From Anaerolineales bacterium (GTDB taxonomy: Bacteria > Chloroflexota > Anaerolineae > Aggregatilineales > UBA2796): 64,000 nucleotides of DNA. The translations under genes and the position numbers were made by a program. Numbering within the stretch: position 1 is the first letter of the stretch; every line of letters starts with the position of its first letter. Of the stretch, positions 1 through 64,000 are shown piece after piece. The notes below the pieces were generated by a model. It ran no database searches and was not told the origin of the DNA. It worked only from the letters and a program-made list of their open reading frames with translations. Location: assembly GCA_015075625.1 (NCBI GenBank), contig JABTTZ010000003.1:186001-250000 (forward strand). The letters run 5' to 3'.

Positions 1-313
1 ATTCGTTATCGAGATTCGGCTCGTTGTAAAACTCGAACCAACGCACACCAATGTTGTAATAGGCACGCCAAATGCCGACCAGATCGTTCGTTGGGGCACC
101 GGCACCAAAACGCGGACGCCAAACACGCACAATCGGCGTGATGTTTCGGCGCAGCATCTCTTGGACGTTATCAAGGTAGTCGGGACCAATGGTGACCAGT
201 TTTGCCCACCCCATCCCCGTTTGGCTGAGGGCGTCAATGCTCATTCGCGAGGCGGCGCTGAAGTTATGCATCCCGCGTGGGTTGCGCGACCATTGATATT
301 CATTCAAAAGCAT
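1..313 (-). CDS. Glycoside-hydrolase-like (TIM barrel) protein, N-terminal part
   Basis: Only the first 104 codons are in the window; the rest runs off the left edge. The ATG at 313 overlaps the stop of the upstream gene by one base (TAATG), so the two are probably translationally coupled. The translation reads MLLNEYQWSRNPRGMHNF at its start and ends with WFEFYNEPNL. An Asn-Glu-Pro at the end of a beta strand is the usual setting of the acid/base glutamate in clan GH-A glycosidases. Spacing and hydrophobic pattern fit strands 1 to 4 of a TIM barrel. No signal peptide is visible. The specific GH family and substrate cannot be told from this fragment. Confidence 0.6.
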   Translation of the reverse strand, partial: MLLNEYQWSRNPRGMHNFSAASRMSIDALSQTGMGWAKLVTIGPDYLDNVQEMLRRNITPIVRVWRPRFGAGAPTNDLVGIWRAYYNIGVRWFEFYNEPNLDNE

Positions 314-648
314 TAGGAAGATTCCTCTAAAAGACCAAAACGCTGCCCAAATTCTGCCCGTCCATCGAGCGTCAATTTCAGATCGCGGACGACATCGTAC
401 ACCAGCGGATCAAGCTCAAGGCGGGGAAAGCGCTTTTTCACCTCCGCCAGCACCGTAGGGGCAAGATCGCGCCGCATAAGAACGGTCAGCACCGTCCGTT
501 TCCCTCGCGGCAGATGATCGATCAGATCAAGGGCGCTGATGACGATGGGGCGAAACCGTTCCCAATAGTGCTGCGCCGCGTCAAAGAGCCAATCAGCGCT
601 GAGCGCCGCTGGAAGGTAGAGAAAATGATAATCAGGAGCTTTTGCCAC
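313..648 (-). CDS. Hypothetical protein, 111 aa
   Basis: A short protein with a GTG start, no ATG available, and a GAGG Shine-Dalgarno-like sequence about 8 nt upstream. It has no cysteine cluster, signal peptide or membrane segment. The mix of charged and hydrophobic residues suggests a small soluble alpha/beta domain. It overlaps the start of the glycosidase-like gene downstream by one base, so the two form an operon. I do not recognise the family. The coupling suggests a role connected with the neighbouring carbohydrate-active enzyme, but this is inference only. Confidence 0.6.
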   Translation of the reverse strand: MAKAPDYHFLYLPAALSADWLFDAAQHYWERFRPIVISALDLIDHLPRGKRTVLTVLMRRDLAPTVLAEVKKRFPRLELDPLVYDVVRDLKLTLDGRAEFGQRFGLLEESS

Positions 649-1083
649 GTGCTGAGCCTCATCGTTGCTAGATAGTAACGGTTATAGCGGGTTATCGCTT
701 CTTTGGCGATTCATCGCTTGGGAACAATTTTTTGATGCGCACGCGCTTAGGGATCGCCTGTTCGATTGCTCGATTGATCGAGAAGGTATGTTTCCAAACT
801 CCGAAGGGGGGACTGAGAGCAACCGTCCTATTAAACCTAGACGTTACACAGTTGCCTCATCCCCCTCACCGCAGAATTTCTCCCCTTTCCCTGTGTGCGG
901 GGAAAGGAGACGGGGGATAGGAGTTCTTCTAGAAATTTTCTTGACGAACTACGCACGTTACGTTGCACCATTGGTTTATTAAGGGAGGGATCATCCAAAC
1001 ACGCAGCCTGATTCCCACCTGCCATCGTTCTGCCGCCGTTTTGCCATACAATTGATCTATCCTACGCTTGGAGGATTCGTGAT
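649..1083. other. Intergenic region, divergent promoters and a palindromic repeat
   Basis: This 435-base stretch separates the leftward small gene from the rightward response regulator. I see no convincing coding region in it. It holds an imperfect pyrimidine/purine palindrome (about 858-920, CCCCTTTCCC against GGGGAAAGG) of a family repeated elsewhere in the window. Just after this is a stretch (913-945) that resembles the upstream region of the kinase gene at 9560-9592. TTGACG at 941-946 could be a -35 element, but no good -10 follows at the right distance. A GGAGG ribosome site lies just before the ATG at 1084. Confidence 0.55.
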
Positions 1084-1791
1084 ATGGCACAGCGCATTTT
1101 GGTGGTGGAGGATGAACCGGGAGTTAGCAACCTGCTGGCATACAACCTACGAAAAGCGCACTATGAGGTAGAACTTGCTGTTGATGGACGCCAAGCCCTT
1201 GCGATGGTGCGCAGCGCTATGCCTGATCTGATTGTGCTTGATCTGATGCTGCCGGAGATGGACGGGCTTGAGGTCTGCCGCGAAATCCGCCGGACAAGCC
1301 ACGTCCCGATCATCATCCTGACTGCACAAGGGGAGGAGATTGACCGCGTGGTGGGGCTTGAATTGGGTGCGGATGATTACGTCTGTAAGCCGTTCAGTGT
1401 CCGAGAACTCTTGGCGCGGATAAAAGCCGTTCTGCGCCGCCTTCCTGATCTGCCACAAGCCTCTTCCCAACCACCCGCAGCTGTCTCCGTTCAAGGCACG
1501 TTACGCCTTGATGCCGAGCGGCGTGAGGTCTTTCTAGGGGATACCCTTTTAGACCTCAGCAAATTGGAATTTGATCTGCTCCACTGGCTGCTGATGCATC
1601 CGGGCAGGGTCTTTACCCGTGAGGAACTGTTAGAACAGATATGGGGCTACGCTTACACAGGGGATACCCGCACCGTTGACAGCAGCATCAAACGGCTTCG
1701 GTCCAAACTACGTGCCGCCGATCCCCGTGTGGATTACCTTGTGGCAGTGCGCGGTATTGGCTATAAGTTCAGTCAGGAGGACGGGGCATGA
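1084..1791 (+). CDS. OmpR/PhoB-family response regulator
   Basis: This is a 235-residue two-component response regulator. The receiver domain spans about residues 4-120, with the acidic pocket in VVEDE (9-11), the phospho-acceptor Asp53 in VLDLMLPEMDG, Thr80 and the invariant Lys102 in CKPFS. The C-terminal winged helix (about 135-230) contains the typical RVFTREELLEQIWG and DSSIKRLRSKL elements. It therefore binds DNA after phosphorylation. The ATG follows a GGAGG site. Its last four bases overlap the start of the histidine kinase (ATGA), so the pair is one operon. The stimulus and regulon are unknown. Confidence 0.95.
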   Translation: MAQRILVVEDEPGVSNLLAYNLRKAHYEVELAVDGRQALAMVRSAMPDLIVLDLMLPEMDGLEVCREIRRTSHVPIIILTAQGEEIDRVVGLELGADDYVCKPFSVRELLARIKAVLRRLPDLPQASSQPPAAVSVQGTLRLDAERREVFLGDTLLDLSKLEFDLLHWLLMHPGRVFTREELLEQIWGYAYTGDTRTVDSSIKRLRSKLRAADPRVDYLVAVRGIGYKFSQEDGA

Positions 1792-3326
1792 TCTCTTTGG
1801 GGCGTCTGCTAACCCTCAGCTATTTCGTGATTGTCCTGCTCAGCTTTGCGCTGATCGCGCCATTGGCTTGGGTATTGTTGGAACAAACCTATCTGGAGAC
1901 GCAGCAGGCGAACATTTTGGCGCAGGCGCGTCTGGCTGCCCAAGCGGTGCAATCTGCTGCACCGCCCCCCGCCATCCCCTACTCGCAGTCGGCAAACATT
2001 CTGCCTGGTATTCACACGCACATCATCGACTCAGAATCAGGCAAGGTCTCCGATCAACCTCTGCCCGGCATTTATACGACGATGCTTGCCGAGGAGGGTC
2101 CGGTACTCATTGCCTTACAAAGTGCGCCAAAGGTCAGCCAAGCAAATATCGCGCCGCTTCCCCCACTGGCGCAAAACAAATCGGGGACTCTCTCCCCGCA
2201 AGAACTATTCAGCCGCCCTGAAATTAGGGTAGCCTTCGCCGGGCAGCCTGCCACCGCTATTCGCGCTGTCCTAGATGGGCGGCGGGTGCTGTATGCCGCC
2301 GTGCCGATAATCGCTGCGGAAGGGGACATCACTCGCATTGTCTATATTGCCATGCCGCTTCCGCCAAGCGGTTGGGCGGCGCTTGCACCCTCTGCCCGCT
2401 GGCAGATCGCCGGACTTATCCTGTTAGTTCTGCTGCTGACTGCTCTTTTGGGGTGGGGGTTTTCGCGGGGGTTGGCGCGTTCGCTACGGCAGATCAGCAA
2501 GGCGGCAAACCACGTAGCAGCGGGCAATCTCAACGAGCATCTGATCACCAATTCGGCTGTCTCCGATCTGCGTGCCTTGAGCCGCGCCTTTAATGAGATG
2601 ACGGAAAGTTTGCGCCGTGCTGACCACATGAAAATGGCATTTGTAGCTGATGTGAGTCATGAACTGCGCACCCCGTTAACGGTGATCAAGGGGACGATGG
2701 AAACCTTGCAAGATGGCGGAGTGGATGACCTTAGCGCACGAGAGGGATTCCTCAGCGCCGCTGCTGAGGAAACCGAGCGGCTGATCGATCTGGTCAATGG
2801 GCTGCTCACCCTTGCCCGCGCCGATGGCGGCGGCTTGAATCTGCACCTAGCGGCGCTTAATCTGACTGCCCTAGCCCAAACGCGGGTAGCTCATTTTCAA
2901 GGGATTGCCGCCAAGAAAGGGATTCGCCTGAGCGTCCGTCCGCTGTCGATGCACGCTACCGATCAACCGGTCTGTGTATGGGCGGATTCGGGACGGATTA
3001 CACAAGTTCTTAATAATCTGCTGGACAATGCCCTTCGTTATTCCCGACGGGGGGATTCCGTTGAGGTGGTCGTTACGCCGGGGAAAACGCAGGTCACTTG
3101 CGCTGTGGTGGACAGTGGGCAAGGGATTGCCGCCGCTCACCTTCCCTTTTTATTCAACCGCTTCTACCGCGTGGATGGCTCGCGGAATCGGAATTTGGGC
3201 GGCAGCGGGTTAGGTTTAGCCATCAGCCGTGCGATTATCGAAACGCACGGCGGGACAATCGGCGTCCAAAGTCGTGAAGGGGAGGGGACAACCCTAACGT
3301 TCATCTTACCAACGCCACCAACATGA
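1788..3326 (+). CDS. Sensor histidine kinase (HAMP-HisKA-HATPase)
   Basis: This is a 512-residue membrane sensor kinase and the partner of the regulator it overlaps. A first membrane helix (about 10-32) and a second (about 206-224) enclose an extracytoplasmic sensor of roughly 170 residues with no recognisable ligand domain. A HAMP linker follows (about 225-278). The HisKA box has the phospho-accepting His291 in VSHELRTPL. The ATP-binding domain shows the N box (NLLDNALRYS), G1 (DSGQGI), F box (FNRFYR) and G2 (GGSGLGLAIS). All catalytic motifs are present, so it should be active. Confidence 0.95.
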   Translation: MISLGRLLTLSYFVIVLLSFALIAPLAWVLLEQTYLETQQANILAQARLAAQAVQSAAPPPAIPYSQSANILPGIHTHIIDSESGKVSDQPLPGIYTTMLAEEGPVLIALQSAPKVSQANIAPLPPLAQNKSGTLSPQELFSRPEIRVAFAGQPATAIRAVLDGRRVLYAAVPIIAAEGDITRIVYIAMPLPPSGWAALAPSARWQIAGLILLVLLLTALLGWGFSRGLARSLRQISKAANHVAAGNLNEHLITNSAVSDLRALSRAFNEMTESLRRADHMKMAFVADVSHELRTPLTVIKGTMETLQDGGVDDLSAREGFLSAAAEETERLIDLVNGLLTLARADGGGLNLHLAALNLTALAQTRVAHFQGIAAKKGIRLSVRPLSMHATDQPVCVWADSGRITQVLNNLLDNALRYSRRGDSVEVVVTPGKTQVTCAVVDSGQGIAAAHLPFLFNRFYRVDGSRNRNLGGSGLGLAISRAIIETHGGTIGVQSREGEGTTLTFILPTPPT

Positions 3327-3428
3327 ACGCCATCAACCTGTTCATGAAGTGTGCTTCTGCTGCCCTCAGGCTGCCTTCATCGTTAGCTAGGATGGAGCAA
3401 AAGATCATCTAGCAGCAGGAGCAACCCG

Positions 3429-3956
3429 ATGATTCCCCGATTTTTCCTTGTGGCATTGGTGATGATGAGTGTTTTCAGCTTTATCCGCATCCATGGCGAA
3501 CAAGCCGATACGCTGAACCCCGCAATTGATATGAATGGCTATTTGAGCATTTCGGAAGAAGCCGCCCGGCACCGTGAACAGCGACGGCTTTCCGAACGCG
3601 ACTTTATTGAGATGAGCCGTGAGGCAGGAACGGTGATCCTTGATGCCCGCAGCAAAGAACGTTACGATGAACTGCATATCAAAGGGGCGGTCAACCTGAG
3701 TTTTTCCGATATTACGGTGGAGAGTTTGCAGCGGATGTTCCCAGACCGGAACACGCGCATCCTCATTTATTGCAACAATAACTTCTTAGGGGCAGAACAG
3801 CCCTTCCCCTCGAAAATGGCTACCGCCTCGTTGAACCTTTCCACCTATATCGCCCTGTACACCTATGGCTATCGGAATGTTTACGAGTTGGGACCGCTGA
3901 TTGACATCGACGCTTCGATCCTTCCCTTTGAAGGGACGTGGCTTACCACGCGGTAA
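3429..3956 (+). CDS. Exported rhodanese-like protein
   Basis: A 175-residue protein with an N-terminal hydrophobic helix (signal or anchor, MIPRFFLVALVMMSVFSF) and one rhodanese domain from about residue 55 to the end. The rhodanese signature is visible: VILDARSKERYDELHIKGAVN, with the slightly unusual NLS instead of NIP, and the active-site cysteine in LIYCNNNF. The catalytic loop is longer than usual because a Phe-Leu-Gly-Ala-Glu-rich segment follows the cysteine. An AGGAG site precedes the ATG. It lies 102 bases after the histidine kinase on the same strand. A sulfurtransferase or persulfide-binding role outside the membrane is likely. Its substrate is unknown. Confidence 0.85.
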   Translation: MIPRFFLVALVMMSVFSFIRIHGEQADTLNPAIDMNGYLSISEEAARHREQRRLSERDFIEMSREAGTVILDARSKERYDELHIKGAVNLSFSDITVESLQRMFPDRNTRILIYCNNNFLGAEQPFPSKMATASLNLSTYIALYTYGYRNVYELGPLIDIDASILPFEGTWLTTR

Positions 3957-4012
3957 GCTCGCAGCTTTAGCGGCGGGCGATATGAGGGGTGCGGACGCGC
4001 CGTAGCGCGTCC
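3957..4012. repeat. Two short palindromic intergenic repeats (families B and C)
   Basis: Two repeat types are packed between the convergent rhodanese and methyltransferase genes. GCTTTAGCGGCGGGCGA at 3964-3980 is the reverse of the CCGCTAAAGC core found at 36868, 43579 and 54008. GGACGCGC-CGTA-GCGCGTCC at 3993-4012 is a hairpin almost identical to the one at 29102-29123. Either hairpin could also help terminate the two converging transcripts. Confidence 0.7.
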
Positions 4013-4894
4013 CTACACTCGTTTTGCCAAGAGACGAATCCATTTCCCCTTGTGGCTGTAGCGAAAGTGCTGGAAATTCCAGCGCTCTAAAAAGCGGGGC
4101 GGTTGGGCTAAGAGACGCGCTTGTACGCGGCGGGTTAGGTTTTGAAGGCGGGTATCAGAGACCCCGCAGAGGGAGACCTTCACGATAGCGAATCCCCCCC
4201 GTTCAAAGAGGCGCACCAATGATTCTTGCGTATAGAAGACGAGATGAGGGGCGTCATCAAGGGCGGCGGCAATGTGGGTATCGTTGGGGACTTCGCAAAA
4301 GATATACCCAGTGGGGCTTAGGAGCGCCCGCACCTGAGCCAAAAAGTGATGCGGATTGGGCATGTGTTCCAACAAATGGGAAAAGGCGATCAGCGACCAT
4401 TCCCCCTGTGCCTCGCGCAGATGATCCAAGATCGTATGCCCCTGTGCGGTGAGGCGGGCGCGGCTGTGGGTGTCCAATTCCACCGCCGTTGTCGCCACTG
4501 TGCCGCGCCGCTGCACCTCATCAAGGAAGAAGCCGTACCCCGCTCCCACATCAAGGCAGCGCTCAAAAGGGCGGGTGCGGCGATCTTCGCCCGCACTGTA
4601 GTGTTCGATGAAGTCAAGTTGGGCGCGTGCGCGTGCCATCATCCCATCCCATGGGTTATTTGTGTCCTCAAGACGGCGGTCACTCTCGTGCGAGCGGTAG
4701 GCAGTTGTATAATAGGTGTCAAGCGTCGCTTGGGTCGGCATGGGGTGAGCAAACGACACACCGCACGCCGCACATTGGACTAGGGTCAACGCCCCAAAAT
4801 AGTCAACATCCGCCGCTTTTGTGGTTCGGTAGGGGCGCAGTGCCGCCGTGTTGGGCGATTGGCAAACAAGGCAAGGCGTGGATTCAGGTGTCAT
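4013..4894 (-). CDS. Class I SAM-dependent methyltransferase with N-terminal zinc-ribbon motif
   Basis: A 293-residue protein. The N-terminus carries two CxxC pairs (CLVC at 8-11 and CAAC at about 38-41), a zinc-ribbon-like start found in many C-methyltransferases acting on sugar or natural-product intermediates. The Rossmann methyltransferase core follows, with motif I LDVGAGYGFF (about 113-122), an acidic post-II residue in AVELD and the motif SLIAFSHLLEHMPNP, typical of the Methyltransf_23/11 group. No signal peptide is present. Substrate is not predictable, and the neighbours are unrelated, so it is probably transcribed alone. Confidence 0.85.
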   Translation of the reverse strand: MTPESTPCLVCQSPNTAALRPYRTTKAADVDYFGALTLVQCAACGVSFAHPMPTQATLDTYYTTAYRSHESDRRLEDTNNPWDGMMARARAQLDFIEHYSAGEDRRTRPFERCLDVGAGYGFFLDEVQRRGTVATTAVELDTHSRARLTAQGHTILDHLREAQGEWSLIAFSHLLEHMPNPHHFLAQVRALLSPTGYIFCEVPNDTHIAAALDDAPHLVFYTQESLVRLFERGGFAIVKVSLCGVSDTRLQNLTRRVQARLLAQPPRFLERWNFQHFRYSHKGKWIRLLAKRV

Positions 4895-4998
4895 TGGTAT
4901 AGTTCACCAAATTCTCAATGGGGTTGCAACGCAATCTAAAGGGCGATGGGTGCGGGCGCTCCCTGTAATTGCCCTACATCCACATAAATTATAAAGGA

Positions 4999-5871
4999 CT
5001 ACTCCTGCCCCTCACCAAAAGCCCCACTAAAATCCTCTTTGGTGAAGCCCTTCGCCACCTCACCCGTTGTTGCATAGCGATAGAGCGCCGCCTGAAAGAC
5101 CGCGCTGAGCGCCCCGGCAAGGATCGCCAACGCCCCATAGATGAGCAGCAGCAGTGTTGCCCCTAACACCGTCAAAATACCAGAGCGTGCGCCGAAGATA
5201 ATCACAATCATGGGCAGCCCCGGAAAGACCGCCAACGCCAACGCAATGATCCCAAAGGCGGCGGAAATGCTGAGCCGTGTTTGGAGGTTATGTCCCCACG
5301 CCTTTCGTAGCAGGCTGACGCTCCGTTTCAGAGCCTCTATGGGATTCAGTTTTTCGGTAACGAGGATGGGAATCACCAGCGTCGTGGCGACACCCCACGC
5401 CGTCCCCCCCAGCACCGCTTGTACGCCTGAGCCAATACCTGTGCTGCGCTCCTCTTTGAGGAAGCGCATAACCATCCCCACCGAGCCAGCCATCAGCCCA
5501 TAGCCGAGGATTGACCGAAAGCGCTCACGGGCAACCTTCAGTCCGTCCTCCAACCTGGGGTTACCCCCCTCCAAGCGGATGAGCGCCGCCCCAACGAGCG
5601 CCGCATTGGAAAAGACGACGATCACATAGGTGACGATATAGAACAGAATCACGACGAACAGGGTCGTCAGGATTTGCCCTAAGGTGATCGTGTTCCGTGT
5701 GGCAATGTTTTGGAGCAACCCTGAGCCAAAAAGGGGCAGGGCAAAGACGATGATAATGGCGATGAGCGCCCCACCAGAGATGAGCGGGAGTGCCAGTAGT
5801 TCAGGGTCTTTGCGCAGCACCTCGGCGCTTGCCTTAACCAACATCCAACTCCGGCGAAAGGTTTGGATCAT
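4999..5871 (-). CDS. Polytopic membrane protein, DUF6159-like
   Basis: The ATG at 5871 (MIQTFRRSWMLVKASAEVL) is preferred to upstream in-frame starts because the preceding 41 codons are Arg-rich and unlike a protein, and AAGGGA precedes this ATG. The resulting protein is 290 residues with about six hydrophobic segments. Its start matches a family of bacterial integral membrane proteins (DUF6159) that begin with a short amphipathic helix ending in ELLALP. The order is helix pair, cytoplasmic loop rich in Arg/Glu, helix pair, basic loop, helix pair. No catalytic motif is visible and function is unknown. Confidence 0.7.
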   Translation of the reverse strand: MIQTFRRSWMLVKASAEVLRKDPELLALPLISGGALIAIIIVFALPLFGSGLLQNIATRNTITLGQILTTLFVVILFYIVTYVIVVFSNAALVGAALIRLEGGNPRLEDGLKVARERFRSILGYGLMAGSVGMVMRFLKEERSTGIGSGVQAVLGGTAWGVATTLVIPILVTEKLNPIEALKRSVSLLRKAWGHNLQTRLSISAAFGIIALALAVFPGLPMIVIIFGARSGILTVLGATLLLLIYGALAILAGALSAVFQAALYRYATTGEVAKGFTKEDFSGAFGEGQE

Positions 5872-6019
5872 GGGGATGCGTCCCTTCGGGTATAGAGTCC
5901 TTCGAGAGGGACTAGTGTAGCCGGAACGCCTCCATCTCACCATGAGTCCCCATTCGTAGGGACACGCTCTCGCACATTCGCCTGATCCCGCCACAAAAAG
6001 GGTGCATCGAAGGTGCGGG

Positions 6020-8113
6020 TTAATTCCCTCCCAGACTGCCCTCCGGCAGCACAGGGGGAATCACCTTATGGTTCACGGTGACGGTCGGCGCACCGCCCAC
6101 CGTCACCGTCAGCGGGACGACAAAACGATAGCTTGCCGGAAAACACAGCGACTCATTGACCGCCTCGCAGTAGAATACATCAGCATCCACCGTTACCTCA
6201 GCGCTGCCTTCTTGGAAGGTCACTGGCATGGTGACGGGTTCTTCTGGGGCGAGAATCATTCGGTTGTTCTCTGTTGGGGCAACGCTGACGATGGGTGTAT
6301 TCGTATAGACCACCATCCGAAAGGGCGCTTGCCCGTTCATTTTATAGCCTTCGGGAAGGGTGATGTTCACGACAACCGTCCCCGCACCGGGGGCGGCGGT
6401 GACCGGATCAAGGCGGAACACCTCCCCGAAAAACTCACCCGGACTGCTTGTCCCTGCCCCACCCGCAGCGGAGGCGTCCTTCAAGAGAGCGGTTTCGTCG
6501 GGAAAGGTGAGTGTGGTTGTTTGGCGGGTGGTTAGATCAATGATGCGGATTAGGCTGTTGTTCGTATCGGCAACGTAGAGTTTCCCCGCCGCATAGCTGA
6601 TCCCGCCCGGTTCGTCAAACCGCGCATCTGCTCCCGTTTGCCCATCCTGAAAGCCCGCCTCGCTGCCCGCAAAGGTCAGGCTTTCCCGCGTTGTTGGGTC
6701 AATGACCTTGATCTTGCTGTTGTAGGTATCGGCAACGTAGAGCTTGCCATCTTCGGCATAGACGACACCGAGGGCGTGTTGAAGGCGCACAGCGTCACCC
6801 ACGCCATCGACATCGCCAAAATCGAACAAGCCCGTCCCAACAAGGGTTGTCACACCGCCCACCGCCGGATCAAGTGCCGCCCGCCGAATCGCACTTGCTT
6901 CAGAATCGGCAAAGTAAAGGTACGTACCGTCAGTCGTGATCCCGCTTGGTTGGGCAAGAAGACTCTCGCGGTGAACGCCGTCCACCAAGCCTTCCTGCCC
7001 GCTGCCAACAAAGGGCTGCACCTCGCCAGCGGCAATGTCCATCACCCACAACTGATGATGCCCCGCCATGGCAATATAGAGTTTCCCTCCATAGAACACA
7101 ACGTCCCAGGGGGAATTGAGGGGCGTTTCCAGCGCCGCGCCGCCGCGCAGACGGGATTCAAAGGTGTTCGCCTGCGTCCCTGTGCCAGCAATGGTCGTCA
7201 CCGCACCTGCCGCCAGATCAACAGCGCGAAGGGCGTGGTTGCCCGTATCCGCAACGTAGAGTATCGTCCCATCCAGCGCCATGCCGTGCGGGTAATCAAA
7301 GCGTGCTGTGGCGTAATCGCCGTCGGTGAATCCCTCCGCCCGCCCCCCGATCACCGCTTGTACGGCATAAGTATCCAGCGCAGCGACGATGAGGCGGTTG
7401 TTGTTGCTATCTGCGATGAACAGACGGTTTCCAAGCGGGTCGGCAAGGACTTTGCCGGGGAAGGCAAGCGCGGTGGCAGCCCGTTTTTCTGTTTCGGGGT
7501 TCAGGGGCAGCGCCGTGCGGTTGATTTCCCCTAGGGCGTCGAACTCGGCAATCATGTCCGCGATCACCGGTTGCAGCGCATCGTACACACCTTCGCCACT
7601 GTAATAACCGAGAACTTTGCCACGTGGATCAATCAGCATGGAGGTGGGCCACGCCCGTACCGCGTAGGTTTGCCAAATGACGAACTCGTGATCGTTCACG
7701 ACAGGGTGTTCCACGCCATAGCGCTGGACAATGCGGCGGATGTTCTCTGTTTGCCCTTCGTTCTCAAACTTTGCCGAATGAACGCCGATCACGACAAGTT
7801 CGCTAGGGAATTCTGCCTCCAACCGTTTCAGATCGGGGATGATATGGATGCAGTTGATGCAGCCATACGTCCAGAAATCGAGCAAGACAACTTTCCCCCT
7901 TAGCGCCCGCAAGGTGAGTGGGGCATCAACATTGATCCAATCCATGCCGGCGGGAAATTCGGGGGCGTTTACCTTGCCTGCATAGCGTTGGGCGGGGGTC
8001 ATTGTTGGCTCTCCTGTGGGGTTATCTTGCGCCCGCATGGGCGTCGCGCTGGCAATGAAGAACAGGCTAATCAGGCAAAAAAGGGCAAGAGGAAAGGCGA
8101 TCCAGCGTTTCAT
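6020..8113 (-). CDS. Exported thioredoxin-like / NHL-repeat protein
   Basis: An approximately 700-residue secreted protein with the start placed at MKRWIAFPLALFCLIS (8113), though ATGs at 8122 and 8134 are possible. After a signal peptide ending near PMRAQ comes a TlpA/thioredoxin-like domain with a CxxC active site (YGCINCIHIIPDL). A six-bladed NHL-type propeller follows, with repeated LYVADTYNS/LYVADTNNS/LFIADSNNN blades. A C-terminal beta domain carries a Cys pair in FYCEAVNESLCFP, like the N-terminal immunoglobulin-like domain of DsbD. The first two parts match the NHLRC2-type architecture. It is probably an extracytoplasmic redox protein, with an unknown partner. Confidence 0.85.
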   Translation of the reverse strand: MKRWIAFPLALFCLISLFFIASATPMRAQDNPTGEPTMTPAQRYAGKVNAPEFPAGMDWINVDAPLTLRALRGKVVLLDFWTYGCINCIHIIPDLKRLEAEFPSELVVIGVHSAKFENEGQTENIRRIVQRYGVEHPVVNDHEFVIWQTYAVRAWPTSMLIDPRGKVLGYYSGEGVYDALQPVIADMIAEFDALGEINRTALPLNPETEKRAATALAFPGKVLADPLGNRLFIADSNNNRLIVAALDTYAVQAVIGGRAEGFTDGDYATARFDYPHGMALDGTILYVADTGNHALRAVDLAAGAVTTIAGTGTQANTFESRLRGGAALETPLNSPWDVVFYGGKLYIAMAGHHQLWVMDIAAGEVQPFVGSGQEGLVDGVHRESLLAQPSGITTDGTYLYFADSEASAIRRAALDPAVGGVTTLVGTGLFDFGDVDGVGDAVRLQHALGVVYAEDGKLYVADTYNSKIKVIDPTTRESLTFAGSEAGFQDGQTGADARFDEPGGISYAAGKLYVADTNNSLIRIIDLTTRQTTTLTFPDETALLKDASAAGGAGTSSPGEFFGEVFRLDPVTAAPGAGTVVVNITLPEGYKMNGQAPFRMVVYTNTPIVSVAPTENNRMILAPEEPVTMPVTFQEGSAEVTVDADVFYCEAVNESLCFPASYRFVVPLTVTVGGAPTVTVNHKVIPPVLPEGSLGGN

Positions 8114-8259
8114 ACGATTCATGGGATAGTCCACACTAGGCGATTAGGGCAGATAGCGAGGATTATACAAAACGTACATGAGCCTATGGTGAATATCCGC
8201 GCTGAATGACACATCGCTACGGGGCGGGCGGATGTGTAGGGGAGACCCTCTAACCCCTG

Positions 8260-8295
8260 CCTCTTGCCCCCCTTGGCGGTCTGGGGGGCAAGAGG
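8260..8295. repeat. Perfect 13-bp inverted repeat (family A)
   Basis: CCTCTTGCCCCCC (8260-8272) and GGGGGGCAAGAGG (8283-8295) flank a 10-base loop. The same pyrimidine/purine design recurs between other genes in this window. It lies in the gap between the YHYH gene end and the thioredoxin/NHL gene start. Confidence 0.8.
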
Positions 8296-8318
8296 GCGAG
8301 GGCGTCTTTCAGCCCGCT

Positions 8319-8341
8319 GCTGTCGCGGCGGGCGCGACAGC
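8319..8341 (-). terminator. Stem-loop just downstream of the YHYH gene
   Basis: GCTGTCGCG and CGCGACAGC form a 9-bp stem with a 5-base loop, ending 6 bases past the stop of the YHYH gene. The position suggests a transcription terminator or mRNA 3' end. No T-run follows on the minus strand, so an intrinsic terminator is not certain. Confidence 0.5.
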
Positions 8342-8346
8342 ATTAA

Positions 8347-9300
8347 TTAACGCCGAGGCGGACGCCCACCACCACCGGGGGGCGGGGGAGGTGGGTTACC
8401 ACCACCACCGCCGGAAGGCGGATTACCCCCACCCGGTCCCCCCGCCTGCCCACCGCCGCCAGCGTTACCCGGGTTCATCGGCGCATCGCTACCGCCCGTC
8501 GCCGTGCCGTGGTAGCAGCCCATAAAGTAGGGGAAGGTTGCCGTTGCAAAGTAACGGTAGCTGCCATCAGGCATCATCATCCCATTGCATTGATCCAGAT
8601 CGCCTGAGCCAGCAACATAGCTGTGTGCTTCCCACGCCGCCTTCACATTCTTCGTCCGCTGCCAACTGCTGCGCACCACCTGCACATTTGTACAAGCGGC
8701 ATCGGCGCAGAGGTAGGGGGCATAAATGGCATAGCCATCAAAGCTATAGCCGAGAATCTTATTTGTCGGTTTCCCTTCAGCAGGGAGCAAGCAGACGGGC
8801 TGCGCATGAAGGTGATAGATACCCCCGGGCGCGGTATGCCCCCCACAAAAATCGAGCAGCCCATCGAGATACGGATCGCCAAAGCCCAAGTCTTGCGCCT
8901 CGTTCGGACCGGTGATCATCATCCCGTTGATCGCCACCGCGACGGATCCCAACAAGGGAAGTTTCCCCGGCGTCGCCGCGACGGTGGGAGTCAAGGGGAT
9001 GCGGTAGGTCAGATTTTGCGCTTTCAGTGCGTTCGGCGTGATCTGTACGAACTCGTAATTGGGAATCCCGTTGGAACGGACGGTCATCATCGCCTCATCA
9101 CAGGTGACGCTCAGTTCCGGCGCGGGGTAGCCCTTCGGTTGGTAGGTGGAGACATCCAAAAACGCCCCCGATGGACATTCAGCAGCAGCGGGAAGGGGAT
9201 CGCCAACGGAAACGACAGGCGCGACGGCAAATGCCCCGCTTGGCACAGCAGCCCCCAACAAGACAACAACCACAATAGTAAGCCAACGTTTGCGGATCAT
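8347..9300 (-). CDS. Secreted YHYH-domain protein
   Basis: The start is placed at MIRKRWLTIVVVVLLGAA (9300), which gives a clean signal peptide cut near GAFA and a purine-rich site upstream. The 53 upstream in-frame codons look non-coding. The mature protein (about 290 residues) holds a YHYH domain: GGIYHLHAQPVCLLP, LGYSFDGYAIYAPYLC, and near the end GSYRYFATATFPYFMGCYHG. Several cysteines probably form disulfides. The last 45 residues are a low-complexity Gly/Pro tail (GGGGNPPPPPPGGGG), often a flexible linker at the cell surface. The biochemical role of the family is unknown. Confidence 0.85.
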   Translation of the reverse strand: MIRKRWLTIVVVVLLGAAVPSGAFAVAPVVSVGDPLPAAAECPSGAFLDVSTYQPKGYPAPELSVTCDEAMMTVRSNGIPNYEFVQITPNALKAQNLTYRIPLTPTVAATPGKLPLLGSVAVAINGMMITGPNEAQDLGFGDPYLDGLLDFCGGHTAPGGIYHLHAQPVCLLPAEGKPTNKILGYSFDGYAIYAPYLCADAACTNVQVVRSSWQRTKNVKAAWEAHSYVAGSGDLDQCNGMMMPDGSYRYFATATFPYFMGCYHGTATGGSDAPMNPGNAGGGGQAGGPGGGNPPSGGGGGNPPPPPPGGGGRPPRR

Positions 9301-9678
9301 GAGAACACCCCTTCTGATACCCCTATGAAACGGATAAATACTGCGTATGAGTGTATGGTGTTTGAGATGAAGATGTGATGAAGATTGTGCAAGGGATGTA
9401 TTGCCGAGGTGTAGCAATGGTGTTGCAAAGTGATCTGAAACCTGTAAAAAAAGGAACACCAGACGGGATTAAGGCGTCAGGTAGTCAACCAAAACCGCCG
9501 TCGAGGGTACACCCCGCTGCGGCGGATGGTATGCGCCCATGGACATCGACTCCCAATCTGGGGATAGAGTGTCTTTTAGAAATCTTCCTGACAATCGCTA
9601 GGATCATAAGACAATACGTTCCTCTGTATGCATCCTCATGTAGAATACTCTTATGCCCGTTGAAGGTTAGGGATATTC
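9301..9678. promoter_or_regulatory. Divergent intergenic region upstream of YHYH and kinase genes
   Basis: This 378-base gap separates two divergently transcribed genes, so it should hold both promoters. I see no coding region in it. On the plus strand, TAGAAT at 9641-9646 is a possible -10 element, 33 bases before the kinase ATG, but no good -35 stands at the matching distance. The segment 9560-9592 resembles 913-945 upstream of the response regulator (shared TAGAAAT, TTC and TGAC blocks). Confidence 0.4.
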
Positions 9679-12600
9679 ATGACCGCTCTCGCTGCCACCA
9701 ATAACCTTATATCTATTGCCGATATTCGCTATCGCCGTCTCGAAAAAATTGGCGAGGGCGGTATGGGGACGGTCTACCGCGTCTATGATCGGCTTTCTAA
9801 CAAGGTCTTGGCGCTCAAGACTGTCTCCACCGCTGGCGAACAACACTGGATGCACTCCCGTTTCTCCACGAGTGATCGCACCGATAGCCAAACCAGCCTA
9901 CGCCTTGCCCTTGCCCACGAGTTCCAAACGCTTGCCTCGCTGCGCCACCCGAACATCGTCAGCGTGACCGATTACGGCTTCAACACCGACAAAAACGCTT
10001 ACTTCACGATGGAAATTCTGGATGGCGGCGAAGACATTGTCACCGCAGCGGGGAAAATACCCCTCGCCGGACGGGTTAGCTTGCTGATCCAGATGTTTGA
10101 GGCGCTTGCCTATGTCCACCGCCGAGGGCTGCTCCACCGCGACCTAAAGCCAGCAAATGTCCTCGTCTTTGAGGGCGTTGTAAAGGTCATTGATTTTGGG
10201 CTGTCCGTCATGGGCGATGCCGAGAGCGGCACATCGGGGACGCTCTACTACATGCCGCCCGAAATGCTTAGCGGCTTGCGTGCCTCGGCAGCCTCTGATC
10301 TCTATGCAGCGGGCGTTATTGGCTATGAAATGCTCACCGGACACCATCCCTTCCCTACCGAGAGTCTTTCGACATTCATGGTGGCGGCGCTCAGCGAACT
10401 GCCCGATCTGCGCGAGATTGATCCCGCCCTCCAAGACATTATCGCCGTGCTGCTCAGCAAAATGCCCGCAGACCGCCCCGCCAGCGCCAGCGAAGTGATT
10501 CATGCTTTGCGCGTCGCCTTTCCCGATACAGCGGCGGGCATTGCCGAATCGATCCGCGAGAGCTACCTGCAATCCGCCCCTTTTGTTGGGCGGGCGGAAG
10601 AACAGAACAAACTATTCACGGCTATGGAGGAATTGCTTGGCGGGCGCGGATCGGCGTGGCTGATCGGCGGCGAGAGCGGGGTGGGCAAATCGCGCTTGCT
10701 TGACCAAGTGCGTGTGAGGGCGCTCATTGCCGGGGCGCTTGTCTTGCGCGGTCAGGCGGCAAGCGGCGGGCGGATGCCTTACCAAACATGGCGCGATACG
10801 CTACGCTGGTTGGCGCTGCTGACTGATCCCAAGACTTTAGAGGCAAGCATCCTCAAGCCGCTTGTCCCCGATATTGACATGCTTCTAGAGCGCCAGATTC
10901 CCCCCCCACCGCCCCTTTCGCCCATCGCCGCCAAAGCGCGGCTCATAGCGACGATCACCGATATTGTCAGCCGCCAACCCTACCCGATTGTCCTGATCGT
11001 TGAGGACGTGCAATGGGCGGGGGCGCAAAGCCTCGATTTGCTGAATGCGTTTGTCCGCCTGAGTGCCTCGCATCCTTTATTGGTTTTGGGCAATTACCGC
11101 GACGACGAAGCGCCGCAGTTGGCAGTGCAGTTGGCGGCAATGCACCACCTAAAGTTAGGACGCCTTCTCCCCGCCCAGATCACCGCCCTAAGCCGTGCCA
11201 TGATCGGTGAGGTGGAACAGATGGATCACGTCCTTGAACTCCTTCAGCGGGAGACGGAAGGGAATGTCTTCTTCCTTGTGGAGGTTGTCCGGGCGCTGGC
11301 GCTGGAAGCGGGTGATCTGAGCAAGATTGGTGAGCGCACCCTTCCGGCGCATGTCTTTACTGGTGGGGTGAATAAACTGCTTGAGCGGCGCTTGGCGGCG
11401 CTCCCTTTGGAGAGCCGTCATTTGCTCCGGTTGGCGGCAGTGGCGGGGCGGGCGCTTGATCTCGATGTACTGCGCGTTATGAGCGATCCTAAGTGGCTGG
11501 ATCATTGGCTCACACTCTGTCAGGATGCAGCTGTTTTAGAATATCATGAGGGGGCGTGGCGTTTTGCCCATGACAAACTCCGCGAGAGTATCCTCCGTGA
11601 GATGGACGTGGATCAACTGAGCGCCTTGCACCGCCGCATTGCCGAAGCGATGCAAAAACGTTATGGGGCGGATACCGCCCATGCCTCTAGCCTAGCCTAC
11701 CATTGGGGCGAGGCGGGCGACCTTCCCAAAGAGGGGTATTACGCCGGACTCGCTGGCGAATATGCCTTGCAAAATGGCGCGTATCAAGAATCTGTGGTGT
11801 TTCTAGAAAAGGCGTTGAATCAAGACGTTACTCTCACCCCCGACCCTGAGCAGCGCAAACATCTTCCCCGTGCGGAGCGGGAACGTGCCTTAGGGCAAGC
11901 ATATTATGGGTTGGGAAATCTGGGAAAGGCGCGGGAGCATGGCTCACAGGCGCTTCTTTACTTGGGGCGGAAACTCCCCGAAGGGCGGGGGGGGGTCTCA
12001 GCGCTGATCCGTGCCTTTGCGCGGCAGTCTGCGCACCGCATCGGAGTCATCCCAAAAGTGCTGGGAGAGGTACGCCCCATTCACGAAGCGGTGCGCGTCT
12101 ATGGCTTAATTGGGGAAATTTCCTATTTCACCGCCGAGCCACTTCTGGGGGTGTACTGTGTCTTGGGCATGACGAACCTTGCCGAGTCCATTCCGCCGAC
12201 GCCAGAGCTTGCCCGCGCCTATGTGAACATGGGCATTGCCATGCAATTGATTGGCTTTCCCAAACGGGCGCGGCGTTATGTAGAGCGGGCGCTGGAGGTT
12301 GGCACAGGGCTGAGCGAAAAAGCAATGTATGCGCAGGTCTTAAACCTTGCCGGCGTCTGGCATGTGGGAATGGGCGAATGGGCGGAGGCGCAAACCTATT
12401 TTGAGAAGGGGCGCGATCTTGCCCACGAGATTGGAGACCGCCGCGAGTGGATTACCTCGTACACAACACTTGGCGTCATGTGCCACTATCAGGGACGCTA
12501 CCACGATTCAATGCTCCTGAACAGCACTGCCTACGAACACGCCACCCAACTGGGCAACAAGCAGCAGCAGGGGTGGGGCATGTACACGAAAGCGGAGAGC

Positions 12601-13221
12601 GAATACCGTTGGGGACGCTTTGCCGAAGCGCTCAAAAGCTATGAAAAGTCGATGGAATACGTTGTCGGGGATATTCGCCGCTCGTCCGAAGCACGGGTAG
12701 CGGGCGGGCGGGCAATCTGTTACATGGGGTTAGGGGATTACGACAGCGCCATCCGTGAAGTGGAACAGATGCGCAGTCTATTAGGGAAAACCAGCCCAAC
12801 GGTCTATTCCATGCTGGATGCCTATTCCAGTTGGGGCGATGTTTATCTGCGCTTGGCAGAGAGAGCGGAAAAAGCGGGCGAAACACCGTCCCCTGCTCAT
12901 CTTGAACAGGCGGCAGCGGGCTGCAAACTTCTGAAGCGCTTTGGCAAGATTTACCCCGTTGGGCGGGCGCGGGCGAGGCTTTGGGCGGGGCGCTATGAGC
13001 GCTTGGTTGGCAAGCGAGATACCGCGCTGAGTGAGATGCTGGAGGCGGCAGCAGATGGAAAAGCTCTGGCAATGCCCTACGAGGAAGCATTGGCGCGGTA
13101 TTACGCGGGGGTGTTTGGGTCGCCAGATACCCGTCAGCAATTGCAAACAGCACAAGCGATCTTTGAACGGCTTGACGCACAGGCAGATGTGGCAAAATGT
13201 GCAGCAGTATTGGGCGCGTGA
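9679..13221 (+). CDS. Serine/threonine protein kinase with AAA ATPase and TPR domains
   Basis: A 1180-residue multidomain regulator. The Hanks-type kinase domain (about 18-280) shows the glycine loop GEGGMGTVY, Lys47 in ALKTV, the catalytic loop HRDLKPANVL with Asp155, and DFG at 172-174. An ATPase domain of the AAA_16 type begins at FVGRAEEQ (302), with Walker A GGESGVGKS (about 330-338) and Walker B IVLIVEDVQWA (about 437-447). The C-terminal half is alpha-helical with tetratricopeptide-like repeats such as AMYAQVLNLAGVWHVGMGEW. The layout resembles PknK-like kinases. No membrane segment is visible. It is likely a cytoplasmic signalling hub; its target is unknown. Confidence 0.92.
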   Translation: MTALAATNNLISIADIRYRRLEKIGEGGMGTVYRVYDRLSNKVLALKTVSTAGEQHWMHSRFSTSDRTDSQTSLRLALAHEFQTLASLRHPNIVSVTDYGFNTDKNAYFTMEILDGGEDIVTAAGKIPLAGRVSLLIQMFEALAYVHRRGLLHRDLKPANVLVFEGVVKVIDFGLSVMGDAESGTSGTLYYMPPEMLSGLRASAASDLYAAGVIGYEMLTGHHPFPTESLSTFMVAALSELPDLREIDPALQDIIAVLLSKMPADRPASASEVIHALRVAFPDTAAGIAESIRESYLQSAPFVGRAEEQNKLFTAMEELLGGRGSAWLIGGESGVGKSRLLDQVRVRALIAGALVLRGQAASGGRMPYQTWRDTLRWLALLTDPKTLEASILKPLVPDIDMLLERQIPPPPPLSPIAAKARLIATITDIVSRQPYPIVLIVEDVQWAGAQSLDLLNAFVRLSASHPLLVLGNYRDDEAPQLAVQLAAMHHLKLGRLLPAQITALSRAMIGEVEQMDHVLELLQRETEGNVFFLVEVVRALALEAGDLSKIGERTLPAHVFTGGVNKLLERRLAALPLESRHLLRLAAVAGRALDLDVLRVMSDPKWLDHWLTLCQDAAVLEYHEGAWRFAHDKLRESILREMDVDQLSALHRRIAEAMQKRYGADTAHASSLAYHWGEAGDLPKEGYYAGLAGEYALQNGAYQESVVFLEKALNQDVTLTPDPEQRKHLPRAERERALGQAYYGLGNLGKAREHGSQALLYLGRKLPEGRGGVSALIRAFARQSAHRIGVIPKVLGEVRPIHEAVRVYGLIGEISYFTAEPLLGVYCVLGMTNLAESIPPTPELARAYVNMGIAMQLIGFPKRARRYVERALEVGTGLSEKAMYAQVLNLAGVWHVGMGEWAEAQTYFEKGRDLAHEIGDRREWITSYTTLGVMCHYQGRYHDSMLLNSTAYEHATQLGNKQQQGWGMYTKAESEYRWGRFAEALKSYEKSMEYVVGDIRRSSEARVAGGRAICYMGLGDYDSAIREVEQMRSLLGKTSPTVYSMLDAYSSWGDVYLRLAERAEKAGETPSPAHLEQAAAGCKLLKRFGKIYPVGRARARLWAGRYERLVGKRDTALSEMLEAAADGKALAMPYEEALARYYAGVFGSPDTRQQLQTAQAIFERLDAQADVAKCAAVLGA

Positions 13222-13382
13222 GGCGGGCTGAGGCGCGGGGCTAAAAGGCATGTCCGTAACCGGGTCAGCCTAAGAGAGACGCCAAAGCACCGAGATGTCT
13301 AGGCTCTGTTGGCAGTGTCATTGGGCTAGGGGTAACCACCCCTTCGGAGTTGCCCCCACCCCATAATAGAGAAGGCATCTTT

Positions 13383-13439
13383 CCCCCTTTCCCTGTCTAC
13401 GGGAAAAGGGTGCAAGGGGGAGCGACCCGATAGGGTCGC
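13383..13439. repeat. Two intergenic hairpins (family A plus a GCGACCC palindrome)
   Basis: CCCCCTTTCCC and the imperfectly matching GGGAAAAGGGTGCAAGGGGG (13383-13420) form a family A hairpin. GCGACCC-GATA-GGGTCGC (13422-13439) follows at once and abuts the end of the leftward gene. The remainder of this 220-base gap (13222-13382) holds a CCACCCCTTCGG motif like that at 36899 and nothing recognisably coding. Confidence 0.7.
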
Positions 13440-13441
13440 CC

Positions 13442-14032
13442 CTACTCTGTCAGCGCTCGGTAGGCACGCATTGCCGTGAAGCCCCGCCAGCGCATGACGG
13501 GTGGGGAAAACAAAAAACCTGAGCGCGACATAGCGATTTTCACGACGGGATCAAAGGGGGAAAGACGATCCCTATCGGTCAGTTTCAGATGGATGTAGCT
13601 GCGCCGCGAATCATAGAGCAGCCACACTGACGCCGGATCGCGCACCTCCGTATGCACGGCGTCGGGAGCGCCCCAATCGCGCAGGACATCGTACATGGGG
13701 TAGGGTTGGACGAGAAAGACTGTTGTGATCAGTTCCCCCGCGTTCCCAATGTAAATGACGATGCGCTCCCCGGCAAAGACAACCATCCGCTCTCCGGCGA
13801 TCTCTTGCACCGTCTGACGGGCTGCCGGATGGCGCTCGACAAGCTGTACTGCTTGCAAAAACGAACTGTCGAACTGAATTCCAAACAAACAGAAACGGGC
13901 ACAGACTGCCCCATTGGGGGCGGTGAAGATGGGCTGAGCGAGGGTGTTGCGGCGGGCGAGGGCGATTCCTCCGCCAAGTGCCGCGCTGAGGACGATCAGC
14001 AGTGCGGCGAGGAAGGCGCTCAGGCGTTTCAT
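13442..14032 (-). CDS. Secreted hypothetical protein, tandem paralogue 1
   Basis: The start at 14032 (MKRLSAFLAALLIVLSAALG) overlaps the stop of the upstream paralogue by four bases (ATGA), so translation is coupled. The protein is 196 residues with an N-terminal signal or anchor helix. The segment NGAVCARFCLFGIQFDSS matches NGQPCAALCLFGIIPGET of the neighbour, including two cysteines three residues apart, which may form a disulfide or bind metal. Both proteins continue with a Leu/Val/Arg-rich alpha/beta region ending in a YDSRRSYIHLKL-type strand pair. I do not recognise the family. Confidence 0.75.
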   Translation of the reverse strand: MKRLSAFLAALLIVLSAALGGGIALARRNTLAQPIFTAPNGAVCARFCLFGIQFDSSFLQAVQLVERHPAARQTVQEIAGERMVVFAGERIVIYIGNAGELITTVFLVQPYPMYDVLRDWGAPDAVHTEVRDPASVWLLYDSRRSYIHLKLTDRDRLSPFDPVVKIAMSRSGFLFSPPVMRWRGFTAMRAYRALTE

Positions 14033-14703
14033 GGATAGGCGGCGGTTATCAAGTAAAGCCGCAGCTCGCGGAAACCACCCCAGGGGACGGTGGCAAGCAG
14101 GATGCCTCGCCATGCCTCGTTGAACATCGGTTGGGTGCTGATGCCGAGGAAGGTGAGCGGGTCGGCGGGGTTTAGGCGGTCGGCGGTGGCGTTCCCGCTG
14201 AGGACGACGCCCTGTGCTGGGTAAAAAAGACGGACGTGCCGCCGGTTTTGGCGGGCAAGCTGAAGCTGATGCGGCGTTCCAATCTGGGCGAGGGCGTGTC
14301 CAAAGGTGGCGGCGTGAAAAAGCGGGGCGGCGTCCGCAGGGAAGGAGAGGCTGATCGACCCTACACGGTTGTTTTCCCCTTGCAAAATCGTGATATCGAA
14401 CGCCGCACCGTGAAAATCGAGCAGAGCGCCGCCAGCACGGGCGTTCACGCTGCCATAGCGGGTCAGTGGGTGCGCCCGCAGAAGTCCCTCACTGGCAAGA
14501 TAAGCGGTTTCTCCGGGGATGATCCCAAACAGGCACAGCGCCGCGCAAGGCTGCCCATTGGCGGTGGTGAACACGGCGGCGAAATCAGGCGTGAGGCGGC
14601 TGCCGATGACCCGTGCGGCAAAGGTCATGCCGAGCAAGGCGAAGGCGAGGCTGATGGTGAACTTGAGCAAACGTCCCATGCCAATCATGAGCATACCCAT
14701 CAT
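14029..14703 (-). CDS. Secreted hypothetical protein, tandem paralogue 2
   Basis: This is the first gene of the paralogous pair. Several ATGs are possible (14703, 14700, 14694, 14688, 14679), all giving a hydrophobic N-terminal helix (LLKFTISLAFALLGMTFAARV). The sequence before 14703 is Arg/Pro-rich and unlikely to be translated. A domain with NGQPCAALCLFGIIPG followed by about 130 residues of alternating strands resembles the downstream paralogue. It lies divergent from the propeller lipoprotein gene, with about 100 bases between them. Function unknown; the pair probably arose by tandem duplication. Confidence 0.75.
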   Translation of the reverse strand: MMGMLMIGMGRLLKFTISLAFALLGMTFAARVIGSRLTPDFAAVFTTANGQPCAALCLFGIIPGETAYLASEGLLRAHPLTRYGSVNARAGGALLDFHGAAFDITILQGENNRVGSISLSFPADAAPLFHAATFGHALAQIGTPHQLQLARQNRRHVRLFYPAQGVVLSGNATADRLNPADPLTFLGISTQPMFNEAWRGILLATVPWGGFRELRLYLITAAYP

Positions 14704-14808
14704 AACCCATAGGGGGAGTATGCCACGCCTGCGAAGGGAGGGGAAGGGGGCAATGTGCCTCTCCTCAATGGGTGGTGAAATGTCCGCCCTTTGTGTACAC
14801 TTTTTTCT

Positions 14809-16392
14809 ATGAAACACTCCCTTGTTCTCCCCTTTATTGCCTTGCTTGTGCTGCTTGCTGCCTGCGATAACAGCACGGATGCCAGCGCTATTCGCGTGCG
14901 GGTGCGCGTCGATGGCACAGAGCGCGTCCTCACTAGCAGCGAATCAATGTCTGTGCGCCAGCTTTTACAAAAAGAAAACATCCGCACCGGCGACTTGGAT
15001 CGGCTGAACCCCAGTGATTTCACGCCTATTTTGGACGGGATGGTGATCACCATTGTCCGCGTGGAAAACCGCGCTGAATGTCTGGAAGAAGATATGCCCT
15101 ACGCCACCGAGACGATGAAAACGCCTGATCTACCGCCCGGCGATTCCCGTGTCTTGCGTCCGGGCGTCAGCGGGCGCAGCCGTGTCTGTTTCGATGTCAT
15201 TTTGGAGGACGGCGTAGAGAAATCACGGGCGCAGAGCAGCCGCACCATCTTGATCCCGCCAACGAGTCAAATCTTGGCGGTGGGCGTCGATAGCTCCCGT
15301 ATTGAGCCGCGCCCTATCGTCGGGCTAATCACCTATCTCAGCGGGGGGCAGGCGCGGTACATCACCGAGAGCAGCACGAATCAAGGGACGCTTCCGACGG
15401 GCGGGGCGCTGGATGGGCGGGTGTTCGCCGTCTCCCCGTCGGGGCGGCAGCTTCTCTACACACGGACGCCCGACGAGGCGGATCCGCGCTTGGCAAACAC
15501 GTTGTGGCTGCTGTTGGACAGCGGTAATCCGAACAGCGAGCCGATTCGCCTGATCTTGGAGAACATCCTGACGGCGGATTGGATTCCGAGCAAGACCTTC
15601 ACCTTCAGCTATTCGACGCTCCAGCCGCGCAGCGAACCGCCCGGCTATCAGGCGCTCAACGATCTGTATGTCGCCCGTGTGGACAGCACAAACGGGCGCA
15701 TCCTCCGCGCCGACCCAATCATCAAGCCGAATCCGCTGACGGTCTACGGCTTGTGGGGGAATCGCTTCGCGTGGTCGCCCGATGGCGAGCGCTTGGCTTG
15801 GGCGGGGGCGGAAGGGGTAGGGGTAGTTGACCTGACGAGCGGCATTTACGAGAAGGTGATTTCGTTCTCCGTCTACACGACAACGCTTTCCAACGGCTGG
15901 CTGTGGCTGCCCAATGTGGCGTGGTCGCCGGAGGGGGCGTTCCTAACGGCAAGCGTGCATGGAGCGCCGTTGGGGGAAGAAAGCCGCGAGACGAGTCCGG
16001 TCTTTGATATTGCCGCCGCCTCCGCCGATGGGGGGATTCGCGTTCCTGCCCTACGTCCCAAAGCGGGGATGTGGGCGTCGCCCGTCTATTCGCCCGCGCC
16101 GCGTGGGGGGCTTGCCTACCTTCAGGCACGCAGCCCGATTGATAGCGTCAGCAGCGAGTACGATCTGGTCTTAGCGGATCGGGATGGGAGCAACCCAAAG
16201 GTACTGTTCCCCGGCGCGGGGAAGGCGGGTATCCGCCCGCTGGAGGATGGCAGCGATCTGGCGTGGAGTCCCGACGGGCGCGAGATGGCGGTGATCTATC
16301 AGGGGGATATTTACCTTGTTGATGTAGAGAGCGGGCGGGCGACGAGCGTCACGGTGGTGGGCAACGCCAGCCACCCACGTTGGGTGCGTTAG
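14809..16392 (+). CDS. Lipoprotein with G5-like domain and beta-propeller
   Basis: The start MKHSLVLPFIALLVLLAACD (14809) gives a classical lipoprotein signal with the lipobox LAAC, Cys at about residue 19. The 6 codons before it are unlikely to be used. The N-terminal part has a DUF348-like ubiquitin-fold segment (RVRVDGTERVLTSSESMSVRQLL) followed by a G5-like segment (FDVILEDGVEKSRAQSSRTIL ... QILAVG). The remainder (about 170-525) is a WD40/TolB-like propeller with repeated WSPDGERLAWAG and WSPDGREMAVI blades. The protein is anchored to the outer face of the membrane. G5 domains often occur with peptidoglycan proteins, so an envelope role is plausible. Confidence 0.8.
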   Translation: MKHSLVLPFIALLVLLAACDNSTDASAIRVRVRVDGTERVLTSSESMSVRQLLQKENIRTGDLDRLNPSDFTPILDGMVITIVRVENRAECLEEDMPYATETMKTPDLPPGDSRVLRPGVSGRSRVCFDVILEDGVEKSRAQSSRTILIPPTSQILAVGVDSSRIEPRPIVGLITYLSGGQARYITESSTNQGTLPTGGALDGRVFAVSPSGRQLLYTRTPDEADPRLANTLWLLLDSGNPNSEPIRLILENILTADWIPSKTFTFSYSTLQPRSEPPGYQALNDLYVARVDSTNGRILRADPIIKPNPLTVYGLWGNRFAWSPDGERLAWAGAEGVGVVDLTSGIYEKVISFSVYTTTLSNGWLWLPNVAWSPEGAFLTASVHGAPLGEESRETSPVFDIAAASADGGIRVPALRPKAGMWASPVYSPAPRGGLAYLQARSPIDSVSSEYDLVLADRDGSNPKVLFPGAGKAGIRPLEDGSDLAWSPDGREMAVIYQGDIYLVDVESGRATSVTVVGNASHPRWVR

Positions 16393-16396
16393 GGGA

Positions 16397-16418
16397 GGGG
16401 GCGCAGCGCTGCGCCCCC
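16397..16418. terminator. Perfect 11-bp palindrome between convergent genes
   Basis: GGGGGCGCAGC and GCTGCGCCCCC are directly adjacent, immediately after the lipoprotein stop. A run of six T follows 10 bases later (16429-16434). It sits between the ends of the lipoprotein gene and the cmr operon, and probably stops transcription from one or both sides. Confidence 0.6.
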
Positions 16419-16469
16419 GATTGGGTCATTTTTTCTTGCTGGTATCAATCTGCTGACAGAGGAGGGCGT

Positions 16470-17471
16470 TTACTTCGGAAGTACATTAAAGACGCCGTAC
16501 CCCGCTGCCGTTTTCGCCCCAATGCCCAACTCATTGAGCGCAGCTTGCAGCCATCCTGTGACGGTATCCAGCGGGGGGGTATGCCCTTTCCGCGCCGCAA
16601 CCGCAAAGGCAAACGTGACACCATGGGTGACGGTCAGGAAGGGGACAGGAACAGGATACTCGGCATCGTGCGGCGCCCCATTGCCTTGATAGTAGCTGTT
16701 GAAGTGCGGCGTCATCACATCAACCTTAAAAAGCTTTCCTTGCTTGGGAAGCCCTTCGACCCCGGCGATAACTGCATCGAAAAAGACGCACGTTCCGGCG
16801 GCATCTTGGCTGCCAAACACCTCGGCATAGGCGCGTGCAGCGGGATCATCCTCAAGCCCCTTGCGGTCAAGCTTAGAAACAGCGTGTAGAAGCTCTCCCC
16901 ACATTTTCTCCCGATCTTCTTTCACACCTGCCAATGCCGCGTCTAAGAGATCAAGGTGGGAAGACAATTTTCCCTCGTTTAACTCTTTGCTGTTGAGCAG
17001 GGAGATATTGAACTGCGCGGCAATGGTGAGCAGCGCATAGGCGCGGGTCAGTCCCTTAAGGGCGCTGCCCGGGATGATGGGCAGACCACAGACGTGCTGT
17101 ACGGTCAGCCCAAATTCCATCGGACCCTTTCCGCCCAAACCGACAATCAACCGTCCTAACGAACGTGCCGTAAAGCGTGCTGCTCCTTGCGTTCTTTGCT
17201 GCCAACGGGCATACTGCGCCTTGAGGAGGGTTTGCCATGCACTGTTGCGCCCCAAATCAAACTGCTGGCAAACCACCTCCTGAAGCCAGCCATCGCGGTA
17301 TTTCCGTTTGTCGCCCTTATCGTTGGGACGCCAATTCAGATTATTCGTGATTGCCTCCTGTGGCACATAGCGCCCCAAAAGTAAACTGAGGTTCACGCAT
17401 TTCCCAACCCTGTCGTCGTTGATCAAGCCTCTGGAGTCTTCGGGGACAAGATAGGTTGCCATCGGGTTCAC
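16470..17471 (-). CDS. cmr6: Type III-B CRISPR RAMP protein Cmr6
   Basis: Last gene of the cmr operon, 333 residues. The RAMP-type fold shows in GLPIIPGSALKGLTRAYALL, the Gly-rich loop motif typical of Cmr6, and in AAGYGVF near the C-terminus. Cmr6 caps the backbone of the Cmr complex on the target-RNA side. The GTG at 17471 overlaps the cmr5 stop by four bases; an internal ATG lies three codons later. Its place behind cmr5 supports the assignment. Confidence 0.92.
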   Translation of the reverse strand: MNPMATYLVPEDSRGLINDDRVGKCVNLSLLLGRYVPQEAITNNLNWRPNDKGDKRKYRDGWLQEVVCQQFDLGRNSAWQTLLKAQYARWQQRTQGAARFTARSLGRLIVGLGGKGPMEFGLTVQHVCGLPIIPGSALKGLTRAYALLTIAAQFNISLLNSKELNEGKLSSHLDLLDAALAGVKEDREKMWGELLHAVSKLDRKGLEDDPAARAYAEVFGSQDAAGTCVFFDAVIAGVEGLPKQGKLFKVDVMTPHFNSYYQGNGAPHDAEYPVPVPFLTVTHGVTFAFAVAARKGHTPPLDTVTGWLQAALNELGIGAKTAAGYGVFNVLPK

Positions 17472-17827
17472 TCTTGCCCTTCAGCAAAGCGTTTTAGCCA
17501 GAGCAGATAGGCAAGTACTTCCGCCGTCGCCCGGCGGTAGTCTGCGGTGTTCTTCGTCAGCAGGGTTTCCAAAAGGGTTTGCCCTTGCCAGCCAAGCTCT
17601 TTCAAAACCCATGAGGAAAGGTGCCTATTCAAGGCGTTGTGTTCGTCTTTTCCTTTTGCCTGAAGAAATGCCAACGATGCTCCCAAACCATCCCGTTGGA
17701 CGTTTGCGGCGAATCCTTTCACCAGTGAGGGGTATTCCTTGATCTTTTTGGCGCTCTGAACATCTTTCCAGGCTTGTGCTGCCCGCTTTTGCTGAAGGGT
17801 TTGTTGGTTAGAGGGTTGGTTCGTCAT
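17468..17827 (-). CDS. cmr5: Type III-B CRISPR small subunit Cmr5
   Basis: A 119-residue, fully helical protein of the size expected for Cmr5 (Cas11 small subunit). It opens with LQQKRAAQAWKDVQ, close to the family's usual QxRAxxAW start, and contains the YPSLVKGFAANVQRDGLGASLAFL segment typical of the family. Multiple Cmr5 copies line the inner surface of the Cmr filament and contact the crRNA-target duplex. It lies 7 bases after cmr4 and overlaps cmr6. Confidence 0.92.
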   Translation of the reverse strand: MTNQPSNQQTLQQKRAAQAWKDVQSAKKIKEYPSLVKGFAANVQRDGLGASLAFLQAKGKDEHNALNRHLSSWVLKELGWQGQTLLETLLTKNTADYRRATAEVLAYLLWLKRFAEGQE

Positions 17828-17834
17828 AGCAGCC

Positions 17835-18710
17835 TCACTTTACCCAACGCAAGGCAACCATGCCCTGCCCCGTCGTTTCATCACCGCCTAGTTGAATCCC
17901 TGAAGGCACAGAGGTGGTGAGCCAATTAGACACATCACTGCTGGTTTTCAAACGATTGCTGCTGCCGCGTGGTTTACGCGCCACAATGTGACTGAATAAA
18001 AGGGAATCCGCTGGCAGCGACTCGGTTGTCCACAAAGCGCCATGGGCAACGGTTTTTGTCTCCACCTCCAGTTTAACATGGGTAGCAATTTCGGTGCTGT
18101 TTTGCACAAAGTCGCGGAAGGCGTTATCCGGCAGCAGAACAAGACTGCTTTGAACTTTCTCGTGCCAATAGCTGTAGGCATCCCCGGCGGGAAAGGCGTT
18201 CTGCGCCAGCCATTGGGCAACCTTTGTTAGTTTGGCGTCTTCCTTAGCCGCAAAGGCGAACTCCTCTAAGACGACATGCCCATTGGCATCGACGGCTTTA
18301 CCCGAACGCAGTGCCTTGTCTTCCTCCAACGCGCCAAAGGTGAAATCCGGAAGCCCTTGCGCACCCACTGCTTGCAACGAGCGCCCCAAACGGGAAAGGG
18401 CAAGCGGACTAGTCACATAGGCGAAGATGCCCACCAATGAACGCACCGGAAAGAGCGCGATCCGCGCCTCGCCCACCGAGATTGCCCCGGCGTGATCGGC
18501 GGCGTTGTTCGTTTCGGGACCAAACACAGTGTTCACCTCGTTTGTATCTGTGGCTTGGCTGCGTAAGGCGCCTTTCACGCCGCTGCCTTGCACAATAGGA
18601 AACTGCGTCGCCCGCTCGCGTTGAATGGGCAGGTCTACGGTGGAAACGCTCGATCCCGTCCCGGCATGGAGCGGGGACTCGGTATAGAAAAACAAGACCA
18701 ACGAGTTCAT
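17835..18710 (-). CDS. cmr4: Type III-B CRISPR backbone RNase Cmr4
   Basis: A 291-residue RAMP protein. The N-terminus LVLFFYTESPLHAGTGSS and the motif PIVQGSGVKGALRS match Cmr4, the Cas7-like subunit that forms the filament backbone and cuts target RNA at 6-nt intervals. The conserved acidic region following the first RAMP strand includes Asp26 in STVDLPIQRER, the position expected for the catalytic Asp. The target-RNA cleavage activity therefore looks intact, although the active-site residue is assigned only by position. Confidence 0.92.
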   Translation of the reverse strand: MNSLVLFFYTESPLHAGTGSSVSTVDLPIQRERATQFPIVQGSGVKGALRSQATDTNEVNTVFGPETNNAADHAGAISVGEARIALFPVRSLVGIFAYVTSPLALSRLGRSLQAVGAQGLPDFTFGALEEDKALRSGKAVDANGHVVLEEFAFAAKEDAKLTKVAQWLAQNAFPAGDAYSYWHEKVQSSLVLLPDNAFRDFVQNSTEIATHVKLEVETKTVAHGALWTTESLPADSLLFSHIVARKPRGSSNRLKTSSDVSNWLTTSVPSGIQLGGDETTGQGMVALRWVK

Positions 18711-18745
18711 TGATTAAATTACTCCCTCTGATCGTTCAGGATGAT

Positions 18746-19891
18746 TTACCACGCGGACAGGACAAATCCACCATAGCCCATAGCGCCGTAATCTGGTTCA
18801 CCGGGCGGCGTCTCGGTAAAGGGGCGGGTGAAGGGCGCTGCCCCCTCAAAGTAATAAACAGTGCCAGCGGGGACGAATGCCCGCATCGGTTTCGGTTTTT
18901 TCTGCGCCAAATCCCACCCACTGATGGAAATCGGCTTGCTGACGAGGGCGCTGACTAAATGAGCATCTGGACCAACCCATGTTTCCCAACCCGCCTCGGC
19001 GGGGTACCACCCCCCGGAAAAATAGGCAGGGGTGGTCAGAATAACCTTGATGCGCCCCGGACGTACCGAGGGAAAGGCTGGCGGCGGCGGCACTTCGCGG
19101 TAGAAGGCACTGCGCCCCTCCCCACCTATTAGAAAAACCCCCGGCGTCAGGAGTTTGACCGCCTCATCATTGATGCCAATGAGCAGCCCCACCTGATCAT
19201 CCGGTGCTTTTGTTAGCGGACGGACGAATTCGGCGCTGTAGAGCAGCCCTGTCTTTGCTTTGCGGATATCGTGCGCCATGCCTAAGCCAATTTTTTCCTC
19301 GGTGTGAACGAGATCAGCCTTTTTGTGAACGGTGGTGGGGGTGCTGCCTTTTAGATATGCCTGTACGTCGTTTTCGTCCAACCACCCCTCCACTGGCTTC
19401 CACTCAAAGGGATTTCCCTCAGAGTCACTGCCCGCCAGTGGGGAGACAGGATGCCACTGATCAAAAGGAAGGTTGGTGACCCCTTCCGGCACAGTTTCAA
19501 CCGCTGGTGCGGCAATGCTGTAGACGAGTGATTTAGTCGTTGAGTCCTCCGCCTGCATCAGGTCGTTGGGGGCGGGCAAAAGCCGACTCACCTTTCCTTT
19601 CACCGATCGTGCGATATAGGGTCCGGCAAGGGACAACGCCCCTAACGAAGCGAAATGATCATTACCTCCGGGCAGCCCAATCGCTTTTATCAGCGCCGGA
19701 TCAACACGACCCTCCTTGTACGCCTCAAAATCAACGCCGGCTTGCTCAAGGATGCTGGTGCGGATCACGCCCGCTATCGTCTGGGGATAGGGGGGAAAGA
19801 CACTGCGGGCAACAAACGCCTGCCCCGCCGCAAAGGGGCGCGATTCACGGAACATCCACACATCGTGCGCTTCTAAGAACAACCACTTCAT
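18746..19891 (-). CDS. cmr3: Type III-B CRISPR protein Cmr3
   Basis: A 381-residue protein when started at the ATG at 19891 (MKWLFLEAHDVWMFRESRP), which overlaps the cas10 stop by four bases. The opening WLFLEAHDVWMFRE and SVFPPYPQTIAGVIRTSIL are the standard Cmr3 signature (Cas5-like subunit that binds the crRNA 5' tag with Cas10). The C-terminus ends with a YGAMGYGGFVLSAW glycine-rich segment. A 35-base gap separates it from cmr4. Confidence 0.92.
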   Translation of the reverse strand: MKWLFLEAHDVWMFRESRPFAAGQAFVARSVFPPYPQTIAGVIRTSILEQAGVDFEAYKEGRVDPALIKAIGLPGGNDHFASLGALSLAGPYIARSVKGKVSRLLPAPNDLMQAEDSTTKSLVYSIAAPAVETVPEGVTNLPFDQWHPVSPLAGSDSEGNPFEWKPVEGWLDENDVQAYLKGSTPTTVHKKADLVHTEEKIGLGMAHDIRKAKTGLLYSAEFVRPLTKAPDDQVGLLIGINDEAVKLLTPGVFLIGGEGRSAFYREVPPPPAFPSVRPGRIKVILTTPAYFSGGWYPAEAGWETWVGPDAHLVSALVSKPISISGWDLAQKKPKPMRAFVPAGTVYYFEGAAPFTRPFTETPPGEPDYGAMGYGGFVLSAW

Positions 19892-21438
19892 GAGCGTACC
19901 CCTCCTGAGGCAAGCAGCCGCGCCAAGATCAACCAAGCGCCCAAGCGATCCCATCCCTGCGCCTCGCCAAGTGCGGCAAGTTGAGGGGCAAGATCATTGA
20001 TCCGCTCTTTCATATCCCCTGCTTTGCTGCTGATGCGGCGTTTCAACAGGCGGCGCAGTTCCGCTTCCCGTGCTTCGGGAGGTAGGGCAGTGTTCCCTTG
20101 CGTTGGAAATGCCTCAGCAATGGTCAAGATGTCATAGCCAATGCTGGATGAAAGCCAGTCCTGTTCGCGATCAAAGGCACGTTGCAATTGTTCCATCAAG
20201 CCGCTGATCTGATCCCACTTAGCGCCCATCGCTCGGATCGCAGTGGAGCGGCTGTCCCGAATGACCACCGCATCGCGCCCAAAGTCATTTTTGGCGCTCT
20301 TTTCCGCTGCCCGCGCTTCATCCATGACACTATCAAGGGGGAGGTGCGTTTTCATGAGGGCAATGCCAGCACTAGCGGTGACTGCCCCGTTCATTACTTC
20401 GGCAAGAGCAAGGCGCAGTTTATTGGCGCAAGGGAGCGCCGTCTTCAGCGGCAAAAGTGCCAAAACATCATCGCCCCCGGCGTAAATCAGCACGCCCTTG
20501 TGTTCGGTAACAATGTCGGGAACAGACTGTTGAGCAAAGACGGCAAGATTATAGGAAATTTCCTGATGTTTGGCTTTTGTTCGGCATTGGGAAAGCGTTT
20601 TTCCCATGCGATCCCCGTCCATATGCAGCACAGCGAGGTAGAGCGGTGTCTCCTCGTCTTTTTTAGGCGGCGGCGCACCAGCACGGGCAACACGTTCCAC
20701 ATCGGCAATGCCTTCAATGGTGCCATCTTCACCACGCAGATCAGGGACAGCCCACTGCCCCACGCGCTTGATCAGCGCCAGCGCCCCAAGCTGCTCATTT
20801 TTGCGGATGACCATATGATCATCCCTGCCATCAGGACTCCAATAACGCTTTAGAGTCTCCGCATTACGGAGGGTATCCCAGAACTTGCCATCGTTGGAAA
20901 GTGCTGCCCCTGCCCCCGTGAGGGTGCATTTGAATTCCGCCACATCGTCCAACTGGGTGAAATTCCGCAGTTGGCGGCGGATCGCCAGTGCCTTTGATGC
21001 CTGTGTGTAAGAGTTTCCATGCTCTTGGGGATCATACGGAACACACACCCAGAAGCATTCCAGCCAGTCCTTCGTCTGTGCCTTGAAGCGATTTGTCCAT
21101 TCGCCATCCCCCAAGCGATCCCACAACCACTGCTCTACGCGGTTGACAATCTCCTCAAGCCAATAGGTGCGGATTGCTTTCTCCACCTCTGCGCCCAGTG
21201 TGCCATCCTCACTGAGGAAGGCGAAGCGATGCGGAATAGCACGGGGAAGGTCGCCCTCCCCATCCATCGCCGGGAAAATCATCGTCTCGCTGGTGACCCC
21301 GCGCTGTTGGGCATGGCGAATGCCAGCACGGGCAAGCAGGCTGAGCAAGCGGCTGCCGACGTACAAATCCTGGGTGCGCCGCGCGGCGGCAATGAAAGAC
21401 TGCACGGGTCCAATTTGGAACAGGTACAAATGGGTCAT
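19888..21438 (-). CDS. cas10: Type III-B CRISPR Cas10/Cmr2, cyclase with no visible HD domain
   Basis: A 516-residue large subunit, shorter than classical Cmr2 proteins. It starts with the hallmark IGPVQSFIAAARRTQDLYVGS. The palm-domain motifs are intact: LHMDGDRMGKTLS and the GGDD loop at residues 321-324 (YAGGDDVLALLP). The enzyme should make cyclic oligoadenylates when target RNA binds. No His-Asp pair of an HD nuclease is seen anywhere, so ssDNA cleavage is not expected. It overlaps cmr1 upstream and cmr3 downstream by four bases each. Confidence 0.93.
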   Translation of the reverse strand: MTHLYLFQIGPVQSFIAAARRTQDLYVGSRLLSLLARAGIRHAQQRGVTSETMIFPAMDGEGDLPRAIPHRFAFLSEDGTLGAEVEKAIRTYWLEEIVNRVEQWLWDRLGDGEWTNRFKAQTKDWLECFWVCVPYDPQEHGNSYTQASKALAIRRQLRNFTQLDDVAEFKCTLTGAGAALSNDGKFWDTLRNAETLKRYWSPDGRDDHMVIRKNEQLGALALIKRVGQWAVPDLRGEDGTIEGIADVERVARAGAPPPKKDEETPLYLAVLHMDGDRMGKTLSQCRTKAKHQEISYNLAVFAQQSVPDIVTEHKGVLIYAGGDDVLALLPLKTALPCANKLRLALAEVMNGAVTASAGIALMKTHLPLDSVMDEARAAEKSAKNDFGRDAVVIRDSRSTAIRAMGAKWDQISGLMEQLQRAFDREQDWLSSSIGYDILTIAEAFPTQGNTALPPEAREAELRRLLKRRISSKAGDMKERINDLAPQLAALGEAQGWDRLGAWLILARLLASGGVRS

Positions 21439-22352
21439 TTCAATTCACCTCCCCATACGGTCTCCCCATCCCAAAGCTCAGTCGCATCGCGCATAAAATT
21501 GTTTAGCACCTTCCAATCAATGGGCGATCTCTGAACTTCAGAGCGCATCACGGTAAGGATAGGGATATAGTGCTTCCCAACTTTGCGCATCTGGGCGATC
21601 AAGGGCGAGGCACGCCGCCCCTGCATGGCGTAACCAAAATTCCGCTCAGCGTTGCGGTATTTCTCTGTGCGGAGCAGCTTTTGGAACAAATCGATCATCA
21701 AGGGCTGCCATTCCCTATACTCGGTTGTCTTGCCCACAATCACCCAACTATGCTGAGGATGTAGGGTGGGAAAGGGTGGGGGTGGGACGCTTTGTGAAGG
21801 GGAATTCTTGATGAAACTCTGAAGGTAATATTCCATAGACGCGATTAGCTTATCGGCAGAGGAAAAATCCACGATCTCGCGATTATTGACATTATCGCGA
21901 TTATTGACATTAAACGCCCCAAACATGCGCCGTGAACGCTTGCCAAGCCCTCCCAACAAAAACCATGTATAGAGCGCCCGCTGGAAGGCATTGGGGATCT
22001 TTACGCCGGGACGGGTGACCACCTGAAGATCGAACGTTTGCCCCTGTTTAAATGCCTTTGCTAGCGATTTTCCATTGCTGCGGTGGGGGAGCATGGATGT
22101 CTCAACGGTTTCTAGGCGGTTCATTTCATACAGGCGAATGGACACCTGCGATCCCCGCTCCGTAGAGCCGAACACGTTTCTTTCCCGCTCACGGAGCGTT
22201 TCTAAGTTGGCGTCCTTCGCCCCTTCAATGGCGCGAAACCAGTAGCGAAGCTGCCCCCGCACAGAGGCGGCACGCAGTTCCGGCTCTTGTTGATATGCCC
22301 CATAGAGAAAAAGGGGTGACGTTATCCCCAACGGATGATTTTCGGATGCCAT
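21435..22352 (-). CDS. cmr1: Type III-B CRISPR RAMP protein Cmr1
   Basis: A 305-residue Cmr1. The signature runs through ITSPLFLYGAYQQEPELRAASVRGQLRYWFRA (split here by a few residues), then NVFGSTERGSQVSIRL. Cmr1 sits at the distal end of the complex and binds target RNA. It starts 7 bases after the CARF-HTH gene, and its stop overlaps the start of cas10 (ATGA). It is somewhat shorter than some Cmr1 proteins, but the essential N-terminal RAMP is complete. The C-terminal part contains RRASPLIAQMRKVGKHYIPI, also typical. Confidence 0.9.
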   Translation of the reverse strand: MASENHPLGITSPLFLYGAYQQEPELRAASVRGQLRYWFRAIEGAKDANLETLRERERNVFGSTERGSQVSIRLYEMNRLETVETSMLPHRSNGKSLAKAFKQGQTFDLQVVTRPGVKIPNAFQRALYTWFLLGGLGKRSRRMFGAFNVNNRDNVNNREIVDFSSADKLIASMEYYLQSFIKNSPSQSVPPPPFPTLHPQHSWVIVGKTTEYREWQPLMIDLFQKLLRTEKYRNAERNFGYAMQGRRASPLIAQMRKVGKHYIPILTVMRSEVQRSPIDWKVLNNFMRDATELWDGETVWGGELK

Positions 22353-22359
22353 AAGGCGG

Positions 22360-23178
22360 TTACTCCCATCCTTTCATAATCTTGATCAACGCCAAGCGCA
22401 CGTCGCGGATTTTCTCCCCAAAGTCAAAGACCGTGCGCACGGTGTCGTAAATGATTTGCAAATGGTTTTGCACCGTCTTGATCGACAGCACCAACAAATC
22501 CGCAATTTGCTGGTCGCTGTAGTCCTCGTGCGCCGCCAGCGCATTGGCAACCCGATGCTGAGCGGGCGTCAGCCGCGAGAGCAGCATCTCTTTGCGGTTC
22601 AGCCGCCGCCGCAGATGCTCAGTGATGTCCTCGCGGGTGAGCGCCTCCAACGTTGTTGGCGCAAAACGCGAGGGCAAAAAGGGCAGCGCCGCCACCTGCA
22701 CTCGCCCCCGATCTGCGATGGGGACATGGTAAGCATTCGTCGCCATGATGTCTTTCGGCGTCAGCACCGTCCACACCTGATCATATTCATCCAGCAGCAG
22801 CGAGGCGGCGTAGACGGCGTAGACGCTCATCGCTTTGCGCCCGCCCGCCACCATTAGATGAATTGTGTACTCCTGCTGTTTGTAGGCAAGCAGCGCATCC
22901 AGCACGCCGTAAAAATACGCCTCGGCGGAGGAATCATCCTCAATATCCAGCAGCGGATTCCCGCCGAGGTCATAGATTTCATGGCTGTCCACAGGCAGTT
23001 CCGGGTAGGCGCGGGCTATCTCTGCCTGCAAATCGCGCAGTGGCGCGGCAATGCCCGAACGTTCCGGGTCGGTGTGCAGCAGCCCGATCCGTTCATAGGT
23101 GTAGCGTTCCCAGGGCGTCAAAGGCGACGGTCACTGCCTGCGGACGCTGCCCAATAGTGGCAAGGTGAGGTGGGGCAT
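22360..23178 (-). CDS. CARF (NE0113-like) protein fused to LuxR-type HTH, frame disrupted near the N-terminus
   Basis: The intact frame begins only at a TTG (23121) and gives 253 residues. They contain IGLLHTDPERSGIA and HLMVAGGRKAMSVYAVYAASLLL, the second CARF signature of Cas_NE0113/ring-nuclease-like proteins. A LuxR-type helix-turn-helix follows at about 195-245 (YSDQQIADLLVLSIKTVQNHL). The missing first strand is present just upstream in another frame as HLATIGQRPQAVTVAFDAL. One C missing after the ATG at 23178 (run 23172-23175) and one base too many in the run 23109-23111 would restore a single protein. Such a fusion should link cyclic-oligoadenylate sensing to DNA binding. Pseudogene or sequence error are both possible. 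Confidence 0.75.
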
Positions 23179-23185
23179 GAGGAGG

Positions 23186-24307
23186 TCACTGCTCCCAGTA
23201 CAGTTGATTCAATTGATCGGCTGCCCATGCCAATTGCTCAGCAGTGGGTGATTCCACACTCGTGAGGATTTCAAACCGAGCGCCATAATCGTTCCGGTAT
23301 GTGCCAACAAGTTTCCCTTCGTAGGCATAGAAATCCCCTTTGATGGCTTTTTGTTTGTGATAGGGGAGCGAATGGGCGGTTTTGATCCATGCCACCTCTC
23401 GACAGACTTTTTCGACAAATGGTTTGAAGCCATTGGGGTAGTGATCATCACGGAAGCGAGGGGGCGTTTTTTCTCCATCTTTGACGGGCGGCAGTTGACG
23501 GTCACGAGGGTAGGCCGCCCGAAACCCGGTCAGGTAAATTTGCCCAACAGCGCCTAATCCAAAGACATTCTCGCCATCAATTTCGTATTCTTCAAGCAGC
23601 ACACGAATCTTGTCGTCAAGTTCGTGAATCTCATTCAGGGTGAGCGTGTCGTTGCGCTCAAAACGGGCAAGTAACCCAGCATTCTCCCCCAAGATGCTGT
23701 AATCAAAGGAGATCGGCATCGGTGGAATGGTGATGATCTCAGAAAAACGCTCATGCCGGTACAGGACAGGAATACTTAATGCCTGCCCAAAAACAACGGC
23801 AATAGCGATTTGCGCCTTGTAGCCGCCAGTGGCGTCAATGATGATCCTCTCGGCGCCATATTTCTCAACCAAATCCCCAATTTGCCTCACCAAGTTCCGC
23901 AGCCCAAATGTCCTGAACCGTGCGGGGTTTTCATCCTGAAGCCCTTCAATAGGATAAGAATCCACGCTTTGGATGTCCTTGAGACCGCGTTCGATGTAGT
24001 AATTCTCTAGGAGCTTGCCCATGTTTTTGCCATCTTCGGTATCCGAGACTAGAAAACAAAGATGGTTTAAGGTGACCCGTCCGCGCCTCACTGCCTCGTC
24101 AATGGAGTTGATCTCTGCGCCGCAAATGCGTGCCGCTGGCGGAATTTTGACTAGTTCGCTGGCAAGCCGCGACCACTGTTTTGCGGCTAAGTGTTCCTTC
24201 AATATGTCGTGGGTTTCTTTTGAAATTCCGTTCCCTTCATTGAATTGCCCTTTGATATTGGCAAAAAGGCTTGTTCCAACGGTGCTGATTAGGCAATTTG
24301 CGGACAT
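23186..24307 (-). CDS. CARF-domain CRISPR effector, C-terminus possibly RelE-like
   Basis: A 373-residue CRISPR accessory protein of the APE2256/Csm6-like CARF group. The two ligand-binding CARF motifs are STVGTSLFANI (residues 8-18) and IIDATGGYKAQIAIAVVFGQ (about 156-175). A winged-helix-like linker (TLNEIHELDDKIRVLLEEYE ... FGLGAVGQIYL) follows. The last 90 residues (about 285-373) are mixed alpha/beta with basic and aromatic residues. Their order in this family recalls CARF-RelE mRNA interferases (Cami1), but I cannot verify the fold. An RFRDDH string matches the loose HEPN spacing, but its context does not. It probably binds cyclic oligoadenylate and acts on RNA. Confidence 0.8.
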   Translation of the reverse strand: MSANCLISTVGTSLFANIKGQFNEGNGISKETHDILKEHLAAKQWSRLASELVKIPPAARICGAEINSIDEAVRRGRVTLNHLCFLVSDTEDGKNMGKLLENYYIERGLKDIQSVDSYPIEGLQDENPARFRTFGLRNLVRQIGDLVEKYGAERIIIDATGGYKAQIAIAVVFGQALSIPVLYRHERFSEIITIPPMPISFDYSILGENAGLLARFERNDTLTLNEIHELDDKIRVLLEEYEIDGENVFGLGAVGQIYLTGFRAAYPRDRQLPPVKDGEKTPPRFRDDHYPNGFKPFVEKVCREVAWIKTAHSLPYHKQKAIKGDFYAYEGKLVGTYRNDYGARFEILTSVESPTAEQLAWAADQLNQLYWEQ

Positions 24308-24319
24308 GTAAAAGATCCT

Positions 24320-24700
24320 TTAGCGCCGCGCACGGGCGGCATTCCGAACGGAATCCAAATTGATGATCTCTCCAACCTCAAACGTACTTACCACCGCCCC
24401 CGCCACTGGACGTAGCCGGATAATCGTGGGAAAGCGCCCCATCCGTCCGTGCAGTTCCGCCAGCACAATAGCGGTGATGAAATTCAGCGCGGGTGGCACA
24501 ATCAGCCACGCCTCTTTTTGCCACTCGTCGGGGGTGATCGCCAAATCATCGATCATCGTTACAACTTGTGGGGTGAATTCTTTTTCTAGATCAAACTGAA
24601 CGCGCACATCCCGTATTTCCTGTGCTATTAACTCCGTTAATGTCTCAAGTTGATGTATTTGTGCATCGGTTAAAGGATGTGAAAAATTAATCACTTTCAT
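24320..24700 (-). CDS. csx15: CRISPR-associated protein Csx15
   Basis: The ATG at 24700 (MKVINFSHPLTDAQIHQLE) is the family's normal start, so the upstream in-frame start at 24724 is rejected. The 126-residue protein contains the conserved ELHGRMGRFPTIIRLRPV and TPDEWQKEAWLIVPPALNF blocks, together characteristic of Csx15. Csx15 occurs beside type III CRISPR systems and is related to ring nucleases that bind or degrade cyclic oligoadenylate. It is the first gene of this operon, 12 bases before the CARF protein, and could dampen the signal. Confidence 0.85.
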   Translation of the reverse strand: MKVINFSHPLTDAQIHQLETLTELIAQEIRDVRVQFDLEKEFTPQVVTMIDDLAITPDEWQKEAWLIVPPALNFITAIVLAELHGRMGRFPTIIRLRPVAGAVVSTFEVGEIINLDSVRNAARARR

Positions 24701-24958
24701 AGGAATGTCTACTATTCCGTGCAATGTTTGCTTGCTATAAAGGATACCATTCCAATCCAGTATCTCACAAATAGACCTTCAGCACATGGGTATTTACCCC
24801 CAAAAAACGTCTCCCTCTGGAGGGAGGGTATGGGATTAGGATATAAACCGGGGTCGCAAGCTGGATAAAGGCGAGGAGGTAGCAGCAGTAGCAGCAATGA
24901 GTTCGTTACACCCGGCAGTCTCTTGGCGGCTGCCCGGTGTAACCACAAGAGGAGCGAT
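24701..24958. promoter_or_regulatory. Intergenic region before the CRISPR operon, with two hairpins and no array
   Basis: A 258-base gap upstream of csx15, which should contain the promoter of the csx15-cmr operon. No direct repeats of CRISPR type are present. CTCCCT-CTGG-AGGGAG (24811-24826) is a small hairpin. GTTACACCCGGCAG and CTGCCCGGTGTAAC (24905-24918 and 24930-24943, one mismatch) form a 14-bp stem just past the ClC gene stop and probably end that transcript. No clear -10/-35 pair could be chosen for csx15. Confidence 0.5.
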
Positions 24959-26773
24959 TTACGCTTTGGATGAGGCGCGATACAGCCACCCTGGTTCGCG
25001 CACATTTTCCTCGTGAAGGCGCTTCAACCTTGCCCCAAGAATATCTGCACGGCCTAAATAGCCGAGCAGTTTTCGGGGGTTTTCGCGGCCAACGACGGGA
25101 AGGCGTCCAATATCGTTTTGAAGCATTTTGCTTAAGGCCGTGTGTATGGTTTCGTCGGGATAGGCGACTAATAATGTGCGCGTGCCCGCATCAAGGACGG
25201 TCAGCGCCGTGCTGTCGTTTCGTTCCAGCCCGCGCAGAATATCCCCCCGTGTGATGATCCCAACAAGGCTGCCCTCTGAATCAATAAGGCTAATCCCCTG
25301 GCGATGCGTCAACTGCGCATCTCCGGTTGCGATACGTTCGGCTAATTCCGCAAGCGGCATCGTGCTGGAAACATAGGGTGCGTTGCGATCCATGACTTCG
25401 GAAACGAGAACCTGCTGCATGACATCCGCTTCGTATTCTTGATGAATGCGTAAACCGCGCCGCGCCAGCTTTTCCGTCATGATTGAATTGCGCATGAATT
25501 GCAAGGCAACCAGATCGGCGATCACACAGACGAGCATCAACGGCAAAATAGCGTTGTAGTCACGTGTGATTTCAAAAGCAAAAATGATGAAGGAGAAGGT
25601 TGCACGGGAGGCCGCACCAAAGACGGCAGCCATACCCACCAGGGCATAGGCGCCGGGAGATAGATTTGCGCTTGGGATGAGCGCGTTAACCAACAAAGCA
25701 AACGAAGCGCCCAGTGCCGCCCCAACGAGAAAGGTGGGCGCTAGAAGCCCGCCGGATGTCCCTGAGCCGAGTGTGATGTAGAGGACGATGCTCTTGAATA
25801 TGATCAGGCCGAGCAGCACGGCGATGGAGAATTGGTTATTCAGGATGCCAGAAATTGTTTGATAGCCAACGCCCAGTACTTGCGGCACAAAATAGCCGAT
25901 GACCCCCAGCGCCAATCCACCGATTGCCGGCCACCACATCGAATCAATGGGCAGGCGCTCGAACAGGTCTTCTACCCAGTAGAGGATTTTGCTATGACCA
26001 ACCGCAAAAACACCGCAGATCAACCCAAGGATGATGTAGAAGGGCAGGCCAGAGGGAATTCCAAAATCAAGCGGGCTGACCGTGAACATAGGCCCACGCC
26101 CGATCAACCCCAAATGCACGGTGGTGGCAAGCGTGCTAGCAATGACCAGCGGGATGAATGAGCGTGCTTTGAATTCAAACAAAAGCAGTTCAATCGCTAG
26201 GATGACTGCCGCGATAGGGGTGCTGAAGGTCGCTGCCATGCCCGCTGCCGCACCACAAGCGAGCAGTACTTTTCGTTCGGCGGCGGTCACATGAATGAAC
26301 TGTCCCATGATTGAGCCAATTGCGCCCCCCGTCTGAATGATTGGCCCTTCAGCCCCAAACGGCCCGCCAGTGCCGATAGCAACTGCTGCCGAGAGCGGTT
26401 TGAGGAGCGCGACATGCGGCTTAATTTTGCTGTTGTTGATGCGCACAGCCTCCATTGCTTCCGGTATCCCATGACCGCGAATTTTCGATGATCCATATTT
26501 CGCCATCACCCCAATGATTACTCCCCCGATGACAGGGACGATGATGACCAATATTCCGAGGTTGTGTTTCGCCAGGTCGGGGATTTCGGTAGCCACTCGC
26601 TGATAAAAGACGAGGTTGCTGATCAACCCAATGAGCGATACCAGAAAAAACGCGACGACCCCGGCGATGACGCCAATGATGGCCGCGAGTACGGATAGAT
26701 AGACAAGGCGCAAATTAGCGCTGCGTGCAGACACATTCTCGGCCTGCGTGTCAAGATTTATGCGCTCGGACAT
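24959..26773 (-). CDS. ClC-family chloride channel/transporter with CBS pair
   Basis: The start is placed at MSERINLDTQAENVSARSAN (26773), though MLEKV five codons earlier is possible. The roughly 600-residue protein has about eleven hydrophobic helices with the ClC filter motifs: IRGHGIPEA (GSGIP-like), FGAEGPIIQTGGA (gating Glu in GxEGP), and GSGTSGGLLAPTFLVGA. After the last helix, a pair of CBS domains (about 455-590) contains QGISLIDSEGSLVGIITRGDILRG and DIGRLPVV. CBS pairs usually bind adenine nucleotides to regulate the channel. It is not obviously connected to the CRISPR genes next to it. Confidence 0.93.
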   Translation of the reverse strand: MSERINLDTQAENVSARSANLRLVYLSVLAAIIGVIAGVVAFFLVSLIGLISNLVFYQRVATEIPDLAKHNLGILVIIVPVIGGVIIGVMAKYGSSKIRGHGIPEAMEAVRINNSKIKPHVALLKPLSAAVAIGTGGPFGAEGPIIQTGGAIGSIMGQFIHVTAAERKVLLACGAAAGMAATFSTPIAAVILAIELLLFEFKARSFIPLVIASTLATTVHLGLIGRGPMFTVSPLDFGIPSGLPFYIILGLICGVFAVGHSKILYWVEDLFERLPIDSMWWPAIGGLALGVIGYFVPQVLGVGYQTISGILNNQFSIAVLLGLIIFKSIVLYITLGSGTSGGLLAPTFLVGAALGASFALLVNALIPSANLSPGAYALVGMAAVFGAASRATFSFIIFAFEITRDYNAILPLMLVCVIADLVALQFMRNSIMTEKLARRGLRIHQEYEADVMQQVLVSEVMDRNAPYVSSTMPLAELAERIATGDAQLTHRQGISLIDSEGSLVGIITRGDILRGLERNDSTALTVLDAGTRTLLVAYPDETIHTALSKMLQNDIGRLPVVGRENPRKLLGYLGRADILGARLKRLHEENVREPGWLYRASSKA

Positions 26774-26993
26774 TACCTTCTCCAACAAACCAAAAAATCG
26801 GACGATGTATCCTAATCCCTCTGACCTTTTAAGTCAATGGATAATTAGGGGGGGGAAGCGCCATCCCACCCAAAGCCCATTCCCGCAACTTTGCTGGCTC
26901 GGCTAACGTAGAGAAAGATTAGGCGATGGTGATTAAAGCGGATGAATCCTTAGTCCGCAGAACAATAGTCCGAAGTAAGATAGGGAGAGAACA

Positions 26994-27554
26994 ATGGCAA
27001 AATCTGAGCAGCGGACGCTTCTGAGCAGCGATGGCGAATTAAACCTTGGGGAGCAGTCCGAGGTGGTCTATTGCAACGCCTGTGGCACGGCAAACGCTAC
27101 CAGCGCGGCATTTTGCCGCAAATGTGGGCATAACCTTGAAGAACAAGAAGCCGATATGGTGGGCGTTGCCGCGCTTGGCTCGCGGCTTGGCATAGGGGGG
27201 AAGGCAAAGCACGATCAGGAGGCTGCCCCCGTCCGCCGCCGCAACCCGGGCGAAGACCTTCCTGTGCAGATTACGACGCTTGTCGGGGTGGCGGCAATGT
27301 CCATCACCGCCTTCATCCGTGATCAAGGCGTGGCGGTGATCCCAATCCTCATTGCGTGGATGATTGCCGAAATCGCCCGCAGCCAAAGCAAACAACCGAT
27401 TGGTGGGGTCAATGTCCCGATCAACGTGACGCTCGTGTGTATCGTCACCGCTCTGTCGATGGCGGCGCTGATCACCGGTCAGGGCGCGGCGGTGATTCTG
27501 ATCTCGATTGTTTGGATGATCCTCGAAATCATCCGCTCGCAGACACCCGCATAG
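26994..27554 (+). CDS. Zinc-ribbon membrane protein, 186 aa
   Basis: A small protein with an N-terminal zinc ribbon (YCNACGTANATSAAFCRKCGH, residues about 26-46) preceded by an acidic stretch. A Gly/basic linker follows. Four hydrophobic stretches then alternate with short loops, including the internal repeat VIPILIAWMIAEIARSQ and VILISIVWMILEIIRSQ, so the membrane part looks like a duplicated two-helix unit. A GGGAGAG site precedes the ATG. The shape (zinc ribbon, linker, membrane) is typical of small bacterial regulatory or structural proteins. Its function is unknown. Confidence 0.75.
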   Translation: MAKSEQRTLLSSDGELNLGEQSEVVYCNACGTANATSAAFCRKCGHNLEEQEADMVGVAALGSRLGIGGKAKHDQEAAPVRRRNPGEDLPVQITTLVGVAAMSITAFIRDQGVAVIPILIAWMIAEIARSQSKQPIGGVNVPINVTLVCIVTALSMAALITGQGAAVILISIVWMILEIIRSQTPA

Positions 27555-27564
27555 GAACAGGGCA

Positions 27565-29073
27565 TCAGGGGGTGCGTTGAAAAATAGCGGTGAGGGGATC
27601 GCTGTGTATCTCCTGCCACCCTTCCGTGCGGCGCAGCGCCTCCGCCAGCAGGCTGTCGCGCTCAATCACAGCGAGGGTGATTCCATACTTAGCGAACGTT
27701 GCTTCCCACCCCTGCCCTTGTGCTGCCTTTAACCATTCCCGAAGGAAAGCGTCGTCGTACAAATCCGTCCGCCCATCGACAAAAACGGGGTACTCCGGCG
27801 CGGCGAACATCAGGTAGCCGCCCCAATTGTAGCTGTTGAACAGCACCCCTTCTGGTTTGGCGCGGCGTAGAAAGTCTGCCGCCTCCACCGGCAGCGCCGC
27901 CCGTGTTGCCGCCTCTACGCCAGCCGGCAGAAGGGTCGCTGCAATCTTCAAGCCCGCGCCGAGGCACACCAGTGCCAAAAGCAGCCAATTGAGCAGGAGC
28001 ATCCCCCTTCGCGCTGGACGGGGGCGTGTCATGCGCCAGCCGTGATCGGCTAACCATGCCGTCCCATGACGGGCGAGGATCGGGGTGGCGACGAGGGCGA
28101 AGGTGGAAACGTTGCGCCCCGCATAGAGTGCCATGAAGCACGTCCCGCACAGCAAGGTGAGGTCGCTCCATTCTGCCCGTTTGCCGGAAACGCCCAACGC
28201 TGTGATCGTCCCTAACAGGAGGATTAAAAAGCCCCATGTCTCCCGCCCATGAAAGTTTGGCGATGCCCACTCTTGGATGAAATCTTGCAGCGCCCCAATA
28301 CCAAAGGTGCGAAATGGATAGCCCCACATCTGCGTCGTATTCGGGTTGAGGACGAGAACGACGGCGGCGATCACCGTGAACACGACAAGCCGTCCAAGCG
28401 CCGCCCACGAGAGGACGGCTGGATTTTTACTATCGAAAAGCCGCCCCAAGACCTCCCCAATAAGGAAGCCACCGATCAGGATGAAGCCTATCGAAAAGCC
28501 TCCGTGCAGATTGACCCAAAAGACCATAAAGACGGGGATCAGCCACAGCCGATCCACCTTCTGTCGTTTGTAAAGGTGCAGTAAATAAAGCAGCGCCCCG
28601 CTGAAGGCGAAGCTCATCATCTGCGGACGCGCTGACCAAAAGACCGCCGCTGCCGCTGCCCCAAAGACGATCACAAAGGCACGGATGAAGACATCGCCAT
28701 CGCTCATCAGGAAGGCGAACGCCATGCCCGCCGTCGCCAGCGCCGCCGTGTAGAGCGCCAAACCCCATACACCCGCGCCCTCCGGACCCCCAAACAGATT
28801 GTAGGCGGCAGTCATGATCACCTGCGCCCCCCAACTGTGATCGATCCAAGGGGTGTTCAACCGCGTATGAGAGAAGGGATCGGTCAGCGGAATCTGACCG
28901 TTGGCAGCCATCCAATTACCTGTTCGCAAGTGCCACCACGTATCCGTATCCGTCGGGATGCGCACCGCCATAGCAAAGAGCAAGACGAATAGGATCGCCC
29001 CGGCAAGGCGGCGGGTATTCAGTGTGCCGATGATCCCGATACGCGGGCGGGTGGCTGAAGGCATTGTTGTCAT
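27565..29073 (-). CDS. Polytopic membrane protein, GT-C glycosyltransferase-like
   Basis: A 502-residue protein with about ten hydrophobic helices and a C-terminal soluble part. Near the N-terminus it shows RIPTDTDTWWHLRTG and PLTDPFSHTRLNTPWIDHSW, a family hallmark in Chloroflexota and related phyla. The first loop is rich in Asp and Trp, as in GT-C enzymes (where an acidic residue there is catalytic). The C-terminal region has LFNSYNWGGYLMFAAPEYPVFVDGRTDLY, then a WQEIHSDPLTAIFQR strand. Assignment to a specific activity is not possible. The gene is separated from mrpE by 111 bases with a repeat hairpin. Confidence 0.65.
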   Translation of the reverse strand: MTTMPSATRPRIGIIGTLNTRRLAGAILFVLLFAMAVRIPTDTDTWWHLRTGNWMAANGQIPLTDPFSHTRLNTPWIDHSWGAQVIMTAAYNLFGGPEGAGVWGLALYTAALATAGMAFAFLMSDGDVFIRAFVIVFGAAAAAVFWSARPQMMSFAFSGALLYLLHLYKRQKVDRLWLIPVFMVFWVNLHGGFSIGFILIGGFLIGEVLGRLFDSKNPAVLSWAALGRLVVFTVIAAVVLVLNPNTTQMWGYPFRTFGIGALQDFIQEWASPNFHGRETWGFLILLLGTITALGVSGKRAEWSDLTLLCGTCFMALYAGRNVSTFALVATPILARHGTAWLADHGWRMTRPRPARRGMLLLNWLLLALVCLGAGLKIAATLLPAGVEAATRAALPVEAADFLRRAKPEGVLFNSYNWGGYLMFAAPEYPVFVDGRTDLYDDAFLREWLKAAQGQGWEATFAKYGITLAVIERDSLLAEALRRTEGWQEIHSDPLTAIFQRTP

Positions 29074-29101
29074 AGTGCGTCCCTCACACAGATCTAAAGT
29101 A

Positions 29102-29123
29102 GGGACGCGCTACAGCGCGTCCC
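29102..29123. repeat. Perfect 10-bp palindrome (family C)
   Basis: GGGACGCGCT-AC-AGCGCGTCCC, a hairpin whose reverse complement resembles the element at 3993-4012 including the flanking CCCTAC. It lies between the mrpE end and the membrane gene start. Confidence 0.8.
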
Positions 29124-29184
29124 GCGTCGATTATCCGCAATGACGTTTTGTGAGCAGGTTTTGTAGTCCACCGCCCTCCCTCTC

Positions 29185-29661
29185 TTAGCGCAAGGTCTGC
29201 AACAAGCGCCGCTCCAACCCATCTTTGATGCTCTGCTTCATATGTGCCGGATCAGGCACATTGATGCAATGGACATACAGCACCCGCCGATCTGGGGAGA
29301 TATCCACCCCCAACGTGCCGGGAGTCATGCTGAGTAGGCTGTTCAAAAGGACGATCTCCAAATCGGTTTCGGCGTCCAGCGGCAGGGCAATGATCCCGGG
29401 TTTCATCGTCCTTCGGTCACGGAACACCCATCGCGCCACATCCAATGTAGAGGTTGCCAGCAGCCACAAATAATAGAAAATAAACCCAATCCAGCGCCCT
29501 AGGCGTAGCGTGTAACTGCGTGCTTCTGGGGAGACCCCGGACAACAGCCACAACAAGAGATAGCCAATGATAAAGCCGCCCACAATATCAATCGGGCGGA
29601 GTTGCTGAAACGCCGCCCACAACAGCGCCAATAGGAGGTTCACCAGCAGCAGATTTCTCAT
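29185..29661 (-). CDS. mrpE: Mrp-type Na+/H+ antiporter subunit E
   Basis: A 158-residue MnhE/MrpE subunit. The N-terminal helices (LLLVNLLLALLWAAF and VGGFIIGYLLLWLL) are followed by a cytoplasmic domain with ALPLDAETDLEIVLLNSLLSMTPGTLGVDISPDRRVLYVH, split across the usual conserved block (the sequence SMTPGT is the MrpE hallmark). The start overlaps the mrpD stop by four bases. It is the last recognisable mrp gene here; the usual small subunits F and G do not follow. Confidence 0.9.
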   Translation of the reverse strand: MRNLLLVNLLLALLWAAFQQLRPIDIVGGFIIGYLLLWLLSGVSPEARSYTLRLGRWIGFIFYYLWLLATSTLDVARWVFRDRRTMKPGIIALPLDAETDLEIVLLNSLLSMTPGTLGVDISPDRRVLYVHCINVPDPAHMKQSIKDGLERRLLQTLR

Positions 29662-31163
29662 GGAATTACCTCCGGCATGACCGCCCGAATGTATGTCTGA
29701 TGGTTAATCACCACTGCCGCCGCCGAATCTGAGGCGGCAAAGAGCGAATCAGCAAACAGCCCCACAACAATCATCAAGACAACCAAGGTTGTCGCCACGC
29801 CCATCGTCACCCGCCGTGTCCAGGGGGCAGAACCGCGTGGGATCGGCGCATTTTCGGGGAGGGGCTTCCAGTAGCACTCATCCCAAATTTTGATCATCGA
29901 GTAGAAGGTGAGCAAACTGACGACAAAGCCAACAGCAACTAAGCCATACTGCCCCGCCTCCAAACCCGCCCGCAGAATCGCCATCTTCGCCCAAAAGCCC
30001 GCTAAGGGGGGAATCCCCGCCAGCGAGAAGGCGGCAATCAGAAAGACAAGCGCCGTATAGGGGTGCGATTTTGCCACATTCCCCAACTTGGTCAGGTTAT
30101 ACGTTCCCCGCTGCTGGTAAACTGCCCCGGCAATGAAAAAGAGTGCCGTCTTTGCCAAAATGACATGCACCATGAAGAAGATCGCCCCAGAAAGCGCAGT
30201 GGGCGTAAAAAGGGCGATACCCATCAGAAGATACCCAATCTGGCTGATGATGTGGAACGAGAGCAGCCGCCGTACATCTGTTTGGGCAATTGCGCCGAGA
30301 ACGCCGGTGATCATCGTCAGCGCAGCCACCACCTGTAAGGCAGGCTGAAGGTACACGAGGTCACGCGGGAAGCACAGCGCCACCACCCGCCACATTGAAT
30401 ACACGCCAACTTTCGTCAGCAGCGCTCCCAAAATGGCGGTGACGGCAACCGGCGGCGTGTGGTAAGACGCCGGCAGCCAAAAGAACAAGGGAAAGACTGC
30501 CGCCTTGATCCCAAAAGCAATCAAAAACAGCGCCGCGATCACCGTTGTAATTCCGGGTGTACTGCTGTTTGCTGCGGCTATCCGTTCAGCAAGATGGGCA
30601 AGGTTCAGCGTCCCAACGACGGCATAGGTCAGACCTATCGTCGTCAGGAAGATCATCGAACTGATCAGATTCAAGGTGACATACTTCAAGCCACCAGCAA
30701 TCTGCCCCCGTTCACCGCCGAGCGTCAACAAGACGAAGGACGCCATAAGCATCACCTCGAACGAGACATAGAGCGTGAACAAGTCGCCCGTGATGAAGGC
30801 GAGGTTGATCCCCATAATGAGGAAGGCGAGTAGGGGGAAAAAGGCAAAGCGCTGGCGGTTAGCGTCTATCGACGCCGCGCTGTAAATTGCGCCGGTGAAG
30901 GCAATGATGGCGGTGATCGTGATCATGATCGCGCTCAGCGGGTCGATCACGATAGCGATTCCGTAGGGAGCGTCGTATGCGCCCATGATCGAGCGCTGAA
31001 TGCCCGCCTCACCAACGCGATAGAGCAGCCAAAGACAAGCGGCAAGGTTGACTCCAAAACCGACGATGGCAACCACCTGCCGCTGCGCCCGATCCCGAAT
31101 CAGGCCAGAGATACCAATCCCCAAGGGAATGAGCAAAGGGAGGATAACCAGTGGGTTATTCAT
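29658..31163 (-). CDS. mrpD: Mrp-type Na+/H+ antiporter subunit D
   Basis: The ATG at 31163 (MNNPLVILPLLIPLGIG) overlaps the mrpC stop (ATGA) and is preferred over 31172. A 501-residue protein of the NuoL/M/N proton-pump-like family with about 14 helices. The core contains MASFVLLTLGGERGQIAGGLKY, the helix with the conserved lysine pair region FGIKAAVFPLFFWLPASYHTPP, and the ALFFIAGAVYQQRGT helix. MrpD works with MrpA to exchange cytoplasmic Na+ for H+. Confidence 0.92.
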   Translation of the reverse strand: MNNPLVILPLLIPLGIGISGLIRDRAQRQVVAIVGFGVNLAACLWLLYRVGEAGIQRSIMGAYDAPYGIAIVIDPLSAIMITITAIIAFTGAIYSAASIDANRQRFAFFPLLAFLIMGINLAFITGDLFTLYVSFEVMLMASFVLLTLGGERGQIAGGLKYVTLNLISSMIFLTTIGLTYAVVGTLNLAHLAERIAAANSSTPGITTVIAALFLIAFGIKAAVFPLFFWLPASYHTPPVAVTAILGALLTKVGVYSMWRVVALCFPRDLVYLQPALQVVAALTMITGVLGAIAQTDVRRLLSFHIISQIGYLLMGIALFTPTALSGAIFFMVHVILAKTALFFIAGAVYQQRGTYNLTKLGNVAKSHPYTALVFLIAAFSLAGIPPLAGFWAKMAILRAGLEAGQYGLVAVGFVVSLLTFYSMIKIWDECYWKPLPENAPIPRGSAPWTRRVTMGVATTLVVLMIVVGLFADSLFAASDSAAAVVINHQTYIRAVMPEVIP

Positions 31164-31504
31164 TCTTCCCATTCCCGATCCACTAGAGCATCCAGATCGT
31201 CGCCTCGTGCCACCTGACTCGCACGGTAAGCAAGCGTGAGGGTGAACGCCATGACACCAAAGCTGATCACAATTGCTGTCAAAATTAAGGCGGAGGGGAG
31301 CGGATCAGCCATTGTCTCTGGTGATCCCATATCAACAATGGGCAGCCCGCGCTTGCTAAGGTCGCCCATCGAAAACAAAAATAGATTTGCCCCATAGGTG
31401 AGCAGGGAAAGCCCGACAACCAGGCGGACGAAACTGCGCCGCAGCATGATATAGAGTCCCGTCGCCATCAGCGCACCCACCGTCAGGGCAAAAATCAAAA
31501 GCAT
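31160..31504 (-). CDS. mrpC: Mrp-type Na+/H+ antiporter subunit C (NuoK-like)
   Basis: The ATG at 31504 (MLLIFALTVGALMATGLY) follows the mrpB end by 7 bases and gives a typical 114-residue NuoK-like protein with three helices (GLYIMLRRSFVRLVVGLSLL, LPSALILTAIVISFGVMAF). The family-specific PLPSALILTAIVI motif with its acidic or polar loop is present. The upstream 34 codons lie inside mrpB and are not used. Confidence 0.9.
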   Translation of the reverse strand: MLLIFALTVGALMATGLYIMLRRSFVRLVVGLSLLTYGANLFLFSMGDLSKRGLPIVDMGSPETMADPLPSALILTAIVISFGVMAFTLTLAYRASQVARGDDLDALVDREWEE

Positions 31505-31511
31505 CCCATCC

Positions 31512-32021
31512 TCACTTTCCGTCTTTTCGTTTCCCCTGATCCAGGGGGTAGCCACTGACTGGGGGCTGGGGGGGATCGTCATCTTCCGGCGTCCAGGGCT
31601 TCTCACCTTCCTCCGCCATAGCGAGGACGATTGCCGAGGTCACCCCAATTACAGTGATGTACACGCCAAAGTCAAAGAGGGCGGGTGTGCCAAGCTCCAG
31701 CTTGCCCAAACTGGGAATTTCTGGTTTTTGCCACAGTGCTGTCAAGAACGTCCCGCGAAAGATCAAGCCAAGCAGTCCGGCAATCGCGGCAATCCCGACA
31801 CCAAAAAACATCGTCCGTAGAAAGTCGATCTGAATGCGCTCGCGAGTCGTCTTCGCCCCAAACGCCAACGCCAAAAGAACGATGGCGCTGGCGGCGACCA
31901 ACCCGCCAATGAAGCCCCCGCCCGGCTCGTTGTGTCCGCGCAGCATGAAATAGAACGAAAAAAGGAGTAAGACGGGCGTCATGACCCGTGCCATAAAGCG
32001 TAAAAACATCGAATCGATCAT
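31512..32021 (-). CDS. mrpB: Mrp-type Na+/H+ antiporter subunit B
   Basis: A 169-residue MnhB-domain membrane subunit with four helices. Conserved features are [29 protein letters not shown] and [25 protein letters not shown]. Its ATG overlaps the stop of a 20-codon micro-ORF that itself follows mrpA, so translation may be coupled. An extra Pro-rich C-terminus ([17 protein letters not shown]) extends beyond the core. Confidence 0.9.
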
Positions 32022-32080
32022 GGGGTGTTCCTTTCATTCTCTGCCTCGTCGCCTTCTTCATTCTCGAAGAGTTCATCCAT
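32018..32080 (-). CDS. Micro-ORF between mrpA and mrpB, 20 codons
   Basis: An ATG two bases after the mrpA stop opens a 20-codon acidic reading frame ([20 protein letters not shown]) whose TGA overlaps the mrpB ATG. It may be a coupling leader that carries ribosomes across the 61-base mrpA-mrpB gap, or it may be chance. No domain is recognisable. Confidence 0.3.
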
Positions 32081-32082
32081 AC

Positions 32083-34563
32083 TTATGTCTGTGATTCCGA
32101 CGGGGTGGGCAGCGAGAAATGAAACTCCTCAGCAACAGGGACGGGCTCCAACTCGTCCAGATGGACGCCGCGCCCTTGGCGGCTTGGGCGAAAACGCAAC
32201 AAGGCAGTAACCCCTATGCCCGCAATGAGCAACACCGTAATCTCACCGAGGGTATCCAACCCGCGAAAGTCAACGATGATCACGTTGACAATGTTTTTCC
32301 CCTGTCCAAACGGATAGGCGTTCTTAATGTAATAAGAAGCAATGCTCGGCGCAAGGGCGTTAGCATGGGCAACCAAGATCAATAGTGTTACCGTCAGACC
32401 AAACGCGCCGGCAACCAGCGCATCCCGAAACTGTCGGGAACGGCTCGGTTTGAACATGAATACATCAGGCAAAAAGTGAAAGGCAAGAATAAACAATGCC
32501 AGCGAAATGACATCGACCATCAGGTTTGTAAAGGCGAGGTCGGGCGCTCCAAAAATGGCGAAGATCAACGAGATCATCGCTCCCCCTAACCCCATGACGA
32601 TGATCGCCGCAAGGCGTGTTGGCGCGAACAAAATACCTATGGTGTCGATGATAATCAGGGCGCAGATGATCGCCAGTTCCGGCTCAAACCCGCGCAAAGC
32701 AACCTCTCGAATCCGATCCAAACTCCCTGCATCCCAGCCTAAGGTTAGCATCACAAGGACAGTTCCCACCATGACCAACACGGCGGTGACAATGCCCTCG
32801 CGGATCAGACTTGGCTGCACGCGGTAGGTAACCGCCCGTGCTGTGTTGGGGAGCGCCGTGAAGAACAACCATTTGTAAACGCCCACCGGGTTGAATTCTG
32901 GGAGCAGCCGCAACGTGATGAAGATGCGCTGGCGAAGGCTGAAAATTGCCGCCCCAAGCCCGATGGCAATCATACTGAGGATGAGTGGAAGGTTGATCCC
33001 CTCGTAAAGCTGGAGGTCAACCGCCGTCGGCTTGCCATAGATGGCGCTCACCGCCCTAGTGAGCAGGGGCGATAGAGCAGGCAAAAACGCTAAAGGCAAC
33101 GCTAGACTTAGAATGCCCGGCGTCAGCGCCCCAACCAACATGGGGATCGGGGCTTCGTGGGGATGTTTCGCTTCGCCATGCCCCGCCGGGTGATCGTCTC
33201 CGTGCGGTTGTGGGGGCGGTGGGGTGGAGCGCCGCCCCACAAAAGTATCATAGGCAATGCGCCCCGCCACCCCCACATGGAATGCCGAGCCAACAACGGC
33301 GACGACCACCCACAGAACTTGCAGCGGCGGCACAAAGGATTCCGAAAGGGCGGCAACCTTCAGCGTTTCTTTCCCCAAAAAGCCCAACAGTGGTGGAATA
33401 CCTGCCATACCAAGCGCCCCAATGACCGCCGCCGCCGCTGTGAAGGGCATCGGGCGGGCGAGTCCGCCAATGGCGGCGAGCTTGTCCATATCCCGCGTTC
33501 CGGTAGCGTGATCGACACTACCAGCCACTAAAAAAAGGGCGCTTTTGTAAAGGGCGTGCGCCAACAGCCCAACGACGAGTGCTTTTGCCCCGTCTTTTGT
33601 CCCCGCCCCTTGCAGCGCTACCAAAATGCCCAACCAACTGACTGTGCTGTAGGCGAGGATCGCCTTCATATCGCGCTGACGAAGGGCAATCACTACCCCA
33701 TAGAGGAAAGTGATCAATCCAACGCTGGTGATCAGTACTTGCCAAGCTGTCGTTCCATTGAGAACGACGCCTAACCGCGCCAAGAGGAACACCCCCGCCT
33801 TGACCATCGTTGCCGAGTGGAGATAGGCGCTGGCGGGTGTGGGCGCTTCCATTGCTCCGGGCAGCCAAAAATGGAGCGGGAATTGGGCGCTTTTGGCAAA
33901 CGCCCCCAACGCCACCAAGGTCAGGATCAGCAGGTAGTGCGAACTCTCGCGGATCACACCCGGATTGCTGAGCAGTGTTCGCACATCAAACGTGCCAGCA
34001 GCGATCCCGATCAGCAAAACACCCGCTAACAGCGATAACCCACCCGCACCGGTGATGAGAAGGGCTTGTTTTGCCCCATCACGGGCATGTTTTTTCTCGT
34101 GTTTGAAACCGATTAGTAAAAACGAGGTGACGCTCGTCAGTTCCCAAAACATGAACAACTGCAACAGATTCCCGCTGAGAACAACCCCCAACATGGCGGT
34201 CATAAAGAGCAAGGTTAGGGTGCAGAAGCGAGTGTAGTCGCCTATCTCGTGAAAATAGCCCCCTGCATAGATCAGAATCAGCGCCCCAACCCCGCTGATG
34301 ATCAAGGCAAACAGGAGCGCCAAGCCATCGGCATAAAAGCTGAGCGTGACGCCCATGCGTGCCACCCATGCCCACTCCGCACTGAGTGGATCACCGCCCA
34401 CCAGCGAGAGGAAATAGACAAAAGCGAGAGCGGGGATAAGCACCACCCATCCCACCAGCCATGGTTTTTTACGGGCGGTTGTTTTGGGAACGATCAGATC
34501 AAACCCGGTAAGCGCTAGTGCGCCGAGGACGGGGGCAAAAACAGCAAGAACTAATGACGTCAT
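32083..34563 (-). CDS. mrpA: Mrp-type Na+/H+ antiporter subunit A
   Basis: An 826-residue subunit with the standard MrpA composition. The N-terminal two thirds are NuoL-like: FMFWELTSVTSFLLIGFKHEKK, QFPLHFWLPGAMEAPTPASAYLHSATMVKAGVFL, and ALYKSALFLVAGSVDHATGTRD. The C-terminal part has a DUF4040 block (IFGAPDLAFTNLMVDVISLALFIL) and a MbhE-like segment (VNVIIVDFRGLDTLGEITVLLIA). A His-rich loop (PPPQPHGDDHPAGHGEAKHPHE, shown in part) is an unusual extra between helices. It starts 3 bases after the histidine phosphatase gene. Confidence 0.93.
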   Translation of the reverse strand: MTSLVLAVFAPVLGALALTGFDLIVPKTTARKKPWLVGWVVLIPALAFVYFLSLVGGDPLSAEWAWVARMGVTLSFYADGLALLFALIISGVGALILIYAGGYFHEIGDYTRFCTLTLLFMTAMLGVVLSGNLLQLFMFWELTSVTSFLLIGFKHEKKHARDGAKQALLITGAGGLSLLAGVLLIGIAAGTFDVRTLLSNPGVIRESSHYLLILTLVALGAFAKSAQFPLHFWLPGAMEAPTPASAYLHSATMVKAGVFLLARLGVVLNGTTAWQVLITSVGLITFLYGVVIALRQRDMKAILAYSTVSWLGILVALQGAGTKDGAKALVVGLLAHALYKSALFLVAGSVDHATGTRDMDKLAAIGGLARPMPFTAAAAVIGALGMAGIPPLLGFLGKETLKVAALSESFVPPLQVLWVVVAVVGSAFHVGVAGRIAYDTFVGRRSTPPPPQPHGDDHPAGHGEAKHPHEAPIPMLVGALTPGILSLALPLAFLPALSPLLTRAVSAIYGKPTAVDLQLYEGINLPLILSMIAIGLGAAIFSLRQRIFITLRLLPEFNPVGVYKWLFFTALPNTARAVTYRVQPSLIREGIVTAVLVMVGTVLVMLTLGWDAGSLDRIREVALRGFEPELAIICALIIIDTIGILFAPTRLAAIIVMGLGGAMISLIFAIFGAPDLAFTNLMVDVISLALFILAFHFLPDVFMFKPSRSRQFRDALVAGAFGLTVTLLILVAHANALAPSIASYYIKNAYPFGQGKNIVNVIIVDFRGLDTLGEITVLLIAGIGVTALLRFRPSRQGRGVHLDELEPVPVAEEFHFSLPTPSESQT

Positions 34564-34566
34564 CCG

Positions 34567-35151
34567 TTACTCCCCAATGCTCATGACACGCTCGATAATC
34601 TGCCCGTCGGGAAGGCTGACGACGACATAGGCGGGTAAACCCAGACCACGCCAAAAGGAAAAGGCGTCTATTCCCGCGAGGCGGGCGATATAGAGGCTCA
34701 TCACTGTGCCATGTGTCACCACCGCTACATTCCAACCGGGGTGTGCCTCCATGATCCCGTTCAGCGTATTATTGAACCGCCGATAGGCAGCGTCTGCCGT
34801 CTCTGCGCCAAAGACAAGCTGGCTTGGATTTTGGAAAAAATGCGCAACCTGTGCCTCAAACTGCTCCACCGTATCATACCAACCAACATTTGGGCGGGCA
34901 TGTTCGTGCAACCCCTCGCTCGTCTTGACTGGTTTTCCCAAATCAGCAGCGATGATCTGCCCCGTTTCCATCGCCTTGATCTCCGTGCTGGTAACGACCA
35001 AATCGGGGTAATGGGGGGTGATCCGCTTTGCCAATTGGTGACAGCGCAGCCGCCCCACGTCGGAGAGCGTCCACTGCGTCGCCTGCCAATCGGGGACGAT
35101 CTTTGGATGCGAGTGGCGGATCAAAATCAGGTTACGCTGTGGCGTGTACAT
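34567..35151 (-). CDS. Histidine phosphatase family protein
   Basis: The ATG at 35151 (MYTPQRNLILIRHSHPKIV) has a GAGAGG site upstream and gives 194 residues. RHS replaces the commoner RHG at the catalytic motif but keeps the phospho-accepting His. The second conserved histidine is in VAVVTHGTVMSLYIA, with Arg and Glu positions (VVTSTEIKAMETGQII) also present. It overlaps the sugar kinase upstream by 20 bases and is followed by mrpA after 3 bases, so it lies inside an operon of mixed functions. Substrate unknown (phosphoglycerate, sugar phosphate or other). Confidence 0.85.
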   Translation of the reverse strand: MYTPQRNLILIRHSHPKIVPDWQATQWTLSDVGRLRCHQLAKRITPHYPDLVVTSTEIKAMETGQIIAADLGKPVKTSEGLHEHARPNVGWYDTVEQFEAQVAHFFQNPSQLVFGAETADAAYRRFNNTLNGIMEAHPGWNVAVVTHGTVMSLYIARLAGIDAFSFWRGLGLPAYVVVSLPDGQIIERVMSIGE

Positions 35152-36607
35152 CACTGAACCTCTCGTACAAACGGTGTTGACGCTCGGCGGCGGCACGGTA
35201 TAGGGCGTGTTTCTCCGCCGCCGGATGAATCAAAGGTAACCCCTGTTTCTCATTGGAAAGTAGAGATTGTAATCTAGTTGCCAAACAAACTGCGCCGCGA
35301 AGGGTCGCTTCACGTTCCCCCCGTTGCAAGGGGAGATTGAGTGCATCGGTGAGAATGTTCACCCACAGCGCCGATCCGCTTGGCGCACCACTGACAACCC
35401 CCACCAGATTTTTTTTGGCAAGGAAGGGGCGCATCCGATCCAAAATTGCCGCATAGCGTAAGGCAACGGCTTCTAGCGCCGCCCGCAAAAGGTGAGCGAA
35501 AGTCGTCTCCGGGGTCATCCCCATAAACACAGCGGGGGCATCGCTATGCCAGCCCGGGGCGCGTTCGCCCGTCAGAAAGGGGAGAATCGTCAGTCCGTGT
35601 GCATCGGGCGGCATCCCTTCCGCCGCTGCCAGCACGTCGGCGTCGATCCCACCGATCAGGCGATCTAACCATGCATACAGGCTGCCCACATCGTTCAACG
35701 CCCCGCCGATCAAAGATCGCGTTCGATCAACGGCATAGGCAAACAACCCCGACGGGGCGGGCGGGCATCCGGGGAGCATTAGCCGCAGCGCTCCACTTGT
35801 CCCCAATGCCACCGCAAGGCGATCCGCCGTTGTGCAGCCCGACCCCACGCTGGAGGCAACCCCATCAGCAACAAAGGGAAAGATTGGTATTCCCTCTAAG
35901 AGGCGTCCCGCCTCACCCAAAACAACCTCCCATTCAGGGCGCACGCCGATCACTGGCGCGTCAGACACCTCCGAGAAGCCCGCCGCAGTGACAGGGAGGT
36001 CGGCAAAGGTCGCCGCATCCCATGAATTTGTGCGGCGGTTCAGCAGCCCGCTCCACGAGGCGGCGCTCAGGCTAATGCGCCGGACGCCCGTCAGGGCGTG
36101 AAGCAGGTAATCGCCAAGCCCAAACCAACGCGGAATCTGTGCCACATTCTCGCCTTCGGCAAGCCACCACAAGCGAATCGGCGCATAGCTTGGGTGGGGG
36201 TAGCAGCCCGTCCGTTCGGTGTAGGCGGCGGGATCGCTGATACGTGCGGCAAAGTGCGCCCCCCGCCGATCCGCGTAGGTGTAGATAGGCGTCAGCGGAT
36301 AGCCGGTTTTGTCGGCGCCGAGCAAACTGCCAACAAGGGTTGCCCCGCAGACCGCCCGTAGCGTCACACCTGCTGCCTGAGCGCGGGCAAGGATGGTCGC
36401 AAGCACCTCTCGAAAGGTGGCAAGCACTTCATGGGGGTCAACCTCCGCCCCGCCATCTGGGGAGTGGGTGAGCGTATGTTTCCGCTGTTCAGGGGTAAAA
36501 CCCGCTTCGCTCCCATCGGCGTAACAGATCGTCGCCCGCAGCGAGGACGATCCAATGTCAAAAGCAAGGACAAAATCATGGGGGCTTAAGGGAATCATCA
36601 TAAGCAT
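35132..36607 (-). CDS. FGGY-family carbohydrate kinase (gluconokinase-like)
   Basis: Around 490 residues; ATGs at 36607, 36601 and 36598 are all possible before MIPLSPHDFVLAFDIGSSSLRATI. The ATPase-fold phosphate-1 motif (AFDIGSSSLRATI), FGGY adenosine region (LAVALGTSGALRL) and the segment GLTILPFLTGERAPGWHSDA, typical of gluconate or xylulose kinases, are present. The catalytic Asp region is WFGLGDYLLHALTG. It is a cytoplasmic ATP-dependent sugar kinase; gluconate is the best guess from the GERAPGW motif, not proven. Confidence 0.85.
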   Translation of the reverse strand: MLMMIPLSPHDFVLAFDIGSSSLRATICYADGSEAGFTPEQRKHTLTHSPDGGAEVDPHEVLATFREVLATILARAQAAGVTLRAVCGATLVGSLLGADKTGYPLTPIYTYADRRGAHFAARISDPAAYTERTGCYPHPSYAPIRLWWLAEGENVAQIPRWFGLGDYLLHALTGVRRISLSAASWSGLLNRRTNSWDAATFADLPVTAAGFSEVSDAPVIGVRPEWEVVLGEAGRLLEGIPIFPFVADGVASSVGSGCTTADRLAVALGTSGALRLMLPGCPPAPSGLFAYAVDRTRSLIGGALNDVGSLYAWLDRLIGGIDADVLAAAEGMPPDAHGLTILPFLTGERAPGWHSDAPAVFMGMTPETTFAHLLRAALEAVALRYAAILDRMRPFLAKKNLVGVVSGAPSGSALWVNILTDALNLPLQRGEREATLRGAVCLATRLQSLLSNEKQGLPLIHPAAEKHALYRAAAERQHRLYERFSDVHATA

Positions 36608-37020
36608 ACTGTACCCTATCTGAAAGACAACTTTGGGGGTATCTAGGAATTTTGACAAGGCAGGTGAGAGTGTACGCTATTGGTTCAGAACCTCTATCCC
36701 CCTGCCCCCTTTCCCCGCAGACAGGGAAAGGGGGCAGGGGCGGGCGGACGCCTCAGGGTTCCTCCCTACGGGGTGCGGGCGGGATGGCGCGTCAAAATAT
36801 CAATATAGGCTAGGGTCTGTTGACCGTGTAATTCCCGTAGGGGCGCCATACCTTGCGCCCATCGCCGCCCGCCGCTAAAGCAGCGGGCTAGGAGTAGCCA
36901 CCCCTTCGGGGCTTGGAAGGCATTGTCGCACCGGTTGTTCTACACCTCTTCACCCCAAAGGACTTTTTTGTTTGCACTTAGGGCAGCGAAAAGTGTGGCA
37001 CATGTACAGGATAGGTAGGG
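36608..37020. repeat. Intergenic region with family A and family B repeats
   Basis: About 410 bases with no coding region. A perfect 17-bp inverted repeat is at 36699-36715 and 36724-36740 (CCCCTGCCCCCTTTCCC and its complement, 8-base loop); this is the best copy of family A. A family B element, GCCCGCCGCTAAAGCAGCGGGC, lies at 36867-36888 (20 of 22 shown positions paired). CCACCCCTTCGG at 36899 matches the piece before 13350. TTGACA at 36652 has no matching -10. The segment separates the sugar kinase start from the DarTG end. Confidence 0.75.
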
Positions 37021-38191
37021 CTACGTTTCCAACAAAAACACCCCGGTAAGCTGTTCTGGTGGAATATCTTGTTCACGTGGCAGGTAGATATACACAGGAA
37101 TAGGAAGTTTTGCCATATATCGGCACAGCAAGCGCCCAACATCCTCCCACCGCAATTTTCCCTCGCCACACCCTAAGGCAGGGAGCGCCAACGAGGTGAT
37201 CCCCTCTGTTTCATAGTGGGTGATAATCCATTCTAACCCGCGTTCAATCCCCTCAATATCAGAATGTTCCCGCCAGTGGCGTTTTGTTGGAAACAATAAA
37301 AACCATTTGGCGTTGTTTACCTTCCAATTGGGGCTGCCCCCTCTCCCCAAGTTCATCGTCAAGGAATGTCTCCCACTTGTAGAGATAGGGTGTTCCCATC
37401 GTAAGGGGATTCTTTTTGCTTTTGCATTGATCTTGGTAGACGACGAACACATCGGGAAATTGGTATTTTGCTCTGGAGGCAAGCCCTTTACCCATGATCC
37501 CAACCGTGTTTACACTAATCGTCAGTGTTTGCGCCTGAGAAAAGAATATATCTCCATTCACTAAGGCTAGATGCTTGGTCAGTGGAATCGTTGTATGAGG
37601 GGCGAAAAAGAGATTCGGTTCGGGCGTAACGGTGATATCTTTCTTCGGAAAGGGAAATTTTTCCCTCACGGACTGAGATGCCACATAAATTCCCTCAATA
37701 AATTTGGCAGGTATCCTGTCGGGGACAAGACATTCTGCCATGATTTTTCGCTTGGAGCCATCGTTAGAAGACCAGTACGCCTCGTCCATCAGGGGTTTAT
37801 AGGTGGCAACAATGGGCAACCCTTCATTGGGCGGCAAAATATCGGAATCGCCACTGGCGGCATTTCCAGTGGTGACAAATACACCGGGCAAATTCAGGAT
37901 TTTTGCAGAGATACTCAAAACAACGATTTCTTCCTCGGATAGTTCCCGAAGGACGCGGTAAAGCATTACATTTCGGGCGTGGAAATACACATTGGCGTAG
38001 TCCCATAATGAGCGATCATCAGGCATTTTCCGTTTCTGGCGCTGAGTGACGATTTGCTCATCATAGATTCCCGCAGTGGGGATATGCTCCTTCGCCACAA
38101 GCACATGTGACAAAATACCCCGTTCTAAGATGGAAGGGACATTATTGATGTGTGTGATGTAATAAAATGCTTTGGGGGCAACGTTCGCCAT
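37021..38191 (-). CDS. darTG: DarT toxin fused to DarG macrodomain antitoxin, frame-shifted
   Basis: Starting at the ATG at 38191 (MANVAPKAFYYITHINNVPS), the first part is a DarT (DUF4433) ADP-ribosyltransferase that modifies thymidine in ssDNA. It shows YYITHINNVPSILERGIL, SLWDYANVYFHARNVMLYRV with the NAD-site Arg region, and the catalytic-Glu motif IMAECLVPDRIP. A macrodomain follows (LALVNGDIFFSQAQ, ISVNTVGIMGKGLASR), like DarG that removes the mark. The frame breaks at a run of five C (37337-37341); removing one base joins GERG to SPNWKVNNAKWFLLFPTKRHW and gives 389 residues to the stop at 37021. Sequence error, true mutation or recoding are all possible. Confidence 0.75.
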
Positions 38192-38328
38192 GTGTGTGAT
38201 TGCCTTATACCTGCCACACGAACAGCCAAATTGTACATATGCTCTGTTTTGTGGCAAGCTGTCGAAGATTGTGAGAGGTATTGAATGGGGCGCCAACCCT
38301 TAAGCCAGCGCCCGGCAAACCAAATTCC

Positions 38329-39318
38329 TTACGCCGCACGCGCCTTGCGGTTGACAAAGGGGATTTCGCCCTTCTCCCAGGAGACGAGCAGCGGCACAGC
38401 AATGAAGATCGAACTATACGTCCCGCTGAGCAAGCCCACCACTAAGACGCCCACAAACTGCCGAATTTGCCCCCCACCAATAAGGAACATCGACAAGAGG
38501 ATGAACGCCACTGCTAATTGGGTCATCAGCGAACGCTGCACCGTCTCCAAGACGGAACGGTTCACGATCAGTTCAAACGGCTCCCCGCGACGACGCGCGT
38601 CGTTTTCACGGATGCGGTCAAACAAGACGATGGTGTCTTGGACCGAGTAGCCAACGACAGTCAGCACCGCCGTCAGGAATAACGCATCGGCCTCCCAACC
38701 GACAATCAGCCCGGCGATAGACATGGCGCTGATGATCACGAGGATGTCGTGAATCATTGCCGAGAGCGCACACACCCCGAAACGGAAGGAGTTTTTCAAC
38801 TGCCGGAAGGCGAAGATGATCCAGCCCAAAACGACGATGCTGGCAAAGATGGTAGCAACCAGCGCTGCTGTCGTCACCTCGCCGCCAATCGTCGGTGAGA
38901 CGGTGGCATAGTTCTCGCGGAAGTGAAGCTCGTCAAAAGCGAGATTTTTCGAGTCCCCAAGTTCCTTCAAGCCGGCGGCGAGTTTATCGATTGTCGCCAG
39001 ATCGTTGCCAGTGAAATTCGCCCGTACCTGCCAATTTTGGACGGTGGTCAAGCCCACCTGCTGCGCGATCACGTCTGTCAAGCCGACGTTTTCAAAGACG
39101 GTTTCAAGGTCAGTGCCAAGAACGGTGTCCGGCGTTTTTCCTTCGATAACCCGAAACTGTGGCTCAAAGAGAGTCCCGCCAACAAAATCGATGCTCAGCC
39201 GGACGATGGAACGCTCCGGGTAGGTGCGCGTTGAGATGACCATCGCCACGATTCCGGCAGTGATGACCAGCGCTGAAAAGAGGAAGTACCAACGGCGATG
39301 TTGGACAAAATTAATCAT
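38329..39318 (-). CDS. secF: Protein translocase subunit SecF
   Basis: A 329-residue RND-type membrane protein. The SecF N-terminal helix (WYFLFSALVITAGIVAMVI) and the motif RLSIDFVGGTLFEPQF precede a periplasmic P1 domain. The C-terminal helices contain IVLGWIIFAFRQLKNSFRFG, GYSVQDTIVLFDRIREND and SLMTQLAVAFILLSMF. SecDF pulls secreted proteins across the membrane using the proton gradient. It follows secD by 11 bases. Confidence 0.95.
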   Translation of the reverse strand: MINFVQHRRWYFLFSALVITAGIVAMVISTRTYPERSIVRLSIDFVGGTLFEPQFRVIEGKTPDTVLGTDLETVFENVGLTDVIAQQVGLTTVQNWQVRANFTGNDLATIDKLAAGLKELGDSKNLAFDELHFRENYATVSPTIGGEVTTAALVATIFASIVVLGWIIFAFRQLKNSFRFGVCALSAMIHDILVIISAMSIAGLIVGWEADALFLTAVLTVVGYSVQDTIVLFDRIRENDARRRGEPFELIVNRSVLETVQRSLMTQLAVAFILLSMFLIGGGQIRQFVGVLVVGLLSGTYSSIFIAVPLLVSWEKGEIPFVNRKARAA

Positions 39319-39329
39319 GGTCGCCTTCC

Positions 39330-41135
39330 TTATTGCCCAAATAGGTTCATGGTCTTGGCACGTTCGCCAAGCAAGGAGAGAAGTACATTGAGGAACACGC
39401 GGGTGACAATCACCGCTGTGAATAGGTTAAAAACCAAGCCGAGGATCAGCGTGACGGCAAAGCCGCGTACCGCCGATGCCCCAAACTGCCCACCGAAGAA
39501 GTACAAAATGGCGGCGATCATGATCGTGGAGACGTTCGAGTCGCGGATGGTGACCCATGCGCGGGAAAAGCCTAGTTCTAACGCCCGATTCAACTGCCGT
39601 CCGCCGCGTAGTTCTTCCTTGATGCGCTCAAAGATCAAGATGTTGCCGTCTACGGCGCTCCCAATCGAGATCAAGAAGCCGGTGATTGCCGAGAGAGTCA
39701 GCGTCACAGGGATGTATTTGTAGAGGGCAAAGTTCATCATCCCAAAGAGGATTAGGGCGAGGCTTGCCGCTAAGCCACCAACACGGTAGTAGAGGATCAG
39801 GAACAGGAAGACGGCGATCAAGCCGACAACACCTGCCCGCACCGAGTCATTGACACTCTCCGCGCCGAGGCTGGCGCCGACCTGCTCACGGGAGACAATC
39901 GTCAAAGAAACAGGCAGCGCACCGGAACGCAGTTGCAAGCCCAATGTCCGCGCTTCTTCAAGGGTGAAATTCCCCTGAATGATCCCCTCGCTATCAAGCT
40001 GCGCTTGGATTTCTGGGGCGCTCAGCACCTCACCGTCAAGGACAATTGCCATCGGCTGCCCAATGTTTGCACCGGTAAAACTGCCGAAGTTCTTTGCTTC
40101 TGGGTTGCCGGTGTCCAATTGGAAGTAGACGACATATTGGTTCTGCGCCTGCCCACCGACACGCGGTTCCGCCGCTTTGAGCGCCGCCCCGGTCATGATT
40201 GTGTTAAAAGGCTGTCCCGTGCAGGGATTCGTGGCACGGTTGTTGGGCGTCCCCGGTACATCGCTTGGAACAGGGGTTGCTTCAGCGGTAGGGGCTGCCG
40301 TCGTCTCCGCCGTTGCGCTTGCTGTCGGCTCGGCGGTAGCGGCAGCCGTCGGCTCATTGGTTGCCGCCGCCGTTGATGCCGCTGTAGCCTCTGACGTTGC
40401 CGTTGCTGTAGGGACTGCCGTCGCTTCTGTCGTTGGGCTTGCTGCTGACTCAGTAGCAGCCGCCGTCGCTGTCACGGCAGCCTCCGTTGTGGACACCGTT
40501 GTTGGCTGGGCAGTGTTTTCGCTGGTCGCCGCTGTGGTGGCGGCAGTTGTTGGGACAGCCGTCGCCTCCGCCGTTGTCGCAGCGGTAGCGGCTGCCGTTG
40601 CAGGGGTTGTCGCAGCAGCGGTTGCCTCTGCTGTTGCCGCTGCAGTGACGGCAGCGGTTGCTTCCGCCGTCGCCGTTGGGGTGACGCCCGTCAGACCGCG
40701 CCCCAACTGTACCTGACGATCCGTGAGGATGAACGTTCCGGCGGGGGGCATTTGCGCCGTACAGCCGCCAATAGCGCTGAAATCGACAAATTCCAAGAGC
40801 GCTGTTTGCTGAATGATGTCAATCGCTTTTTGCGGGTCTTGAACACCGGGGAGTTCAACAATCATCCGATTTGTGCCGGCGACCTGAACAGCAGCTTCCG
40901 CCACACCGAGGGCGTTCACACGGCGTTCGATAACACGCCGTGCTTCCGCCATTTGTTCGGCGGTGACGTTGACATCATCGGCGGACATAAGGACACGCAA
41001 GCCACCTTGAATATCCAGACCGAGGCGCGTCTCAATCGGACGCCCAAAGAGTCCGGGGTTAGGCAGCAGCATATAGATGCACAAGAGGGCAATGGCGGCG
41101 ATCACCGCCAGCCACGGGAGGGTGTATTTTTGCAT
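39330..41135 (-). CDS. secD: Protein translocase subunit SecD with an Ala/Thr-rich insert
   Basis: The ATG at 41135 (MQKYTLPWLAVIAAIALLC) is the natural SecD start; 601 residues. Family motifs include TRLGLDIQGGLRVLMS, ARRVIERRVNALGVAEAAVQ and, in the C-terminal helices, NILIFERIKEELRGG. Between the P1 base and head, around residues 152-291, there is an unusual low-complexity insert of Ala, Thr, Glu and Pro (repeats such as TAEATAAAT). It would lie outside the membrane as a flexible linker. Gene order secD-secF is normal; yajC is not next to it. Confidence 0.93.
   Translation of the reverse strand: MQKYTLPWLAVIAAIALLCIYMLLPNPGLFGRPIETRLGLDIQGGLRVLMSADDVNVTAEQMAEARRVIERRVNALGVAEAAVQVAGTNRMIVELPGVQDPQKAIDIIQQTALLEFVDFSAIGGCTAQMPPAGTFILTDRQVQLGRGLTGVTPTATAEATAAVTAAATAEATAAATTPATAAATAATTAEATAVPTTAATTAATSENTAQPTTVSTTEAAVTATAAATESAASPTTEATAVPTATATSEATAASTAAATNEPTAAATAEPTASATAETTAAPTAEATPVPSDVPGTPNNRATNPCTGQPFNTIMTGAALKAAEPRVGGQAQNQYVVYFQLDTGNPEAKNFGSFTGANIGQPMAIVLDGEVLSAPEIQAQLDSEGIIQGNFTLEEARTLGLQLRSGALPVSLTIVSREQVGASLGAESVNDSVRAGVVGLIAVFLFLILYYRVGGLAASLALILFGMMNFALYKYIPVTLTLSAITGFLISIGSAVDGNILIFERIKEELRGGRQLNRALELGFSRAWVTIRDSNVSTIMIAAILYFFGGQFGASAVRGFAVTLILGLVFNLFTAVIVTRVFLNVLLSLLGERAKTMNLFGQ
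40263..40682 (-). repeat. Ala/Thr-coding low-complexity repeat inside secD
   Basis: A 420-base GC-rich, imperfect triplet-like repeat encodes the Ala/Thr-rich insert of SecD (units like ACC GCC GAG GCA ACC GCC). The same stretch yields long Ala/Val-rich open frames on the opposite strand, which are artefacts of the repeat. It may vary in length between strains. Confidence 0.85.
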
Positions 41136-41221
41136 GGCAAATCCTCTGAACAAGTGTTACGAGAACAAAACGAGTGTGGATAAGACGCCCTCCACAAGGG
41201 GAGAGCATAACAAACGGAGGG

Positions 41222-41593
41222 TTAGCGCGTGGGTGGGGCGCGGGTCGTCGGGGTGATTCCGCTGGCAGGGGAAGGAAGGGTGATAGTCTGCGCAGTCAGG
41301 CGGGTAAATGTCTCGGTGTAGGCAAGACGCAGGGCGGATGCCCGCAGAAGGGGTGTCGGATTCGTCGGCGAGGTTGGCTTGCCGGGGAGGTCAATCCCCG
41401 CTTCGCGCAGCATAAAAACGGCAGTGGGCAGCCATGTACCGAGCGTTGGCAGCGTTTCCCCATCGGGTGTTTCGGAGGGAGCGGCTTCAGCGGAAAGTGA
41501 TGGCGAATCGCCTCCCCAACGCACCACGAGAAGTGCGGCGGTGAGCATCACCAGCCAGGATCGATACCGCTTGTTCACGTTTTGCCCTACCAC
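41222..41593 (-). CDS. Small secreted or membrane-anchored hypothetical protein
   Basis: A 123-residue protein, first of the secDF strand group but 87 bases before secD. An N-terminal hydrophobic stretch (SWLVMLTAALLVV) suggests a signal or anchor. The following Ser/Pro/Glu-rich segment is flexible, and a LREAGIDLPGKP stretch precedes LLRASALRLAYTETFTRL, which could form helices. No family is recognised. It may start at 41593 or at an internal ATG in the hydrophobic part. Confidence 0.5.
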   Translation of the reverse strand: MVGQNVNKRYRSWLVMLTAALLVVRWGGDSPSLSAEAAPSETPDGETLPTLGTWLPTAVFMLREAGIDLPGKPTSPTNPTPLLRASALRLAYTETFTRLTAQTITLPSPASGITPTTRAPPTR

Positions 41594-41850
41594 CCCAAAG
41601 AGACTAGCAAATGCATTTATCGAAAGGTCTTATCTACAGAGCGTTGGCAATTATGCTTGTTTGGGATGGATTGTGCAAGGGTGTGCGAAGAATCGGAGAT
41701 GCCCGCCTTGACTCGTTGCGGCGTTAGGCTGTCGCCCTCAGCCCCCTAGCCCCCTTCTCCCGCAAGGAGAAGGGGGATACCACACAGACCATCACAGCGT
41801 TAGAGGCGTTTTGGGCGGGGGGGGATGAGGGCAAAAGATAATACGTTCTG
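41594..41850. repeat. Intergenic region with a family A hairpin
   Basis: CCCCCTTCTCC (41750-41760) and GGAGAAGGGGG (41766-41776) make a perfect 11-bp stem with a CGCAA loop, preceded by GCCCCCTAG. The remainder shows no coding region. The element borders the AT-rich HEPN-like gene. Confidence 0.75.
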
Positions 41851-43527
41851 TTATTTGTAACCCAACTCACGGGACGGAGTTGATGAACTTACCCAATCTA
41901 ACGGTTCACTAAAATTAGAACCCTTCATAAATGGCGCATACTTACCTTCATAGCCGATAGCCTTAAGCAACATGCGGATAAGGATATCGACTAAATGGGG
42001 AATGATCGCTTCAAATTCTTGGCGTGTCTCAGGTTTATGAATGTCTTTATAACCTATTCTATGCATAGTCCTATTGCGATAATCACTTACTTTTCTGGCC
42101 CAATCATCACTATTTCCATAATACTTAGAAACCACATCACGATCCACAAACTTTAAAAGGGTTAAAAGAGCGATCAATTTATCTCCAAAGGACGTTCTCT
42201 TTTGTAGAGGTTGACTACAGACACTATCGGCAACTTTTTCAATGGTTCTACGTTCGTCGGGAGTGCTTTCTAGCTGTTTTATCTTATCAGCAGTTTCTTT
42301 GAGTATATCTTTTATGCTACGAATCTGTTCTTCCGTAAGGGATATCTTTATGGGATGTATTTTTTCTTCAATATTGTAATGTGTGAAAAGTTCATCAAAA
42401 GCAGTGAATAGATAGTAGAAAACTTGGGTAGTATCTTCGCCTGAAATGGCTAAGGCAGCATTATCTGAGGCTTTATGAATAGCGCTTTGAAGTACTGCAT
42501 TTGACTGTGATGCTTGAGTCAGCAAGCGTCCAAGTCCGCCTTGATGAATCAAATCATCAATGATTGGACGCCCACGCCCGTATGTATATCGCCCCAAATT
42601 AGCGTGAATGCGGTAAACCAAACCGCCATTTTCGTCACGAAATTCAATCCAAGATGCTCCTACATGTCGCCCTGTAGCGAGACTTAATGTGGGCAATAAA
42701 ACATCGGCGGGATGCGTTTCATCTGATTCAGATTTAGAAGAACATACTCCGACCATCACACTTGTTACCCCTAATCGTGCTACCCCATTGGCTAAGTCTT
42801 GTGTGATTTGGTTGTAGTCGGGAAGTCGTTCAATAAATGCAAGTTCATTATTATAACAGAAGGCAACAACAAGGCTCATCGCCGTCAAATTATGCCTTAC
42901 CCACGCTTTATCTTCTTCCGAAGTCTCGGAGCTTAAAAAGTCATCTATCTTCTTCGTTACGGGGAAAATCCGCAAAGGATGTTGTTTCAAATTTTTATGA
43001 TTGTTAGCTTTTATAACACCAAATGAAAGGTGCAAATTTAAATTAATACAGGGTAACATCCAATATTTTGCATTACCTTTCGATTTATTGTTTACACTAT
43101 AGGTCGCCACGTCTACATATAAGCGAATCATTGCACGAATAGGATCCCATGTATAGTTAGATATCTTCTCTGAAGTTAGTTTATCTCCCTCAGTGGTCTT
43201 GAGAGTCATTGATGTGATTGAGTTATTTGTTGGTGGAGGTATAGGTATTACACACATCTCAGATGACAACTTGCTCTCTACTCGAACACCTGATATAAGC
43301 CAATCTCGGCTCAGTATAGATTGGGGTTCATTTGGTTCATTCTCATTTCCCCACTCTCTAATTTCAAGAACTACACTCATATCCCCTACATGATTAACTT
43401 CGCAAATCATTTTCCCTTCAACCCAACCTTGTGGATTAGAAAATTCAATACGACCATCACCAACATAGGTCAATGTCTTTGAAAACCATGTGCTTGGCTG
43501 CGGAAGATAATCTTGAAGATTGGTCAT
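41851..43527 (-). CDS. HEPN-motif protein, candidate defence ribonuclease
   Basis: A 558-residue protein when started at 43527 (MTNLQDYLPQPSTWFSKTL); a start at 43569 is possible. Codon and base composition are clearly AT-rich compared with all neighbours. The N-terminal 270 residues look like beta-rich strands, with WVEGKMICEVNHVGDMSVVLE resembling the N-terminal domain of ApeA-like proteins. The C-terminus contains SDYRNRTMHRIGY (RNxxxH, 42061-42078), the R-N-X3-H catalytic motif of HEPN ribonucleases, in an all-helical segment (about 400-540). HEPN proteins of this shape often abort phage infection. Not assigned to a named family; function inferred. Confidence 0.65.
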   Translation of the reverse strand: MTNLQDYLPQPSTWFSKTLTYVGDGRIEFSNPQGWVEGKMICEVNHVGDMSVVLEIREWGNENEPNEPQSILSRDWLISGVRVESKLSSEMCVIPIPPPTNNSITSMTLKTTEGDKLTSEKISNYTWDPIRAMIRLYVDVATYSVNNKSKGNAKYWMLPCINLNLHLSFGVIKANNHKNLKQHPLRIFPVTKKIDDFLSSETSEEDKAWVRHNLTAMSLVVAFCYNNELAFIERLPDYNQITQDLANGVARLGVTSVMVGVCSSKSESDETHPADVLLPTLSLATGRHVGASWIEFRDENGGLVYRIHANLGRYTYGRGRPIIDDLIHQGGLGRLLTQASQSNAVLQSAIHKASDNAALAISGEDTTQVFYYLFTAFDELFTHYNIEEKIHPIKISLTEEQIRSIKDILKETADKIKQLESTPDERRTIEKVADSVCSQPLQKRTSFGDKLIALLTLLKFVDRDVVSKYYGNSDDWARKVSDYRNRTMHRIGYKDIHKPETRQEFEAIIPHLVDILIRMLLKAIGYEGKYAPFMKGSNFSEPLDWVSSSTPSRELGYK

Positions 43528-43698
43528 GATGCTTTTGATTGTCCTACGATTGCTAAGGTCTGTTTGCAACCTATCTCCCCGGCGCTAAAGCAGCGGGCTG
43601 AAAGCAGATTTTTTGATTTCTTCTGATCTCAGCCGGCTGCTTAGCACTGGGATCACGCCCTTTATCCTATCAACATCCCCTAATCTAAACTACTGCGC
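43528..43698. repeat. Family B repeat between the HEPN-like gene and glyQS
   Basis: CCGGCGCTAAAGCAGCGGGCTGAAA (43579-43603, with adjacent bases) is a family B copy; a related inverted piece, GCCGGCTGCTTAGCACTGG, follows at 43632. Together they can fold into one hairpin. No gene is seen in this 171-base gap. Confidence 0.6.
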
Positions 43699-46600
43699 TT
43701 AGAACCCCTTCAGCTTACTGAGGTCGGCGCGTCCCTTTGCCAACAATCCCACATAGTGCAGCAAGGCAAGACGGTTTTCCCGCACCTCTGGAACGTTATC
43801 CATGACCAGCACCTTGTCGAAGAACGTCGTCACGGCGGGGACAATTTCCTGAAACGCCCGCAAGAAGGCGTCCACCGAGGGGGTTTGCCCAAGTGCCGTC
43901 CGCGCCGCTTTTGCCGCCTCATAAAGTGCGGCAGATTCCGCCGGAGTGAGCGTCTCTGGCTTTAGAGTTAGCCCTCCCTGATCGCGGGTGATCCGCACAC
44001 AGCGGGCGAAGGAATCAAGCGTCAGCGACCAATCTGGACGGACGACCCATTTGGCAAGGGCTTGGGCGTTCAAAAGCGCCTGATAGGGCGTGTGGGCTTG
44101 CTCTGCCAAGACCGCCGCCACAACATCGTAAGGCAAGCCGTATTCCTCGCGGAGAAGAATTTCCAACCGCCCGCTGATGAAGGTCAGCACCTCGTGCTGT
44201 ACCTCTGCCGTCAGCGGAAGGGGCTGTTCTGCCGCGATCACCGCCACCGCCCCTCTCAAGTCAAGGTCAAGCTGGTTGTGAATGACGGTCTGAACAATGC
44301 CCAATGCCGCCCGCCGCAAGGCAAACGGATCGGCGGAGGCGGTTGGCGCTAAACCCACGCCAAACAAGCCCACCAAACTATCGAGGCGATCTGCCAGCGC
44401 AAGCAGGATGCCCGCCGGAGTTTCCGCTAAGCGCCCACCCGCGCTCTTGGGAAGATAGCTCTCGTAGATCGCCGTTGCCACCTCTGGGCGCTGCCCCTCC
44501 AAAAGGGCGTATTCGCGCCCCATGACCCCCTCTAGGGAGGTCATCTCAACGACCATCTGCGTTGCCTGATCCGCCCGCATCAGCGGCGCGGCAAGTTCCG
44601 CCATGTGCAGCGATCCGGCATCCACTCCCAAAAGCCCGCCAAGCGGCGTGACTACGCGGATGATGCGCTGTGTTTTGTCATAGATCGACCCTAGTTTTTC
44701 CTGAAAGGTCATCGTTCGCAGCCGATCTATGCGCTCGCCAAGTGCTTTTTTGCGATCTTCACGGAAGAAGAATTCGGCGTCGGAAAAACGGGCGGTGAGG
44801 ACATGCTCATTGCCCGTGATCACATCCTGAAGGTGCTGATCCGTTCCGTTGCGGACGGCGATGAAATAGGGGAGCAGCGCTCCATCCTTCCCCTGCACGG
44901 GAAAATAGCGCTGTTTCTTGCGCATCACCGTGATCAGCACATCGCGGGGGAGGGCGAGGTAGGCGCTGTTGAATGTCCCGCGCATCGGCGTGGGCTGTTC
45001 TACAAGGTTTGCCACCTCATCCAGAAGTGCCTCGTCGGGGATGATCACCCCGCCAACCTCGGCTGCCAGACGCTCAACACCAGTAAGGATCGCCCGCCGC
45101 CGTTCCTCGCGGGAGAGGATGATCCCGGCTGTGCTCATCTCGCGGCGGTAATCGCTCAGGTTGTTCACATGAATTTTGGGCGACCCTGCCGGACGTGTCC
45201 CCCGTGTGATCGTCGCGCTGTCCAAAGCGGCGTACTGAAAGCTGACGACGGCTTCACCCAAGAGCGCCACCAGCCAGCGAATTGGGCGGGAAAAGGCAAT
45301 ACCTGTCTCGTTCCAACGCATAGTATCTGTGAAGGTGATTTTGGCGATGAACTCTGGGAGCGCCTCGGCAAGGACTTCGCCCGCCGCCCGCCCACTCAGG
45401 CTGACTGCTGCTGCCGCATAAAGCCCCCCCTCTAGTTCGGTGGGTTTTAGAAGGATCGGGTCGATCCCTTGTTTGCGGGCAAAGCCCAAGCCCGCTGCCG
45501 TTGGTTTGCCATCCTTGTCAAAGGCAATCTCTGCACGGGGACCGCGAACAAGGCGCTCTTCATCCGGCTGCCGAGGGCTGACATTGCGGGCAATGAGGAC
45601 AAGGCGGCGTGGCGTGGCGTGTATTTCGATTCCCTCATGACTCAGCCGCAGATCGGCAAACAGAGCGGGGGCGTTCCGCTCCATGTGGGCAATCGCCGTG
45701 TTCACATCATCAGCGGGGAGTTCCTCAACGCCTATTTCCAAGAGAAAGTCGGCGGCTTGGCTTGCCCCGCCCCGGCTGACCCGCGCTGTTGGCGAGGGGG
45801 ATTCGCGGGCGACCAGCCATGATGTTCCATTCGTCATCAAGGGGAATTCCAAGCGCTGACGCTGTTCCAAATAGGCTTTGGAGATCGTGCGGGTCATCGC
45901 CGCCATGCGCCGGAAATAGCCCGCCCGCTCGGTGACACCAATCGCCCCTCGCGTATCGAGAACATTGAACAGGTGGCTGCACTTCAAGACATAATCATAG
46001 GCGGGAATGACCAATCCGGCGTCAAGAGCGCGTTTGTGTTCGCGCTCATAGGTGTCATAGACTGCTTTCAAGCCCTCCACATCCGCCACCTCAAAATAGT
46101 AGCGGCAGTGTTCAATCTCGCTTTGCAAAAAGACATCGCGGTAGAGAATGTCGTTTGTCCACTGAATATCCCATGCGGCGCGTTTCCCTTGCAGGGCAAG
46201 GACAATCCGTTCCAAGCCATAGGTGATCTCAACACTCACGGGGTCAAGGCGCAGCCCGCCCGCCTGTTGGAAGTAGGTGTATTGGGTGATCTCTTGCCCA
46301 TCTAGCCAGACCTCCCACCCCAAACCCCATGCGCCAAGCGCCGGACTTTTCCAGTTATCTTCGACAAAGCGCACATCGTGATGATCGAGATCAAGCCCAA
46401 TGGCTTTCAGGGATTCCAAGTACAGTTCTTGGGGGTTGCCCGGATCAGGCTTAAGGATCACCTGATATTGGTAGTAGGCTTGCATCCGGTTGGGGTTTTC
46501 GCCATAGCGTCCATCGTCGGGGCGAACGCTTGGCTCAACATAGGCAACGCGCCAGGGTTCGGGACCCAAAACACGCAAAAGCGTTGCCGGGTTGCCCGTC

Positions 46601-46710
46601 CCCGCCCCAACCTGAATATTATATGGCTGCCACAGCAAACAGCCCTGTTCACCCCAAAAGCGGTGCAGGGTCATGATCACATCTTGAAAGAGACTCGACG
46701 GTGAGGACAT
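43699..46710 (-). CDS. glyQS: Glycyl-tRNA synthetase, fused alpha and beta chains
   Basis: A 1003-residue single-chain bacterial (alpha2beta2-type) glycyl-tRNA synthetase. The alpha part (1-300) shows [33 protein letters not shown] and [17 protein letters not shown], the class II active site. The beta part starts around [17 protein letters not shown] and contains the HD-like domain, [15 protein letters not shown] and a C-terminal anticodon-binding segment ([19 protein letters not shown]). Fusion of GlyQ and GlyS is known in several phyla. It should charge tRNA-Gly with glycine. A GGAAAGG site precedes the ATG. Confidence 0.95.
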
Positions 46711-46881
46711 GCGGCGGTACTTTCCTTTCCTGTGCAGGACGAATTATAGCCGATTGTGAGCAGATATTGAGGGTAGAATACTCTCGCCCCTCTCTCCAAA
46801 CCTTTAACTTGGTGTCCTCCCACTGCCCCTCAATCGATCTATAATTGATCCATCACGTTGTTTTTTGGGATTATTTAGGGC
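46711..46881 (+). promoter_or_regulatory. Divergent promoter region of glyQS and the S41 protease
   Basis: A 171-base gap with promoters in both directions. TATAAT at 46840-46845, 36 bases before the protease ATG, is a good -10 element. No clear -35 stands 16-18 bases upstream (the nearest, TTGGTG at 46809, is too far). The remaining sequence is unremarkable. Confidence 0.45.
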
Positions 46882-48075
46882 ATGAAAAAAGCACCCCGCC
46901 TTATCGGATTGATCCTGGCGTTTAGCCTCGTCTTTGGCGCTGGCTATTTCGCTGGCAGCACGTCACCTGTTGGTGTCACGCAAGCACAACAACCCTCCGA
47001 GACGGAGGCGACCTTTGCCCCTTTTTGGGAAGTGTGGACTATCCTCAAACAGCGCTTTCTCTATACAGAGCGCATGGATGATACCGGTCTTATGGAGGCA
47101 GCCCTCAATGGGTTGGTCAATTCGCTTGGTGATGAGAACACCGCCTACATGAGTCCGGCGGTCTACAGTGACCTGACCAACCGCCTTTCGGGTGAATATG
47201 AAGGAATTGGGGCAACGGTGCGCAAGGACGAGAAAACGGGTGGTGTCTATATCGTTTCCACGACGCCCGGATCGCCCGCCCGTGCGCAGCTTCGACAGGG
47301 CGATATCATCCTCAGTGTGAACGGAAACGACATCACTGGGGTGACGATCACCGAGGCGGTCAGCCAAATACGCGGACCGGAAGGGACATTTGTCGAATTG
47401 AGCGTCTTGCGCCGTGAGGGTGGCGAGATCGAGACGCTTCGTGTCCAACGAGCAAAGATCAAGCGGGAGATTGTCACTGCTACCGTTTTTGAAGGCAATA
47501 TCGGCTACATCGGCATCTCGTCCTTTGCCGAGAGCGTTCCTGAGGATATGGCACGGGCGCTGCGTGAGATGAACGCCAACAGCCTCAATGGGTTGATTCT
47601 TGATATGCGCAATGATCCGGGTGGGGGGTTGCAGACGGCGATTGATGTGGCGAGTTTTTTCCTTGAAGACGGCACGGTGATCATCCAGCGAGGGCGCACC
47701 AAAGAACAAACGGTGAATTGGGCAGTCTCGCGAGAGGCTATCGCCCCCGATGTGCCGCTCGTGGTGATTTTGAACCAAGCCAGCGCCAGCGCCAGCGAAC
47801 TGGTTGCCGGGGCGCTCCAAGACCGGGGACGGGCAAAGGTGGTTGGGACGTACTCCTTTGGAAAGGGATCGATCCAACAATGGCTGCAACTGAGCAATGG
47901 CGGTGGGATTCGCGTCACCATTGCCGAGTTTTTCAAGCCTTCCGGCGGGGTGATCAACCATATTGGCATTCTCCCCAATGTCTTTGTCGGTTGGACGGAA
48001 GATCAGGCAGTGGACATGCCCTGGTACGATCCGCAAATCAGTGAGGCAATCATGCTGCTGCGCGGGGAGTTCTAA
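46882..48075 (+). CDS. ctpA: S41 family C-terminal processing protease
   Basis: A 397-residue exported protease. An N-terminal signal or anchor (LIGLILAFSLVFGAGYFAG) is followed by the CtpA N-terminal helix bundle (WTILKQRFLYTERMDD), a PDZ domain (VYIVSTTPGSPARAQLRQGDIILSVNG) and the peptidase core. The catalytic Ser303 (NQASASASE) and Lys328 (SFGKGS) are spaced 25 apart as in D1-processing proteases. It should trim C-termini of envelope proteins. It has a possible TATAAT promoter upstream and a family A repeat downstream. Confidence 0.93.
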   Translation: MKKAPRLIGLILAFSLVFGAGYFAGSTSPVGVTQAQQPSETEATFAPFWEVWTILKQRFLYTERMDDTGLMEAALNGLVNSLGDENTAYMSPAVYSDLTNRLSGEYEGIGATVRKDEKTGGVYIVSTTPGSPARAQLRQGDIILSVNGNDITGVTITEAVSQIRGPEGTFVELSVLRREGGEIETLRVQRAKIKREIVTATVFEGNIGYIGISSFAESVPEDMARALREMNANSLNGLILDMRNDPGGGLQTAIDVASFFLEDGTVIIQRGRTKEQTVNWAVSREAIAPDVPLVVILNQASASASELVAGALQDRGRAKVVGTYSFGKGSIQQWLQLSNGGGIRVTIAEFFKPSGGVINHIGILPNVFVGWTEDQAVDMPWYDPQISEAIMLLRGEF

Positions 48076-48103
48076 TCGGTAAGGCATTGCGCGGGGACCT
48101 CAT

Positions 48104-48143
48104 CTCCTTACCCCCCTTTCCATAAGGCAGAGGGGGCAAGGAG
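48104..48143. repeat. Family A hairpin after ctpA
   Basis: CTCCTTACCCCC (48104-48115) and GGGGGCAAGGAG (48132-48143) pair with one mismatch, between convergent genes. It may serve as a terminator for both. Confidence 0.7.
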
Positions 48144-48171
48144 TATGAATAACCAAGGGGGGAATGGTCTA

Positions 48172-49074
48172 TTACTGAATCACGATCGCGCTGCCCTCAA
48201 TGGTCACTTGCATTTGGGCATCCGTCTTAGGAACGAGGACGTTATCAATGCGTAGGGTATAACGTTCATTGGGGAAATGCGGGGTGGATGCACCGCCACC
48301 GCGTAGGGCGATCTGCGCGGCAATTGTTGACGGAATGGTGATTTGGACTGCTCCACGTGGGGCAATGAGGTCACCGATCACGCCTGGAAGGGCGGGAAAG
48401 GTTGCCTTGATGCTCCCTTGACCTGTTCGCAGGGAGACGCCGCGAAACGCCAGTGTTTCTCCTTCAAATCCAATATCCCCATCTGTACCGATTACCGTCA
48501 GCGTTTCAAAGGTCGTTCCTTCGGGCAGAAAAAGGGTCAAACGCCCACGCCCCACCTGATCCAACAAGGGGACAGCGCTCCGCGATCGCTCAATGAGGGT
48601 GAAGGTCGCCGTTGTGCCGCTCACCTGAAAATCTGCTGTGACAAGGCTCTCTAAACTGCCCGTAAATATCCCTGTGATGCGTCTGTCGCCAGCAGGGGCG
48701 GGTTTAATGGTAATTTCGGTGCGCCCCATCGTCACTGTCGCCGTGATCGTCCTGATTTCCGGCAAAACAGTGAAAGCGATGGGTTCGCTGTAATCCTCCC
48801 GAAATTCCCCACTTTGGCGGTTATAGGCGATCACCGCAACGCCCACCACAAAGATGCCTGTCAATCCAACAGCAAGGGCGTTCCCAAAACGCACCCGCCG
48901 TCCAATCAGAAGCATCAACCCAAGCATGATGAGGATCGCCGGATAGCCTCGCCCAAGCAAATCGCCCATAACAGGCGGCAGACGGTTTAACGACGCCAAC
49001 AACCACACAAATGCCGCACCGAGGATCACCACCCCCGGCACAGCCGCAGAGAGCAAATCGCGTCCACGCACCAT
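48172..49074 (-). CDS. LiaF-like membrane protein with C-terminal beta domain
   Basis: A 300-residue protein with three N-terminal helices (VPGVVILGAAFVWLLASL, YPAILIMLGLMLLIG, ALAVGLTGIFVVGVAVIAY) and a C-terminal beta-solenoid-like domain (LTLFLPEGTTFETLTVIGTDGDIGFEG, repeated strands). This shape matches LiaF/DUF2154-type proteins that answer to cell-wall stress. It overlaps the PspC gene upstream by one base (TGATG), and PspC-LiaF pairs are common in envelope-stress systems. Confidence 0.75.
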   Translation of the reverse strand: MVRGRDLLSAAVPGVVILGAAFVWLLASLNRLPPVMGDLLGRGYPAILIMLGLMLLIGRRVRFGNALAVGLTGIFVVGVAVIAYNRQSGEFREDYSEPIAFTVLPEIRTITATVTMGRTEITIKPAPAGDRRITGIFTGSLESLVTADFQVSGTTATFTLIERSRSAVPLLDQVGRGRLTLFLPEGTTFETLTVIGTDGDIGFEGETLAFRGVSLRTGQGSIKATFPALPGVIGDLIAPRGAVQITIPSTIAAQIALRGGGASTPHFPNERYTLRIDNVLVPKTDAQMQVTIEGSAIVIQ

Positions 49075-49499
49075 CAGGCAATCCCCCGCAGATGTTTAAC
49101 CAAGACAACAACGCCAACGAGCGCCATCATTGCCGGAGAGAGCAGATCGCCACCGCCAGTGGCATCAAGGACACCGGTTTGCTTTGCCAAGACGATGATC
49201 CCGACAAGGATCGCCAACCCACCGAGGATCAGAACGCCTTCTGGGCGGGGCTGGTGGGGTATTGGCGCTTCACCGGGGCGCACCAATGGCGGCAGATCCG
49301 CGATCCTCTGCGCGGGCATAATCACCCATAAAAGAAGGTAGAGTAAGAGGGCGAAACTGAACATCGTCAGGGAGAGGGCGGCAAACGCCGCACGCACCCA
49401 CCATGCGCTAATGCCTAATGTCGCGCCCATGCCGCCACAGACGCCCCCCAAGATGCGGTTGATTTGGCTGCGACGCAGCCGAGTGCGGTAGACATTCAT
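49074..49499 (-). CDS. PspC-domain membrane protein
   Basis: The start at 49499 (MNVYRTRLRRSQINRILGG) gives 141 residues and removes an unlikely upstream part. The PspC domain is clear: RSQINRILGGVCGGMGATLGISAWWVRAAFAALSLTMFSFALLLYLLLWVIMPAQ (split). Two more helices follow (VLILGGLAILVGIIVLAKQ, LLSPAMMALVGVVVLVKHL). PspC binds PspA or PspB in envelope stress signalling. It is transcribed with the LiaF-like gene; a PspA homologue lies 8 kb away. Confidence 0.85.
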   Translation of the reverse strand: MNVYRTRLRRSQINRILGGVCGGMGATLGISAWWVRAAFAALSLTMFSFALLLYLLLWVIMPAQRIADLPPLVRPGEAPIPHQPRPEGVLILGGLAILVGIIVLAKQTGVLDATGGGDLLSPAMMALVGVVVLVKHLRGIA

Positions 49500-49606
49500 G
49501 AGCAGGATTGTAACGTGGAAGAATCCCCTGAGCAATGCACAGGTTCGCCCTTTTGGGTATAGTTTCCCGGCGGTGAGGGACAGCCTACGGAAAGGTGGTT
49601 ATAGGC

Positions 49607-50533
49607 ATGGTCGAAGTCGTTGCCTTAGGTGAACTTCTGATCGATTTGGTCAGCACAAAAAAAGATGTAGGGCTTTACGATGCGCCAGCCTTTGAACCGA
49701 AAGCGGGCGGCGCACCAGCCAATGTAGCAGTGGGCGTCCGGCGTTTGGGGCGAACTTCGGCATTTATTGGCAAAGTTGGCGGGGATGATTTTGGACGCGG
49801 ACTGCGGCGAACCTTAGACGCGGAGCGGGTGGATACGCGAGGATTGATTGACGATCCAGAAGCGCTGACGACGCTCGCCCTTGTTTCCCACAATACAAAA
49901 GGCGATCCCGCCTTTGCCTTTTTTGAGGGAGCGCACCTCAACCTCACCCCCGCCGATTTGGATGCCGATTTGATCCGACGGGCGCACATCTTCCATTTTG
50001 GATCGGTCACGCTCACCCGCCCACCGGCAAGTACAGCAACGTTGGAGGCGCTCAAGATTGCTAAAAGTGCGCGAGTGATCACGTCCTTTGATATTAATTG
50101 GCGTCCAGCGGTGTGGCATGGCAAGGGCATTGAGGCTGCCGCAGCCCCCCTTCAAGAGGTCGATGTGATCAAAATGAATGAGGGCGAGTTAACCCTTGTC
50201 ACAGGCATTGACGAACCGCGTGTCGCCTTACGGCGTCTCGATGTTCCCGCTCGTTTGGTGCTGATCACACTGGGAGAAAAGGGGTGTTTGTTTCGCTTGA
50301 AGGGGGAGGTGGGGATTGCCAATGCCCCCCAAGTGCGAGAGGTAATCGATGCCACCGGTGCGGGGGATGCCTTCACTGCGGCTATCCTCGCCGGGTTACC
50401 CTCTAATTTGGATGCGCTGAGCATGGACTCGCTGAAAGCATTAGCAACCCGCGCCTGCCGCGCCGGGGCATTGACCACCACCCGCCGAGGGGCAATTCCC
50501 GCCCTGCCTACCATTGCTGAGTTAGGCGAGTGA
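49607..50533 (+). CDS. PfkB-family sugar kinase (fructokinase-like)
   Basis: The ATG at 49607 (MVEVVALGELLIDLVSTKK) is favoured over a GTG at 49595; GGAAAGG lies upstream. The 308-residue protein has the PfkB signatures GELLIDLV, GGAPANVAVGVRRLG, and the C-terminal anion hole and catalytic Asp in DATGAGDAFTAAIL. VEVVAL... and FFEGAHLNLTP suggest a fructokinase-type hexose kinase using ATP. It lies alone between opposite-strand genes. Confidence 0.9.
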   Translation: MVEVVALGELLIDLVSTKKDVGLYDAPAFEPKAGGAPANVAVGVRRLGRTSAFIGKVGGDDFGRGLRRTLDAERVDTRGLIDDPEALTTLALVSHNTKGDPAFAFFEGAHLNLTPADLDADLIRRAHIFHFGSVTLTRPPASTATLEALKIAKSARVITSFDINWRPAVWHGKGIEAAAAPLQEVDVIKMNEGELTLVTGIDEPRVALRRLDVPARLVLITLGEKGCLFRLKGEVGIANAPQVREVIDATGAGDAFTAAILAGLPSNLDALSMDSLKALATRACRAGALTTTRRGAIPALPTIAELGE

Positions 50534-50561
50534 GGCTTAAGGGAAGGTCAACGGCAAGGAA

Positions 50562-51359
50562 TTAAGGTGCTTTTGCCTTCAGAAAATCGCGCACATCGCG
50601 GATGAGGCGATCTGGCTCGTCCATCATCGGCATATGACCGGAGTTGTTGTACATGGCGATTTGGGCGGTGGGAACGCTTCCCTTCAGCGCCTTGCCCTGA
50701 TTCGGATGGACGATGTAATCCCATTTTCCGTAAATGCCGAGGGTCGGTGTGTGAATCTTCGCCAATTCGGGGCGGAGATCTGTGCGGCGCAGGGTGCCGA
50801 TGCTGGTGAAGAAGGAATGCATCGAGATTTCGTGATTCTCGCTTTTGACCATCCGGTAAAGCGCCCGCCCCTGACGGGTGGCAAGAAAACACGTTAAGAG
50901 GGTGAAGAAGTTGAGCATCGGTGGCAGTTTGAAGAGCAAGCCCGCGAGTTGGGGAACGCCAGAGAGTTTCAAGAGGAAATGGAGCGATGCCCCATGAATG
51001 GGCGAGCCAATGACCACCACCTTCACAATTTTTTCTGGGTAGCGAATCGCCGTACTAAGGGCAACGGTGCCACCCATTGAATGCCCCACCAGCGGCGCAC
51101 GGACAATACCCAGATTGTCGATGAAGGAATTCACCATATCGACATAGTTATCGACGGTGTAGGTATGTCCTTTGGTTGGGTCGGATTCCCCGAATCCCCA
51201 GAAATCGAGTGCGTAGGTGCGGAATTCTTTCCCCAACGCCTCAATTGTTTGCCGCCAGACCGCCCATGATTCCATCCAGCCATGGAGCAAGATCACAGGA
51301 CGCCCGCGCCCAAAGGCTTCGTAATGGATAATTCCCTGGTCGGTGACCATTGATGTCAC
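50562..51359 (-). CDS. Alpha/beta hydrolase
   Basis: A 265-residue cytoplasmic alpha/beta-hydrolase. The nucleophile elbow GHSMGG (Ser), the oxyanion-strand HGW (VILLHGWMESW), the Asp in YGKWDYIVHP and the His in NSGHMPMMDEP form a complete catalytic triad. The start at GTG 51359 has GAGG upstream; an ATG at 51350 is also possible. The cap region is rich in Leu/Phe, so a hydrophobic ester is likely. Substrate unknown. Confidence 0.88.
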   Translation of the reverse strand: MTSMVTDQGIIHYEAFGRGRPVILLHGWMESWAVWRQTIEALGKEFRTYALDFWGFGESDPTKGHTYTVDNYVDMVNSFIDNLGIVRAPLVGHSMGGTVALSTAIRYPEKIVKVVVIGSPIHGASLHFLLKLSGVPQLAGLLFKLPPMLNFFTLLTCFLATRQGRALYRMVKSENHEISMHSFFTSIGTLRRTDLRPELAKIHTPTLGIYGKWDYIVHPNQGKALKGSVPTAQIAMYNNSGHMPMMDEPDRLIRDVRDFLKAKAP

Positions 51360-51467
51360 GGGGGGGCTTCCTCGTCAGTGTTGGCTGCGCCAGCGTGTTT
51401 GGGTATGGTGGTCAGCCGAAGGCAGTAGACTCCGGCTGTGGCTTGCGTTGAACGGAGCGTTCAGCGT

Positions 51468-52010
51468 CTAGGTGTCCATCTCCTCAAGGATGGAGTAAAG
51501 CAGTTCTAGTAGCACCGTTTTTACCATATCCTTATCGCGTGCCACACAGGGGAGAAGTTTAACATTCTCCTCAATGCGGAGGGCAATACGGAGGTCATCA
51601 GCGGGCCACGCCTCATCAAGGTCTTGCTTATTTGCCGCCACCACATAGGGTGTTGGGGCATAGGCACGGAAGGTTTCCAGAATTGCCTTTGCCTCGCGGA
51701 AGGTTTCTGGTTTTGTGCTATCGACCATGACGACAAAGCCTAACATCCCCTCCGCTAAGATTTCCCACATGAAATCGAAGCGGCGCTGTCCGGGTGTACC
51801 AAAAAGATACAAAACGAGTTCATCGTCAATGGTGATCCGCCCGAAGTCCATCGCCACCGTTGTATCGGTTTTGACTAACGCCTCAGCCGTGCCGGGCGTC
51901 ACTTCTTTCTCGGTAGAAACAACGTCAATCTCGCTGATTGAGCGGATAAACTCGGTCTTCCCCGAAGCATAGGGTCCGGTGATAACCATTTTCACGGTTT
52001 GCGTCGCCAT
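51468..52010 (-). CDS. Small GTPase-like ATP/GTP-binding protein
   Basis: The ATG at 52010 (MATQTVKMVITGPYASGKTEF) gives 180 residues. P-loop GPYASGKTEFI, a switch-II-like FGTPGQRRFDFMWEIL, and the guanine motif ANKQDL (NKxD) are all clear. This is a Ras-like GTPase of the group (DUF-like relatives of MglA) that is usually found with roadblock or DUF4388 proteins. It overlaps the trailing end of the DUF4388 gene region upstream (start 38 bases beyond that gene's stop), so the pair is an operon. A regulatory role at the cell pole or membrane is possible. Confidence 0.85.
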   Translation of the reverse strand: MATQTVKMVITGPYASGKTEFIRSISEIDVVSTEKEVTPGTAEALVKTDTTVAMDFGRITIDDELVLYLFGTPGQRRFDFMWEILAEGMLGFVVMVDSTKPETFREAKAILETFRAYAPTPYVVAANKQDLDEAWPADDLRIALRIEENVKLLPCVARDKDMVKTVLLELLYSILEEMDT

Positions 52011-52047
52011 AGTTCCTGCCCCGCTTTTCTCGTGTTTTGCCCAAAAA

Positions 52048-52932
52048 CTAAAGGTTCTTGATCCGATCAATCAGCTTCGTGATCACCGGACGCTGTGGGG
52101 TATTTGCCACAGGCTTGGTCGGCTTCACCGTCGATTTTGGCGGTTCAGCAGGTTTCACCAATTCCACCAGCCCCGCGTTCAGCAGCCCATAGACAATTTG
52201 GCGAATTTGCATATCGGTCATGTTACAGGCTTTGGCAATCTGGCGAATCGAATTTTTGGGGTTGATGAACGAAACAACCCGCCATTCTTCTACGCCAAGC
52301 TGGATTTTCTTAAGTTTCTCGCCCGGCGCTTCGGGAAACCGCAAAGCAAAATCGAGGTTGGGAAGTTCCTTCGCCAACTGATCCAGTTCACGCATCCTGA
52401 GTGTGCCTTGAATGATCACGTTCTCCAAATCAATGGGAACGGTGATCCGTCCGGGCGGGGGCATTTCCCCTTCCTCAAAAATGAACGGCTCTTTCGTCCA
52501 CGTCATGACATCATAGACAATATCCAGCGTATGCTGCTGAACGCTTTGCATAATGTCCACTTGGGAGACATAGTTGGCGTTGATCAAGAGCAGGGCAAGC
52601 GCTTTATCGGTGGCGTTTGCCGCACGTTCGCGGATCACGCGGTACTGCTGGTCATTTAATTTATTTGACTTGTGCAATACCGTAGCGAGGTGGCTATCCC
52701 GTTCGGTCATTTGGGCAAAAACTAATTTTCCCTCGCGGAAGGCAACACGGGATCGCTCTGCACCGGGAAGGACTTCCGGGCGTTTTGTCTCGCCATCGCC
52801 CATGATGATCTCTTTGCCCGTTGGAACACCAGCGAACAACTTCAGTGTGCCAGTTTTTTTGGCAAGGTTGATCAGGTGCAGCAATTGGGTAGTGTGAAGG
52901 TCTTGTAGTGTTCCCTTGAGTTGTCTGGGCAT
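52048..52932 (-). CDS. DUF4388 domain protein
   Basis: The ATG at 52932 (MPRQLKGTLQDLHTTQLLHL) begins a 294-residue protein; the longer upstream frame runs into the neighbouring uppP end and is unlikely. The N-terminal DUF4388 (PatA-like) domain contains LLHLINLAKKTGTLKLF and GKLVFAQMTERDSHLA. A middle helical region precedes a winged-helix segment (NPKNSIRQIAKACNMTDMQIRQIVYGLLNAGLVELV), then a Pro/Lys/Thr-rich tail. DUF4388 proteins accompany small GTPases in gliding or signalling modules, which fits the next gene. Exact role unknown. Confidence 0.8.
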   Translation of the reverse strand: MPRQLKGTLQDLHTTQLLHLINLAKKTGTLKLFAGVPTGKEIIMGDGETKRPEVLPGAERSRVAFREGKLVFAQMTERDSHLATVLHKSNKLNDQQYRVIRERAANATDKALALLLINANYVSQVDIMQSVQQHTLDIVYDVMTWTKEPFIFEEGEMPPPGRITVPIDLENVIIQGTLRMRELDQLAKELPNLDFALRFPEAPGEKLKKIQLGVEEWRVVSFINPKNSIRQIAKACNMTDMQIRQIVYGLLNAGLVELVKPAEPPKSTVKPTKPVANTPQRPVITKLIDRIKNL

Positions 52933-53050
52933 TGTGCCGTCCTTGCCTCTGCCGGGAAATTGTCCGTGTGCGCCGTGACTGTTGGCGATTATACATGCGC
53001 CCTCTACGCAAGTCAAACGAGGGGGCGCAAGCCGCGTAAGAGGTACAGGC

Positions 53051-53896
53051 TTACCCCACAAAGGTTGTGCTGAACAGCGCCAAAAGGATAATCACCCCGC
53101 CGGCGATGATCCGGTAGATACCAAACAGCCGAAAATCGCCGTTGGCAACATAGTGCAGCAGCCACCCCACCGCAGTGTAGGCAACGATGAAAGCAGCCAC
53201 CGTCCCAACGAAAAAGAGCGGCAGATGCACCCCTACAATATATCCCTTGCGCAGCGCAGAGACTATTTCATAGACCGTTGCCACGCCAAGCGTTGGAAGG
53301 GCTAAATAGAATGAGAAAACCGTCGCCATACGACGATCTAACCCCGTCAGCAGCCCACCGACGATGGACGCCCCCGAACGGGAGACACCCGGAATGAGCG
53401 CCGCCATTTGCGCTATTCCAATGAGGAGGGCATGGCGAAAAGTGATCTTTTCGCGCAGAAAGACCGTCGGTGTCAGCGGCTTACGCTCCACCCACAACAG
53501 TACCGCCCCGCCCACCACAAGCGCGATTCCCACCACAAGGGGGGAAAACAGGACTTGCTTGATCCAATCTCGCAGTAGAAACCCAACGGCAGCAGCCGGC
53601 AGGAAGGCAATCAGAAGGTAGAGCCAAAAACGACGTGTTGGCTCGCTTTTGGGGAGTTGGCGCATTTGTTGCAGAAGATCAACACGGTAGAAAAGCAGCA
53701 AGGCGAGGATTGCCCCAAGCTGAATGAAAATACTGAAGGTATCGGCAAACGCCTTGCGATCCACCACACCGAACCCCTCCGAGGGGAAGTGCAGCACGGC
53801 ACTGGCGACGATCAGGTGTCCGTTAGAGGAAACAGGCAAAAACTCTGTGATTCCTTCGACAATGCCGAGAATCAGCGCATAGAGGTAATCAATCAT
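53051..53896 (-). CDS. uppP: Undecaprenyl-diphosphatase
   Basis: A 281-residue BacA/UppP membrane enzyme that recycles the C55-PP lipid carrier of peptidoglycan. Motifs include GIVEGITEFLPVSSNGHLIVAS (catalytic Glu and Ser) and the second PGVSRSGASIVGGLLTGLDR (Arg). About eight helices are visible. An AGGAA site precedes the ATG. The gene is transcribed leftward and follows no clear operon partner. Confidence 0.95.
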   Translation of the reverse strand: MIDYLYALILGIVEGITEFLPVSSNGHLIVASAVLHFPSEGFGVVDRKAFADTFSIFIQLGAILALLLFYRVDLLQQMRQLPKSEPTRRFWLYLLIAFLPAAAVGFLLRDWIKQVLFSPLVVGIALVVGGAVLLWVERKPLTPTVFLREKITFRHALLIGIAQMAALIPGVSRSGASIVGGLLTGLDRRMATVFSFYLALPTLGVATVYEIVSALRKGYIVGVHLPLFFVGTVAAFIVAYTAVGWLLHYVANGDFRLFGIYRIIAGGVIILLALFSTTFVG

Positions 53897-54046
53897 AATG
53901 TTCCTAGTTAGGGTTAGACTTTGAAAGGTTAGCCATTATCCCCCGCGAGGGGTAAAACCCCAACCCCTGTAGCGGGCGCAGACCATACGCCGGCGCCAAC
54001 GCTCTATCGCCCGCCGCTAAAGCAGCGGGCTGAGATCATCCCCTGG
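53897..54046. repeat. Family B repeat between acs and uppP
   Basis: CGCCCGCCGCTAAAGCAGCGGGCTGA lies at 54008-54033 (CCCGCCGCT pairs with AGCAGCGGG across AA). GCCAACGCTC and a CCCCAACCCC tract accompany it, as near the 36867 copy. Confidence 0.7.
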
Positions 54047-55948
54047 CTAATCTTCGAGTGTGCTGATGTCCCCTTCGGGCAGTCCAAGCGCCCGCGAACG
54101 CAGAACACGCCGCATGATTTTGCCACTGCGCGTTTTGGGGAGCGCCTTTACAAATTCGATCTTGGCAGGGACGGCAATTGGACCGACTTCTTGCCGGACG
54201 TGATTTTTCAGATCTTCCTCAAGTTTTGAACTGCCCTCATAGCCATTGCGCAAAATGCAGAAGGCGTGAATGATGTTCCCTTTCAGTTCATCGGGCAAGC
54301 CAATGGCGGCGGACTCGGCAACGGCTGGATGGCTGACCAAGCCGCTCTCCACCTCGGCTGTGCCAAGCCGGTAGCCGCTCACTTTGATCACATCATCAAT
54401 TCGCCCAATGATCCACAAATAGCCATCTTCATCGCGCCGTGCCGAATCGCCCGTCAGATACCAACCGGGGAACCGACTCCAATACTGCGTTTTGTAGCGC
54501 TCTGGATCGCCAAAAACCGTTCGCAACATACCGGGCCAGGGCTTCTTGACAACCAGCAAGCCATCCTCTCCCGTTGCGACAGAGTTTCCGTCCTCGTCAA
54601 CAACATCTACCTCAACGCCTGGGAAGGGGCGCGTGGCACTGCCTGGTTTTAAGGGCGAGGTTGGGACAGGGGTGATCATGAATCCGCCCGTCTCGGTCTG
54701 CCACCATGTGTCCATAATTGGGCAGCGCTTCCCCCCGATCACCTCGTAGTACCACTTCCACGCTTCGGGGTTGATCGGCTCGCCAACGGACCCCAAAAGA
54801 CGCAGCGAGGAAAGATCATGACGGTTGGGCCACGCTGACCCAAAGCGCATCAAGCCCCGAATGGCGGTGGGAGCGGCATACATCGCGGTGATCCCGTAAT
54901 ATTCAATGAGTTTCCACCAGCGGTTGGGATAGGGATGGGTGGGTGCACCCTCATACATAAAACTGGTTGCACCGAGGATACATGGCGCATAGACAATGTA
55001 ACTATGCCCTGTGATCCAGCCCGGATCAGCAGCGCACCACCAACGGTCTTCGTCTTTTAGGTCAAAGACAAGGCGGAGCGTTGTACTGGTATAGACCTGA
55101 TAGCCGCCGTGCGTATGAAGAATCCCCTTCGGTTTACCTGTCGTCCCCGATGTATAGAGGATGAACAGCGGGTCTTCCGCATCCATAATCTCGGTTTCGC
55201 ATTTGGGGGAGGCGATGGGGAGGGTCATCAGGTCGTGCCACCAGAAATCCCGATCCGGCTCCATGTGAACATCATGCCCCGTCCGTTTATAGACGACAAC
55301 ATGTTCAACCACCGGACTGCGCCGGACGGCTTCATCGGCAATCTTCTTCAGTTCGACAATCTGCCCGCGCAACCATGCCCCATCTTGAGTGACTAAAACG
55401 CGGCTTTGGGCGTCCTCAATGCGCTCGGCTAAAGCCCGTTCGGAAAACCCGCCATAGACGACGCTATGAACAGCGCCGATCTTGGCACAGGCAAGCATAG
55501 CAATCATGAGTTCGGGAACGCGCCCCATATAAATCGTGACGCGATCCCCTTTTTTCACACCCATACTGCGGAGGATGCTCCCAAACCGGTTGACTTCTTG
55601 CCATAGACGGTAATAGCTGAACGTTCGCCGCTCGCCCGCTTCCCCTTCCCAAATAAGGGCAAGTTTGTTCCGCCGCCAGGTGTTCACATGCCTATCGAGG
55701 GCGTTCATAGCGATGTTTGTTTTGCCGCCGACAAACCATTTGTAAAAAGGCGGGTTGGAGTCGTCAAGGACTTTATCCCAACGTTTATACCAATCGAGTG
55801 ACTCGGCTGCCTCTGCCCAAAACGCTAAGGGGTCACGCTCGGCACGCTCATAAAGGGCATCATAATCACTGATATATGCCTGCTTGCGCACAGCCTCGGA
55901 GGGGTAATACCACTCTTGTTGGGTGGCAGGTGCATTTGAATCCGTCAC
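54047..55948 (-). CDS. acs: Acetyl-CoA synthetase
   Basis: The GTG at 55948 (MTDSNAPATQQEWYYPSEAV) is chosen because AAGGAG lies 7 bases upstream; the more distant in-frame ATG at 56002 has no such site. This gives 633 residues, near the usual Acs length of 650. The AMP-binding core has FILYTSGTTGKPKGILHTHGG, the A5 motif region DTWWQTETGG, and the C-terminal lysine in LPKTRSGKIMRRVLR that is often acetylated. It forms acetyl-CoA from acetate, ATP and CoA in the cytoplasm. Confidence 0.93.
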   Translation of the reverse strand: MTDSNAPATQQEWYYPSEAVRKQAYISDYDALYERAERDPLAFWAEAAESLDWYKRWDKVLDDSNPPFYKWFVGGKTNIAMNALDRHVNTWRRNKLALIWEGEAGERRTFSYYRLWQEVNRFGSILRSMGVKKGDRVTIYMGRVPELMIAMLACAKIGAVHSVVYGGFSERALAERIEDAQSRVLVTQDGAWLRGQIVELKKIADEAVRRSPVVEHVVVYKRTGHDVHMEPDRDFWWHDLMTLPIASPKCETEIMDAEDPLFILYTSGTTGKPKGILHTHGGYQVYTSTTLRLVFDLKDEDRWWCAADPGWITGHSYIVYAPCILGATSFMYEGAPTHPYPNRWWKLIEYYGITAMYAAPTAIRGLMRFGSAWPNRHDLSSLRLLGSVGEPINPEAWKWYYEVIGGKRCPIMDTWWQTETGGFMITPVPTSPLKPGSATRPFPGVEVDVVDEDGNSVATGEDGLLVVKKPWPGMLRTVFGDPERYKTQYWSRFPGWYLTGDSARRDEDGYLWIIGRIDDVIKVSGYRLGTAEVESGLVSHPAVAESAAIGLPDELKGNIIHAFCILRNGYEGSSKLEEDLKNHVRQEVGPIAVPAKIEFVKALPKTRSGKIMRRVLRSRALGLPEGDISTLED

Positions 55949-56135
55949 AGGAGGACTCCTTTTTTGAGACAAAAACTTTCTTAAATTCCCGAAAATCGCC
56001 ATAATTTTAGGCGGGACTGAGAAGGAAGGCAACGGCAAACCTTCACCAACAAGTGACTTTGGCGAGATTGCCGAGGAAATCAAACAGTCATTCTATTTCA
56101 TTCGCGGTCATTCTACATTTTCAGCGGGGGCAGGT

Positions 56136-56921
56136 GTGCGAATCAACTCTAGTGTTAGTTGGTGGTGGTGGTGGGTTGGCATGGGTCTTTTGGCGGTGAC
56201 AGGGTGCAGTGCTGGAAATGGCAATTCGTCCACAATGCCTACCGCCACTTTGACCTTGTTTACCTTCAAGCACACTACGCCAACGCCGCGTCCCACGCTG
56301 TTTTTCCTCCGCACACCGACCCTGTATGCCACAAGTATGATGCCCTTGCCGCTCCTCACGCTTCATCAGCCAAGCTGCTATCACACGCCCATGGGCGGGA
56401 TGTGGTGTTTAGGGCTTGTGCAAAACACCCTTCTTACACCGGTGGAAAGCATTACGCTGCGTGTCTATCTGCTCAATACAGAGGGCATTCCGCTTACCGA
56501 TCAGACACTACAGATTGCCCACAGCCAGATTTCCCCCAAAGGGGCATCCCCTTATGGCATTCTGTTTGAATCTATCCCAACCGAAAGCCTCGGCGGTGTT
56601 GCCGTCCTAACGGGTGGGCGGGAGGTGGCTTGGCAAGTGAGTCCAACCCTCCGCGCCGATATTGTGAGCCGCGAACAACGCGAGACACTCCATCGTGTGC
56701 GTGGGCGGGTGACCAACGTTGGGCGGATAGATGCGCACTATGTAGAAGTGATTGTGACCCTCTTTGATGCCGATCGGCGCGTTACGGGCTATCGACAATG
56801 GCGACCTGCACCGGAAACCGTCTTGAGCATTGGGGCGACAGTTGACTTTGACCTAGAAGTCATCGCCTTGAGGACGGGAACGATGGAGATCACCGTCAGC
56901 GCAGAGGCGCGTCCTGGGTAG
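56136..56921 (+). CDS. Lipoprotein with FxLYD-like domain
   Basis: A 261-residue protein starting with GTG at 56136 (MRINSSVSWWWWWVGMGLLA) after a GGGGG-CAGG site. TGG repeats create five Trp in the signal peptide; the lipobox is LAVTGC, so Cys is lipidated. A 130-residue domain with beta strands (ESITLRVYLLNTEGIPLTDQTLQI) and a second (VRGRVTNVGRIDAHYVEVIVTLFDADRRVTGYRQW) resembles FxLYD, a domain of surface lipoproteins. The Thr/Pro tract (TTPTPRPTLFFLRTPTL) links the anchor with the domains. Confidence 0.7.
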   Translation: MRINSSVSWWWWWVGMGLLAVTGCSAGNGNSSTMPTATLTLFTFKHTTPTPRPTLFFLRTPTLYATSMMPLPLLTLHQPSCYHTPMGGMWCLGLVQNTLLTPVESITLRVYLLNTEGIPLTDQTLQIAHSQISPKGASPYGILFESIPTESLGGVAVLTGGREVAWQVSPTLRADIVSREQRETLHRVRGRVTNVGRIDAHYVEVIVTLFDADRRVTGYRQWRPAPETVLSIGATVDFDLEVIALRTGTMEITVSAEARPG

Positions 56922-56963
56922 CTATTCTATAGGCAGCCACACAGCGCCCTATGTGACCTACCA

Positions 56964-56991
56964 TTGACAACTTTTCTGCGCCGACTATAAT
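56964..56991 (+). promoter_or_regulatory. Consensus -35/-10 promoter of tRNA-Leu
   Basis: TTGACA at 56964-56969 and TATAAT at 56986-56991 are separated by 16 bases and end 15 bases before the tRNA. Both hexamers are perfect sigma-70-type consensus. This is the clearest promoter in the window. Confidence 0.88.
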
Positions 56992-57006
56992 ACCAACTAA
57001 ACACAA

Positions 57007-57091
57007 GCCGTGGTGGCGGAACTGGCAGACGCGCATGGTTGAGGGCCATGTCTTTAACGAGGTGGAGGTTCGAGTCCTCTCCACGGCACCA
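57007..57091 (+). tRNA. tRNA-Leu (GAG anticodon)
   Basis: An 85-base class II tRNA: acceptor arms GCCGTGG and CCACGGC, D arm with GCGGAACTGGCAGACGC, anticodon stem CATGG/CCATG around loop TTGAGGG (anticodon GAG, reads CUC), a long variable arm TCTTTAACGAGGTG and the T arm GAGGTTCGAGTCCTC. CCA is encoded (57089-57091). The upstream promoter and downstream terminator make it a single-gene unit. Confidence 0.95.
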
Positions 57092-57116
57092 AAACGAACA
57101 TCCTTTAGGGAAAACG

Positions 57117-57142
57117 AAAAAGAGCGCTTGGCGCTCTTTTTT
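57117..57142 (+). terminator. Intrinsic terminator after tRNA-Leu
   Basis: AAGAGCGC-TTG-GCGCTCTTTTTT forms an 8-bp stem followed by a T-run, 26 bases after the tRNA end. Confidence 0.88.
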
Positions 57143-57168
57143 CGTTGCGGTGATTGTGTTGGTAGCCC

Positions 57169-57585
57169 CTATTGCGGCGAGGTATCGGCGCGTTTCAGGT
57201 GTGCCAACATACTGGAAAGTTTTTTAGGTTGTGTGGGTGGCTCTGCCAACCCAAACGTCACCAAAAGTTCACTTTCTGTCGCTGCCACCGTCACTTTACG
57301 AATACGAGCCAAGGCATTAGCAAGGTCGTTCAATTCCACTGCAAGCACTGGACTGGAACTGACCACCCCAACCTGACCCACAAGGGGGTGTTGAAACAAC
57401 CGGAAGAACAACATCTTCAGGTTTTGGTGGAGTGCCGTTGCAAAGGTCATATCAACAATCAGGGTCACAGGCGTTTTCTGCTGAAGCAGATGGGTCTGGA
57501 CTGCCTGACCAACTTCAAGGGCGCTTACATGTCCATTGAGACGGACTGTGAGAACCCCTCCGATAAGAGTAACCTGCTGTGTCAC
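57169..57585 (-). CDS. STAS-like hypothetical protein
   Basis: A 138-residue protein with GTG at 57585 and GAAGGAG at proper spacing. Strand-helix alternation (LTVRLNGHVSALEVGQAVQ, TPVTLIVDMTFATALHQ, VGQVGVVSSSPVLAVELNDLANALARI) resembles a STAS or SpoIIAA-like fold, but no phospho-Ser motif was found. It lies next to pspA on the same strand with a 172-base gap, and it could be a regulator. Family not confirmed. Confidence 0.55.
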   Translation of the reverse strand: MTQQVTLIGGVLTVRLNGHVSALEVGQAVQTHLLQQKTPVTLIVDMTFATALHQNLKMLFFRLFQHPLVGQVGVVSSSPVLAVELNDLANALARIRKVTVAATESELLVTFGLAEPPTQPKKLSSMLAHLKRADTSPQ

Positions 57586-57757
57586 GTCGTTTCTCCTTCA
57601 TACCTGCACTTGATTGGAGATGACAACAAATAGTCACCAGCATGAGGCGTTGCGATCTGTGACACTACAGACAAGCATAGGTCATTTAGGCGTGGGGTGA
57701 AATAGTATCTTTGTCATGCCTCCTTCGTTTCTTCTCTTGCATTTCCTTTCTGAATTT

Positions 57758-58426
57758 TTAGCCCAACCCCAGACGGGCGCGGCGTTCTTCCAACTGCGCT
57801 TCTAGCGTGGCATCGGCAATCTCGTTTTCCACTTGGCTGGACAGGCGGCTGGTTGCCACCTCCAAACGAGAGTCAGCGAGATCGAGTTCTGTTTTCACTT
57901 TTTCCACAATCTGCGCGGCACGCCCATCGGAGATTTTCTCAATATCTTTGATTGAGCGGGCGGCAAGGTTCTTGCTCTTGACGAGTTGGAGAAGTGTCAC
58001 GACCTGATCGCGCTGGCTTTTCAAGACATCGACCTTAGCGCCGAGGATTTGAACGACCTCGGTAAGCGTGTCGAAGGCGCGTTTTTGCCGTTCATACTGC
58101 TCTTTATAGGTATGAGCAATGTCCATCTGGTTGTTCATGCGCATCATAAGCGCCTTTGCCACACTCTCTTTGCTCGTTTTGAGTGCGGTGTCAATTTGGA
58201 GATCGAGTTTTGCCGCTTCGTCTGCTGCCTCATCGTATTTTCGCTGGAGGGTGCTGACCGTAGCCCGCAGATCGATGAGTGCCTCACGCACCATTGTCAT
58301 GCTGCCTTCGGCTTGGCGAATGTACTCATCAAAGACGCCAATACTGTTCGCCTCTAATGCGCGATCCATGATACCATGAAGGGTAGCCGAGACGAGAATC
58401 CCTAGTTTTTGAAAAATAGACGCCAT
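57758..58426 (-). CDS. pspA: PspA/IM30-family membrane-associated protein
   Basis: The ATG at 58426 (MASIFQKLGILVSATLHGIM) is preceded by AAAGGA; an upstream start adds a non-conserved piece. 222 residues with the amphipathic first helix of PspA/Vipp1 and a long coiled coil (EYIRQAEGSMTMVREALIDLRATVSTLQRKYDEA to LRARLGLG). PspA/IM30 binds stressed membranes and is an ESCRT-III relative. It could work with the PspC/LiaF-like pair at 48172-49499. Confidence 0.9.
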   Translation of the reverse strand: MASIFQKLGILVSATLHGIMDRALEANSIGVFDEYIRQAEGSMTMVREALIDLRATVSTLQRKYDEAADEAAKLDLQIDTALKTSKESVAKALMMRMNNQMDIAHTYKEQYERQKRAFDTLTEVVQILGAKVDVLKSQRDQVVTLLQLVKSKNLAARSIKDIEKISDGRAAQIVEKVKTELDLADSRLEVATSRLSSQVENEIADATLEAQLEERRARLGLG

Positions 58427-58554
58427 GTATGCGTGTTCCTTTGTGGGCGTTCGTGCCTTGCTGTCGATTGTAGCATGTCCCCTCTGCAACATACCCCCTT
58501 GAATTTCATGCTACACTCATGAGCGAGATCACGGCATTTTGAACGGGAAAAACC

Positions 58555-59520
58555 ATGCAGATCACATTTTGGGGTGCGCGGGGGTCGATCCCTTCCCCAC
58601 TGACAAACACAGACCTACGAGAAAAAATCCGCCAAGCCTTGTTTGGCGCTGTCGGGGTTGATCTGACCGATCATAAGGCGGTGGATCGTTACCTTGAACA
58701 CCTCCCACAGCGCATTAGCAGCACAGCGGGGGGAAACACAACCTGTATGGAACTACGGGTGGGGGACAACCTTTTTATCCTTGATTGCGGATCGGGGATG
58801 CGCCCTTTGGGAAACCGTCTCATGCAGGGGGCATTTGGGAGAGGACAAGGTGAGGCGCATGTGTTTATCAGCCACACCCATTGGGATCATATGCAAGGCT
58901 TTCCTTTTTTCATCCCCGCCTATGTGCCGGGGAACAAGCTGCACTTTCACAGCCCTTTCCCCGATCTGAAAACCCGTTTTGCCGACCAGCAGAGGGAAAT
59001 TTATTACCCCGTCTCTTTAGAATACATGCGCTCTAGCTTAACGTGGGACATTCTTGATCCCCATGAAACCTTCAAGGTGGCGGGGGTTGATGTGCGTATG
59101 ATTTTGCTCTCGCACCCAGGCGGCGCATATGCCTATCGCTTTACCCACGAGGGGAAATCGATTGTCTATGCCACCGACGGCGAATACCATCGCATGGATA
59201 CGGACAGCACGACACGCTATGTTGAATTTTTCAAGGACGCCGATCTGCTCATCTTTGATGCGCAGTACCGCTTTGAACAGGTCATTGAAGACCGCCGCGA
59301 TTGGGGTCACAGCACACCGAAGATGGGCGCAGAATTGGCGTACCGTGCCGGTGTGAAACGTCTTGCCCTCACCCACCACGACCCTACCTCTACCGATGAC
59401 ATGCTTTGGGATGCGGTTGCCGAGGCGTATAGCTACCTTGCCTTCCGTAACAAGGGGCGGGCAACCCCCCAAGCAACGGAAGTGATTCTTGCCCAAGAGG
59501 GAACAACGGTAGAGGTGTGA
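58555..59520 (+). CDS. MBL-fold metallo-hydrolase
   Basis: A 321-residue cytoplasmic protein. Metal ligands are HTHWDH (His107-His112), LSHPGG region and YATDGEY (Asp), then HHDPTSTDD near the end. The start FWGARGSIPSP is typical of the MBL group that hydrolyses cyclic nucleotides or similar phosphodiesters. The 3' end overlaps the next gene by one base (TGATG). Confidence 0.85.
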   Translation: MQITFWGARGSIPSPLTNTDLREKIRQALFGAVGVDLTDHKAVDRYLEHLPQRISSTAGGNTTCMELRVGDNLFILDCGSGMRPLGNRLMQGAFGRGQGEAHVFISHTHWDHMQGFPFFIPAYVPGNKLHFHSPFPDLKTRFADQQREIYYPVSLEYMRSSLTWDILDPHETFKVAGVDVRMILLSHPGGAYAYRFTHEGKSIVYATDGEYHRMDTDSTTRYVEFFKDADLLIFDAQYRFEQVIEDRRDWGHSTPKMGAELAYRAGVKRLALTHHDPTSTDDMLWDAVAEAYSYLAFRNKGRATPQATEVILAQEGTTVEV

Positions 59521-60041
59521 TGCTTGATCCCCTCCACATTCTCAGTCTGATCTTTCACCTTCTCGCCACCGTCATATGGGTTGGTGGGCTGCTCTTGATG
59601 ACCATCCTGTTGCTCCCCGAAATTCAGGCGTTGATCGCGGCACGGAAGGATGACAACGAAACGTCAACACTGGTGCGCTTCTTGGATCGCTTCCGGCGGC
59701 GGTTCTACCCCCTTGCTAATCTCAGCTTGGGAGTCTTGATTGTCACTGGAATTTACCAGATGGAGCGCAGTCCATACTATGATGGCGTGTTGGGATTGAA
59801 CAATGATTGGTCACGCGCTATATTCGTGAAACACCTTGCTGTGCTTGGCATGGTGGGCATTGGGGCAATTATGCAGTTCAGCCTCATCCCCGCCCTTGAC
59901 CGCGCCGCCCTTCTGCGCCAGCGCGGAAAAGATGCTCCTGAGTTAGAACGGCTGCGGGTGCGCGAACGGCACCTAATCCAACTGAATACTGCCTTAGGTG
60001 TTTTTGTCCTGATTTGTACAGCGGCAGCATCGTCGCTGTGA
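59520..60041 (+). CDS. Membrane protein, CopD-like
   Basis: A 173-residue protein with four hydrophobic helices (ILSLIFHLLATVIWVGGLLLM at the start, FYPLANLSLGVLIVTGIY, FVKHLAVLGMVGIGAIM, QLNTALGVFVLICTAAA). The helix-1 His and WVGG motif, plus the HLxxxG pattern, resemble CopD-type membrane domains (heme- or copper-linked). It overlaps the MBL gene by one base (ATG at 59520, GTG at 59517 also possible). Function not proven. Confidence 0.6.
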   Translation: MLDPLHILSLIFHLLATVIWVGGLLLMTILLLPEIQALIAARKDDNETSTLVRFLDRFRRRFYPLANLSLGVLIVTGIYQMERSPYYDGVLGLNNDWSRAIFVKHLAVLGMVGIGAIMQFSLIPALDRAALLRQRGKDAPELERLRVRERHLIQLNTALGVFVLICTAAASSL

Positions 60042-60067
60042 ACCCTCGATAAAGGATTACCAGACCT

Positions 60068-62143
60068 GTGTATGTTCCAAAGCGATTTATGCTCTCGCCA
60101 GGGATGGAGCGATTCATTATCCTCCTCGTCTTGCTGATCGCCGCGGCGCTGCGCATTCTCGACCTCACACGCCTTCCCAACGGCTACAACGATGAGGAAA
60201 TTACCACCCTCTATTTTTCCGCCCTTGCCCGTGAAGGGGAGGTTGCCTCGTTTTACCGCCTTCCCAACGAGGAAGCCGGACGGGAGGGCTTATACCCCCT
60301 CCTCACGGCGCTAGGGGTTAATGTTCTTGGTACGGGGCGTTTGCCTTATCGGGTGATTCCTTTTGCTGCCGGGCTGCTTAGCATCGCCCTTGCCTATGCG
60401 CTCGGACGGCGCTTATTCGGCGGCACAGCGGGAATCATCGCCGCCTTAGCGCTGGCAGTCAACCATTGGCATATCATTCTTTCCCGAACAGCCACCCGCG
60501 AAAGCCTGATTTTGCCGCTTTTCTTGGGTATTTTGATTCTGACCGCAAGAGCATTTCACCTGCGCCAACAGATTACCCCCGCCGCCCCGCTGACAGCGAC
60601 GTATGCCGCCTTAGGCATCCTGCTTGGGGTTGCCATTTACGTCCATTGGATCGCCTTGCTGTTTCCCTTTCTGGTCGTCATCTATGCGTTCTATTTAATC
60701 GTCACCCGCCAGCCCATCTCGCGGCGCAGCTCTGGTTATGTGATCTTCGCCTTTGTGGTGGGGGTTATCGTGGCGATTCCGTATATGGCATCGGCACTCC
60801 GCGCAACGGCACAAAGCGCTGCCCATACCTGGTGGTTGATCCGCCCAGAGAGCGTGGGAGATTTTTTTCGTTCTGCCTACAGCGCTCTGATCAGCATCGG
60901 CACGTTAGGCGACCCCAATCCGGCGCGGAATGTCCCCGGCGAAGGGCTGGTACGCATAACCGGCGTGATCCTTTTTATCTTTGGTGTTGGCGCTGCCTTG
61001 CGCATCCGCCGCAACGCGGCTACGGCACTTGCCAGCCTCGCCCTTGTGGTCGGTATGTTTCCCGATATGTGGTCACACGGGGCGCCGAATTTTGCCCACA
61101 GCACGGGCGGGCTTGCCGGCATTGTTTTGCTTATGGGCTATGGCGGTGCGGCGCTCTTGAACTGGCTTACCTATCGGGCGCGGGTGGGCTACGCTTTTGC
61201 TGCCTTGCTTTTCCTGAGCAGCGTAGGGGTCTACCTTAGTGGGCGTGAACTTTACCTTTGGGGCGAACGTCCCGATGTGAATGCTGCCTATCGGGGAGGG
61301 TTGGGAGCATTGGCAACCTACATTGATTACACCACCCCTGAACGCAGCACAACGGTTTGTTCGTTCACCCTGGGCGATCCCTCGTTGAATGCCATTGAAC
61401 CCCTAACCTATGACCTATTCACCCGCGATTCGACCCTACTTCCTCTCATGGTAAACCGTCGCAATGCTGCCCTCCGCTTCAGCAATTGCCTAACCGCAGT
61501 GGCGCTTACCGATGGCGGCGGGCAACAAACAATCGCTTTTGCTGACCCCAAAGCCCCTGCCCAACTTGCTCCGGCGGTGACGGAATGGCTGGCAAATGCC
61601 CAGACAATCCCCGTGCGGAGCGCCCCCGGCGGCGGTGTTTTACACATCGACGCTCGGCAAATCGTTGCCGATACCTTTGGGCAAACAACACAGAGCATCA
61701 TCAGCTATGCCCCAGAAACGGCGGGTGGGGAATTTGTTCTCGCCCCGCTTCCCCTGCGAATGGGGGGCTATCTCACCTTTCAGGGCTACCGGCTTTCCCC
61801 GCCGCCCTATCGTCCGGGCAGCACCTTGACCATCACCACCTATTGGCGGGCAGATGGCGAACAAGTGCCTGGGCTGCGGTTCTTTGCCCATGTCTTGCGA
61901 AACCCCTTCACCGAGCCGGTCTTGCAAAATGATCTTTTCGATGTTGATCCCTCTCTGCTGCGAGATCGGGATGTTTTTCTTCAGGTGATTACGATCCCCC
62001 TTCCCGCCGATTTCCCGCTTGGTGACTACTGGCTTTCTATCGGTGCGTACAGCGCCCTAGACGACAGCCGAGTCGTCGTTTATGATGGAGAGACCGTGCG
62101 CGGCAGCCGCTTGTTTCTGAATAAAATCACCGTCGCACCCTAA
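60068..62143 (+). CDS. Polytopic membrane glycosyltransferase (GT39/ArnT-like)
   Basis: A 691-residue protein starting at GTG 60068, or ATG at 60089 or 60104. About eleven helices make the membrane half. The first extracytoplasmic loop has RLPNGYNDEEITTLYFS, with the paired acidic residues expected in GT-C enzymes, and HWHIILSRTATRESLILP follows. A soluble C-terminal domain (about 430-690) is beta-rich. It probably moves a sugar from a polyprenyl carrier to an outside acceptor. It lies in a rightward group ending with RNase Z. Confidence 0.75.
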   Translation: MYVPKRFMLSPGMERFIILLVLLIAAALRILDLTRLPNGYNDEEITTLYFSALAREGEVASFYRLPNEEAGREGLYPLLTALGVNVLGTGRLPYRVIPFAAGLLSIALAYALGRRLFGGTAGIIAALALAVNHWHIILSRTATRESLILPLFLGILILTARAFHLRQQITPAAPLTATYAALGILLGVAIYVHWIALLFPFLVVIYAFYLIVTRQPISRRSSGYVIFAFVVGVIVAIPYMASALRATAQSAAHTWWLIRPESVGDFFRSAYSALISIGTLGDPNPARNVPGEGLVRITGVILFIFGVGAALRIRRNAATALASLALVVGMFPDMWSHGAPNFAHSTGGLAGIVLLMGYGGAALLNWLTYRARVGYAFAALLFLSSVGVYLSGRELYLWGERPDVNAAYRGGLGALATYIDYTTPERSTTVCSFTLGDPSLNAIEPLTYDLFTRDSTLLPLMVNRRNAALRFSNCLTAVALTDGGGQQTIAFADPKAPAQLAPAVTEWLANAQTIPVRSAPGGGVLHIDARQIVADTFGQTTQSIISYAPETAGGEFVLAPLPLRMGGYLTFQGYRLSPPPYRPGSTLTITTYWRADGEQVPGLRFFAHVLRNPFTEPVLQNDLFDVDPSLLRDRDVFLQVITIPLPADFPLGDYWLSIGAYSALDDSRVVVYDGETVRGSRLFLNKITVAP

Positions 62144-62150
62144 ACTGCTG

Positions 62151-63152
62151 ATGTTTGAACTGCTTTTTCTGGGGACATCCGCCTCTGCCCCTTCTGTCCA
62201 TCGGGGCTTATCGGCACATCTGCTGACGGTTGAGAACTCTCACTACCGCTTCTTAATCGACTGTGGTGAGGGGACACAACGGCAAATTTTGCGCAGCGGG
62301 ATCGGATTCAAGCGGCTGAACCGCGTCTTGATCACCCACAGCCACCTTGATCACATTTTGGGGCTTGCCGGGCTATTTTCAACACTGCTACGTTGGGAAG
62401 AATTAAGCGAATTTGAGATTTACGGCAGCCGCTATGCGCTGGATCGTGTCCATCAATTGATATATGGGATCGTCTTGCACGGTGAACCGCCACCCGTCCC
62501 CGTCCACCTGATCGACCTCAAAGAAGGGATGTTCTTTGAGGATGACCTGTTCACAGTGAGCGCCTTCCCCGTCAGTCACCGAGGACCAGGCTGTTTAGGG
62601 TATGTGTTTCAAGAAAAACCACGCCGGCGCTTCCGCCAAGAAACGGCAACAGCGCTTGGTGTTCCCTTTGGTCCTGAACGGGCTCGTTTGGTGCGTGGCG
62701 AGGCAGTGACTTTAACCGATGGGCGCGTCATTTATCCCAACGATGTATTAGATGCAGAAGTCCCAGGCGCTCGCTATATTCACACTGGGGATATTGGGCG
62801 GGTTGAGCCGATTCTGAGTCATGTGCAAGGGGCAACAGCGCTGGTGATTGAAGCCACGTATCTTGAAGAAGATGCTCTCCTTGCTGACCAATTCGGACAT
62901 ATGACCGCCGCCCGTGCCGCCCATTTTGCTCATCAAGCCGGCGTAGAGGCATTGATCCTCACCCATATTTCGCGCCGCAGCCGCGAACGGGACATCCTTG
63001 CTGAGGCGCAGGCAATTTTCCCCAATACCTATGTCGCACGCGATTTTGACCGCTTTTCGATTCGCAAGGATCGCCCCGTAGAAAAGCTCAAGCGAGAGCG
63101 TGCCACCGCCGAACTGAGTGAACCTAGTGACCCTCTTGAGGATGAAGTGTAG
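62151..63152 (+). CDS. rnz: Ribonuclease Z
   Basis: A 333-residue RNase Z of the MBL fold, which trims tRNA 3' ends. The N-terminus (FLGTSASAPSVHRGLSAHLL), the motif HSHLDH (His63-His68, metal binding), FPVSHRGPGCLGY, and GDIGRVEPI with LVIEATYL are all in the family order. Because the nearby tRNA encodes CCA, the enzyme here may be more important for other tRNAs. It ends directly before a small Cys-rich gene. Confidence 0.92.
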   Translation: MFELLFLGTSASAPSVHRGLSAHLLTVENSHYRFLIDCGEGTQRQILRSGIGFKRLNRVLITHSHLDHILGLAGLFSTLLRWEELSEFEIYGSRYALDRVHQLIYGIVLHGEPPPVPVHLIDLKEGMFFEDDLFTVSAFPVSHRGPGCLGYVFQEKPRRRFRQETATALGVPFGPERARLVRGEAVTLTDGRVIYPNDVLDAEVPGARYIHTGDIGRVEPILSHVQGATALVIEATYLEEDALLADQFGHMTAARAAHFAHQAGVEALILTHISRRSRERDILAEAQAIFPNTYVARDFDRFSIRKDRPVEKLKRERATAELSEPSDPLEDEV

Positions 63153-63401
63153 ATGCGTGTGCCGTATTGCCATGTCTGCGAGAGCGATCCAACCGAAAAA
63201 CAAAAATATGGGGAGAGCGGATTGGCGGAAGGAGAATATTGCCCAGTCTGTTTTCGCCCCTTTTGCCGCCACCACAGCGGGATCGTCCGCTGGCGCTGGA
63301 AGGACTCCCGCGAGGCAGACAGCGCCCGTATTTGCATCGAGTGTAAGCGGGCATATAGCCACCGCAGTTGGGATGCTGTGCGGCGGGAGTGGATTAGCTG
63401 A
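63153..63401 (+). CDS. Small Cys/His-rich zinc-binding protein
   Basis: An 82-residue protein whose ATG begins the base after the RNase Z stop, so translation is coupled. Cys/His spacing is CHVC (6-9), then CPVC-FRPFCRHH (30-40), and CIEC (about 60-63), suitable for two zinc sites like a small treble-clef or ribbon. No other motif is seen. Its tight linkage with RNase Z suggests RNA-related or regulatory work, inference only. Confidence 0.65.
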   Translation: MRVPYCHVCESDPTEKQKYGESGLAEGEYCPVCFRPFCRHHSGIVRWRWKDSREADSARICIECKRAYSHRSWDAVRREWIS

Positions 63402-63619
63402 ACGAGCCGCATTTCCCACGATATAGAGAGGGAATCTTTTTGATTTGAACATACCCTTTCTACCAGGAATGATTAAAAGACTCTATATAAGTGTTAAATC
63501 CTGTAATCACGCCAAATTCAACGCTTGCATGGAGGTTTGTGATGGAATACACTTAGAGACTGGTTGCTAGGTTTTGTCTAGAATGCAACCTCTAGGTGTT
63601 GTTGCAAGGAGTCCAAGCG
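63402..63619. promoter_or_regulatory. Intergenic region before the last secreted gene
   Basis: A 218-base AT-richer gap. TATATAAG (63483-63490) could be part of a promoter. GGTTGC at 63562-63567 and GCAACC at 63585-63590 make a loose hairpin 30 bases before the start codon, which might affect translation. Nothing coding is seen. Confidence 0.35.
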
Positions 63620-64000
63620 ATGAAAAAGATGTTTCGGCTCGCCCTGCTGGTGGTGATGATGGCGTTCATGGTGATGCCCATCCTCAGCGTGAAGGCGCAA
63701 GACTGTCCCGAAGGCGTCACCGGCGCTGATTGCGACCTGTTGACGGCAGCGGGAAAAGCTCAATATACCTCGTTCACCATTGATTCCTATACAGTGGGGA
63801 TCAACGTCAAGGGTGCCCCGACAGGTGATGTCGTTGTTGATGTCAAGGGCAGCGGCGCCATTGATGGCAGCAAACTGATGCCCGGCGGCACGATGCTTAC
63901 CGACACGACAGAAATCTTGAAAGCACTGCTTATGGTGCTGACGATTGACGCGAAGGTCGATGCTAGTGGGAAGAGCCAAGCGGGTACGATTGAAGTTCGC
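63620..64000 (+). CDS. Secreted hypothetical protein, N-terminal part
   Basis: An ATG at 63620, after AAGGAG (63606-63611), begins a signal peptide (MKKMFRLALLVVMMAFMVMP ... VKAQ) and a mature part with DCPEGVTGADCDLL and a Gly/Asp/Val-rich beta segment (VDVKGSGAIDGSKL). The gene runs off the right edge after 127 codons. Two early cysteines may pair. The family is not recognised. Confidence 0.75.
   Translation, partial: MKKMFRLALLVVMMAFMVMPILSVKAQDCPEGVTGADCDLLTAAGKAQYTSFTIDSYTVGINVKGAPTGDVVVDVKGSGAIDGSKLMPGGTMLTDTTEILKALLMVLTIDAKVDASGKSQAGTIEVR

Follow-up and report, generated by a model that had tools for sequence, protein, structure and literature searches.

Most of the type III CRISPR-Cas signalling outputs that have been studied are destructive enzymes or pores. 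A role in transcription was predicted by Makarova in 2014 for two groups of CARF-containing proteins, Csa3 and NE0113 (PMC4012209). Csa3 is characterised and binds DNA in vitro independently of cA4 (PMC8844856, PMC8699464), which counts against a ligand-gated reading of related regulators, and a 2024 survey of type III systems set regulators aside (PMC11229360). The description of transcriptional output as the least explored branch of CARF signalling, made in an earlier sequence-only reading of the DNA examined here, is fair, but the branch is not unexplored given the 2014 prediction and the work on Csa3. The open-licence literature yielded no description of an operator, a promoter layout or a LuxR-type domain for NE0113/CARF3 proteins, and the LuxR-type domain assignment, operator and promoter layout presented below look new.

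The regulator considered here is encoded in a 64-kb stretch of an Anaerolineales genome (the window) and joins a CARF domain to a C-terminal helix-turn-helix (HTH). Profile searches confirm its proposed location inside a Cmr operon, in which csx15, CARF7, the regulator, cmr1, cas10 and cmr3-6 (type III-B) follow one another on the same strand (Table 1). The reading we prefer, at a probability of roughly two in three, is that the regulator is a cyclic-oligoadenylate-gated transcription factor that activates its own operon. Cmr would recognise target RNA, whereupon Cas10, with its cyclase motif intact and no HD match in the profile search, would make cyclic oligoadenylate, most likely cA4. The messenger would bind the CARF dimer, and the C-terminal pair of LuxR/NarL-type HTH domains would act at an 18-bp dyad near -42, in place of a -35 box, to recruit RNA polymerase to the csx15-CARF7-regulator-cmr1-6 operon in a positive feedback for which csx15 may be the off-switch. 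The ligand and its identity, the dimer, DNA binding and activation over repression are the parts of this scheme that we infer. Neither the window nor the surroundings of a type I locus that the same genome has on contig C1 (C1:866000-900000, L078/L079), with cas7, cas6, cas1 and a WYL regulator, showed a CRISPR array. Copies resembling CCCGCCGCTAAAGCAGCGGGCT are dispersed at 36868-36896, 43578-43606 and 54010-54038 and are possibly a small repetitive element.

Table 1. Features of the regulator locus, in window positions.
Feature	Positions	Strand	Basis
Operator-like imperfect dyad TTGGGGGTAAATACCCAT (minus-strand reading)	24786..24803	.	alignment, pattern and matrix searches
-10-like hexamer GATACT, 21 nt after the dyad	24759..24764	-	promoter scoring
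csx15 (ring nuclease family), first gene of the operon	24320..24700	-	NF040560 2.9e-42; conserved ATG at 24700
CARF7 protein, CARF related to Cami1	23186..24307	-	PF09651; PADLOC CARF7_DUF2103
Regulator gene, N-terminal end	23111..23178	-	frame reading and orthologue N-termini
Regulator gene, open part: CARF3 (NE0113-type) and LuxR-type HTH	22360..23121	-	ORF, Pfam/NCBIfam/PADLOC, homologues, orthologue model
Four-helix LuxR/NarL-type HTH, LTPAQHRVANAL...IRDVRLALIKIM	22372..22572	-	HTH profile and structure models
cmr1	21435..22352	-	TIGR01894 1.4e-16
cas10/cmr2, GGDD cyclase motif intact	19888..21438	-	PF22335 3.3e-37
cmr3	18746..19891	-	PF09700 1.6e-56
cmr4	17835..18710	-	TIGR02580 5.4e-66
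cmr5	17468..17827	-	PF09701 5.5e-28
cmr6	16470..17471	-	TIGR01898 5.2e-45

The regulator gene had been taken as one reading frame over 22360-23178, which does not hold for the window copy. The ATG at 23178 is in frame with the rest of the gene, yet a TGA at 23133-23131 intervenes, and the open part is a 253-codon ORF with a TTG start at 23121 that covers the CARF domain from beta-2 onward, the linker and the HTH, with AGGRKAMSVYAVYAASLLL in the CARF part and DQQIADLLVLSIKTVQNHL in the HTH part. The segment LATIGQRPQAVTVAFDAL (beta-1, ligand loop and alpha-1) is encoded at 23164-23111 on the minus strand in a different frame from the rest; the N-terminal consensus of the homologues is M-x-x-x-[FY]-[LIV]-A-T-[LIV]-G-Q-R-P. 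The orthologue in locus L032 has 273 aa in a single frame and the window gene is shorter by exactly one codon, which a 1-nt plus a 2-nt deletion would account for; these could be either real or assembly errors. Because of these two apparent frameshifts the function of the window copy is uncertain, and all functional inference on the regulator rests on intact orthologues. The TGA and the two frame changes within the first 23 codons would suit a decaying pseudogene in this Anaerolineales genome, with the function conserved only in relatives, as would the presence in G001, of the same genus, of a cmr operon that lacks the regulator module and the mere remnant of the regulator left in G009. Such decay is compatible with the preferred explanation for the family but seems rather unlikely, as each of the three segments still codes in its own frame, the remainder of the gene is 75% identical to orthologues and has no further damage, the other operon genes are intact, and indel errors in the assembly would give the same picture.

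The CARF half carries the NE0113-like signature that had been noticed, and the window ORF matches Pfam Cas_NE0113 (PF09623) at 3.4e-15, above the family cut-off, as well as the PADLOC CARF3 cluster PDLC01851 over residues 6-245, nearly the whole ORF, at 4.9e-42. All 32 homologues fall in the same NE0113/CARF3 CARF family. A structure model of the 273-aa orthologue from L033, built from the 32 homologues (mean pLDDT 92.3, pTM 0.81), has a clear CARF fold up to about residue 168, then linker helices and four helices at 206-270, and its CARF domain is closest to that of the ring nuclease Sso2081 (Z 17.6, 144 residues, 1.9 Å), tied with Cad1-CARF. That the closest solved CARF is a ring nuclease raises the alternative that the regulator is mainly one as well, with a CARF domain that degrades cA4 and switches the response off and an HTH that serves dimer formation or local tethering. 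Weak matches below cut-off of the window protein to the NCBIfam families Csx14 and NE0113 'ring nuclease Csm6' point the same way, as does the NCBI name of the Rhodothermus homologue, 'CRISPR-associated ring nuclease'.

The ligand site helps to weigh the two readings. R115 and K116, each present in 31 of the 32 homologues, align with the cA4-binding R105/K106 of Sso2081, and across the same alignment motif II (Gly-Arg-Lys) of the Crn1 ring nucleases is kept. Motif I (Gly-Thr-Ser) retains its Gly, whereas Thr-Ser has become Gln-Arg in 24 of 32 homologues, and the position of Sso2081 Ser11 is occupied by R (24), E (4), Q (2) or A (1) and by Ser in none of the 32. R105 of Sso2081 is indispensable for binding cA4, and S11 is important for cleavage, its change to Ala strongly cutting activity, while Ser11 is seemingly not critical in Sis0455 (PMC10018336). 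The kept R-K pair and the missing Ser11 thus favour a sensor over a ring nuclease without settling the choice; since csx15 is in addition already present in the operon and both HTH and operator are conserved, a mainly enzymatic role appears improbable. The CARF domain is probably a cyclic-oligoadenylate sensor that gates the regulator. Its likely ligand is cA4, because both Csx15 (PMC13148439) and the neighbouring Cami1-related CARF7 protein point to this species and type III loci tend to use a single cyclic oligoadenylate (PMC11229360).

For the output half, Pfam GerE matches the window protein alone at E 0.02, under its cut-off, and at E up to 0.1 it matches 16 of the 32 homologues, the best at 8.8e-10. 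A profile of the HTH only, made from the 32 homologues, finds VraR (2.4e-9), NarL (6.4e-7) and GerE (1.3e-6), in agreement with the LuxR-type domain proposed from the sequence. The HTH was also modelled and searched on its own, because Foldseek with the full model covered only the CARF half, and it resembles EL222, VpsT, NarL and VraR (Z 9.8-10.6, rmsd 1.8-2.8 Å). The models consist of four helices only, with no wing or beta hairpin, and the assignment of a LuxR-type HTH to the family is near certain.

In relatives, too, the fusion is found next to type III genes. A homologue is present in 34 of 151 related genomes; 25 of the 34 also have Cas10, as against 8 of the 117 others (Fisher p 1.7e-14). 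In a wider set of 400 genomes of the phylum, a manual count gave 56 in which a match spans CARF plus HTH at nearly full length. The homologue loci are of types III-A, B and D, often with csx15 and a CARF7 gene alongside, and in the fetched loci the regulator adjoins cmr operons, csm operons or a III-D-like set (L032), with 18 cas10-like ORFs containing GGDD at distances of 6-6186 nt. In L063, L065 and L071 the regulator gene comes first, ahead of csm1, and likewise on plasmid pRMAR01 of Rhodothermus marinus DSM 4252, the homologue whose record bears the ring nuclease name. Both the CARF-HTH fusion and its type III linkage are near certain. Fold, HTH type and recurrence, the computational checks run on the idea that a CARF signal is turned into transcription, all came out in its favour.

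Several loci show rearrangements around the regulator. In L033 the 3' end of the regulator gene recurs after cmr6 as a 111-bp copy (98%; 10601-10760 and 16593-16703), so that two copies of this end flank cmr1-6, and cas10 and III-D-like genes come next, while in L032 the regulator gene directly abuts the III-D-like set; the two layouts suggest that effector modules have been swapped behind the same regulator. L036 (9961-10120), from a genome without Cas10, has a remnant of the HTH tail of the regulator followed by the start of cmr1. ORFs that are TIR-like by the look of their sequence lie next to the regulator in L040 (8534-9550), L052 and L050 (1837-2817), directly downstream in the first two and on the opposite strand in the third.

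The candidate operator was recognised in the 24701-24958 stretch upstream of csx15, which contains a conserved dyad and a -10 box. An 18-bp imperfect dyad is the one element that can be aligned among the csx15 upstream regions of the window, L032, L033 and L035; its consensus in front of the window and homologue operons is TTGRGTA-N4-TACYCAA-like. In these four dyads 11 of 18 columns are invariant, compared with 8 in the best of 400 dinucleotide shuffles, in a test that was not blind as the motif had first been spotted by eye in the alignment. A pattern derived from L032, L033 and L035 finds the window dyad with one mismatch and no other place in the 64 kb. On whole genomes the 11-base pattern has a single match each in G010 and G008, both at the corresponding promoter, and four matches in the window's own genome, one being the window dyad; the other three were set aside, as two lie inside genes and the third, in front of an ORF that looks roadblock-like by its sequence, lacks a -10 at the expected spacing. 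A matrix built from six dyad sites finds further sites before the homologue in L046, L049 and L058, which, like the site in L119, lie outside its training set; L046 and L049 are same-genus relatives of training loci. The window dyad scores 14.1, the weakest among the well-scoring sites (others 17.6-21.2), and in the distant homologues L081-L099 and Rhodothermus no such dyad was seen within 250 nt; both observations count against the preferred reading.

The promoter layout resembles that of LuxR-activated genes. Of 16 sites, 15 show a -10-like hexamer (at least 4/6) 20-22 nt downstream of the dyad, where the background is 6%, and a -35 match reaches at most 3/6 in 15 of the 16, a set that includes three weak dyads (L037, L070 and L039). 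These three are listed only as weak because a column test for a different shared motif in the cmr promoters of other clades gave up to 9 columns, with close relatives involved, near the shuffle maximum of 8 for the csx15 set. The window csx15 promoter has no -35 match, and a generic scan of its surroundings for sigma-70 promoters and terminators gave no promoter above chance. With the usual distance from -10 to start assumed, the dyad centre falls at about -42 from the predicted start site, and a dyad near -42 with a -10 box and no -35 box is the LuxR-activated layout. A dyad centre near -42 is a known position for LuxR activators, and a conserved operator with an activator-like promoter is likely.

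LuxR-type sites can also mediate repression, which speaks for a DNA-binding autoregulator, possibly a repressor, that binds independently of cyclic oligoadenylate and whose CARF domain modulates something else or takes another ligand. Neither Cas10 nor mCpol was detected in G014, G021 and G029 (loci L043, L046, L056 and L058), near-complete genomes that all have the regulator gene and operator, and such genomes favour this alternative, as does the cA4-independent binding of promoters by Csa3 (PMC8844856, PMC8699464). It is nevertheless doubtful, given that the cA4-binding R-K pair is almost invariant, that the linkage to Cas10 is strong, and that the dyad takes the place of the -35 ahead of the -10, where a repressor site would not typically lie. 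The regulator loci L043 and L046 adjoin CRISPR arrays.

The proposed ligand-gated activator may control more than its own operon. The dyad-plus-promoter pattern occurs three times without mismatch in G014: at the regulator's own promoter, next to where a 40-repeat CRISPR array ends and facing a 96-aa ORF, and at the promoter of a type I operon with matches to cas7 (DevR), cas3, cas1 and cas4 (L119:12223-19516). Another copy of the 96-aa ORF has a near match in front of it, and the sites at L043:11049 and 13518, on the minus strand, each precede one of these near-identical ORFs, which have a predicted membrane segment and CxxC...CxxC and look small membrane/zinc-ribbon-like by sequence; they are possible new regulated genes. 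No dyad-promoter site was found before the type I locus of the window's own genome. It can be put forward tentatively that bacterial type III systems have a messenger-gated LuxR-type activator of their own, through which target RNA would turn on the type III operon and sometimes a type I interference and acquisition operon. If so, an alarm raised by RNA targeting would strengthen DNA-targeting immunity as well as memory.

If type III systems encode such a ligand-gated activator themselves, together with a defined operator, their alarm would also reprogramme transcription, and a CARF-LuxR switch could serve as a simple RNA-triggered tool for gene expression. The prediction made for NE0113 proteins becomes directly testable, now that the protein and its candidate ligand can be named along with the DNA site and the promoter, and Rhodothermus marinus offers a homologue in a cultured species. 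Among known systems, archaeal Csa3, associated with type I-A, also combines a CARF sensor with a C-terminal HTH in CRISPR-Cas loci and has been proposed to connect the cyclic oligoadenylate of type III systems with transcription. Its HTH is winged and its loci are of type I, whereas the regulator has a four-helix LuxR/NarL HTH, occurs in bacterial type III-A/B/D loci and faces a dyad at the LuxR-activator position; the Csa3 family TIGR01884 is not among the matches of the window protein up to E 1. The NE0113 family (PF09623, TIGR02584) and PADLOC CARF3 represent the same CARF family with a full-length cluster match, under database names that mention only CARF or ring nuclease. Crn1 Sso2081 has the same CARF fold and the GGRK motif II but is without an HTH, and its motif I Ser is not conserved in the regulator. 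The VpsT/LuxR/NarL proteins, of which VpsT binds the cyclic nucleotide c-di-GMP, are alike in HTH fold and in a dyad at about -42, with a receiver or autoinducer domain as sensor where the regulator has CARF. CalpL-CalpT-CalpS is a further type III system with a transcriptional output and cleaves an anti-sigma factor, whereas the regulator would join sensor and DNA binding in one protein.

Follow-up and report, generated by a model that had tools for sequence, protein, structure and literature searches.

A DarT-macrodomain fusion gene with a one-base frame change, and the single-chain family to which it belongs

Why does an Anaerolineales bacterium carry a DarT gene that runs directly into a macrodomain and then loses its reading frame by a single base? 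The gene lies in a stretch of 64,000 nucleotides of contig JABTTZ010000003.1 (positions 186,001 to 250,000), hereafter the window. On its minus strand, frame A (38191-37259) covers the whole of a DarT domain and then enters a DarG-type macrodomain, the remainder of which stands in the neighbouring frame B, ending at 37021 (Table 1). Specifically, frame A matches Pfam DarT (E 1.2e-38), the PADLOC DarT profile and positions 4-64 of PADLOC DarG (E 6.1e-14), and frame B (ORF 37503-37021) matches Pfam Macro (E 8.1e-7) and positions 64-148 of PADLOC DarG. These are two halves of one macrodomain joining across the shift, far beyond chance. The original prediction is thereby borne out in its outline, namely DarT motifs that lead into a macrodomain in one frame, a continuation in the next frame and a total of 390 codons, as the distance from the ATG at 38191 to the end of the stop at 37021 is 1171 bases, or 390 codons plus one base. 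The C5 run to which it had assigned the shift is present as part of a purine tract, but the exact site is less certain: the alignment to relatives switches frame at this tract, and the crossing cannot be placed more tightly because frames A and B are both open across it. Read without a shift, the gene would yield a product that does not reach the catalytic lysine of the macrodomain.

Table 1 Features of the fused gene, in window coordinates
Feature	Position	Strand	Evidence
Frame A: DarT (about residues 8-200) and start of the macrodomain (from about residue 206), up to the tract	37342-38191	minus	Pfam, PADLOC, 280 bits to PDB 7omu
Purine tract with the frame crossing, including the C5 run (plus strand, 37337-37341)	37337-37348	minus	Both frames open; frame change in the alignment
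Out-of-frame tail of frame A, non-homologous to the family, stop at 37259	37259-37336	minus	Match to 7omu stops just past the tract
Frame B: remainder of the macrodomain, containing the catalytic-lysine motif (FPTKRHW) and the LPALGCG loop	37021-37336	minus	PADLOC DarG E 6.5e-27; 132 bits to PDB 7omu

Single-chain DarT-macrodomain proteins of about 390 residues are an established and widespread one-gene family. The best PDB match of both frames is one and the same chain, 7omu ('Macro domain-containing protein', 406 residues), which has the same domain order and length as the window gene but, unlike it, is one open frame. We take 7omu to be the Thermosipho africanus DarT-DarG fusion of Schuller et al. 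2021, and its natural form was found in a Thermosipho genome (locus L088). The 7omu chain carries Ala at the position of the catalytic Glu, which is Glu in all 79 natural relatives, so the depositors appear to have inactivated the toxin. A scan of the phylum gave ten intact single-frame relatives of about 390 residues, and a search for other DarT-macrodomain fusions in a one-genome-per-species collection gave 195 loci that encode a relative, among which 79 of the 80 kept (a selection biased toward well-conserved copies) are one open frame. The kept loci come from Chloroflexota, Cyanobacteria, Poribacteria, Planctomycetota, Acidobacteria, Thermosipho and others. The view of the fusion as something unusual does not survive these results; its premise, that DarT and DarG are normally separate genes, is true for the canonical systems and not for the fused family, and the close homologues, far from being two separate genes with no in-frame join, show the opposite arrangement. 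Only the break sets this copy apart, since the joined design is already known with a solved structure. Text searches of the literature found no paper on a DarT-macrodomain fusion.

In the alignment with 79 relatives, R51, Y69, M76 and E153 of DarT are all present in the window gene, and the Lys of FPTKRHW is present in frame B, as in 79 of 79 relatives. The gene thus has the DarT domain and the joined macrodomain with catalytic Lys of the 7omu-type family, while the one-base change in the tract deprives it of the single open frame of about 390 codons. Judged by its domains, catalytic residues and length, it is a predicted member of this family, and we file it as a broken copy and not as a working member because the single open frame is missing. 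The relatives found reach at most about 57% identity, with one IMG/VR relative (L126) at 58% to the query. The window protein ends right after the macrodomain, its NCBIfam DarG match stopping at position 151 of 338, and every intact relative aligned likewise lacks the toxin-binding C-terminal domain of DarG. The NCBIfam scores of the window gene (DarT 90.7 bits, equivalog cut-off 150; DarG 92 bits, cut-off 250) are both under the equivalog level, as are those of the intact relatives (DarT 86-110 bits, DarG 147-153 bits). Membership of the canonical two-gene DarTG2 system was rejected on the joined genes, the missing DarG C-terminal domain and both missed equivalog scores.

Canonical DarTG2 (PMC5179494, PMC7003065) has in common with the window gene a DarT and a TARG1-like macrodomain with the catalytic lysine motif, but it consists of two genes and its DarG C-terminal domain sequesters DarT, both features being absent here. 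Work on enteropathogenic E. coli showed that the macrodomain of DarG is by itself enough to remove the mark and rescue cells, while the C-terminal domain sequesters the toxin (PMC7003065). By extension from the separate enzymes, for which these activities have been shown, the N-terminal DarT of the intact fused proteins would ADP-ribosylate a base in single-stranded DNA, and the macrodomain that follows in that chain would reverse the modification. In the neighbourhood comparison no partner gene recurred next to the fused genes, and the idea of a separate dedicated antitoxin was therefore dropped; together with the absence of the DarG C-terminal domain, this makes the macrodomain in cis the likely antidote of the family. 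CapRel also holds toxin and antidote in one chain, although it is an unrelated enzyme whose antidote domain folds back on the toxin and releases it on sensing a phage protein, and fused toxin-antitoxin proteins of this kind are phage sensors (PMC13423816). The intact family matters more than the broken copy, which is itself of little weight: it is predicted to combine writer and eraser of DNA ADP-ribosylation in one gene, and it offers a setting in which to test what keeps such a protein harmless before it is needed, and on which base the mark is placed. Additionally, a serine/threonine-kinase-like frame stops 5 bases short of the fusion in six loci, among them a Nostoc locus (L060, 2804-3995), and this constant spacing suggests cotranscription.

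The fused family further differs from DarT2 in the residue expected to contact the base. At the position aligned with H119 of DarT2, 78 of 79 fused proteins have Asn, as does the window gene (N110 of frame A, 37862-37864), whereas the DarT2 of DarTG2 has His, and two separate Chloroflexota DarT genes (L204 and L205) also have His in the matching motif. The guanine-specific DarT1 of DarTG1 likewise has Asn (N104) at its base-contacting position, but its antitoxin is a NADAR protein encoded by a separate gene (PMC11543638). The fused proteins thus carry the Asn of the guanine-specific type, yet joined in the same chain to a macrodomain of the thymidine type. From the residue pattern, the base specificity of the fused DarT family may differ from that of thymidine-specific DarT2.

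What, then, does the break in this copy represent? It is most likely either ordinary decay or a sequence error. Our main reading, to which we give a probability of roughly 0.55, is that a horizontally acquired member of the single-chain family recently lost its reading frame, by one base, within a variable macrodomain loop. The GC content of the gene is 47-49%, against 56% for the contig, and the terminal branch of this copy is the longest of 80, though none of the relatives found exceeds about 57% identity. The Chloroflexota scans gave 28 intact and 4 damaged copies, the window copy included, so that 3 of the 31 other copies, or about 10%, are damaged. One (G126) has its DarT interrupted by a stop, codon 63 of the stretch translated, another a frame change in DarT and stops in the macrodomain (G238), and the third an internal deletion (G029). 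The lesion site differs in each of the four damaged copies, which indicates ordinary loss and no programmed signal. In the DarT half of the window gene, all 30 columns conserved at 97% or more are unchanged, and in the macrodomain 4 of 61 near-invariant columns are changed, a number tied for the most among 89 sequences without being an outlier; two of these changes, R to W and L to E, hit columns invariant in 79 relatives. Selection thus seems to have held on this copy until recently. Toxin made without a complete antitoxin should, on the original prediction, be lethal. If the break is biological, the protein from frame A would stop short of the catalytic lysine and leave the antidote half dead, and the cell would presumably survive because the gene is silent, the truncated protein is unstable or DarT is inactive in this setting.

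The alternative that comes closest, which we hold to be a serious possibility though short of even odds, is that sequencing or assembly introduced the shift in the purine tract and the organism carries an ordinary intact fusion. The lesion is a single one and falls in a tract rich in G; on both sides of it the sequence keeps its coding character and catalytic motifs; and once the shift is set aside, the conserved Leu-to-Trp spacing equals that of most relatives. The full conservation of the toxin half, with all its catalytic residues, also favours an error, since an active DarT beside a dead antidote would be selected against. The surrounding assembly speaks for recent decay. We ran a codon-usage frame scan over 450 kb of the same contig (C3), window included, with 426 coding segments, and it raised one candidate (C3 255174), which was rejected because it is two adjacent genes, an ATPase and an apparently DprA-like one. 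No other clear frame break was found in the 450 kb at a sensitivity of about 50% (of 200 simulated frame changes of each kind, 104 insertions and 97 deletions were recovered); the scan missed the window gene itself, a short one with deviating composition, and similar genes would escape too. In the same stretch, 1124 G/C runs of five or more stand unbroken in long open frames, and 75 of these are runs of seven or more, which also counts against an error here. On the basis of these 450 kb, frame errors would hit at most roughly 1.4% of comparable genes. Set against the roughly 10% of damaged copies elsewhere, this favours real decay, and we regard decay as somewhat likelier than error.

It is very improbable that programmed ribosomal frameshifting, or slippage during transcription, occurs at the tract to give some full-length protein and set a ratio of toxin to toxin-antidote. 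The tract is G-rich and both frames are conserved beyond it, but 79 of 80 relatives need no shift and those displayed lack the tract. Moreover, the RNA past the tract folds like shuffled sequences (z 0.16) and the tract holds no stop codon that would stall a ribosome, so that neither the conserved shift site nor the stimulating signals of a programmed-frameshift gene are seen. Error, inactivity and frameshifting had all been proposed at the outset; we keep that list, except that neither the relatives nor the RNA folding support the programmed form of the last. Slightly less credible still, and without support in these results, is a lineage-specific slip site where ribosomes or RNA polymerase would produce full-length protein as a fixed fraction, with one gene thus yielding toxin and toxin-antidote. 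That two separate proteins assemble into a split macrodomain can be dismissed almost entirely: although frame B stays open as far upstream as a TTG at 37503, its homology boundary has no start codon, a start at 37503 would add about 57 non-homologous residues, and the split would fall inside one fold, with no relative showing it.

The flanks of the gene and its possible mobile origin were also examined. Viral origin was rejected, as no close viral relative of the window protein was found; one phage record gave a weak match, and plasmid matches were below 60% identity and mostly annotated as two separate genes. The L126 relative is a full-length fusion (positions 1-1173) with 58% identity to the query, and it lies at the end of a putatively viral IMG/VR contig of 34.5 kb. 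In the sister species, the contig ends beside secF at the site compared for an empty state. Within the gene, 14 of the 15 bases at 37334-37348 are identical to the core (CTGCCCCCTTTCCCC) of the dispersed repeat that is also found downstream of the gene, which may be coincidence; we do not claim a repeat insertion, as the resemblance covers only 15 bases, the tract is unique and the spacing matches that of relatives. This downstream stretch, 36640-37020, consists of dispersed repeats with 68 matches in the genome, mostly 82-88% identical, and within it lies a perfect 17-base palindrome at 36699-36740.
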